NCBI GenBank assembly: GCA_016871595.1
Contig: VHCY01000014.1
Location: forward strand, 1 to 35,414
DNA from: Verrucomicrobiota bacterium
GTDB lineage: Bacteria; Verrucomicrobiota; Verrucomicrobiia; Opitutales; Opitutaceae
Direction of reading: 5' to 3'
Length of the DNA stretch: 35,414 nucleotides
In this document: positions 1 through 35,414 of the stretch, piece after piece
How positions within the stretch are numbered: position 1 is the first letter of the stretch
Layout: every line of letters begins with the position of its first letter
Made by a program: the position numbers and the translations under genes
Notes under the pieces: generated by a model
The model's database searches: none
The model's input: the letters and a program-made list of their open reading frames with translations, nothing else
Told to the model about the DNA's origin: nothing

Positions 1-864
1 CGCCGGCCCCGCGTCCCGCACGAAGAAAGTCTCCTGGAACTCCAGGCCCGGCGCGCCAAAACCCTCCCCGACCAACTCGGCCGCGAGCCAGTCCCAGCAC
101 ACGTGGCAGGTCAGGTCCTGCTCCCCGGGCCGCGCGAGGAGGTCCGGCTCCTGCCGGTGCCGGTGGTAGGCGCGCGCCGTGCCGCCAGGGCAGCCGGTGC
201 GCAGGTCGAGCTCGGTCTTGCCGTAGTCGAAGGCGAGGAAGAGTCCCCGCCAAGGCTGGCGGGCGATCTCCCCGGCGAGCCCCGCCGCCGCGAGGGGCCG
301 GTCAAACGCGTAGCCTTCCGGGGCCGGCTGGCGGTCATCCGGATACGACACCTCCCCCTCCGCAAGCGTGCCATCCGCGGTGAGCTCGACCATCCGCTCC
401 CGCCATCCGCCGCCCCGGTGGACGGTGCGCACGCAGGGCTGGGCGTCGAACAACTCGTTGGAGAACACGACGCAGTCCCCGCTCAGCGCGAGGGGATCGC
501 CCAAACGCAGGGTGCGCACGGCCGCGAAAGGGTGCGCAACGCCCGCGAGCACGCTCCTTCCCGGCTCGGCGCCGAGCTCCACGAACGTGTGGCGGGCCGC
601 GGCGTCCGGCCCGAGCAGGTGGGCGGCGGCGGCGGCGACCAGTTCCCCGAAGAGCGGCCCGACGGTGGCGGACGTGATGAAGTCGGTGCCCGGCGCGCGA
701 CCCACCCGTTCCCGTCCCGCCCGGTAGTAGCCGGCCTCCGGATGGTAGAGCGCGAGCTCCATAAAGCGCGCGAAGCTCAGGCGGCCGGCGGGCCCCGCGG
801 CCGCACGGAAGGCGGCGAGGAAGGCCGGCGAGGCGGGGGCGCGGGCGGGGGCGGATGATCCCAT
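1..864 (-). CDS. MidA/NDUFAF7-type SAM-dependent methyltransferase (DUF185), 3' end cut by window edge
   Basis: The reading frame is open from an ATG at 864 to the window edge (288 codons), so the C-terminus is missing. The protein carries the family opening block FARFMELALYHPEAGYY at about residues 31-47, followed by a GTDFITSATVGPLFG block at 59-73. A FVELGAEPG segment (about 93-101) sits where the SAM-binding loop is expected, and SNELFDAQPC follows where this family usually has SNELLDA. In mitochondria the family (NDUFAF7/MidA) methylates an arginine of a complex I subunit; bacterial targets are mostly unknown. The start lies only 16 bp from the divergent protease gene. The family call is firm; the substrate is unknown. 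Confidence 0.85.
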   Translation of the reverse strand, partial: MGSSAPARAPASPAFLAAFRAAAGPAGRLSFARFMELALYHPEAGYYRAGRERVGRAPGTDFITSATVGPLFGELVAAAAAHLLGPDAAARHTFVELGAEPGRSVLAGVAHPFAAVRTLRLGDPLALSGDCVVFSNELFDAQPCVRTVHRGGGWRERMVELTADGTLAEGEVSYPDDRQPAPEGYAFDRPLAAAGLAGEIARQPWRGLFLAFDYGKTELDLRTGCPGGTARAYHRHRQEPDLLARPGEQDLTCHVCWDWLAAELVGEGFGAPGLEFQETFFVRDAGPA

Positions 865-880
865 TTACAACGCGAGGGCG

Positions 881-2173
881 ATGCCCATCGTGCGCGGGAT
901 GGGCAACCGCTTTCTCACCCTCGCCACCGGCGTGCTGCTGGGCGTCGCCGCCTGCCTCGCGGCGGTGAAGGTGGCGGCGGCGTGGCGCTGGTGGCCCGAC
1001 CGCGACCTCGCCCGCGCCTCCGCCTACGTCCGGGAGGTGATGGAGCTGGTGAACGCCCAGTACGTGGACGCCGCCGCCGTGCCCTACGCGGGCCTCGCGC
1101 GCGGCGCCCTGCACGGGATGGTCGAGGCGCTCGACCCGCACTCCGAGTTCCTCGAGAAGGCCTCCCACGACCAGGTCGAGGAGGACCTCAGCGGCGAGTT
1201 CGGCGGAATCGGCGTCCAGGTCGAGACGCGGCAGAACCGGGTCGTCGTGATCGCCCCGATGGCCGGCACGCCCGGCGAACGCGCGGGCATCCGCCGCGGG
1301 GACGAGATCGTGGCGATCGACGGCCAGCCGGTCGCGACCGGGGGCGTCGACGCGGTGGTCAGCCGGCTCCGCGGCCGGCCGCGCACGACCGTGACCGTCG
1401 GGATCCAGCGCCCCGGCGTGCGGGAGGCGCTCACGCTCACCCTCACGCGCGAACTCATCCGCATCGAGAGCGTCCGCGGCGCGCGGGTGCTGGCGGACGG
1501 CGTGGGGTACGTGCAGTTGACGGAATTCTCGGAGCACACCGGGCGGCAGCTGCGGCTGGCGCTAGCGCGGCTCGGGGAACAGGGCCTCCGCGCCCTCGTG
1601 CTCGACCTGCGCAACAACCCGGGCGGGCTCCTCGAGGCGGCGGTGGAGGTGGCCCAGCCCTTCTTCCGGGAAGGGGAGCTAATCGTCGAGACGCGCGGCC
1701 GCCGCCCGCAGGACAACGAGCGCTTCCGGGCGGCCGGCGGCGGCGCCCCGTGGTCCCTCCCCATCGCGGTGCTGGTCAATGCCGGCAGCGCCAGTGCGGC
1801 CGAGATCGTGGCGGGGGCGCTCAAGGACGCCGGCCGGGCCGTCGTCGTGGGCGAGCGAACCTTCGGCAAGGGTTCCGTGCAGTCGATCTTCAAGCTGCGG
1901 GACGGCGAGGGCCTCCGCCTGACCACCGCGCGCTACTTCACGCCGGCGGGGACCTCGATCCACGAGCAGGGGGTGCGGCCCCACGTCGAGGTGGTGATGA
2001 CCCCGGAGGAGGATTCGCGGCTGGCGCAGCAGCGCTCGCGGCCGGATCTGGAGCCCGCGGAATTCGAGGCGCGGTTCGGCTTCGCGCCGGTGGCGGACCG
2101 GCAGCTGGAGACGGCGCTGGCGATGCTGCGCGGCCTGCGCCTGCTCGACGGGAACGGGGGGACCCGCGGATGA
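881..2173 (+). CDS. ctpA: S41 family C-terminal processing peptidase (CtpA/Prc-like)
   Basis: A 430-residue exported serine protease that cleaves C-terminal tails of periplasmic proteins. Residues 10-35 form an N-terminal signal or anchor helix. A PDZ domain follows at about 100-185 (GIGVQVE, then AGIRRGDEIVAIDGQP). The tail-specific protease core covers about 195-375. The catalytic pair is Ser305 in NAGSASAAEIVAGALKD and Lys330 in GERTFGKGSVQ, 25 residues apart as in E. coli Prc. The LDLRNNPGGLL block (241-251) is also typical. Length fits the shorter CtpA group. An in-frame ATG at 899 (MGNRFL) would give a tidier signal peptide and is an equally good start. The stop overlaps the tsaD start (ATGA), which suggests coupling. 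Confidence 0.93.
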   Translation: MPIVRGMGNRFLTLATGVLLGVAACLAAVKVAAAWRWWPDRDLARASAYVREVMELVNAQYVDAAAVPYAGLARGALHGMVEALDPHSEFLEKASHDQVEEDLSGEFGGIGVQVETRQNRVVVIAPMAGTPGERAGIRRGDEIVAIDGQPVATGGVDAVVSRLRGRPRTTVTVGIQRPGVREALTLTLTRELIRIESVRGARVLADGVGYVQLTEFSEHTGRQLRLALARLGEQGLRALVLDLRNNPGGLLEAAVEVAQPFFREGELIVETRGRRPQDNERFRAAGGGAPWSLPIAVLVNAGSASAAEIVAGALKDAGRAVVVGERTFGKGSVQSIFKLRDGEGLRLTTARYFTPAGTSIHEQGVRPHVEVVMTPEEDSRLAQQRSRPDLEPAEFEARFGFAPVADRQLETALAMLRGLRLLDGNGGTRG

Positions 2174-3219
2174 GCGGCCTGATCCTCGCGCTGGAGAGCT
2201 CGTGCGACGAGTCGGCGGTGGCGCTGCTGGACCCGGCGACGGGGCTGCGCGGCGAATGGGTGCACAGCCAGATCGCCCTCCACGAGCGTTACGGGGGGGT
2301 GGTGCCGGATTTGGCCACCCGGGAGCACCTCCGGAATCTCCCGGCGTTGCTGGCGCGCGCGCGGGACGAGGCGGGCCTCGGCGGCGTGGGCGCGGTGGCG
2401 GTGACGCACGGCCCGGGCCTGGCGGCGTGCCTCGCTCTCGGGGTGGCGGCGGCCAAGTCCCTCGCGCTGGCGCTGCGCGTGCCGCTGCTGGGCGTGAACC
2501 ACCTGCGTGGGCACGCGTGGTCCCCGTTCATTCCCGTCCACGCCGCCGCTCCGGCGGAGTTTCCCGCACGCCTCGCCGCGCTGCTGCCGCATCTCGGCCT
2601 GATCGTGTCCGGGGGCAACACGCTGCTCTTCGTCGTGGACGAGGCGCGGCGCCTCAACGTCCTCGCCCGCACGCTGGACGACGCGGCGGGGGAGGCGTTG
2701 GACAAGGGGGCCAAGCTCCTCGGGCTCGGTTATCCCGGCGGCCCCGAGGTCGAGCGGTGCGCGCGGGAGGGGAGGGCGGATGCCTTCGCGTTCCCGCGCG
2801 GCGGCGGGCGCGGCGACGAGCTGGATTTTAGTTTCTCGGGCCTCAAGACGAGCCTCCGCTACCAGTTGGAGCGGATGACCGTGCCCGAGATCGAGGCGCG
2901 GCGGGCGGACCTGTGCGCAAGCTACCAGGCGGCGGTGATCGATGCCCTGACAGCACGGGTGCGGCGGGTGCTGGCGCGGGAGGGTGGCGGGCTGCGGAGC
3001 CTAGGTCTCTCGGGCGGGGTGGCGAACAACCGGCTGCTGCGGGCGGCCCTGGAGGCGGAGGCGCGGCGCGGGGGCATCCCGTTCCTCGCCGCGGAACCGC
3101 GCCACACCGGCGACAACGCGGGGATGATCGCCTTCGCGGCCGCGGTCGATCCGGCCGGCGCGGTGACGGGCGATCCCTGCCGGCTCCTCATCGAGCCCGA
3201 CGCGCCGCTCGCGCCCTGA
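2170..3219 (+). CDS. tsaD: tRNA N6-adenosine threonylcarbamoyltransferase TsaD
   Basis: TsaD transfers the threonylcarbamoyl group to A37 of ANN-decoding tRNAs, acting with TsaB and TsaE in the cytoplasm. The 349-residue protein has the normal length. The ASKHA-fold start LILALESSCDESAVAL is intact, and so are LIVSGGNT (144-151), the DKGAKLLGLGYPGGPEVE block (178-195), FSFSGLKT (220-227) and SGGVANNRL (281-289). The metal ligands are His111 and His115 (NHLRGHAW) and Asp315 (TGDNAGMIA). The frame is open far upstream, but the ATG at 2170 overlaps the protease stop and begins exactly at the family's N-terminus. Neither tsaB nor tsaE is in this window. Confidence 0.97.
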   Translation: MSGLILALESSCDESAVALLDPATGLRGEWVHSQIALHERYGGVVPDLATREHLRNLPALLARARDEAGLGGVGAVAVTHGPGLAACLALGVAAAKSLALALRVPLLGVNHLRGHAWSPFIPVHAAAPAEFPARLAALLPHLGLIVSGGNTLLFVVDEARRLNVLARTLDDAAGEALDKGAKLLGLGYPGGPEVERCAREGRADAFAFPRGGGRGDELDFSFSGLKTSLRYQLERMTVPEIEARRADLCASYQAAVIDALTARVRRVLAREGGGLRSLGLSGGVANNRLLRAALEAEARRGGIPFLAAEPRHTGDNAGMIAFAAAVDPAGAVTGDPCRLLIEPDAPLAP

Positions 3220-3285
3220 GCGGGCAGGCGACCACGGCTTTGGGCTGGCCGTAGCCGAGGCCGCCGGGCGAGCGTCTAGCCTCCC

Positions 3286-5646
3286 GTGAAGCGCCTGCCA
3301 CCCCTCCGCGACCCGCGGCACGCCCTTTCCCTGCTGCTTTCGCTGCTCGCGGTCGTCGCTGCTGAGCGCCCGCTCGATGAACGCGCCGCCCGGCCCGACG
3401 AATGGGGATACCGCCCGGCGGACGGCGCGAGCGTCGCCCTGAACCCGCCCAGCTTCACCTGGATCGCGCCGGCGGAGGCCGTCACGTACGAAGTCCAATG
3501 GTCGGCCGATCCCGCGTTCCCCGCGGGCGGCACGACGACGGTGGCCGGCGTGGTCTGGCCGACCTACACGCACGACGCGCCGGTGGCGCCCGGCACCCAT
3601 CATTGGCGTTACCGGGCGCGGGACGCCCGGGGCGCGCCCACGGTCTGGAGCCGCGCCCGCCGGGTTGAGGTGCCCGCGGCGGCGGCGGTGCTGCCGCTGC
3701 CGGGGCGCGCGGAGCAGCGCGCGCGGGTGCCGGCCGGGCATCCGCGGCTGTTCCTGCGGCCGGAGGACCTGCCCCGCCTGCGGGAACTGGTCCGCGGGCC
3801 GGAGGCGCCGGCGCTGGCGGAGTTGCGCGCCGCGGCCGACCGTTATCTCACGGCCGGTCCCACCCCGGAGCCGCCGCACAAGGGTTCGGCGCGGGACAAG
3901 ACCAATGCGGAGCTGATCAAGTACTGGTGGCCGAATCGGGTGCAGGTCGAGCAGGCGTGCACCGAGGCGGAGACCCTCGCGTTCGTCTACCTCCTCACCG
4001 GCGAGCGCCGCTACGGCGAGGGCGCGCGGCGCTGGCTGCTGCACCTGGCCGCGTGGGATCCCGCGGGTACCACCAACTTCACCCTCAACTGCGAGGCGGG
4101 GAAGCCCCTGCTGCACCGGCCGGCGCGCGCGTACGACTGGGCGTGGGATGTCTTCACCGCGGAGGAGCGCGAACGCATCCGCGCGACGATGCGCACGCGC
4201 GTGCTCGAGGCGTGGAACAGCGGCGAGGTCGCCCGCGGGGTCGGCCACCTGCAGCGCCCTTACGGGAGCCACGCGAACCGCGTCTGGCACAAGCTGGCCG
4301 AGGCGGGCATCGCGTTCCTCGACGAGATCCCCGAGGCGCCCCAGTGGCTCGATTACGCGCTCAACAAGTTCTATTCGTGCTACCCCGTCTGGTCGGATGA
4401 CGACGGCGGCTGGCACGAGGGGGTCAGCTACTGGTCCAGCTACCAGGGCAAGGCGGCGGGCTGGCTGCAGGTGGCGCAGGCGGCGCTGCGGATCGATGGC
4501 CTGCGCAAGCCGTTCTTCGCGCAGGTGGGGGACTATCCCCTGTACCTGGCTCCTCCGCATTCGCCCAACGCGGGCTTCGGCGACCTGTCCTTCCGGCCCC
4601 TGGATGCCCCGGCGTTCCTCGAGTACCACCTGCGGGCGCGCGCGGCCAGCGGGGATGGCGGCAACGTCGCGGCGTGGGCGTGGTGGGCGCGCGAGAAGCG
4701 CCAGCCGGCCAACGGCGGGATCACCGGCCTACTGTACCGCGCCAACCTGCCCGCCCCCGCGGCGCCGCGGCCGCCGGCCGATCTGCCCGCGTCGAAGGTC
4801 TTCCGCGGCATCGGCGTGGCCAGCCTGCACACGACCCTGCTCGACAGCCGCGAGGACGTGCACTTCGCCTTCAAGGCGAGCCCGTTCGGTTCCCAGAGCC
4901 ACGGCCACAATCCGCAGAATTCGTTTTTCCTGAACGCCTACGGCGAGGCGCTGCTCGTGGCCAACGGCTACCGCGACCTCCACGGCAGCGCGTTCCACAC
5001 GGGGCACGTCCACCAGACCCGGGCGCACAACGCGGTGCTGGTCGACGGCGAGGGCCAGATCCCGCACGCGGCCCGCGCCACGGGTGCGATCGTGCGCGCG
5101 GACCTCGGCGCGGGCCGGGACATCCTCGCCGGCGACGCCACCCCGGCCTACGGCGGCCGCCTCCGCAAGGCGTGGCGGCACGTCGTCTTCGTGAAGGGGT
5201 CGGATCCCTTCGTGGTTTTTTACGACGAGTTGGTCGCCCCCGCGCCCGCGACCTTCCAGTTCCTCCTCCACGCCCCCCGACCCTTCGCGGTCGGGGCCGG
5301 GGACGCGTCGGCCCGCGTCGAGCAGCCCCGGGCCGCGCTGAGCGTGCGCTACCTCTCGCCGCTGCCCCTCGTGTTCCGGCAGACGGACGGTTTCGAGCCG
5401 CCGCCCACGCGTGAATTCCCGAACCTGTGGCACCTCGAGGCGGGCACGACGGAGCGGCGGGCGGAACTGGGGATGGTGACCGTGCTGGTGCCGGAGCGCG
5501 CGGGCCGTCCGGTGGCGTGGTCGGCGCGACGCGAGGACCGGCCGGACGGGGTGCGGGTGGAGGTCATGGTGGCGGGCCGGCGGCACACGCTGGAATTCCC
5601 CGCCCCGGGCACGGATCGACCGGTCACCCTCGATCCCGCGCCGTAG
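3286..5646 (+). CDS. Exported heparinase II/III-like polysaccharide lyase with N-terminal Ig-like and DUF4962-type region
   Basis: A 786-residue protein starting at GTG with a signal peptide (about residues 10-26, ending near VVAAE). Residues 37-130 look like a fibronectin/Ig-like module (NPPSFTWIAP, HHWRYRARD). Next comes an alpha/alpha toroid at about 145-480 with PYGSHANRVWH (325-335) and GGWHEGVSYWSSYQ (374-387). The C-terminal beta-sandwich is of heparinase II/III type and includes SQSHGHNPQNSFFLNAYGEA (535-554) and HQTRAHNAVLVDGEG (576-590). The conserved His and Tyr residues fit lyases that cleave uronate-containing polysaccharides by beta-elimination. The substrate cannot be read from sequence. 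The sulfatase gene directly downstream on the same strand suggests a sulfated glycan. A hairpin with a T-run follows the stop. Confidence 0.85.
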   Translation: MKRLPPLRDPRHALSLLLSLLAVVAAERPLDERAARPDEWGYRPADGASVALNPPSFTWIAPAEAVTYEVQWSADPAFPAGGTTTVAGVVWPTYTHDAPVAPGTHHWRYRARDARGAPTVWSRARRVEVPAAAAVLPLPGRAEQRARVPAGHPRLFLRPEDLPRLRELVRGPEAPALAELRAAADRYLTAGPTPEPPHKGSARDKTNAELIKYWWPNRVQVEQACTEAETLAFVYLLTGERRYGEGARRWLLHLAAWDPAGTTNFTLNCEAGKPLLHRPARAYDWAWDVFTAEERERIRATMRTRVLEAWNSGEVARGVGHLQRPYGSHANRVWHKLAEAGIAFLDEIPEAPQWLDYALNKFYSCYPVWSDDDGGWHEGVSYWSSYQGKAAGWLQVAQAALRIDGLRKPFFAQVGDYPLYLAPPHSPNAGFGDLSFRPLDAPAFLEYHLRARAASGDGGNVAAWAWWAREKRQPANGGITGLLYRANLPAPAAPRPPADLPASKVFRGIGVASLHTTLLDSREDVHFAFKASPFGSQSHGHNPQNSFFLNAYGEALLVANGYRDLHGSAFHTGHVHQTRAHNAVLVDGEGQIPHAARATGAIVRADLGAGRDILAGDATPAYGGRLRKAWRHVVFVKGSDPFVVFYDELVAPAPATFQFLLHAPRPFAVGAGDASARVEQPRAALSVRYLSPLPLVFRQTDGFEPPPTREFPNLWHLEAGTTERRAELGMVTVLVPERAGRPVAWSARREDRPDGVRVEVMVAGRRHTLEFPAPGTDRPVTLDPAP

Positions 5647-5665
5647 CCGCGGGGGGGCTTTTTTT
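5635..5665 (+). terminator. Possible intrinsic terminator after the heparinase-like gene
   Basis: The 6-bp stem cccgcg/cgcggg (5635-5640 with 5648-5653) has a 7-base loop that contains the stop codon. It is followed by ggggc and a run of seven Ts (5659-5665), the longest T-run seen in this GC-rich window. The stem is short and partly inside the coding region, and four Gs separate it from the T-run, so termination may be partial and allow read-through into the sulfatase gene. Confidence 0.4.
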
Positions 5666-5710
5666 GCCCTTTTCCCCGGCCGGCGGGCGGCGCAGTTTCC
5701 CGCCACCCCG

Positions 5711-7282
5711 ATGAAGACCCCGCCCCGCCTGCTGCTGCTCCTCGCATTCCTGGCCGTCGTCGCCCGCGGTGCCGAGCGCCCGAACGTGGTGCTCATCCTG
5801 TTGGATGACCTCGGCTACGGCGACGTCTCCGCGAACCACCCGGCCGGGCGCATCCGCACGCCGCAGATGGACCGCATCGCGCGCGAGGGGGTGCGCTTCA
5901 CCGACGCCCACACGCCGTCCTCGGTCTGCACGCCCACGCGCTACGGCCTCCTCACGGGCCGCTACAACTGGCGCACGCGCCTGCAGCAGGGCGTCCTCGG
6001 CGGCCTTTCCCCGCGCCTGATCGAGCCGGGCCGCGACACCCTCGCTTCCTTCCTTCGCCGCGCCGGCTACCGCACGACCACGGTCGGCAAGTGGCACCTG
6101 GGGATGGATTGGGCGAAGCTGCCCGGCAAGGACGTCAACCCGCTTGGCATCGAATCCGCGGCGCAGGCGTGGAGCGTCGACTACGCGCGGCCGATCGCCA
6201 ACGGCCCGCTGAGCGTGGGCTTCGACCGTTACTTCGGCATCGCGGCCTCGCTGGATATGGTCCCGTACACCTTCATCGAGAACGACCGCGTGACCGTGCT
6301 CCCGACCCTTGAGCGCACGTGGCCGCTGCATCCGGGGCATCCCGGCGAGTGCCGGACGGGGCCGGCCGCGCCGGGCTTCGAGGTCGAGCACGTGCTCCCG
6401 GAGTTCACGCGCCAGGCGGTGGCGACGATCGAGGCCGGCGCCGCCGCAGGAAAGCCGTTCTTCCTCTACCTCCCGCTGGCCTCGCCTCACACCCCGATCG
6501 CGCCCAACCCGCCGTGGAAGGGACGAAGCGGGCTGAACCTCTACGCGGACTTCGTGCTGGAGACCGACGACGCGATCGGGCGCGTGCTGGACGCCCTCGA
6601 CCGGACCGGCACCGCCGCCAACACGCTGCTCATCCTGACGAGCGACAACGGCTGCTCGCCGCAGGCGCGGATCGAGGAGCTCGCCGCCCAGGGCCACGCG
6701 GTGAACGGGCCCCTACGGGGCCACAAGGCCGACCTGTTCGACGGCGGGCACCGCGTGCCGTTTCTTGTGCGCTGGCCCGCGCGGGTGCGGCCGGCGGTGA
6801 GCGACCAGCTGGTCTGCCTCACCGATGTGTTCGCCACCTGCGCGGAGATCCTGGGCGTCCGGCTGCCGGATGAGGCGGGGGAGGACAGCTTCAGCTTCCT
6901 GCCGGTCCTCGAGGGCCGGGGACCCTCGGCCCGCGAGTCCGTGGTGCACCACTCGATCACCGGCGCGTTCGCGATCCGGCGCGGGCCGTGGAAGCTGGCG
7001 TTGAGCCCCGGCAGCGGCGGCTGGTCCGCGCCGCGGGATCCGGAGGCCCGGCAGCAGGGGCTGCCCGAGACGCAGCTGTACCGGATCGGCGGGGACGACC
7101 TGGCTGAACGCGAGAACCTGGCGGCGCGTCACCCCGAGATCGTGGCCGAATTGGAGCAGACGTTGCAGCGGCTGGTGTACCAGGGGCGAAGCACCCCGGG
7201 CCGGCCGCAGGCCAACGCGGTGCCCGTTGTGCTGCGCAAACCGATCCCCGCCTCGGCGGCGAAGGCGAAAGGCAAGTCCTGA
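5711..7282 (+). CDS. Exported S1-family sulfatase (Cys type)
   Basis: A 523-residue sulfatase with a cleavable signal peptide (residues 1-21, ending ARGAE). Metal-binding Asp32-Asp33 lie in LILLDDLGYGD. The maturation motif is Cys73-Thr-Pro-Thr-Arg77, so Cys73 would become formylglycine. VGKWHLG (125-131) supplies the usual Lys127 and His129, and LTSDNG (309-314) supplies Asp312-Asn313. It removes sulfate esters from carbohydrate or aromatic substrates in the periplasm or outside the cell. It lies 64 bp behind the heparinase-like lyase on the same strand, so a joint role on a sulfated polysaccharide is likely but inferred. The C-terminus ends in a short Lys/Ala-rich tail (SAAKAKGKS). Confidence 0.93.
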   Translation: MKTPPRLLLLLAFLAVVARGAERPNVVLILLDDLGYGDVSANHPAGRIRTPQMDRIAREGVRFTDAHTPSSVCTPTRYGLLTGRYNWRTRLQQGVLGGLSPRLIEPGRDTLASFLRRAGYRTTTVGKWHLGMDWAKLPGKDVNPLGIESAAQAWSVDYARPIANGPLSVGFDRYFGIAASLDMVPYTFIENDRVTVLPTLERTWPLHPGHPGECRTGPAAPGFEVEHVLPEFTRQAVATIEAGAAAGKPFFLYLPLASPHTPIAPNPPWKGRSGLNLYADFVLETDDAIGRVLDALDRTGTAANTLLILTSDNGCSPQARIEELAAQGHAVNGPLRGHKADLFDGGHRVPFLVRWPARVRPAVSDQLVCLTDVFATCAEILGVRLPDEAGEDSFSFLPVLEGRGPSARESVVHHSITGAFAIRRGPWKLALSPGSGGWSAPRDPEARQQGLPETQLYRIGGDDLAERENLAARHPEIVAELEQTLQRLVYQGRSTPGRPQANAVPVVLRKPIPASAAKAKGKS

Positions 7283-7313
7283 GCCTATCCCTCGCGCGGC
7301 GCGGGCCGTCCGT

Positions 7314-7567
7314 TCACGCGGGGGGTGGCGGGGAGGTGCGCACCTGGAGGCAGCAGGAGTGATAGCGTGCGAGGTACTCGAGCTCCGCGTCGCTCAGACC
7401 GTGGATCCAGCGCCGGCGGAAGTCCTCGCCTTCCGGCCGCAGCCCGTGGGGGGGCAGAAGGGCGGGTTGCCGTGGTCCACGGGACACCCGCGCGTCAGCT
7501 CGAAGACCTGGCGTTCCAGCCAACCCCGGCGGTCGTACTCGGGAAAGGGTTTCAGCGGCGTGGACAT
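7314..7567 (-). pseudogene. Small Cys-containing protein of unknown function, apparently frameshifted in a C7 run
   Basis: From the ATG at 7567 the minus strand reads a sensible N-terminus (MSTPLKPFPEYDRRGWLERQ, then RGCPVDHGNPPFCPP). At a run of seven Cs on the coding strand (about 7448-7454) the frame changes. The other frame continues sensibly as HGLRPEGEDFRRRWIHGL and SDAELEYLARYHSCCLQ to the stop at 7314. One extra C would join both halves into an 84-residue protein with a CP...C...CC pattern. As given, the first frame ends in about 13 unrelated residues. Upstream of the run, the second frame is only Arg/Ala/Gly-rich filler. This is either a real frameshift or a sequencing/assembly error. 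I do not recognise the family. Confidence 0.6.
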
Positions 7568-7737
7568 CTCCGGAAGCGGCGCGGGCCACCCGGCCGGCGC
7601 GCAAGGGAAGGGATCATACTCCGGGGTCCGCCGCCACGCGCCGGCTGGGAATCCGGATTGGTGTTTTCCGTCCGCGGCGGTCGGACAATCCGCTCGCCAG
7701 CGTCGGGCGGGCGGCTTTCGCTGCGGACAGTCGTCCC

Positions 7738-9402
7738 ATGTCGCGCCTGCACGCCGATTCCTTCCTCGCCGGCCATCCGGGCCGGGGCGCGGCCCGCCGG
7801 GGCCTGCGGGCGGCGCTGCTTGTGCTGGTGCTGGCGCTGCCGGCCGCGGCGGCGGAGACGACCCTGACCTTCGCGGGGGTCGCCCTCGACGCCGAGACGG
7901 CGCGGGCGGATGAACGGCTCCGGGAATACCTGCGGTCGCGCGACGGGTTCCGCTTCGAACCCCGCGACCTCGACCACGGTGCCGCGGTGGATCTCCTCGT
8001 GGCGTGGGATGCGCGGCGGCAGGGCCCGCTCTTGGCGCGGGTCACCCCCTTCGTCTACCTCGCCGCGGAGATGCTGGGCGCGAACCTCGACGTCGTGGCC
8101 ATCGCGGTGAGCCCGCGCGTGCCGGACACCACGCGGCTGAGCCACCTTGTCGTGCGGCGAGGGTCGGGCGTGCGGACGGCGGACCCGGACGCGTTGTTGC
8201 GCTGGTTGCGGGAGCGGACCGAGCCGGCGCGGTTCGTCTATCCCGACAAATTCAGCACCTCGGGCTACGGGTTGCCGGCGGCGTTTTTCCGGCGCGCCGG
8301 GGTGTTCACGGGCTCGGGACCCAACGGGCCGGACCAGCGGCACACCTTCATCCGGGCGGAGCAGCCCCCGGGCGGGCGCGGCGCGGCCGAGCTGGTCGGG
8401 CTCGTCCGCGAGGGCCGGGCGGAGCTCGCGGGGGTGTGGGACGGCGTGCGCGCGCGCTTCGCGGACGATCCGGACCTGCTCTTCATCCCGCTGCCTTTTC
8501 CCGCCCCGAACGACCTGCTGGTGCTTTCCTCCGGCGCGGACCGCGGCGTGCGGGAACGGGTGACCGCCGGCGTCCGCGCGATGCGGGCCGGGGAGATCGG
8601 CGTGGGGGACACCCTGCGCTGGCAGGATTTCAACGCGGCGCCCGAGGCCCGGCGGGCGTTGGCGACCCTGCGCCGCCAGACGCGGGGTGGACCACCCGCG
8701 GTGCCGATCAAGATCCGTGGGCCCGCCGGCGGGGACGCGCCGCCCGATCCGGCCCTGCTGGAGGCGGCGCGGCAGGCGGTGCTGCTCGCGGGCACCGAGT
8801 TCACCCTCTACGACGAGGACTTCCACAAGCATTTCGACGTCCTCTGGACCCTGCGCCGCGCGCACGACGACGCGGTTGTGCTGACCAGCGAGTACCCCGA
8901 CTTCGGCCTGCCGCCGCAGGAGTTCCACCTGAGCCACCGGCGCGACGATCCGGAGAGCCTCGTGGGCCGGTTGGAGGATTGCCTCTCGAACCGGATGCAC
9001 CGCCTGCGCGAGGTGTGGAGCTTCGACGACCGCACGCCGACCGTCCTGCGCGACGTGCGCTTCGCGCTGCCGGCGGGAACGCGTTTGCCGGCCGTGCGCG
9101 TGGTGTGGAACGACCCCGCGAACAATGACCGCGCGGTGGGCTCGCCGTTCGTCGCGGAGGTCGCCGCGGGCGATTTCCACGCCTTCCGCCTGAAGCCCGA
9201 CGGGTTTCCCCGGCGGGGTGACGGGGCGCGCCTCGACCTCGATCCGCTCGGCAGCACGTCCTACCGGGTCGCCCTGGTGCGGCCGGTGGCGGACACCTTC
9301 CTGTTCCGGCTGGGGACCTCGCTGGTGCTCGTGCTCGCGGTGCTGGCGGCCGTGCTGGCGCTGTGGACCCTGGTGCGGCGTCCGGGCGGGCCGCCGCGAT
9401 GA
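7738..9402 (+). CDS. PhnD-like periplasmic solute-binding protein with extra domain and C-terminal membrane anchor
   Basis: The 554-residue protein has a signal peptide at about 22-39. A PhnD-like (phosphate/phosphonate type) type-2 binding domain covers about 41-315. It contains RVTPFVYLAAEMLGANLDVV (101-120), KFSTSGYGLPAAFF (171-184) and a PNGPDQRHTFIRAEQ segment (195-209). Residues about 335-515 form a second extracytoplasmic region I do not recognise (HKHFDVLWTLRRAHDD, then WNDPANNDRAVGSPF). One transmembrane helix (about 524-545) precedes a short basic cytoplasmic tail (RRPGGPPR). No ABC permease or ATPase for phosphonate uptake is adjacent, so a ligand sensor is more likely than a transporter part. 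The stop overlaps the start of the PAP2-TIR gene by ATGA, so the two are probably co-translated. Confidence 0.75.
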   Translation: MSRLHADSFLAGHPGRGAARRGLRAALLVLVLALPAAAAETTLTFAGVALDAETARADERLREYLRSRDGFRFEPRDLDHGAAVDLLVAWDARRQGPLLARVTPFVYLAAEMLGANLDVVAIAVSPRVPDTTRLSHLVVRRGSGVRTADPDALLRWLRERTEPARFVYPDKFSTSGYGLPAAFFRRAGVFTGSGPNGPDQRHTFIRAEQPPGGRGAAELVGLVREGRAELAGVWDGVRARFADDPDLLFIPLPFPAPNDLLVLSSGADRGVRERVTAGVRAMRAGEIGVGDTLRWQDFNAAPEARRALATLRRQTRGGPPAVPIKIRGPAGGDAPPDPALLEAARQAVLLAGTEFTLYDEDFHKHFDVLWTLRRAHDDAVVLTSEYPDFGLPPQEFHLSHRRDDPESLVGRLEDCLSNRMHRLREVWSFDDRTPTVLRDVRFALPAGTRLPAVRVVWNDPANNDRAVGSPFVAEVAAGDFHAFRLKPDGFPRRGDGARLDLDPLGSTSYRVALVRPVADTFLFRLGTSLVLVLAVLAAVLALWTLVRRPGGPPR

Positions 9403-10640
9403 GGGGGCCGCGCGAACTCCTGCGGACGCGGGAAGGCCTGCTGCTGCTGCCGCTGGCGGTCGCGGTGGCGGCGCTGGCCCAGGCGCAGGCCGAGGCGGCG
9501 CGCTGGAGTCCCGAAACCTACGCGCTGGGTCACCGGGTGGCCCAGGCCCTGCAGGAACTGGAGGGCGGGCTCGATTTCAGCGGGGCGGAGGCGGTGCCCG
9601 GCTGGATGGTGGCGGCGGTGACGGGCGCCTATTACCTGCTCCAACCCGCGCTGCTCGCCGGGGCCCTCGTGGTCTGGTTCCGGGCGCCGACGGCGCGGCC
9701 GCTGCGGTTGTTGGTCGGCTCGCTCGTGGCGGCCTACGCCCTTGCGCTCCCTTTCCACCTCCTGCTGCCGGTCCCGGAGCGGTGGGCCTTTCCCGGGTCG
9801 GGGGCGATGCTGCTCTCGGATCGGCTCGGGGAAGGCTGGATCCGCGCGGCGCGGCTCTGGAGCAGCCCCGATGACGGGTTCCCCAGCCTCCACGCGGCGC
9901 TGGCCGCCGTGGTGGTGATCGTGGCCTACGCGGTGCGGGCGCGCGGGCGCCACGTGGTGCTCTGCCTCGCGCTGCTGGCCGGCGTTTCCTCCTTTTTTCT
10001 CGGCCTCACCTGGTTGCCCGGTCTCGTGATGGGCGTGGCGGTGGCGGGCCTCGCCTTCGCCCTCGCGACGCGCTGGAGCCGCGCGTGGTATCCCGAGGAA
10101 TGGCCCGCGCCCCGGGCTTCCGTCGCGGCGGCCGAACCCCAGCCGGCCGGGCCAGGGCCGCACTGGACTGACACCGCGTTCCCCTTCCTGCGGCCGGGCC
10201 GGCAGCGGCGGGTCTTCATCAGCTACCGCCGCGACGGCGCCTCCGACCTCGCGCGCTTGGTGCGGATGGAACTCGAGCGGCGGGGCTACCCCTGTTTCCT
10301 CGACGTGGACGACGTCGGTGCCGGGCGGTTCGACGCGCGCCTGCTCCGCGAGATCGAGGCGGCGCCGAACTTCGTGCTGGTGCTCGCCGCGGGTTCCCTC
10401 GACCGGTGCCGGGAGCCGGACGACTGGCTGCGGCGCGAGATTGCCCACGCCGTGCGGCACGGGCGTCGCATCGTGCCGCTGGTGGCGGAGGGGTTCCAGT
10501 TTCCCGCGGACGCGGACTTCCCGCCCGAGGTGGCGCGGCTCGCCGGCCTCAACGCGGTCGTGTACTCGCACGCCTACTTCGGGCCGTCCTTCGACCGCCT
10601 CGAGGAATTCCTGCGCGCGCCGCCGCCGGGCGGGGCCTGA
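9399..10640 (+). CDS. PAP2-like six-helix membrane protein fused to a C-terminal TIR domain
   Basis: A 413-residue protein. The ATG at 9399 overlaps the upstream stop. Residues 12-224 hold about six hydrophobic helices with a PAP2-superfamily PSLHAALA block (162-169). The third PAP2 motif, normally with catalytic His and an Asp, reads GLTWLPGLVMG (202-212) and lacks both, so phosphatase activity is doubtful. A Pro/Ala-rich linker (235-265) leads to a TIR domain at about 270-405. It includes RRVFISYRRDG (270-280), PCFLDVDDVGAG (298-309), NFVLVLAAGSLDRC (324-337) and DDWLRREIAHA (341-351). Glu347, in a WxxxE setting, is the likely catalytic Glu of an NAD-cleaving TIR; activity is inferred. Inner-membrane placement with a cytoplasmic TIR fits. 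Signalling or defence is possible; neither is shown. Confidence 0.8.
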   Translation: MRGPRELLRTREGLLLLPLAVAVAALAQAQAEAARWSPETYALGHRVAQALQELEGGLDFSGAEAVPGWMVAAVTGAYYLLQPALLAGALVVWFRAPTARPLRLLVGSLVAAYALALPFHLLLPVPERWAFPGSGAMLLSDRLGEGWIRAARLWSSPDDGFPSLHAALAAVVVIVAYAVRARGRHVVLCLALLAGVSSFFLGLTWLPGLVMGVAVAGLAFALATRWSRAWYPEEWPAPRASVAAAEPQPAGPGPHWTDTAFPFLRPGRQRRVFISYRRDGASDLARLVRMELERRGYPCFLDVDDVGAGRFDARLLREIEAAPNFVLVLAAGSLDRCREPDDWLRREIAHAVRHGRRIVPLVAEGFQFPADADFPPEVARLAGLNAVVYSHAYFGPSFDRLEEFLRAPPPGGA

Positions 10641-10652
10641 GGCGGGCCGGGG

Positions 10653-10678
10653 GCCGCGGGAGTCAGGAGGCCCGCGGC
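10653..10678. terminator. Possible two-way hairpin between convergent PAP2-TIR and epimerase genes
   Basis: A perfect 8-bp inverted repeat, gccgcggg (10653-10660) and cccgcggc (10671-10678), encloses a 10-base loop that contains the epimerase stop codon. There is no T-run on either strand, so it is not a classical intrinsic terminator. It could slow transcription or protect both 3' ends. Stems of this composition arise easily in such GC-rich DNA. Confidence 0.35.
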
Positions 10679-11694
10679 GCGAATTCCGCGCGGGCGGCGG
10701 CGAGGCCGCGTTCGTAGGCGGCGATGAGGCGGTCCCACTTCGCGTTTACCTCGGCGTCGATCCCTTGGCGGGCCGGATCCGCCTCGAACCAGCGGAGCGT
10801 GCGCGCGATCCCCTCGCGGAACGGGACGCGCGGCGCGAACCCGGGCACGAGCCGGCGGAGCTTGGTGAGGTCGAAGAGGGCGGGGTTGGCCTTGTCGCCG
10901 AGGAGGGTGCCGGTGTACTCGGGCAGGCACGCGGTGATGAAGTCCGAGGGGATGTGCACCAGGCGCGGTTGGGCGACGCCGGCCGCGTGGGCGGTGAGGG
11001 TGTAGAGCTCGTTCCAGGTGGGCGCCTCCTCGGAGGTGATGTGGAACGCCTCGCCGAGGGCGCCGGGGTGGCCGAGCAGGCCCAGCAGGCCCTGCGCGAA
11101 GTCGGAGTTGTGCGTGATCGTCCAGGGCGTGAGGCCGTCGCCCGGGACGATCAGCCCCTGGCCCGCGCGGAGCCGCGTGATGTTGGTGAAGCTCCGGGTC
11201 CAGCAGTTGAGGGCGAGGGGGAAGACGGTGTCGCCGTAGGTGAGGGAGGGCCGGATGATGGTGTAGGGGAACCCCTCCTCGCGGCCCGCGCGGGTGAGGC
11301 GCGCCTCCGCGGCGATCTTGAACCGGGAGTATTCCCAGTAGGGGTTCTCGAGCGGCGTGTCCTCGGTGATCACCGCGCGGGCGGGTGGCTTGCGGTAGGC
11401 GCTGGCGGTGCTGATGAACACGTACTGCGCGGTGTTCCCGCGGAAGAGGGCGAGGCGCGCCTCGATCGCGGCGGCGTCGTAGGCGAGGAAGTCCACGACG
11501 GCGTCCCAACGATGGCCCGCCAGGGCCGCCGCGGCCGCCCGCGGGTCGGCGATGTCCGCCGGGAGCGCGCGGGCGCCCGGGGGCAGGCCGCGGCCGGAGC
11601 GCGTGAGGAGGGTCACGTCGTGGCCGCGTTCGAGGGCGAGGCGCGTGCAGGCGGTGCTGATGACGCCGGTGCCGCCAAGGAGGAGCAGTTTCAT
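10663..11694 (-). CDS. NAD-dependent epimerase/dehydratase family protein (extended SDR)
   Basis: A 343-residue cytoplasmic protein with an N-terminal Rossmann fold. The nucleotide loop is LLLLGGTGVIST (3-14), and the SDR catalytic pair is Tyr122/Lys126 in WEYSRFK. VVDFLAYDA (66-74), YVFISTASAY (91-100) and YTIIRPSLTYGDTVF further along are typical of sugar-nucleotide epimerase-like proteins of the CSP41/isoflavone-reductase-like branch. The substrate cannot be told. The frame stays open far upstream, but the ATG at 11694 starts the Rossmann strand exactly and overlaps the esterase stop by ATGA. The 3' end faces the PAP2-TIR gene across 22 bp. Confidence 0.87.
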   Translation of the reverse strand: MKLLLLGGTGVISTACTRLALERGHDVTLLTRSGRGLPPGARALPADIADPRAAAAALAGHRWDAVVDFLAYDAAAIEARLALFRGNTAQYVFISTASAYRKPPARAVITEDTPLENPYWEYSRFKIAAEARLTRAGREEGFPYTIIRPSLTYGDTVFPLALNCWTRSFTNITRLRAGQGLIVPGDGLTPWTITHNSDFAQGLLGLLGHPGALGEAFHITSEEAPTWNELYTLTAHAAGVAQPRLVHIPSDFITACLPEYTGTLLGDKANPALFDLTKLRRLVPGFAPRVPFREGIARTLRWFEADPARQGIDAEVNAKWDRLIAAYERGLAAARAEFAPRAS

Positions 11695-12365
11695 TGGGCG
11701 AGAAGGGGTTCCAGGTGGGTCCAGACGGTCGCGGCCATCACGGCGTGGCCGGCGGCGTTCGGGTGGATGCGGTCGCCGAGGTTGAGCGCGGGGTCGCCGC
11801 CGACGCCGGCGAGGAGGAACGGCACGAGGGCGGACCCGGTGGCGGCCGCGACGTCCGGGAACACGCGGGCGAAGGCGGCCGTGTGCGCCGCGCCGAGCTC
11901 CGGCGGGAGCTGCATCCCGGCGAGCAGGATCCGGACCGCGGGGTGGCGCGCGCGGGCGCGCTTGATGATACCGCGGAGGTTGGCGGCGGTGACGGCGGGG
12001 TCCACGCCGCGGAGGCCGTCGTTCGCCCCGAGGGCCACGACGAGCACGTCCACCGGCGCGCGGAGCGTCCAGTCGATGCGGCGTAGGCCGCCGGCGGTCG
12101 TGTCCCCGCTGATCCCGGCGTTGACGACCTTCCAGGGTGCCCGAGCCGCGCGGAGGCGCTCCGCAATGAGCGCGGGGTAGGCCTCGCTCGCGGGGTCCGC
12201 GAGGCCGTAGCCGGCGGTCAGGCTGTCGCCGAGGAACACGACCGTGGGCGGCCCGGCGGTGGGGTCGGCCGCGGGCAGCGGGGGCGTGAAGAGGGCGAGG
12301 GCGAGCAGGAGGCCGCCGCGGAGGAAGGGGCGGCGGGCGCGGGCGGGCGGGTTCATCTTTGGCAT
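11691..12365 (-). CDS. tesA: Exported GDSL/SGNH esterase, TesA-like (arylesterase/lysophospholipase)
   Basis: A 224-residue protein with a signal peptide at about 12-33 (RPFLRGGLLLALALF, then PPLPAAD). All four SGNH blocks are present: Ser48 in FLGDSLTAGYG, Gly86 in NAGISGDTT, Asn115 in LGANDGLRG, and Asp198/His201 in DRIHPNAAGH. This matches E. coli TesA, a periplasmic thioesterase and lysophospholipase. The gene is divergent from a YbbA-like ATPase gene over 40 bp, the same arrangement as E. coli tesA-ybbA-ybbP, which supports the name. An in-frame ATG three codons downstream is an alternative start. The stop overlaps the start of the downstream epimerase gene. Confidence 0.88.
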   Translation of the reverse strand: MPKMNPPARARRPFLRGGLLLALALFTPPLPAADPTAGPPTVVFLGDSLTAGYGLADPASEAYPALIAERLRAARAPWKVVNAGISGDTTAGGLRRIDWTLRAPVDVLVVALGANDGLRGVDPAVTAANLRGIIKRARARHPAVRILLAGMQLPPELGAAHTAAFARVFPDVAAATGSALVPFLLAGVGGDPALNLGDRIHPNAAGHAVMAATVWTHLEPLLAQ

Positions 12366-12405
12366 CGGCTGGCGTTCGGTCGGCGCGTGTGTTTCGTGGC
12401 CGCGA

Positions 12406-13101
12406 ATGAACGGCCAGACGATGCTGAAAGTCGAGCGGCTGACCCGGTCCTACGGCGTGGCCGGCGGGCGGCGGTTGACGGTCCTGCAGGAGGTGAGCTT
12501 CTCCCTGGCGGCGGGGGCGAGCCTCGCGATCGTGGGGCCGAGCGGTAGCGGCAAGACGACCCTGCTCGGCCTCTGCGCGGGGCTGGACCGGCCCTCCGCC
12601 GGGGAGGTGGAGCTGGCGGGGACGGCGATCGGCGGGCTGGGCGAGGATGCGCGGGCGCGGGTGCGCAACGCCCACGTCGGCTTCGTGTTCCAGAACTTCC
12701 AGCTGGTGCCGACCCTCACCGCGCTCGAGAACGTGCTCGTCCCCCTGGAACTCCGCGGCGAGGGCGGGGCGGAAGCCGAGGCGGAGGCCCGCGCGCTGCT
12801 CGCCCGCGTGGGGCTGGGCGAGCGGCACGAGCACTACCCGGTGCAGCTGTCCGGCGGCGAGCAGCAGCGCGTGGCCCTCGCCCGGGCCTTCATCAACCGG
12901 CCGCGCATCCTCTTCTGCGACGAGCCCACGGGGAACCTCGACGGCGCCACCGCCCAGGCGATGACCGAGCTCATCTTCGGGCTCAACCACGAGCGGGGCA
13001 CGACGCTGGTGCTCGTGACGCACGACCTCGAACTCGCCCGGCGCTGCGGCCGGATCCTCCGTCTGCGCGGCGGCGCGGTGGTGGCGGACGGGCCCGCCTG
13101 A
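12406..13101 (+). CDS. ABC transporter ATP-binding protein, YbbA/LolD-like
   Basis: A 231-residue ATPase with Walker A GPSGSGKT (44-51), Q-loop Gln96 (FVFQNFQL), signature LSGGEQQRV (148-156), Walker B ILFCDEP (168-174) and switch His206 (VTHDLEL). It belongs to the MacB/LolD/YbbA group that powers FtsX-like permeases acting on envelope lipids, lipoproteins or peptides rather than solute import. The permease gene begins 5 bp after its stop. The ATG at 12406 is chosen because the protein then starts just ahead of the first ABC strand (LKVERLTRSY); an ATG at 12421 is possible. The frame upstream of 12406 is antisense to the esterase signal peptide and is not coding. Confidence 0.93.
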   Translation: MNGQTMLKVERLTRSYGVAGGRRLTVLQEVSFSLAAGASLAIVGPSGSGKTTLLGLCAGLDRPSAGEVELAGTAIGGLGEDARARVRNAHVGFVFQNFQLVPTLTALENVLVPLELRGEGGAEAEAEARALLARVGLGERHEHYPVQLSGGEQQRVALARAFINRPRILFCDEPTGNLDGATAQAMTELIFGLNHERGTTLVLVTHDLELARRCGRILRLRGGAVVADGPA

Positions 13102-13106
13102 CGCGG

Positions 13107-15710
13107 ATGCGGACGCTCCCCTTCATCCTGCGGCTGGCCTGGCGCGACTCCCGCGCCTCGCGGCGCCGCCTCCTGCTGTTCTCCTCGGCCATCGTGCTCG
13201 GTATCGCCGCGCTCGTCGCGATCGGCTCGCTCGGGGCCAATCTGGATCGCGCCGTCGACGGGCAGGCCAAGGGCCTGCTCGGGGCGGACCTGATCGTGAC
13301 CAGCCGCAACCCCTTCGGCGCGGAAATGCTGGCCCACGCTCGCGCGCAGGCTGCGGCCGTCGCGCGCGAGCAGAGTTTCTCCTCGATGGTCGTCTTCCCC
13401 GATGCGGACGGCGCCACCCGGCTGGTCAACGTCCGCGCCCTCGAGGGCGGCTTCCCCTTCTTTGGCGAGTTCACCACGGAACCGGAGACGGCGCCGGCGC
13501 GGCTGCGCGAGGGCGCACCGGTGGCGATCGTCGAGGAGACGCTGTTGCGCCAGTTCGAGGTGCCGGTGGGCGGACGGCTGCGCCTAGGCCAGGCGGAGTT
13601 TACCGTTGCCGGCGCGCTGCGGAAGTTGCCCGGCGAGTCGACCGCCTTCTCGGCGACCGCGGCCCCGCGGATCTTGATCCCGGCGGCAACCCTCGCGGCG
13701 ACCGGGTTGACGGAGCGCAGCGTGCTGGTGCGGCACCGCCTGATGCTGGAGCTGCTACCCGGGCGGACGCCGGAGGCGGTGGCGCGCTCCTTCCGGGAAC
13801 GGTTCCGCGCGGACGGGCTGGGCTTCGACACGGTGGCCGAGCGGCGGCGGAGCCTCGGGCGCGCGCTCGACAACATCGAGGCGTACCTGGGGCTGGTCGG
13901 TTTCGTGGCGCTCATCCTCGGCGCGATCGGCGTGGCGAGCGCGATCCACGTCCACGTGCGGCAGAAGCTCGCGACGGTCGCGGTGCTGCGCTGCCTCGGG
14001 GCCTCGGCGGGGCAGAGCTTCGCGGTGTATCTGGTGCAGGGCGTGGCGCTCGGGCTCGCGGGCGCGCTGGCCGGCGCCGCCCTCGGGGTGGGCCTGCAAC
14101 TGGCGCTGCCGCGGCTGCTGGCGGACGTGGTGCCGTTTCCGGTGGAGTTCTTCGTCGCCTGGCCGGCGGTCGCCCGCGGGATCGGAGCGGGGGTGATCCT
14201 CTGCCTGCTCTTCACGTTGCTGCCGCTATTGGCGGTGCGGCGGGTGCCGCCCCTCAGCGCCCTGCGTTCCGCGCTGGCGGAGGCGGAGGGTGTGCGGCCC
14301 GATCCCTGGCGGCTGGTGGTCGCGGGCCTCATCGTGGTGGCGATCGCGGGGTTGGCCGCTTGGCAGACGGGCGGCTGGCGCGAGGGGCTTGGCTTCACCG
14401 CGGCGCTCGGGGGCGCTTTGGGCATCCTCTGGCTGCTGGCGCGGGCGACCGCCTGGCTCGCCCGCCGCGCCGTCCCTCGTCGTGCGCCCTACGTGGTCAG
14501 GCAGGGGATCGCCAACCTGCACCGGCCGAACAACCGCACCGTCCTGCTGTTGGTCTCCCTCGGACTTGGGTGCGCCCTGATGCTCACCCTGTTCCTCGCC
14601 CGGTCCACGCTGCTGCGCGAGTTGGCCTCCGCCGGGGCCGGCTCGCGGCCGAACCTGCTCCTCTTTGACATCCAGGACGACCAGCGCGACCCGCTCGCGC
14701 GCGCGCTGGCGGCGGCGGGGGCCCCGCTGCTGGTCGAGGCCCCGATCGTCACGATGCGCCTCGCCGCGGTGCGCGGGCGACCGGTCGAGGAACTGCTCCG
14801 GGGGGCGCCCCGCGGCCGTCCGGACGAGGCCGAGGCGGCGCGGGACGGGCGGCGGGGCGGCGAGGGCGCGCGGCGACCGGCGGGCTGGACCCTGCGCCGC
14901 GAGTACCGCACGACCTTCCGCGAGACCCTGGGCGGCGCGGAACGGCTGGTCGCGGGCGAGCTCACCCCGCGGGTGCCGCCCGGCACGGAGGTGGTGCCGA
15001 TCTCCGTGGAGGAGGGCCTGCTGCGCGACCTGGGCGCGGCGCTGGGCGATGAGCTGACGTGGGACGTGCAGGGCGTGCCGGTGCGCTCCCGCATCACCAG
15101 TGTGCGCGCCGTGGAGTGGCGCCGCTTCGAACCGAACTTCTTCGTGGTGTTCCCCGCCGGCGTGCTGGAGGAGGCGCCCAAGTTCCACGTGATGGCCGTC
15201 CGCACCACAGACGCGGCCCACGCGGCGCGGGTGCAGCGCGCGGTTGTCGCCGCCTGCCCCAACGTCAGCGCGATCGACCTCGCGCTGGTCCTCGAGACGG
15301 TCGACAGCGTGCTGTCGCGGGTCGGCTTCGTGGTGGAGTTTATGGCCGCCTTCACCGTGCTCACCGGCCTCGTGGTTCTGGTGGGCGCGGTGCTCACCGG
15401 CCGGTTGCAGCGGGTCCGCGAGACGGTGCTGCTCCGCACCCTCGGGGCGAGCGCGGCGCAGCTGCGGCGCATCCAATTGGTGGAATACGCGATCCTCGGG
15501 AGCCTGGCGGCGGTGGTGGGCGGGGCGCTGGCGCTCGGCGGCAACGCGTTGGTCGCGCACTTCGTCTTCCGCATCCCGCCGGCCTTCCCGCTCCCGGTGC
15601 TCACGGTGGGCATCCTCGCGGTGGCCGGAGCCACGGTGGCGGTCGGGTTCCTCGCCAACCGGGGCATCGTCCGCCAGCCCCCGCTCGAGGTGCTCCGCGA
15701 GGAGACCTGA
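13107..15710 (+). CDS. FtsX-like ABC transporter permease, YbbP-like
   Basis: An 867-residue inner-membrane permease with the double-core layout of YbbP. A first helix (about 22-42) precedes a MacB-like periplasmic domain (about 45-250). An FtsX core follows with helices near 262-284, 307-335 and 355-378, then two extra helices (about 402-420 and 430-450). Next come a second helix at about 478-498, a second periplasmic domain and a final FtsX core in the last 120 residues (LLRTLGASAAQLRRIQLVEY). GLLGADLIV (56-64) is typical of the family. It pairs with the upstream ATPase. In E. coli the function of YbbAP is still unsettled. A charged Arg/Asp/Glu/Gly insert lies at about 570-595. Confidence 0.9.
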   Translation: MRTLPFILRLAWRDSRASRRRLLLFSSAIVLGIAALVAIGSLGANLDRAVDGQAKGLLGADLIVTSRNPFGAEMLAHARAQAAAVAREQSFSSMVVFPDADGATRLVNVRALEGGFPFFGEFTTEPETAPARLREGAPVAIVEETLLRQFEVPVGGRLRLGQAEFTVAGALRKLPGESTAFSATAAPRILIPAATLAATGLTERSVLVRHRLMLELLPGRTPEAVARSFRERFRADGLGFDTVAERRRSLGRALDNIEAYLGLVGFVALILGAIGVASAIHVHVRQKLATVAVLRCLGASAGQSFAVYLVQGVALGLAGALAGAALGVGLQLALPRLLADVVPFPVEFFVAWPAVARGIGAGVILCLLFTLLPLLAVRRVPPLSALRSALAEAEGVRPDPWRLVVAGLIVVAIAGLAAWQTGGWREGLGFTAALGGALGILWLLARATAWLARRAVPRRAPYVVRQGIANLHRPNNRTVLLLVSLGLGCALMLTLFLARSTLLRELASAGAGSRPNLLLFDIQDDQRDPLARALAAAGAPLLVEAPIVTMRLAAVRGRPVEELLRGAPRGRPDEAEAARDGRRGGEGARRPAGWTLRREYRTTFRETLGGAERLVAGELTPRVPPGTEVVPISVEEGLLRDLGAALGDELTWDVQGVPVRSRITSVRAVEWRRFEPNFFVVFPAGVLEEAPKFHVMAVRTTDAAHAARVQRAVVAACPNVSAIDLALVLETVDSVLSRVGFVVEFMAAFTVLTGLVVLVGAVLTGRLQRVRETVLLRTLGASAAQLRRIQLVEYAILGSLAAVVGGALALGGNALVAHFVFRIPPAFPLPVLTVGILAVAGATVAVGFLANRGIVRQPPLEVLREET

Positions 15711-15775
15711 CCGCGTCCGACCGTCCGGCGCGCGCACGCTTTGACGGCGCCGCCCGCCTGCCTCCACGTTGCGGG

Positions 15776-17926
15776 ATGCGCCTGCACCCCCTCCTGCCCG
15801 TTTTGGCCGGGCTGGCCTGCGCCGGGCCCCTCCACGGGCTTGGCCTCGTCTCCACCTCGCCCGGACCGGGCGCTCCCGCCGACACGCTGCTCCGGTTCAC
15901 GTGCGCGAGCGAGCCGCGGCTCGGCCCCGCCGGCCGGATCCGCATCACGAGCCTCGGGTCGGGCGCGGTGGTGGAGACCATCGACCTTGCGGAGGCCGCC
16001 CCGACCCGACTCGTGGGCCTCAACCCGACGCCGTACCGCTACCGGCCCGTGCGGGTCGAGGGCCGCGTCGCGGTGGTGCACCCGCGGGCGGGCGTGCTCG
16101 CGGCGGGCGGGGCCTACCGGGTCGATTGGGACGCGGGGGTGCTCACGGATGCTTCCGGATCCCCCCTTGCCGCCGGGAGCTTTAGCTTCAGCGTCCGCCC
16201 CGAACGGCCGGCCGCGACCGCGGTGGCGGTCACCGTGGCCGCCGATGGCTCCGGCGATTTCGCGACCGTGCAGGGCGCGATCGGCTGGGTGCCGGCGGGC
16301 AACACCGTCCCGCGGGTGATCTCCATCCGCGCCGGCGTCTACGAGGAACTGGTCTACCTCGGCTCGCGGCAGCCCTTCGTAACCCTGAGGGGCGAGGACC
16401 GGGCGGGCACCGTCATCACCTACGCGAACAATCAGAACCTGAATCCGGGCAACAACCGCGCGATGGTCGCGATCGACGCGGCCGACGTGACGCTGGCCCA
16501 CCTGAGCCTGCGCAACACGACGCCGCGCGGCGGGAGCCAGGCGGAGGCCCTGCGCGGCAACGGGCGCCGGGTCGTGCTCGACCGCGTGACGCTGAGCAGC
16601 CTGCAGGACACGCTGCTCTGGAACGGCTCGCTGTTCGTCACGGACAGCCTGATCGAGGGCGACGTGGACTTTATGTGGGGCGGGGGCGCGTGCTACTTCC
16701 AGCGGTGCGAGCTGCGGTCCCTTGGCGCCGGCTACCTCGCGCAGGTGCGCAACGGTGAGACGGGGCGCGGTCACGTGTACGTGGACTGCCGCCTGACTGC
16801 GGCGCCGGGCGTGGGCAACGTCTACCTCGCGCGGATCGATCCGCGGCCGGACGTCGCCAACACGTGGCCGTTCAGCGAGGTGGTATTCCTCGGGTGCGCG
16901 ATCGGGCCGCACGTGCGACCGGAGGGCTGGCTGCTGAACAACGCGACCGCCGCGCCGCAGGTGCGCTTCGGGGAGTTCGGCAGCACCGATTTGTCCGGCG
17001 GCCCCCTCGACCTGTCGCGCCGGCTGCCGGATTCCCGGCGCATCGACCGGGAGACGGCCGAGCGCTACCGCGACCCCGCGTTCGTGCTCGGCTGGTCCCC
17101 GCCTGCGCCGGTGACGCCTCCGCCCCGCCGCGAGCGCCTGACGGGGCTCTCGACCCGGGCCCGCGCTGGAGCGGAGCCGGTGATTGTGGGGTTTGTCCTC
17201 GCCGGCGCCGCGGAGGCCGCGGTCCTGATGCGCGGGGCCGGTCCGGCGCTTGGCGCTTTCGGCGTATCCGAGGTGCTGCCGCGGCCGCGGCTGGTGCTGC
17301 AGCGGGACGGGACCGTCCTGGCGGCGCAGGTGGGCGGTCCTTTGCCCGAACCTGTGGCCTCCGCGGCGGCGCGCCTCGGACTTTTTCCATTTCGGTCGGG
17401 GGCGGCGGACACGGCGCTGCTCGCGACCCTGCGGCCGGGCGCGTACACCGTGGCGCTCGCGGACGCCGGCGGGGCCGAGGGCAACGGCCTGGTGGAAATT
17501 TACGACGCCACGCCGGGCGAGGGTTCTCGCCGGCTGGCCAATCTCTCCTCGCGCGCACTGGTCGGCGAGGGCGATGCGACGCTCATCTCCGGCCTGACCG
17601 TCGCGGGTTCCGCGCCGAAGCCGGTGCTCGTGCGGGGCATCGGGCCGGCGCTCACGGCCTTCGGGGTCGAGGGTGCGCTGGCCCGGCCGCGCCTCACGGT
17701 TTACCGGGGAACGGAGGCGCTGGCGGTCAACGCGGGCTGGACCGCCGCGGACAACCCGCTGGAGATCGCGCGGGCGGGTGCGGGGGTGGGGGCATTCCCG
17801 CTGGCGACGGGCAGCGCGGACACGGCGCTGCTGCTGGAGCTGGCGCCCGGCAATTACACCGCGCAGGTGAGCGGGCCACCCGGGAGCGGGGGCGTCGCGC
17901 TGCTCGAGGTTTACGAGGTGCCCTGA
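15776..17926 (+). CDS. Secreted pectinesterase (CE8) with tandem C-terminal Verrucomicrobia-type repeat module
   Basis: A 716-residue exported enzyme with a signal peptide at 1-22. Residues 25-142 form an Ig-like module of SbsA type (TLLRFTCASEPRLGPAGRI). A pectin methylesterase beta-helix follows at about 150-440, from VTVAADGSGDFATVQGAIG (152-170). The catalytic residues are Gln277-Asp278 (SLQDTL), nucleophile Asp298 (DVDFMWG) and Arg353 (YLAR). It would remove methyl esters from homogalacturonan. Two related modules of about 125 residues follow (453-577 and 587-714). Each runs from an LSxRAxxG start through LxRGxGPALxAFGV to DTALLxxLxPGxYT and an E(I/V)Y ending. They may serve binding or surface display. 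The ATG at 15776 is the first start giving a signal peptide. Confidence 0.92.
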   Translation: MRLHPLLPVLAGLACAGPLHGLGLVSTSPGPGAPADTLLRFTCASEPRLGPAGRIRITSLGSGAVVETIDLAEAAPTRLVGLNPTPYRYRPVRVEGRVAVVHPRAGVLAAGGAYRVDWDAGVLTDASGSPLAAGSFSFSVRPERPAATAVAVTVAADGSGDFATVQGAIGWVPAGNTVPRVISIRAGVYEELVYLGSRQPFVTLRGEDRAGTVITYANNQNLNPGNNRAMVAIDAADVTLAHLSLRNTTPRGGSQAEALRGNGRRVVLDRVTLSSLQDTLLWNGSLFVTDSLIEGDVDFMWGGGACYFQRCELRSLGAGYLAQVRNGETGRGHVYVDCRLTAAPGVGNVYLARIDPRPDVANTWPFSEVVFLGCAIGPHVRPEGWLLNNATAAPQVRFGEFGSTDLSGGPLDLSRRLPDSRRIDRETAERYRDPAFVLGWSPPAPVTPPPRRERLTGLSTRARAGAEPVIVGFVLAGAAEAAVLMRGAGPALGAFGVSEVLPRPRLVLQRDGTVLAAQVGGPLPEPVASAAARLGLFPFRSGAADTALLATLRPGAYTVALADAGGAEGNGLVEIYDATPGEGSRRLANLSSRALVGEGDATLISGLTVAGSAPKPVLVRGIGPALTAFGVEGALARPRLTVYRGTEALAVNAGWTAADNPLEIARAGAGVGAFPLATGSADTALLLELAPGNYTAQVSGPPGSGGVALLEVYEVP

Positions 17927-17941
17927 CGCGCCGTGGCCGGC

Positions 17942-18751
17942 TCAGCGGTTGTCGCCGTCAAGCGCGCGGCCCAGCCCGCCGAGGACGGAGCCCTCCTCGC
18001 GGCCCCCGCGGGCGGCGTTGACGATGCGGCCGGCGAGGCGCGACAGCGGGAGCGACTGGAGCCAGACCCGGCCGGGACCGCGAAGGGTGGCGAAGAAAAG
18101 GCCCTCGCCGCCGAAAAGGGCCGTCTTGATGCCCCCGACGAGCTGGATGTCGTAGCTCACGCTGGGCTGGAAGGCGACGATGCAGCCCGTGTCGACGCGG
18201 AGCATCTCCCCCGGGCCGAGGGTGCGCTCGTGCAGGGCGCCGCCCGCGTGGATGAAGGCCCAGCCGTCGCCGGTCAGGCGCTGGAGGATGAAGCCCTCGC
18301 CGCCGAACAGGCCGGCGCCGAGGCGCTTCTGGAAGGCGATCCCGAGGCTCACCCCGCGCGCGGCGCACAGGAACGAGTCCTTCTGCGCGAGCAACTCGCC
18401 GCCGATGCTCGCGAGCGGCACGGGAATGATCCGACCCGGGTAGGGCGCCCCGAAGGCGACCTTGCGGCGGCCGGCCCCCTGGTTCTGGAAGACCGTCATA
18501 AACAGCGACTCCCCGGTGAGGAGACGCTTTCCGGCCCCGAGCAGCGAACCGAGCAGCCCGCCCGGGCGCGCGGAGCCGTCGCCGAAGATCGTCTCCATCG
18601 CGATGCCATCCTCCATATACATCATCCCGCCGGCCTCGGCCACGACGGCCTCGCGCGGGTCGAGCTCGATCTCGACGAACTGCAGGTCATCCCCGCGGAT
18701 CACGTAGTCGATCGCGTGCATCTGCGGCGTGAGGAAAGGAGGGGAGTCCAT
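17942..18751 (-). CDS. AIM24/TIGR00266 family protein
   Basis: A 269-residue protein with no signal peptide or obvious membrane helix. It shows the repeated Gly-rich beta-strand pattern of the AIM24/TIGR00266 family: [16 protein letters not shown] (40-55), [20 protein letters not shown] at about 150-169 and [20 protein letters not shown] near the C-terminus. The family fold is a tryptophan-RNA-binding attenuator-like beta structure; its biochemical role in bacteria is not settled. The gene lies 56 bp downstream of the copper ATPase on the same strand. It could be the last gene of that operon or a separate unit. The 3' end faces the pectinesterase gene across 15 bp. Confidence 0.85.
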
Positions 18752-18807
18752 AGGGGTGGTCGGGCGGGAGAACCCCGCGCGCGGCCAAAAGTTGCGGGGC
18801 GGGCCGC

Positions 18808-20829
18808 TCAGTCAATCCGCAGGTGACGAAGCCGGAGCGCGTTGGCCACGACGGTGATCGAGCTCAGGCTCATCGCGACGCTCGCGACCATCGGGTGCAG
18901 CAGCCAGCCCGTCCACGGGTAGAGGATTCCGGCGGCGAGGGGCAGGCCGGCGAAATTGTACGCGAACGCCCAGAAGAGGTTCTGGCGGATGTTGCGGAGG
19001 GTTGCCCGGCTCAGGCGTGCGGCGCGGACGAGCCCCGCCAGGTCGCCGCGCAGCAGCACCACGCCGGCGCTGCGCAGCGCGACGTCGGTGCCGTCCCCCA
19101 TCGCGATCCCGACATCCGCGGCGGCGAGGGCGGGCGCGTCGTTGAGGCCGTCGCCCGCGAACGCCACCCGCTCCCCGCGGGCCCGCCGCGCGCGCACGAG
19201 GTCCTGCTTGCCCGCGGGGGAAACGGCGGCGTGCCAGGCGTCGAGGCCGAGGGCCGACGCGACCGGGGCGGCCGCCTCCGCCCGGTCCCCGGTGACCAGC
19301 TCGACCCGCCAGCCCAGCGCGCGCAGGGCGCGCACCGCGGGCGCGGCGGAAGGCTTCAACTCGTCCGCGAGGGCGATGCACCCGGCAAGCGCGCCCTCGA
19401 CGCGCACCTCCACCAAGGTGGCCCCGGCTGCCTCGGGCGGGAGGGCCGGGACGGGGCCGGTCAAGCGGGAGACGTTAACCTTCCGGCCGGAGACGAGGGC
19501 CGAAACCCCGACGCCCGGCTCCGCCCGGAAATCCTCCGCGGGCGGCAACGCGAGTCCGCGTTCCGCGGCCGCGGCGACGAGCGCTCGCGCCAAGGGATGC
19601 TCGCTGGGCGCCTCGGCCGCCGCCGCGAGCCGCAGCAATTCCGCGGGCAAAGTCCCGGAATCCGCCGGGAGCACGGCGGTCACGCGGGGCCGGCCGGTGG
19701 TGAGGGTGCCCGTCTTGTCGAGCAGGAGCACGGTGGTGCCGGCGAGGTGCTCCAGTGCGGCCGCATCCTGCACCAGGATGCCCGCGCGGGCCCCCCGGCC
19801 GATGCCCGTGACGATCGAGACGGGGGTCGCCAGCCCGAGCGCGCACGGGCAGGCGATGATCAGCACCGCGACCCCGTTGAGCAGCGCGAGCGGCGCGCGC
19901 GGCGCCGGGCCGAAGGCGAGCCAGGCGGCCGAGGTGGCCAGCGCCAGGGCCAGCACCGCGGGGATGAACCAGGCGGTGACGCGGTCGGCGAGCCGGGCGA
20001 TGGGCGCCTCGCTCTCCTGCGCGGCGGTCACGAGCCGGATGATGTGTGCGAGGACGGTATCCGCACCGACCCGTTCCGCGGTGAGCAGCAGCGAGCCGGT
20101 CGTGTTGAGCGTGCCGGCGCGGACCAGGTCCCCGGCCCGGCGGGGCACGGGCAGCGGCTCGCCCGTGAGCATCGACTCGTCGACGTCGCTCGCGCCCGAG
20201 GCGACGCGGCCGTCGACCGGGAGATGCTCGCCCGGCCGGACGCGCAGGAGATCCCCGGGACGCACCGTGGCGAGGGGGAGGTCCTCCTCGCGTCCGTCGG
20301 TGGCGACGCGGTGGGCGATGGGCGGGGCGAGGCGGAGCAGCGCCTCAAGGGCCTCGCCGGTGCGGGCGTGGGCGCGTTGCTCGAGGATTTGCCCAAGCAG
20401 GACGACGGTCGTGATGAATGCCACCGCCTCGAAGTAAAGCGGCGGCCCGTGCGCGGTCTGGAGGGCGGCGGGAAAACTTTCCCCGACGAGCGTCGCGGCC
20501 ACGCTGTAGAGGTAGGCGGCGCCGGTCCCCGTGACCGTCATCGTGAACATATTCGGGTCGCGCTCGCGGATCGAGCGCCACCAGCGGCGGTTGAGCGGCG
20601 CGCCGGCCCAGAGGAAGACCGGCGTGGTGAGCGCCAGCTGGACCCACGCGAGGAAGCCGGGATCGAGGCCGTGCACCAGCCCGGGCGCGACCATCCCGCC
20701 CATCGCCAGCACCAGCACGGGCATCCCGAGGCCGAGCGCGACCCAGAGCCGCGGGCGCAGGTGGCGCTCGTGGGGCAGGCCCATATGGACGGGCTCGGTG
20801 GGGGAGGGAATGGCGGTCACGGGAATCAT
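18808..20829 (-). CDS. copA: P1B-1 type Cu(I)-translocating P-type ATPase without N-terminal metal-binding domain
   Basis: A 673-residue ATPase that exports Cu(I) (and probably Ag(I)) from the cytoplasm. Actuator TGE is at 222-224, the membrane CPC motif at 327-329 and the phosphorylated Asp371 in DKTGTLT. SEHPL (409-413) and GDGLND (559-564) follow. The C-terminal helices carry YN (624-625) and MSLSS (653-657), the copper-selective P1B-1 signature. The protein begins almost directly at the first helix: only about 25 residues precede it (with HMGLPHERH), and no CxxC HMA or YHS domain is attached. A separate YHS-type protein is encoded upstream in the operon. Met16 (20784) is an alternative start. 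The start is 13 bp downstream of the CusA-like gene. Confidence 0.93.
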
Positions 20830-20842
20830 CCCGCCGGACGGT

Positions 20843-23800
20843 TCAGGGCGCCGGAACGGGGGTGGCGGCGGGAGCCGGGGTGGCGCGGGCCAGCCGGCGT
20901 TCCCAGTACCACGAGAAGTAAAGCGGGACCGAGAAGAGGGACACGAGGTCGAAGATCATTCCGCCGACCACGGGCAGGACCATCGGTTGCATCAGCTCCG
21001 CGCCGCGGCCCGTCGACCAGAGCACCGGGATCAGCGACAGGAGGGTGGTCGCATTGGTCATCACCGCGGGGCGGCGACGCCTCAGCCCGGCCAGCAGCAC
21101 GCGGCGCCGCACCTCCGCGACGTCCCGCGGGGGTGTGCGGAACTGCTCCTGCAGGTAGGTCCCGAGCAAAATCCCGTCGTTGAACATCACCCCGAGCAGC
21201 ACGAGGAAGCCGATCGCCACCGCGGTGGTCATCTCGGCGCCCCAGAGCCACACGAGGAAGAAGCCGCCGGCCGTCGTCACGCCCGCGTTGCAGACGATGA
21301 TGATGGCGGTGATGAGCCAGGAGCGGGTGCCGGCGTAGATCAGGAGGATCATCACGCCGAGCGAGACGGCGATGATGCCGCGCAGGGCCGCGTCGGCCTT
21401 CAGTTTCTGCTCGTAGCGTCCGACCCACCGGTAGGTGGCGCCCGGCGGGAGCGTGAGCCGGCCCTCCGCGAGCGCCGCGCGCAGGCGCGCATCGGCGTCG
21501 CGGACGACGTCCACCTCGCCCCGGCCGCTCACGTTGAGCATCACGTACTGGGTGCGGCGGCCGCCCTCCGAACGGATCGCCATCGGACCCACGACGCTGG
21601 TGAAGCCCGCGGGGTCCGGGCGCCGTCCGAGGATCGTCACCGGAACGCCGGCCGGCAGTCCCGGGTCCTCGCCGGCGGGAACGACGATCTCCGCGCGGCC
21701 TCCGTCCAGCGGGGTGAAGGCGCGCTGCCGCGCGAGGGGGAGCGCGCGGAGCAGGGCGGCGGGGTCGGGCGTGGCGAGGGTGAGGATCTCGGGCGCGGCC
21801 AGCAGGTGGGCGAGCGGCACGGAACCGCGGCCGCCCGGCAGCGGGACGCGGGTTTCGGCGAGCTCGTCGGGATCGTCCCGCCGCTCGCGGTCGTGCCGCA
21901 CGCGCACCGGGTAGCGCAGGGCGCCGTCGAGGGTGATGGCGCCGGGCAACCCGCCGAGCGCGGCCTCCGCGGCCCGCAGCGCGGCCTCGCGGGTAACGCC
22001 GGCGCGGGCGAGCTTCGCCGGGTCCAGCCGCAGCTCGACGTAGGGTTTGCCGCCCTCGCGCTGGACCTGGACGTCGGTCGCGCCGGGCACCCCGGCGATC
22101 AGCGCCTCGGCCTGCGCCGCGAAGCGTTCGAGGGCCTCACCGTCCTCGCCGAGCACCTGCAGGGCGAGCAGGGAACGGATGCCCGTGGAAAGCATCACGA
22201 CCCGCGTCTCGATCGGCTGGAGCCAGCTCGGGGCCACGCCCGGCAGGTCGGAGGCGGCGGCGAGCGCGGCGCGCACCTCGGCGAGGGTCCGCGGGCGCAG
22301 CTCGCGCGCGCCGTCCGGGCGGGTGAACTCGTGGCGGGGCCACTCCGCGTAGGGTTTGAGGACGACGACGGTCTCGATCATCCCGAGCGGGGCGGGATCG
22401 AGGGCGGTCTCGGCGCGCCCGAGCTTGCCCATCACCCCGGCGACCTCGGGGATGGCCGTGATCTGGCGGTTCTGGGCGAGCATCACACGCTGGGTCTCTC
22501 CCAGCCCCGCCGCGGCGGGCAGGGAGGGCATAAAGAGCAGGCTGCCCTCGTCGAGCGGGGGCAGGAAGCTGGAGCCCACGCCGGGAAACCAGCGCGTCAG
22601 CGCCCGGTCGAGGGTGGTGACGGACAGGTCGGCCCCGGCGGCGGCGAAGGCCTTTTCTAGGGGAAACCGGAGCACGGGCCAGCCGAGTCCCGCCAGGTAG
22701 CCGCCGCCGGCCAGCGCGACGAGCCCGGCGGTGAAGAGCCCCCGTCGCCGTTGCAGGCGCGCGTAGGCCCATTCGTAGGCGGTGTGGATCGCGCGGCTAG
22801 CGGGATTCTCCTCGTAATTGACCAGCCGCTCACGACCCAGCCGCCAGACCAGCGCCGCCACCAGCCCCCCGAAGACGGGGCCGAAGAGCCAGCCCGGAAT
22901 GGTCACCGCCCAGCGCCCGTGCTCGAGCGGCAGGCGCCAGCCGTCCCGCAGGAACCAGCCGCCCGCCGCGCCGCCCGCCAGCCCGGCCAGGGCCAGCAGC
23001 ACCGGGCGCCGCACTTGCCAGGGCGGGAGGAGCAGGCGGCACAGCACGGGCACCACCAGCACGCCCGCGAGCACCGCGCCGCTGATCGCGAGTGACTTCG
23101 TCAACGCCAACGGCTCGAAGAGCCGGCCCGCCTGGTCCTCCAGCGCGAACACGGGCAAAAAACCGATCACCGTCGTGGCGGCCGCCGTGAGCAGCGGCCG
23201 CGCCACCTCGCGCGCCCCGGCGATCACCGCCTCCGTCACCTCCGGATCAAAGGGGGATACGGGCATCTCCCGGCCCTCGCGCCGGCAACGCGACTGCAGG
23301 TCCGCGAGGTGCTGGGTGATGTTCTCGGTGACGATGATCCCGAAATCGACCATCACGCCGATCGCGATCGCGATGCCGGCGAGGCTCATAATGTTGGCAC
23401 CCACCCCCGCGGCGGCCATCACCACGAAGGTGAACAGCAGCCCGAGCGGCAGGCTCACCGCGACGGCGAGGCTCGCCCGCGCGTGCAGGAGGAACGCCGC
23501 CACCACCACCACGGTCGTGATCACCGCCTCCGCCAAGGTCTCCGTCAGCGTCGCGGTGGTCTCGCGGATCAGCGGGGTCCGGTCGTAGAACGGCCGCACC
23601 GCGAGCCGCTCGGCGGCCAGCGCCGGGGCCAGTTCGTGCAGCCGTCGCTTGACCGCGCTGATCACGGTCCGCGGATCCGCCCCCACCCGCAGGGCGACGA
23701 TTGCGCCCACGTGCTCCTGCTCCGCGTCGGCGAGCAGGCCTTGGCGCACCTGACCCCCGAGGGTCACGCGCGCGAGGTCCCCGACCCGCAGGCTCGCCCC

Positions 23801-24583
23801 GCTGCCCGGGTCGGCGCGCACGACGAGGTCCTCGATCTCCCGCTCCGCACGGAGGAAGCCGGAGCCGCGCAACATCGTCTCCACCCCGCTGCGCTCCACA
23901 CTCATCAGGCCGGTGTCCCGTCCGGCCCCCTGCAGCGCGACCAGCAGGTCCTCCGCCGTCAGTCCCCGGGCGGCGAGGCGCGTGGGATCAAAGTCCACCT
24001 GGAACTCGCGCACCACGCCGCCCGCGGGCGCCACCTCGGCCACCCCCGGGACGCCGCGCAGCGCCGGGGTCACGAGGTGGTCGAGCACCCGCCGGCGCTG
24101 TTCCACGTCGCGGGGCCCCTGCAGGGTGAAGGCGTAGACCTGCCCCATCGCGGTCGCGTCTGGTCCCAGCCGCGGCGCCACGCCCGGCGGCAGCAGGTTG
24201 CCGAGCTGACCGAGGCGTTCGAGCACGCGGTTGCGGCAGGCGTAGAGATCCCGCTGCTCCTCGAAAATGAGGTACACGTAGCCTGCGCCGTAGAGCGAAA
24301 GGCCGCGGACGGCGACGATGCCCGGCAGGCCCTGCAGTTCCCGCGTCAACCGCGAGGTCACCTGCCGCTCGACGTCCTCCGGACTTTGGCCGGGCCATTC
24401 GGCCCAGACGATCACCTGGTTGTCACTCAGGTCCGGGATCGCGTCGACCGGGATCCCGCGCCACGCCCACAGGCCCGCGCAGGCGAGCGCCAGGGCCGCG
24501 CCGAGCGTCAGGAAGGGATGGCGGATGACGGCGGCGAGCATCGAGGGGACGGCGGGGGCAGAGCGGCGCTCAGCGCGCCGCAC
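20843..24583 (-). CDS. cusA: CusA-like heavy-metal efflux RND pump (Cu(I)/Ag(I)), with an inserted hydrophobic segment
   Basis: A 1246-residue RND inner-membrane pump, about 200 residues longer than E. coli CusA. The N-terminal helix and [17 protein letters not shown] (61-77) are typical HME-RND. The three relay methionines of CusA are kept: Met685 ([11 protein letters not shown]), Met735 ([10 protein letters not shown]) and Met797 (TRVVMLSTG), arguing for Cu(I)/Ag(I) rather than divalent metal. Helix 4 reads [16 protein letters not shown]. Between helix 6 and the second porter domain lie about 110 residues with two extra hydrophobic stretches (about 528-545 and 563-581) that I would not expect in CusA. 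The start overlaps the adaptor gene by 14 bp; Met15 (24541) is an alternative start. Confidence 0.93.
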
Positions 24584-25877
24584 CGGTTCCGGAGGCGGGC
24601 AGACCCGCCGGGAAGAGCAGGCTCGGGTTGCCGGCGAGCTGCGCCTGGCTGTCGATCAGGAAGGCCCCGCGCGCGGCCACCTCGTCACCCGGGCGGAGCC
24701 CGGCGCGGACCACGTACCGGTCCGCGCCGTCGCCCTCCTCCATTCGGGGACCGAGCGCCACGGGAACCAATTCGAGGCGGAGCCGCCCGTCCGGCAGCCG
24801 GGCGGCGACGCGCCACGCGACGTGGCGCACGCCGGTGGAGAGGATCGCCGCGCGCGGCACGAGGGCGAACCGCCCCGCCTCGCCCGGGCGCGCCGGATCC
24901 GCCGGCGTGAGGTCCGGGGCGAGCGCGGCCTGGAAACGGGCCTCGACGACGCTGCCTGGCGGCAGGCGATCCCCCGCGGCCCGCACGTGCAGGTGCACCT
25001 CGCGGGACCGCCAGTCCGGGTTCAGCGCGGGCGAGATCCAGGCGACTTCAGCGGCGGGTGGTTCCGGTCCGGCTCCATCCTCGGTCGCCAGGGTGACCTT
25101 CTGTCCGTTGCGCAGCCAACGGGCCCGCGTTTCCGGCACCTGCAGCGCGATGATCCGCGCCTCGGGATCCGCGAGGCGGAGCAGCACGGCATCCGCCGCC
25201 AGTTCGGTCCCCACCTCCGGCAGGCCCGCGCCCGCGGTGGCCCCGGGCAGCACCACGCCGGCGTAGGGCGAGACCAGCGTCACGGTGTCGACGGGGGCGC
25301 CCCCGGCGATGACGGCCTGCGCCACTGCGGGCAGTTGCCACCGCAGGAAACGCTCCACGAAGGCGTGGATCGCGTGCGCGTCCGCGAGTTTCAGCGCGGC
25401 GGCGAGCTCGCCCTGCGCGGCGAACACCTCCGGGCTGAAGAGATCGACGACCGGGTCCCCGGCCTGGACGACGGTTCCCGGGTGCAGCGCGGCCGGGTGC
25501 CGGCGGACCACGCGCCCGGCGACGCGCGGGACGATGGCCTGGAAGGTGCGCTCGTCATAGCGCGCGATGCCGTGGGCGCGGACGAGGGCGGTCGCGGGGC
25601 CCTCGGTGACCCGGACGAGCTCGAGCCCCATCCGCTCCTGCTGCTCGCGGGAGAGTTCCCCGGCCTCGACAGGGGTCATCTTCATCCCGCAGACCGGGCA
25701 ATCGCCGGGGCGGCGGCCGATGAAGTCCATCATCGGGCAGGCGTAGCGCGTGCCGGTGGCGGTCGCCGCGGCGGCCTCTGTTGCGGGGGCGAAGAGCAAG
25801 GGTTCCGGCAGCAGCGCGAGGAGCAGGGCGCCGGCCGCGAGGCCCGCGGCGGCGGAGAGCAGGGGGGGCCAGCGCAT
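24570..25877 (-). CDS. cusB: CusB-like periplasmic adaptor with heavy-metal-binding domain
   Basis: A 435-residue membrane-fusion protein. An N-terminal helix (about 5-23) anchors or exports it. A small metal-binding domain follows at 44-69 (YACPMMDFIGRRPGDCPVCG), with Cys47, Met49, Met50, Cys60, Cys63, Met65 and Met67 as likely ligands. Barrel-sandwich and hairpin regions cover about 95-260 (RVAGRVVRR, then LVSPYAGVVLPG); beta-barrel and membrane-proximal parts follow (VPRAAILSTG, then GLRPGDEVAARGAFLID). It links the CusA-like pump to the TolC-like channel and probably hands over Cu(I). It lies in the six-gene copper operon, 3 bp after the YHS-type gene. Confidence 0.92.
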   Translation of the reverse strand: MRWPPLLSAAAGLAAGALLLALLPEPLLFAPATEAAAATATGTRYACPMMDFIGRRPGDCPVCGMKMTPVEAGELSREQQERMGLELVRVTEGPATALVRAHGIARYDERTFQAIVPRVAGRVVRRHPAALHPGTVVQAGDPVVDLFSPEVFAAQGELAAALKLADAHAIHAFVERFLRWQLPAVAQAVIAGGAPVDTVTLVSPYAGVVLPGATAGAGLPEVGTELAADAVLLRLADPEARIIALQVPETRARWLRNGQKVTLATEDGAGPEPPAAEVAWISPALNPDWRSREVHLHVRAAGDRLPPGSVVEARFQAALAPDLTPADPARPGEAGRFALVPRAAILSTGVRHVAWRVAARLPDGRLRLELVPVALGPRMEEGDGADRYVVRAGLRPGDEVAARGAFLIDSQAQLAGNPSLLFPAGLPASGTGAAR

Positions 25878-25880
25878 CGG

Positions 25881-26216
25881 TCAGGGATTGGGGCGCGTGG
25901 CGCCGAGGAAGCCGGGGCCGTAACGGTCCGGCTCGGCCTGGAACTTCGGCGGGCACATCCGGCAGCCGAAGCCGATCGTCTTGCCCTGGTAGGTGGCGGT
26001 CGGGAGCTTCGGGTCGACGGGCATCCCGCAGATCGCGCAGGTGGTGTTGACCGGGGTGCCTTGGGCGTTGGCCGAGGTGGACGCGGGCGAGGACGGCGCC
26101 GGGGCGGCGGCGGTCGGCGGCAACACGGGATGGGGCTGATGGCGCGCGGTCCGGATGGCGAGCGCGGCGACGGCTCCGGTGACGAAACAGGCGAGGAAGA
26201 GGAGGAGGTGGCGCAT
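25881..26216 (-). CDS. Small membrane-anchored or exported YHS-type metal-binding protein
   Basis: A 111-residue protein. Residues 4-21 form a hydrophobic signal or anchor helix. A Pro/Ala/Ser-rich linker (about 28-52) leads to a YHS-type domain with TTCAICGMPVDPK (58-70) and GFGCRMCPPKF (82-92). Likely ligands are Cys60, Cys63, Met65, Cys85 and Cys88. YHS domains are often fused to copper ATPases; here the domain is separate while the ATPase in the operon lacks one. It probably binds or passes copper in the periplasm (inference). Its ATG shares one base with the TolC-like stop (TAATG). Confidence 0.85.
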   Translation of the reverse strand: MRHLLLFLACFVTGAVAALAIRTARHQPHPVLPPTAAAPAPSSPASTSANAQGTPVNTTCAICGMPVDPKLPTATYQGKTIGFGCRMCPPKFQAEPDRYGPGFLGATRPNP

Positions 26217-27454
26217 TAGGGGGCGGATTCGCGCGGGAGCGGGGCGAGGAGTCGGGCGGGCGGCACGTGGCGCCAGAGGGCGGCCTGGCTCGTGCGCTGG
26301 GCGGCCTCCGCGGCGATCACCTGCAGCCGGGCGGCCGTCGTACGATCGAGGATATCGAGGGCGTGGAGCAGAGCGGAATCTTGGCCGGGCCGGGCTGCTG
26401 CGAAGGCGCGGTTCACGGCCTCGTGCTCGGCCTCGAGCCGGCCGGTGATTTCCGCCGCGAGTCGCCGGGACTCCTCCGCGAAGGCGGCGGCGCGGGCCGC
26501 CCGGTCGAGGTCCGCACGGGCCAGCAGCCGGCTCGCGCCCTCGTCCGCCTGCGCCGCCTCGCGCTCGGCGGCGGCGGCGCGGGCCTCGGCGCGGGCGGCG
26601 CCGGCGCGGCGGGAGGGAAGGTCGGTGGAGAAGACCAGGCCGACCCCGTTCAGGAAACCGGATCCCATCCGCTCCCGTTCCATCCGGAGGCCGACGGCGG
26701 TGGCCGGGGAGGCGCTGGCGCGGGCGAACCGGGCGCCCGCCTCCGCGTCCTCGGCGCGGGCCCGGGCAAGGGCGGCGGCGGCGGTCTCGGCGGGCTGGAT
26801 GGAGGCCGGATCCGGCGCGGTGAAAGCGGGCAGCGGGGCGTCTGGCCGCAACCCGAGACGCGCGCGGGCCTCGGCCTCGGCGTCCGCGGCGGCCCGCTCG
26901 TCCTCGGCGGCGGCCAGGCGCAGGGCGGTGCGGCGCGACTGGAGGGCGAGCCGTTCCACCAGGACGGCGCTTCCGCCCGCGGTCAGGCGCGCCTCGAGCC
27001 CCCCGAGCGCGGTGTCGAGCCGCGCGGCCTGCCCGCGGTTCACGGCGGCCCGCTCGCGGGCGGCCGTGGCCTCGGCGAGAAGTCCGGCGACCGTCGCGGC
27101 GAGGTCCGCGGTGGTGAGCGCCAGTTCCGCCTCCGCGATCCGGGTCGCGGTGGCGCCGAGGGCGCGGTCGGACGCGCGTTCCCGGGGCCGGGGCAGCGGC
27201 TGGCGCAAGGTCAGTTCATACGCCTCGCGCCGGCCGCCGACCCCGGGGTCCCGCAGGGAGGTGCCCATCGCCTCCAGTTCGAGGTCCGCGAGCCGGCCGC
27301 GCGCGCCGGCGCGGGTCTGGGCGGCATCAAGGCGGTGGCGCGCGGCGGAAAGCGCGGGCGCCCCGGCGAGGGCGGCGGTGAAGTCCGGGCCGGCGAGCGC
27401 CCCCGCGGGCCCGGCGAGGGCCAACGTGAGCGCGAGGGCGGCCCGGATGCCCAC
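26216..27454 (-). CDS. TolC/CusC-like outer-membrane efflux protein
   Basis: A 412-residue protein starting at GTG (27454), two bases after the stop of the small upstream gene. Residues 2-22 form a signal peptide. The rest is Ala/Arg/Glu-rich helical sequence with heptad-like spacing, as in the TolC barrel-and-tunnel family: LRQPLPRPRERASDRALG (about 70-90), long helices, MGSGFLNGVGLVFSTDLPSR mid-protein, and a repeat-like second half ending in QRTSQAALWRHVPPARLL. It would form the outer-membrane exit duct for the CusAB-like pump. The same frame is open further upstream, but that part is antisense filler over the small gene. It is divergent in sequence from the Proteobacterial CusC proteins I know. 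Confidence 0.82.
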   Translation of the reverse strand: MGIRAALALTLALAGPAGALAGPDFTAALAGAPALSAARHRLDAAQTRAGARGRLADLELEAMGTSLRDPGVGGRREAYELTLRQPLPRPRERASDRALGATATRIAEAELALTTADLAATVAGLLAEATAARERAAVNRGQAARLDTALGGLEARLTAGGSAVLVERLALQSRRTALRLAAAEDERAAADAEAEARARLGLRPDAPLPAFTAPDPASIQPAETAAAALARARAEDAEAGARFARASASPATAVGLRMERERMGSGFLNGVGLVFSTDLPSRRAGAARAEARAAAAEREAAQADEGASRLLARADLDRAARAAAFAEESRRLAAEITGRLEAEHEAVNRAFAAARPGQDSALLHALDILDRTTAARLQVIAAEAAQRTSQAALWRHVPPARLLAPLPRESAP

Positions 27455-27456
27455 GG

Positions 27457-27783
27457 TCAGCCCTTCTTGCCCGACTTCGCGGCCGCGGCGGCGGCCGCGT
27501 CGACCTTGGCGAGGAACTTGGCGGGGTTGGCCTTGAAGTCGTCGCCGCAGCCCTCGCAGCAGAAGAACACCACGCGGTCGGGCTGGCCCTTGGCGCGGTA
27601 AATGTAACCGCTGGCCTCGCCCATACTGCCGAGGGGCTCGTTGGAGACGAGGCAGGTCTTGAGCGGGTAGGTGGGACGGGCGGCGGCGATGATCTCGGCG
27701 TCCGTCTTGGGGGCGGCGGCGGAGAGGGCGCCGGCGGTCAAAAGGAGGCTCGCGAGGAGGGCGGGGATGGATTTTGTGGTCAT
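27457..27783 (-). CDS. Small exported Cys-rich (YHS/TRASH-like) protein, first gene of the copper operon
   Basis: A 108-residue protein with a signal peptide at 1-24 (ALLASLLLTAGALSAAA). The mature part has KTCLVSNEPLGSMGEASG and GYIYRAKGQPDRVVFFCCEGC, followed by DDFKANPAKFLAKVDAA. This resembles a YHS or TRASH metal-binding domain, with one Cys early and a CCxxC cluster late. The last residues are Ala/Lys-rich (KSGKKG). As the first gene of the operon it would be strongly expressed; a periplasmic copper buffer or chaperone role is inferred. The exact family is uncertain. Position next to the divergent sigma cassette supports metal-controlled expression. Confidence 0.78.
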   Translation of the reverse strand: MTTKSIPALLASLLLTAGALSAAAPKTDAEIIAAARPTYPLKTCLVSNEPLGSMGEASGYIYRAKGQPDRVVFFCCEGCGDDFKANPAKFLAKVDAAAAAAAKSGKKG

Positions 27784-27897
27784 AGTCGTTCATCCCTACA
27801 CCCCGGATCCGCCATTCCCCCGCGAAATCTCGCCCGGGTCCCCCGGCAAGATGGCAAGGGGGATTTGCCGGCCGGCGGGGTAAGGTGGTTCGAGCCT
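27784..27897. promoter_or_regulatory. Divergent control region between copper efflux operon and CnrYXH-like genes
   Basis: This 114-bp gap holds the start sites of both gene groups, so both promoters must lie here or just inside the genes. It contains a perfect 7-bp inverted repeat (separate entry) and a good ribosome binding site, aaggtgg at 27882-27888, nine bases before the ATG of the CnrY-like gene. By analogy with cnrYXH, the ECF sigma factor encoded to the right would read one or both promoters. I could not fix -35 and -10 boxes with confidence. Confidence 0.5.
27843..27871. repeat. Perfect 7-bp inverted repeat in the copper control region
   Basis: ccggcaa (27843-27849) and ttgccgg (27865-27871) are exact reverse complements separated by 15 bases. 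The spacer repeats ggcaag (27845-27850 and 27853-27858). The repeat could be an operator, part of overlapping promoters or an mRNA leader hairpin for the CnrY-like gene. Chance occurrence is possible in this composition. Confidence 0.4.
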
Positions 27898-28200
27898 ATG
27901 AGTTTCTCCCCCGATCCCCTGCCGCCCCTGTTGGCCTCCTGGCGCGTCGAGCCTTCCGCAAACCCCGGGTTCCGCCGGGCGGTGCGGGAGCGGCTGGGCG
28001 CGGGTGTCGCCGGCGCGACTTGGGCCGCGTTCGCCCGCCGGCGGGCGCCCTTGGTGGCGGGCGCCTTCGCGGTGGCCCTGATCGGCGGGGCGGTGGGCGG
28101 GCACGACCGTGCCCGCGCACGGGTGGACGAGGACCGCGCGCGCCTGGCCTCGGCCTATGTGGCGGGTCTGGACGCGCGTCTGATGGTCCCCGCCCGCTGA
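27898..28200 (+). CDS. CnrY-like single-pass membrane anti-sigma protein (candidate)
   Basis: A 100-residue protein. Residues 1-48 would lie in the cytoplasm (LPPLLASWRVEPSANPGF, then RRAVRERL). Residues about 50-67 form one transmembrane helix. A short periplasmic tail ends in RLASAYVAGLDARLMVP. Size, topology and position match CnrY of Cupriavidus metallidurans (about 95 residues), whose N-terminal segment wraps the sigma factor CnrH. Sequence similarity is not evident by eye, so the call rests on gene order: this gene, a CnrX-like sensor, then an ECF sigma factor. The start is supported by aaggtgg nine bases upstream. Confidence 0.65.
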   Translation: MSFSPDPLPPLLASWRVEPSANPGFRRAVRERLGAGVAGATWAAFARRRAPLVAGAFAVALIGGAVGGHDRARARVDEDRARLASAYVAGLDARLMVPAR

Positions 28201-28215
28201 TCATACCGGCTGCCC

Positions 28216-28647
28216 GTGACGCGGAACCTGCTCCTCACGCTCCTGCTGGCGGCCGCCGTCGCCGCGGCCGCCTTTGGCGTCGCCTTTGTCGCGAGCGGGG
28301 ACCGGGCCCTGCGCGTGGCGGCGCGGCAGGGCGACGCCCTCGAATGGCTGCGGGTGGAATTCTCCCTCGATACGGAACGTTTCGCCGCGGTGCGGCGCCT
28401 GCACGACGAGTTCAGCATTGAATGCAGCGCGCACTGCGCAGCCATCGTTGCGGCCCGGGAGCGGTCCGCGCCGGCGGCGGAGATCGCGGCGCTGGAGGAG
28501 CACTGCGTGGGGGCGATGACGGCCCATTTCCGACAGGTGGCGGCGCGGATGGAACCGGCGCAGGGGGAGCGTTATCTCGCCCTCGTGCTGCCCCGCATCC
28601 GCGGACATAGCCACCAGGGGGCGCCGAGCGTGCGGCTGGTGCCGTGA
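28216..28647 (+). CDS. CnrX/CpxP-like periplasmic metal sensor (heavy-metal resistance family)
   Basis: A 143-residue protein starting at GTG, with one N-terminal membrane helix (4-26) and a helical periplasmic domain. The core reads LEWLRVEFSLDTERFAAVRR (42-61), then LHDEFSIECSAHCAAIVAAR and EEHCVGAMTAHFRQVAARM. Candidate metal ligands are His63, Cys70, His73, Cys74, His96, Cys97, Met101 and His104. CnrX uses His, Glu and Met ligands for Ni/Co; the Cys/Met-rich set here better suits Cu(I), which is inference. The C-terminal PAQGERYLALVLPRI block is typical of the CpxP/Spy-like heavy-metal resistance family. Its stop overlaps the sigma factor start (GTGA). Confidence 0.78.
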   Translation: MTRNLLLTLLLAAAVAAAAFGVAFVASGDRALRVAARQGDALEWLRVEFSLDTERFAAVRRLHDEFSIECSAHCAAIVAARERSAPAAEIAALEEHCVGAMTAHFRQVAARMEPAQGERYLALVLPRIRGHSHQGAPSVRLVP

Positions 28648-29255
28648 GTTCGGCAGACCCGACGGCCGGTGCGGAGCCGGGCTCCGCCGCTGGCGAGGAG
28701 GCGGCCGCCCGCGACCGGGAGTTGATGGCCCGCGTGCAGGCGGGGGACGAGGCCGCGCTGGGGCGGCTGATGGAGCGCTGGGAGCGCCCGGTGAAGGTCG
28801 TCATCGCGCGGCTGGTGGGCAACGCCGCGGAGGCCGAGGAGCTGGCGCAGGAGGCCTTCGTGCGCCTGTGGCAGGGGCGGGACCGCTTCCGGCCCGGCGC
28901 GGAATTCCGGCCGTGGATGCTGTCCCTCGCGTTGAACCTCGCGCGCAACCGCCTGCGCTGGTGGCGCCGCCGGCCGCTGGTGGCCCTCGAGGAGTGGACG
29001 CCCCTGCCGCCGGCCGACACCGCGGATGGCGCGGGCGCGTTGGAGGCGCGGGAACGGGCGGAGGCCGTCCGTGCCGCCGTCGCGGCCCTGCCGCTCGAGC
29101 AGCGGGAGGCGCTGGTCCTCTTTGAATACGAGGGGTTGGCCCAGACGGAGATCGCGGTGATCGCGGGCACCACGCCCAAGGCGGTGGAGCGCCGGCTCGA
29201 GCGGGCGCGCGCGGCGCTGCGGCTCAGCCTCGCGCGCTGGCTGCGGCGCGGCTGA
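28644..29255 (+). CDS. ECF RNA polymerase sigma factor, CnrH-like
   Basis: A 203-residue sigma-70 family factor of the extracytoplasmic-function type. Region 2 covers about 24-110: MARVQAGDEAALGRLMERWE, AEELAQEAFVRLWQGRDRFR, then FRPWMLSLALNLARNRLRWW. Region 4 covers about 138-200: ALPLEQREALVLFEYEGLAQ, then TEIAVIAGTTPKAVERRLER. Region 3 is absent, as expected. The GTG start overlaps the stop of the sensor gene. Gene order anti-sigma, sensor, sigma and the adjacent copper efflux operon suggest that metal binding by the periplasmic sensor frees this factor to drive the efflux genes. The residues before about 22 are low-complexity, so the true start could be slightly downstream. Confidence 0.92.
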   Translation: MSSADPTAGAEPGSAAGEEAAARDRELMARVQAGDEAALGRLMERWERPVKVVIARLVGNAAEAEELAQEAFVRLWQGRDRFRPGAEFRPWMLSLALNLARNRLRWWRRRPLVALEEWTPLPPADTADGAGALEARERAEAVRAAVAALPLEQREALVLFEYEGLAQTEIAVIAGTTPKAVERRLERARAALRLSLARWLRRG

Positions 29256-29268
29256 GGCCCGGCCGGAC

Positions 29269-30690
29269 TCAGGCCAGCGTGCGCAGTTGCACGCTGTCGA
29301 CGCGGCGGTCCTCGGCCACGATGTCCGTGGCGATCACCAGCTTGTCCCCGGACGCGGCGCGGCCGCTGCGGCGGAGGAAGGCGAGGGCGCGGGTCACGGT
29401 GTCGTTGGGATCCACGCTGAGTTCCAGCAGGTGCGGCTCGACCCCGCGGAGCAGCCGGAGCTGCCGGAGCAGGCCGATCGCCGGCGTGAAGGCTAGAATC
29501 GGGGCGGCGCCGGGACGCAGCGCGGCGAGGCCCTGGGCCATGAACCCGTGGCGGGTGAAGGTCACGAGGCGCGCGCCGGGAATCTGGCGGGCGAGGGTGA
29601 CCGCGGCGTGGAGGACCTTCATCCGTTCGCCGGTGAACGCGGCGCCGGCGCCCTCCTCCCCGGCCGTCTCCCGCTCGATCCGCCGCGCGATCCCGTCGAG
29701 CATCCGCACGCACTCGACCGGGTACCGGCCGACCGTCGTCTCGCCGGAGAGCATCACGGCGTCCGCCTGCTCGAAGACCGCGTGGGCGACGTCGGTGATC
29801 TCCGCGCGGGTGGGCACCGGCTGGGTGATCATCGACTCGAGCATATGCGTCGCGACGATCACGGGCCGGCCGCGGGCGAGGCACGCGCGGATCGCGCGCC
29901 GCTGGATGACGGGGAGTTCTTCGAAGGGGCACTCGATGCCGAGGTCGCCGCGCGCGACCATCAGGCCGTCGGACGCCTCGATGATGGCCTCGAGGTTGGT
30001 GATCGCCGACTGGTCCTCGATCTTCGCGATGATCCGGGCCCGGGAGCGCCGCTCCTCGAGGAAGCGCCGCAGCGCCTCGAGGTCCTCCGCCGCGCGCACG
30101 AAGGACAGGGCGAGGAAGTCGATCCCCGCCTCGATGCCCACCAGGGTGTCGGCCCGGTCCTTCTCGGTGAACGAGGGCAGCGAGACGCGGACGCCCGGCA
30201 GGTTGATGTGGCGGCGGGAGCCCAGCTCACCCGCGACGAGCGTGCGGCAGGTCAGCCGCGCCGCGTCCTTCGCCTCGACGTGGAAGCGGAGCAGGCCGTT
30301 GTCCACCAGCACCGCGGCGCCGACGGGCACGTCGTGGACGAGGCCCGGGTAGTTGACGGGCACGGCGGGCACGCCCGGGCGGGCTGGGGCGGCGGGATCG
30401 ACCACCAGGTCGAGCGGGTCGCCCTCGCGCAGGGCCAGCGGGGCGGGGAGGGTGCCGGTGCGGATCTCCGGGCCCTTGATGTCCATCATCACGGCGACCT
30501 CGCGGCCCTGGCGGGCGCTCACCTCGCGGATCCGGCGGATGACGGCGCGCGTCCAGTCGTGGGTGGCGTGAGCCATATTGAGCCGCAGGACGTCGACCCC
30601 GGCGTCGAGCAGGCGGCCGAGCATCGCCTCGCCCTCGGTGGCGGGACCGAGCGTAGCGATGATCTTGGTGTGGCGGAAAGGCGCGGTCAT
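29269..30690 (-). CDS. pyk: Pyruvate kinase
   Basis: A 473-residue glycolytic enzyme converting phosphoenolpyruvate and ADP to pyruvate and ATP. It shows TKIIATLGPAT (8-18), MMDIKGPEIRTG (68-79), the active-site signature with Lys223 (RIIAKIEDQSAITNLE) and MVARGDLGIE (244-253) with metal ligand Asp249. MLSGETTVGRYPVECVRMLD (313-332) and a C-terminal alpha/beta domain follow. The usual RxNxSHG loop reads RLNMAHATHDW (36-46), so the Ser that helps bind K+ is Ala here, while the Glu of GPEIR that goes with K+-dependence is kept. Length is normal. The gene looks free-standing, 58 bp downstream of the hydrolase gene on the same strand. Confidence 0.95.
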   Translation of the reverse strand: MTAPFRHTKIIATLGPATEGEAMLGRLLDAGVDVLRLNMAHATHDWTRAVIRRIREVSARQGREVAVMMDIKGPEIRTGTLPAPLALREGDPLDLVVDPAAPARPGVPAVPVNYPGLVHDVPVGAAVLVDNGLLRFHVEAKDAARLTCRTLVAGELGSRRHINLPGVRVSLPSFTEKDRADTLVGIEAGIDFLALSFVRAAEDLEALRRFLEERRSRARIIAKIEDQSAITNLEAIIEASDGLMVARGDLGIECPFEELPVIQRRAIRACLARGRPVIVATHMLESMITQPVPTRAEITDVAHAVFEQADAVMLSGETTVGRYPVECVRMLDGIARRIERETAGEEGAGAAFTGERMKVLHAAVTLARQIPGARLVTFTRHGFMAQGLAALRPGAAPILAFTPAIGLLRQLRLLRGVEPHLLELSVDPNDTVTRALAFLRRSGRAASGDKLVIATDIVAEDRRVDSVQLRTLA

Positions 30691-30748
30691 CGGGGCGCGA
30701 TCGTGGGCCGCGGGGGATGCGGGGCAAGCCCGGGACCGGCGGCGTGGC

Positions 30749-31546
30749 TCAGCCGACCTCGCACCACGGGGTGGATACGCCGGGTGGGACGACCGCGAAG
30801 GCGCAGGCGGGCAGGGTGGCGCGGACGCCGGCGAGGGCGGCCTCGACCGCGGCGGGCGTGTTGCAGTCCCGCGAGAGGTGGGTGAGGAACACGTGACGCC
30901 AGCGGGGGCTGGCGACCTCGGCGAGCAGCTCGCGCACCGCCTCGTTGGAAAGGTGGCCGTGGCGGCCGGCGATGCGCTGCTTGAGCGCCCAAGGGCGACG
31001 GGAGTCCGCCTGCAGCAGCTGCGGGCAGTGGTTGGACTCGACGACGACGGCGTCGCAGTCGCGGAGGCACTGGCGGAGGTTAAGGGGCGCGTGCCCGAGG
31101 TCGGTGAGCCACGCGAGGGTCCGCGGCGGGGCGGCTGGGTCGTCCGCGCGCCCGTGAGTGAAGCGGAAGGCCACCGGGTCCTGCGCGTCGTGGGGCACGG
31201 CGAAGGTCTCGACCTCGAGGTCGCGGAAGCGGAAGCGGCTGCCGGTCTCGAAGAGTTGCCAGCCCACGTTCCACGTGAGGCCCGCCTGGACGGCGCGGCT
31301 GGTGGCGTGGTTGGCGAACACGCGCAGGTGCGGGTGGCGCCGCAGCCCGTCGAGTCCCCCGGCGTGGTCCCCGTGCTCGTGGGTGAGAAACACGGCGTCG
31401 ACGCGCTCCAGGGACTCCCCCTGCGCGGCGAGGAGCTGCGCGAGGCGTCGCGCGGAAAACCCGGCGTCGATCAGCACGCGCGCCTCCGCCGTCACGAGCA
31501 GGGCGGCGTTGCCCGCGCTGCCGCTGCCGAGGATGGTGAAACGCAT
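30749..31546 (-). CDS. MBL-fold metallo-hydrolase, YycJ/WalJ-like
   Basis: A cytoplasmic metallo-beta-lactamase-fold protein of 265 residues from the ATG at 31546; a GTG two codons upstream (31552) is an alternative start. The N-terminus FTILGSGSAGNAALL and the LTHEHGDHAGGLDGL motif (HxHxDH metal site) are typical of the YycJ/WalJ group, as are LAWLTDLGH, VVESNHCPQLL and HLSNEAVRELL in the second half. Members have been linked to DNA end processing and mismatch repair (5' exonuclease) in Firmicutes; the role here is inferred from family only. It may be co-transcribed with pyruvate kinase, 58 bp downstream. Confidence 0.88.
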   Translation of the reverse strand: MRFTILGSGSAGNAALLVTAEARVLIDAGFSARRLAQLLAAQGESLERVDAVFLTHEHGDHAGGLDGLRRHPHLRVFANHATSRAVQAGLTWNVGWQLFETGSRFRFRDLEVETFAVPHDAQDPVAFRFTHGRADDPAAPPRTLAWLTDLGHAPLNLRQCLRDCDAVVVESNHCPQLLQADSRRPWALKQRIAGRHGHLSNEAVRELLAEVASPRWRHVFLTHLSRDCNTPAAVEAALAGVRATLPACAFAVVPPGVSTPWCEVG

Positions 31547-31672
31547 CGCCACGGGCGGCGATCAAGGCGCGTGCCGCGCCGGCGCCAAACCAAAAGCGCA
31601 CCCGGATTGCGGGGTGGCCGCGGAATTCCGGCTCGCCCTCCGCCGACGCCGGGTTTGGCTCACGGGCTCCTG

Positions 31673-33133
31673 ATGCGCCCCCTCGCCCCGCTCCTGCTCC
31701 TGTTGGCCGCGCTCCCCGCCGGCTTCGCCGCCCCCGCCCCCGCGCGCCCGAACATCGTCTTCATCCTGGCCGACGACCTCGGCTACACCGACCTCGGGGT
31801 ACAGGGCAGCCGGTACTACGAGACGCCCCACCTCGACCGCCTCGCGGCGCAGGGGACGCGGCTGATGAACCACCACCATCATCAGAACTGCGCGCCCACC
31901 CGCGCCGCGCTGATGACCGGCCAGTACGCGCCCCGCACCGGCGTCTACACCGTCGGCGGGATCGACCGCTTCGACTGGTCCTCCCGCCCGCTGCGTCCGG
32001 TCGACAACGTCACCAACCTCCCGCTTGACCGCGTCCTGCTGCCCCAGGTGCTGAAGGGCGCGGGTTACGCCACGGCGATGTTCGGTAAGTGGCACCTCGG
32101 CCAGCGCGGGGAGTACCTGCCGGGCAGCCGTGGCTTCGACGAGGCCATCGTCTCGAACGGCCGCCACTTCGACTTCGAGACCGAGCCCGCGACGCCCTAC
32201 CCGAAGGGCCAGTACCTCGCGGATTTCCTCACGGATCGCGCGGTGGACTTCATTCGCCGCCACCGCGACCGACCCTTTTTCCTGTACCTGCCGCACTTCG
32301 GCGTGCACGCCCCTTACGAAGCGAAGCCGGAACTTGTCGCCCGCTTCCGCGCCAAGCCGGCCGCGGGCGGCCACGGCAACCCGGTCTACGCGGCGATGAT
32401 CGCCAGTGTCGACGAGAGCGTCGGGCGCGTGATGGCCCTGCTGGATGAACTGCGGCTCGCGGACAACACTCTGCTGATCTTCGCCAGCGACAATGGCGGC
32501 GTGGGCGGCTATGCCCGCGAGAAGGTCCGCAACGAGCGGGGGGATGTCACCGACAACGCCCCGCTGCGCAGCGGCAAGGGGAGCCTGTACGAGGGCGGCA
32601 CGCGGGTGCCGTTCCTCGCCCGGTGGCCGGGCCGCATCCCCGCGGGGCAGACGCGCGACGTGGCGACGATCCACGTCGACCTGCTCCCGACCCTCGCCGC
32701 GGCCGCCGGGGCGCCTTTACCCGCCGGGCAGGTGCTCGACGGCGAGAACCTGCTGCCGCTGCTCCGGGATCCGGGCGCGCGGCTCGCGCGGACGGCCATC
32801 TTCCAGCACTTCCCGGGCTACCTCGGGGCCGGTGCCGGGAGCTGGCGCACCACGCCGGTCAGCCTGATCCACGAAGGAGACTGGAAACTGATGGAGTTCC
32901 TCGAGGACGGGCGGCTCGAGCTGTACAACCTGCGGGAGGACGTCGGCGAGCGGGTGAACCTGGCGTCCGCGCAGCCCGAGCGGGCCCGCGCCCTGCACGC
33001 CCGGCTTGTGGCGTGGCGCCGTGAGCTGAACGCCCCGATGCCCACGCCCAACGCCGGCGCCAGCGCCCCGGCGGAGAAGGCCGCGAAGGCGGGCAAGGCG
33101 GGCAAGCGCAAGGCCAAGGCCGATGGCAACTGA
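31673..33133 (+). CDS. Exported S1-family sulfatase (Cys type) with Lys-rich tail
   Basis: A 486-residue sulfatase with a signal peptide at 1-20 (LLLLLAALPAGFAAP). Metal ligands Asp34-Asp35 are in FILADDLGYTD. The maturation motif is Cys73-Ala-Pro-Thr-Arg77, directly after an unusual MNHHHHQN stretch. FGKWHLGQ (138-145) and ASDNGG (271-276) are conserved. The C-terminus carries a low-complexity Lys/Ala/Gly tail of about 25 residues. The frame is open far upstream, but that part is antisense to the hydrolase gene; the ATG at 31673 begins the signal peptide. The stop overlaps the dipeptidase gene by 11 bp. The glycan or aromatic substrate is unknown. Confidence 0.92.
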   Translation: MRPLAPLLLLLAALPAGFAAPAPARPNIVFILADDLGYTDLGVQGSRYYETPHLDRLAAQGTRLMNHHHHQNCAPTRAALMTGQYAPRTGVYTVGGIDRFDWSSRPLRPVDNVTNLPLDRVLLPQVLKGAGYATAMFGKWHLGQRGEYLPGSRGFDEAIVSNGRHFDFETEPATPYPKGQYLADFLTDRAVDFIRRHRDRPFFLYLPHFGVHAPYEAKPELVARFRAKPAAGGHGNPVYAAMIASVDESVGRVMALLDELRLADNTLLIFASDNGGVGGYAREKVRNERGDVTDNAPLRSGKGSLYEGGTRVPFLARWPGRIPAGQTRDVATIHVDLLPTLAAAAGAPLPAGQVLDGENLLPLLRDPGARLARTAIFQHFPGYLGAGAGSWRTTPVSLIHEGDWKLMEFLEDGRLELYNLREDVGERVNLASAQPERARALHARLVAWRRELNAPMPTPNAGASAPAEKAAKAGKAGKRKAKADGN

Positions 33134-33953
33134 CGTCCCGCTCCCCCGCCGCGCCTTCCTGACGGCGGCCGCGGCGGCCTGGATCGCCCGCGTCCACGGC
33201 GCCGCGCCGCCCGCCGCCGGCGGAGCGCCCTCCATCCTCGTGTCCGGGGGCGCGATGATGCGCGGTGACCGGTTTGCGCCCGCGGTCGGGACGGTGATGC
33301 GCGCCCACTTCGGTTCCGGCCGGCGCCTGGCGCTGGTCCTGCACGCGACGCATCCGTCCGGGCGGGACGCGATGGAGGCGCGGTTGCGCGCGGCGTTCCG
33401 CGAGACCGGCGCGGGACCCGTGGAATCCCTCCACCGGCGCGACGCGCCCGGCGCCCTGGCACTGCTGCGGGAGGCGGACGGCGTCTTCCTCGGGGGCGGG
33501 GAGACCTTCGTCCTGCTGGGAGAATTGCAGCGGACGGGACAGCTGGAGCTGATCCGGGAGCGGGCGCTCGCCGGCGTGCCGTGCGGAGGTTCGAGCGCGG
33601 GTGCCAACGTCATCGGGCTCCGCATCGGCACCACCAACGATTTTCCGGTGGCGGACGTGGCCTCGCGCGAGGCCCTCGGGCTGCTGCCGGTGACGATCAA
33701 CCCGCATCATCCGCCGCCCAGCAAGGAGACGGACTTCCGGGTCCGGGCGGGAAAGATCCGCGGTTACCTGCGCTTCAATCCCGGGGAACGCGTGCTCGCG
33801 TTGGCCGACGCCTCCGTGGTGCGGCTCCACGCCGGGACGGCGCGGCTGGCCGCAGGGCAGGGCTGGCTTTACGAGGCGGGTCGCGACCGGGAACTGGTGG
33901 CCGGTGAACCGGTGCCGGAGCTGGCCGGCGCGTCCGGCGCGGGGGCGCGCTGA
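33123..33953 (+). CDS. Peptidase S51, dipeptidase E-like, with apparent Tat signal
   Basis: A 276-residue serine peptidase. The family triad is complete: Ser158 in GGSSAGANVIG, Asp173 in GTTNDFP and His195 in TINPHH, with the same spacing (15 and 22 residues) as Ser120, Asp135 and His157 of E. coli PepE. FLGGGETFVLLGEL (122-135) is also typical. PepE hydrolyses Asp-X dipeptides. Unlike cytoplasmic PepE, this protein starts with VPLPRRAFLTAAAAAW, which looks like a twin-arginine export signal ending near Ala27-Ala28. It overlaps the upstream sulfatase by 11 bp, so the two are likely co-expressed. Cyanophycinase is the related alternative, but PepE spacing fits better. Confidence 0.87.
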   Translation: MATDVPLPRRAFLTAAAAAWIARVHGAAPPAAGGAPSILVSGGAMMRGDRFAPAVGTVMRAHFGSGRRLALVLHATHPSGRDAMEARLRAAFRETGAGPVESLHRRDAPGALALLREADGVFLGGGETFVLLGELQRTGQLELIRERALAGVPCGGSSAGANVIGLRIGTTNDFPVADVASREALGLLPVTINPHHPPPSKETDFRVRAGKIRGYLRFNPGERVLALADASVVRLHAGTARLAAGQGWLYEAGRDRELVAGEPVPELAGASGAGAR

Positions 33954-33969
33954 GGTCCGGCCGCTCGGC

Positions 33970-35397
33970 TCAGTTCGGCTGGCCCCAGACGCGGGGCGCG
34001 CGGAAGCCCTCGGGAGCCGCTTCCGCCTTGGGGGGCAGGGCCTCGCGCGCGAAAGCCTCGAGCCGGGCGGCGAGCCGCTGGACGATCTCCGGGTGGCGCG
34101 CGGCGAGGTTCTCCCGTTCGCCCGGATCCGCCGCGAGGTTGAAGAGTTCCATCGTCTCCGCGGCCGGGGCCGCCTTCTTGCCGCCCTTCTTCTTGCCGGT
34201 CGTGGCCGGGCTGTCGGGCAGGTCGTTGGCGCCGATCGCGCCGTTGCGGACAAGCTTCCAGTCGCCCATCCGCACCGCGCCGCCGCGGGGGTAGGCGTTC
34301 AGCAAGATGGCCTCGTGGGGCGAGGGCGCGCCCGCGGTGATCGTCGCCCAGGCGTCGCGCCCGTCGAGCGGCCGGGCCGGCGCGGCGGTGATGCCGGCGA
34401 GCCGCCGCAGGGTCGGGTACCAGTCGACGATGTGCAGGGGGGCCTGGACGACGGTGCCGGCGGGGATGACGCCCGGCCAGGTGGCGAAGGCGGGCACGCG
34501 GACCCCGCCCTCGTACACGGTGCCCTTCTGGGCGCGCAGCGGTCCGTTGGTGGCGCCGAGGGTGATCGGGCCGCCATTGTCGCTGGAGAACGCGATCAAC
34601 GTGCGCCCGGTCAGACCGCGGCGCTCGAGGGCGGCCACGACGCGGCCGACCTGGTCGTCGAGGCACGTGACCATCGCCGAATAGGTGCGGCGTTTCGGGT
34701 CGGCCACGTGCGCGTAGCGGCGCAGGTACTCCTCCGGGGCCTGGAGCGGCGTGTGCGGGGCGTTGAAGGGCACGTAGAGGAAGAACGGGCGCGCCGGATC
34801 GGCGTTCTCCACCACCCGCACCGCCTCGTCGCCGACCAGCACCGTGGTGTAGCCGGCGTCGCGGCTCTCGCGGTCGTCGCGGTGCCAGTCGTGCCCGCCG
34901 TCCCGCTGGTGGGTGAAGTAATCGAGGGCGCCGTTGTAGTGGCCGTACTGGGACTGGAAGCCGCGCCGGGTGGGCAGGTACTCGGGCCGGAAGTGCCCGA
35001 GGTGCCATTTGCCGGCGATGGCGGTGGCGTAGCCGGCCCCGCCGAGCGCTTGGGCGAGGGTGGTCTCCTCCAGCGGCAGCCCGTATTGCGCCCACGGGCG
35101 GACCACGCCGATCTGCAGGCCGTGGCGAATCGGGTAACGGCCGGTGAGGAAGGCGGCGCGGGTGGGCGAGCAGACGGGCAGGACGTAGAACTGCTCCAGC
35201 TTGGCGCCCGCGGCGGCGAGGCGGTCGAGGTGCGGCGTGGCGATGTCCCCGCCGTGCCAGCCGACGTCGGTCCAGCCGAGGTCGTCGGCGAGGAAATAGA
35301 TCACGTTCGGGCGCGGGGCGGGCGCGGCCGCGGCGAGGAGCGGGGCGAGGACGGCGAGCGCGAGGACGAGGGGGATCAGCGGGCGGGGCGGTTTCAT
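33970..35397 (-). CDS. Exported S1-family sulfatase (arylsulfatase A/B-like, Cys type)
   Basis: A 475-residue sulfatase with a signal peptide at 1-25 (LIPLVLALAVLAPLLAAAA). Metal ligands Asp38-Asp39 are in YFLADDLGWTD. The maturation motif is Cys76-Ser-Pro-Thr-Arg80 in VLPVCSPTRAAFLTGRYP. IAGKWHLGHF and FSSDNGGP are conserved, and the PIRHGLQIGVVRPWAQYGLP segment resembles arylsulfatase B-type enzymes. A Lys/Gly-rich insert (ATTGKKKGGKKAAPAAE) sits just before the C-terminal sub-domain strand MELFNLAADPGERENLAARH. The gene converges on the dipeptidase gene across 16 bp. Upstream sequence to the window end (35398-35414) is too short to judge. Confidence 0.93.
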   Translation of the reverse strand: MKPPRPLIPLVLALAVLAPLLAAAAPAPRPNVIYFLADDLGWTDVGWHGGDIATPHLDRLAAAGAKLEQFYVLPVCSPTRAAFLTGRYPIRHGLQIGVVRPWAQYGLPLEETTLAQALGGAGYATAIAGKWHLGHFRPEYLPTRRGFQSQYGHYNGALDYFTHQRDGGHDWHRDDRESRDAGYTTVLVGDEAVRVVENADPARPFFLYVPFNAPHTPLQAPEEYLRRYAHVADPKRRTYSAMVTCLDDQVGRVVAALERRGLTGRTLIAFSSDNGGPITLGATNGPLRAQKGTVYEGGVRVPAFATWPGVIPAGTVVQAPLHIVDWYPTLRRLAGITAAPARPLDGRDAWATITAGAPSPHEAILLNAYPRGGAVRMGDWKLVRNGAIGANDLPDSPATTGKKKGGKKAAPAAETMELFNLAADPGERENLAARHPEIVQRLAARLEAFAREALPPKAEAAPEGFRAPRVWGQPN

Positions 35398-35414
35398 CGG
35401 CGGGGTGGGGTCAG

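What the first reader, a model, noticed from the sequence alone, without database searches (positions are those of the whole stretch)
7738..10640. Two-gene PhnD-like sensor plus PAP2-TIR membrane effector: candidate undescribed system
Seen: an anchored PhnD-like binding protein and a PAP2-like/TIR fusion share an ATGA overlap and stand alone, without ABC permease or ATPase genes. Known: bacterial TIR domains often cleave NAD and act in antiphage or other signalling systems (for example Thoeris), usually with a separate sensor. Inference: an outside ligand (phosphonate, lipid head group or envelope damage product) is sensed by the binding protein and passed through the membrane part to a cytoplasmic TIR. 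I know of no described system with this pair of architectures.
Basis: partly seen in the sequence, partly recalled or inferred. Interest (0 to 1): 0.82.

Follow-up and report, generated by a model that had tools for sequence, protein, structure and literature searches.

The report
Envelope-facing receptor with SARM1-type TIR effector
A rare two-gene module in Opitutaceae-related bacteria appears to join an outward-facing phosphate-type binding protein to a membrane protein whose inner end is an enzyme domain very like the NAD-destroying one that kills injured nerve cells in animals, which suggests an undescribed outside-to-inside alarm switch.

Summary
7738-9402 encodes a secreted, C-terminally anchored protein with a diverged PhnD-like half and a conserved second half of no known family. 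9399-10640 (ATGA overlap) encodes a six-helix PAP2-like membrane part fused to a TIR domain. The pair is a real unit: both genes are in the same 7 of 250 sampled family genomes, and no intact copy of either was found alone. Both are under purifying selection; one close relative carries a deletion scar. New here: the TIR is SARM1-class (E 1e-34; the 23 best structural hits; catalytic Glu kept), not Thoeris-like; and the PAP2 active site is degenerate in the window's clade but intact in the two distant copies. Related TIRs in the phylum also sit behind membrane segments, one on a CHASE2 sensor. Most likely an envelope receptor that switches on a cytoplasmic NADase. NAD cleavage is likely (about 0.8), outside-in gating plausible (about 0.5), phage defence unproven. 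Ligand and complex are unknown; structure models were poor. New variant of a known kind.

The parts
7738..9402 (+). Gene 1: secreted/anchored PhnD-like binding protein, 554 aa
7810..7866 (+). N-terminal hydrophobic segment (signal peptide or anchor, residues 25-43)
   Evidence: hydropathy
7855..8682 (+). PhnD-like domain, residues about 40-315 (Pfam match 99-298)
   Evidence: PF12974, 6 of 6 copies; 52-55% identity to distant copies
8254..8262 (+). Ser-Thr-Ser motif S173-T174-S175, invariant in six copies, aligned with the S-A/T-S-G loop of three ordinary PhnD-type proteins
   Evidence: role of the loop in PhnD and AioX from PMC5908839 passages
8695..9312 (+). Second periplasmic part of no known family, residues about 320-525, the better conserved half (63-64% to distant copies)
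9319..9375 (+). C-terminal transmembrane anchor, residues 528-546
   Evidence: hydropathy 2.0-2.8 in 6 of 6 copies
9399..9402 (+). ATGA stop/start overlap, kept in 7 of 7 copies
9399..10640 (+). Gene 2: six-helix PAP2-like protein fused to TIR, 413 aa
9435..10082 (+). PAP2-like membrane region, residues about 13-228
   Evidence: six hydrophobic segments in 7 of 7 copies; PAP2 and PAP2_3 in 7 of 7
9882..9893 (+). PAP2 motif C2, PSLH, kept
9987..10022 (+). PAP2 motif C3, degenerate here: His replaced by Thr204 and Asp by Gly208; intact in L008 and L009
10203..10616 (+). SARM1-class TIR domain, residues about 269-406
10437..10439 (+). Putative catalytic glutamate E347 (aligned with SARM1 E642)

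Best explanation
A two-gene inner-membrane receptor and effector. Gene 1 is a periplasmic binding protein, held by a C-terminal helix, that binds a phosphate-type headgroup or oxyanion. Gene 2 sits beside it through a PAP2-type six-helix bundle whose old active site faces the periplasm; in this clade the bundle no longer catalyses and serves as a lipid- or partner-binding transducer. When the periplasmic part signals (ligand gained or lost, or envelope damage), the cytoplasmic SARM1-class TIR domains are brought together and cleave NAD+, lowering NAD or making an ADP-ribose signal, which stops growth. Shown: co-occurrence, overlap, selection, domain make-up, TIR class and conserved Glu, loss of PAP2 catalytic residues. 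Inferred: topology (hydropathy and charge only), physical contact, ligand, NAD cleavage, direction of gating, biological use.
For: Co-occurrence: gene 1 in 7 of 250 family genomes, in one of them (G577) as two contig-end pieces; gene 2 over its length in the same 7; adjacent with ATGA overlap. L008 and L009 share only the pair with each other among the genes called in the 17-kb loci. Purifying selection in the close clade: named domains dN/dS 0.03-0.12, the degenerate PAP2 part included at 0.06-0.12. TIR: SARM1 at E 1e-34, 123 bits, against 23 bits for the next TIR; 23 of 23 Foldseek hits at E <= 0.001 are SARM1 or TIR-1. Glu in 7 of 7 copies. Hydropathy and charge: six helices, TIR inside; gene 1 outside with anchor. 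Precedents: AioX, a PhnD-fold protein, is thought to act on a histidine kinase (PMC5908839, passages). In the same family G630 has CHASE2 (E 9e-28), membrane segments and a SARM1-class TIR (E 1e-23) in one protein. Of the six strongest TIR-only relatives (L011-L014, L065, L066), five have membrane segments.
Against: No complex model; AlphaFold models are poor (pLDDT 41 and 51) and the gene 1 model is unusable. The PhnD-like half is diverged: 20-24% identity of the window copy to ordinary PhnD-type proteins, with an insertion near where PhnD has its pocket His, and no PDB hit by profile; a phosphate ligand is a guess. SARM1's Glu599 is Gly and Trp662 is Phe/Tyr here, so activity or product could differ. 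Only seven copies are known, five of them close relatives; L008 against L009 gives dN/dS 0.32 and 0.27. The module is rare (gene 1 in 1 of 387 phylum genomes, the window's own) and dispensable (deleted in G594). One of the six TIR-only relatives, L013, shows no membrane segment. No ligand, expression or phage data.
Confidence: 0.55

Rival explanations
1. Anti-phage abortive-infection module: the same receptor design, with the trigger being phage adsorption or lysis-stage envelope damage (a special case of the best explanation, so the odds overlap).
For: TIR NADases act in phage defence (PMC13142454, passages); patchy presence (6 of the 25 same-genus genomes listed) and loss by deletion in G594 would suit a costly accessory system.
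Against: No defence neighbours among 9 window and 9 L008/L009 genes read with Pfam and 10 of these scanned with PADLOC, except a Cache-HAMP-cyclase near L009 that matches Pycsar cyclase models; no plasmid match for gene 1 and none in viral contigs; synteny in the close clade and a partly shared position even in L009 point to vertical descent. Patchiness alone does not show defence.
Confidence: 0.3
2. Nutrient or lipid-cycle sensor: gene 1 reports a phosphate-type or lipid-carrier headgroup and the TIR makes a small ADP-ribose signal that adjusts metabolism rather than killing.
For: PhnD-like Ser-Thr-Ser loop kept; the two distant copies keep an intact PAP2 C3 motif, suggesting an original link to lipid phosphates; housekeeping surroundings.
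Against: No phosphonate or phosphate genes adjoin it in the genes read. Whether any SARM1-class TIR has a metabolic role was not searched in the literature.
Confidence: 0.25
3. Gene 1 is an inhibitor (antitoxin-like lock) of a constitutively toxic PAP2-TIR, rather than a ligand sensor.
For: Pairing in 7 of 7 genomes; the second part is better conserved than the binding domain.
Against: The PhnD-like loop is kept, which a pure inhibitor would not need; inference only.
Confidence: 0.2
4. The TIR is only a scaffold and the pair is a PAP2-type lipid enzyme with an accessory binding protein.
For: Many animal TIRs are thought to be scaffolds (PMC13142454, passages); L008 and L009 keep the PAP2 residues.
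Against: PAP2 C3 His and Asp are lost in 5 of 7 copies while the TIR stays the most conserved part (66-71% against 43-49%) with its Glu intact in 7 of 7.
Confidence: 0.07

Closest known systems
SARM1 / TIR-1 (animal NAD+ hydrolases)
   Same: TIR domain, 34-38% identical over TIR-length Foldseek alignments, with Glu642 and several neighbouring residues kept
   Different: SARM1 is a soluble ARM-SAM-TIR octamer (recalled); here the TIR hangs on a membrane bundle with a separate periplasmic partner
AioX/ArxX/ArrX PhnD-fold sensors with AioS kinase
   Same: PhnD-fold periplasmic protein used for signalling rather than transport (PMC5908839, passages)
   Different: Partner there is a histidine kinase; here PAP2-TIR. 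Gene 1 carries an extra unknown part and a membrane anchor
CHASE2-TM-TIR protein of G630 (L066)
   Same: Same family of bacteria, SARM1-class TIR behind a sensor domain
   Different: One protein, CHASE2 sensor, no PAP2
Thoeris ThsB and other phage-defence TIRs
   Same: TIR fold; weak hits to ThsB, SAVED-TIR and ThcB4 models
   Different: No ThsA-like partner among the neighbours scanned; far below the ThcB4 cut-off (39.8 against 220 bits)
EACC1 membrane-associated two-gene conflict systems (PMC7159879, section 33 read)
   Same: Two genes at the membrane; some with a periplasmic-binding domain
   Different: EACC1 and caspase components as described there; none of these was seen here

Membership tests
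SARM1-class TIR NADase domain | Closer to SARM1 than to other TIR groups | tested here: met
   123 bits against 23 bits for the next TIR in the PDB; Foldseek top 23. No tree was built, and only TIRs with solved structures were compared.
SARM1-class TIR NADase domain | Catalytic glutamate (E642 in SARM1) | tested here: met
   E347 aligned; DWLRRE in 7 of 7 copies
SARM1-class TIR NADase domain | NAD+ cleavage | not testable with these tools
   needs enzyme assay
PhnD phosphonate-binding protein of an ABC importer | Adjacent ABC ATPase and permease | tested here: not met
   none adjoining in the window, L008 or L009; L034 and L035, ordinary PhnD-type proteins, do sit next to an ABC ATPase gene by reading
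PhnD phosphonate-binding protein of an ABC importer | PhnD-like domain and oxyanion loop | tested here: inconclusive
   PF12974 in 6 of 6 and Ser-Thr-Ser aligned, but no PDB hit by profile, E 0.12 in NCBIfam and no usable structure model
Active PAP2 lipid phosphatase | C3 motif S-x6-H-x3-D (motif recalled) | tested here: not met
   absent in 5 of 7 copies including the window's; present in L008 and L009
Thoeris | ThsB-type TIR together with a ThsA-type effector gene (recalled) | tested here: not met
   no such neighbour among the genes scanned
Anti-phage defence system | Protection against phage | not testable with these tools
   needs phage assay

The most novel reading that the evidence does not exclude
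A bacterial outside-in death receptor: a PhnD-type periplasmic sensor and a catalytically dead PAP2 lipid-binding bundle jointly gate a cytoplasmic SARM1-class NADase, one example of a wider and undescribed set of envelope-facing SARM1-type TIR receptors in Verrucomicrobiota (with the CHASE2-TIR and TIR-TM-periplasmic forms), analogous in layout to Toll-like receptors but enzymatic.
Probability: 0.35. Interest if true: 0.85.

Novelty: new variant of a known kind. Interest (0 to 1): 0.62.

Why it matters
SARM1's TIR is thought to have come from bacteria by horizontal transfer (PMC13142454, passages). Here SARM1-class TIRs sit behind envelope-facing proteins, giving a testable ancestral logic: outside signal, membrane, NAD loss. 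If true it would also add a sensor type (PhnD fold) and a transducer (pseudo-PAP2) to TIR effectors; I found neither described in the capped listings (12 of 82 papers shown; one paper each; none; one).

Tried and rejected
Phosphonate import: rejected, no ABC partner and diverged pocket. Thoeris membership: rejected. Active PAP2 phosphatase as the function: rejected for this clade. Recent mobile insertion: no GC difference (pair 0.745-0.747, window 0.744), G594 keeps remnants of both edges, and L009's pair lies about 7 kb from counterparts of the window's esterase and ABC genes in the same order and orientation, so old residence with loss fits better. Link to the neighbouring heparinase and sulfatase: rejected, L006 has no sulfatase match and L007 has no heparinase match and only a 53-residue sulfatase end. 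AlphaFold models too weak for the membrane part and for gene 1; the gene 1 model was not sent to fold search. Domain 2 alone found nothing outside the window's genome in 335 class genomes. Genome searches score only a few candidates per genome, so distant relatives may be missed. The scan for promoters gave none and the one terminator-like site is below chance expectation. The phages collection was not searched; plasmids were searched with gene 1 only. One search printed wrong frames for the minus-strand hits (L015-L017, L019, L022, L024, L026); those rows were dropped, and L019 and L022 were re-read. One search used the epimerase in a wrong frame by mistake; it still located the homologous place in G594, which searches checked in the right frame. 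One search read only the window because of a file-name error and was redone. One search (SARM1 residue search) found no paper.
Full report
What is there. Two overlapping genes stand at 7738-9402 and 9399-10640. Gene 1 has an N-terminal hydrophobic segment, a PhnD-like domain (PF12974, 6 of 6 homologues), a second part matching no Pfam family, and a C-terminal membrane helix (weaker hydrophobic stretches also lie inside the PhnD-like domain). Gene 2 has six hydrophobic segments with PAP2 similarity (7 of 7) followed by a TIR domain.

Is it a unit. A genome-contig scan with gene 2 gave six loci, by record titles from Opitutia, Opitutaceae and Verrucomicrobia MAGs. Five hold both genes complete; L005, cut by its contig end, holds the last 289 residues of gene 1 and all of gene 2. 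All keep the ATGA overlap. Among 250 sampled genomes of the family, gene 1 was in 7, in G577 as two contig-end pieces; the two further, weak hits of that search (L034, L035) are ordinary PhnD-type proteins beside an ABC ATPase gene by reading. Gene 2 over its length was in the same 7. In 387 phylum genomes gene 1 was found only in the window's genome. The draws were samples and the first-pass filter is coarse.

Context. Among genes called by a crude script in the 17-kb loci, L008 and L009 share only the pair with each other; with the window, L008 also shares a sulfatase (76%) in another place and orientation. A wider stretch of L009's contig (L057) shows counterparts of the window's esterase (62%), ABC ATPase (78%) and permease (55% over 174 residues) about 7 kb beyond the pair, in the window's order and orientation. 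So L008 is in an unrelated context, while L009 seems to keep an old shared position with other genes between. In the close clade the neighbours are syntenic. Close relative G594 (six flanking genes 94-97% identical) lacks the pair, heparinase and sulfatase but keeps a piece around the heparinase start and about 107 bases of the TIR end, with a stop: a deletion. The pair is thus old in this clade and dispensable. Neighbours are housekeeping, carbohydrate or transport genes (9 window genes; 9 genes of L008 and L009). PADLOC on 8 of the latter and 2 window genes gave only Pycsar-cyclase matches to a Cache-HAMP-cyclase near L009. Plasmids (gene 1 only) and viral contigs (both genes) gave nothing.

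Selection. Window against L004, L006 and L007: whole-gene dN/dS 0.10-0.13 (gene 1) and 0.08-0.09 (gene 2); TIR 0.03-0.11; PAP2 0.06-0.12; linker 0.08-0.18. L008 against L009: 0.32 and 0.27 with dS about 0.8. Against the two distant copies the TIR is 66-71% identical, the second part of gene 1 63-64%, the PhnD-like domain 52-55% and the PAP2 part 43-49%.

The TIR. The profile of seven copies hits SARM1 at E 1e-34; the next TIR, a TIR-STING, is at 3e-4. Foldseek with the modest model (TIR blocks of pLDDT 54-78) gives SARM1 or TIR-1 for 23 of 23 hits at E <= 0.001; EcThsB2 is at E 0.18. Numbering is fixed by PDB titles (G601P, H685A, E642A): Y568-R569-R570, D594, W638, E642 and H685 correspond to Y276-R277-R278, D302, W343, E347 and H391, all invariant in the seven copies. 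E599 is Gly and W662 is Phe or Tyr. That E599, W638 and W662 belong to the active site is recalled, not read. That a catalytic glutamate is needed by SARM1's TIR, with E642A as the mutant used: PMC11025887, passages.

The PAP2 part. Motif C2 (PSxH) is kept in 7 of 7 copies. Motif C3 is S-x6-H-x3-D in L008 and L009 and in the PAP2 relatives L019 and L022, but has Thr and Gly in place of His and Asp in the five copies of the window's clade. Motif names and roles are recalled. Purifying selection on a degenerate site argues for a structural or binding role.

The binding domain. The window copy aligns at 20-24% with three ordinary PhnD-type proteins; its Ser-Thr-Ser falls on their S-A/T-S-G loop. 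In PhnD and AioX residues of this loop contact the ligand (PMC5908839, passages). An insertion falls near where the pocket His should lie. The profile itself finds no PhnD in the PDB; an ordinary relative, L035, does.

Wider pattern. The six strongest TIR-only relatives outside the pair (E below 1e-20; L011-L014, L065 and L066) comprise five with membrane segments and one without, L013, read to its locus end. Three were tested against the PDB and hit SARM1 or TIR-1 best: L011 (1e-31), L014 (4e-18) and L066 (1e-23); L012, L013 and L065 were not tested. L066 carries CHASE2, called a small-molecule receptor domain in PMC8195603 (passage).

Literature. Listings for TIR with PAP2, PhnD, substrate-binding protein, Verrucomicrobia or CHASE2 showed no title or abstract start describing this pair. 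Passages of PMC11722364 (its 'PaP2' is a phage name), PMC10158934 and PMC8195603 were unrelated or general; PMC7159879 section 33 describes a different membrane two-gene system. The library lacks most subscription papers.

Judgement. A real, conserved, two-gene membrane module with a SARM1-class output. Outside-in signalling is the most economical reading; phage defence is one option among several.

Noticed in passing
window 7314-7568, - strand: Small ORF of about 84-93 aa, conserved beside the pair in L004, L006 and L007, is frameshifted in the window, apparently at a run of C: decay or an assembly error.
   Followed up: partly
L066 (G630:C10:195110-198514): CHASE2 sensor, membrane segments and SARM1-class TIR in one protein.
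   Followed up: partly
L011, L012, L014, L065: TIR at the N-terminus, then membrane segment(s), then an apparently periplasmic region (weak PDZ match at the end of L014).
   Followed up: partly
L020 (G337:C4) and L019 (G187:C15): PAP2-like membrane part followed by what reads like a dual-specificity phosphatase domain; not tested.
   Followed up: no
L055 (G594:C6:20000-38000), about 6130-6530: Deletion scar holding a piece around the heparinase start and the end of the TIR gene.
   Followed up: yes
L057 (G550:C8:40001-60000), 17485-19999: Counterparts of the window's esterase and ABC genes about 7 kb beyond the pair, same order and orientation: an old shared position.
   Followed up: partly
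L009 12857-14719, - strand: Cache-HAMP-adenylate/guanylate cyclase near the pair, with no counterpart found in the other loci called.
   Followed up: no
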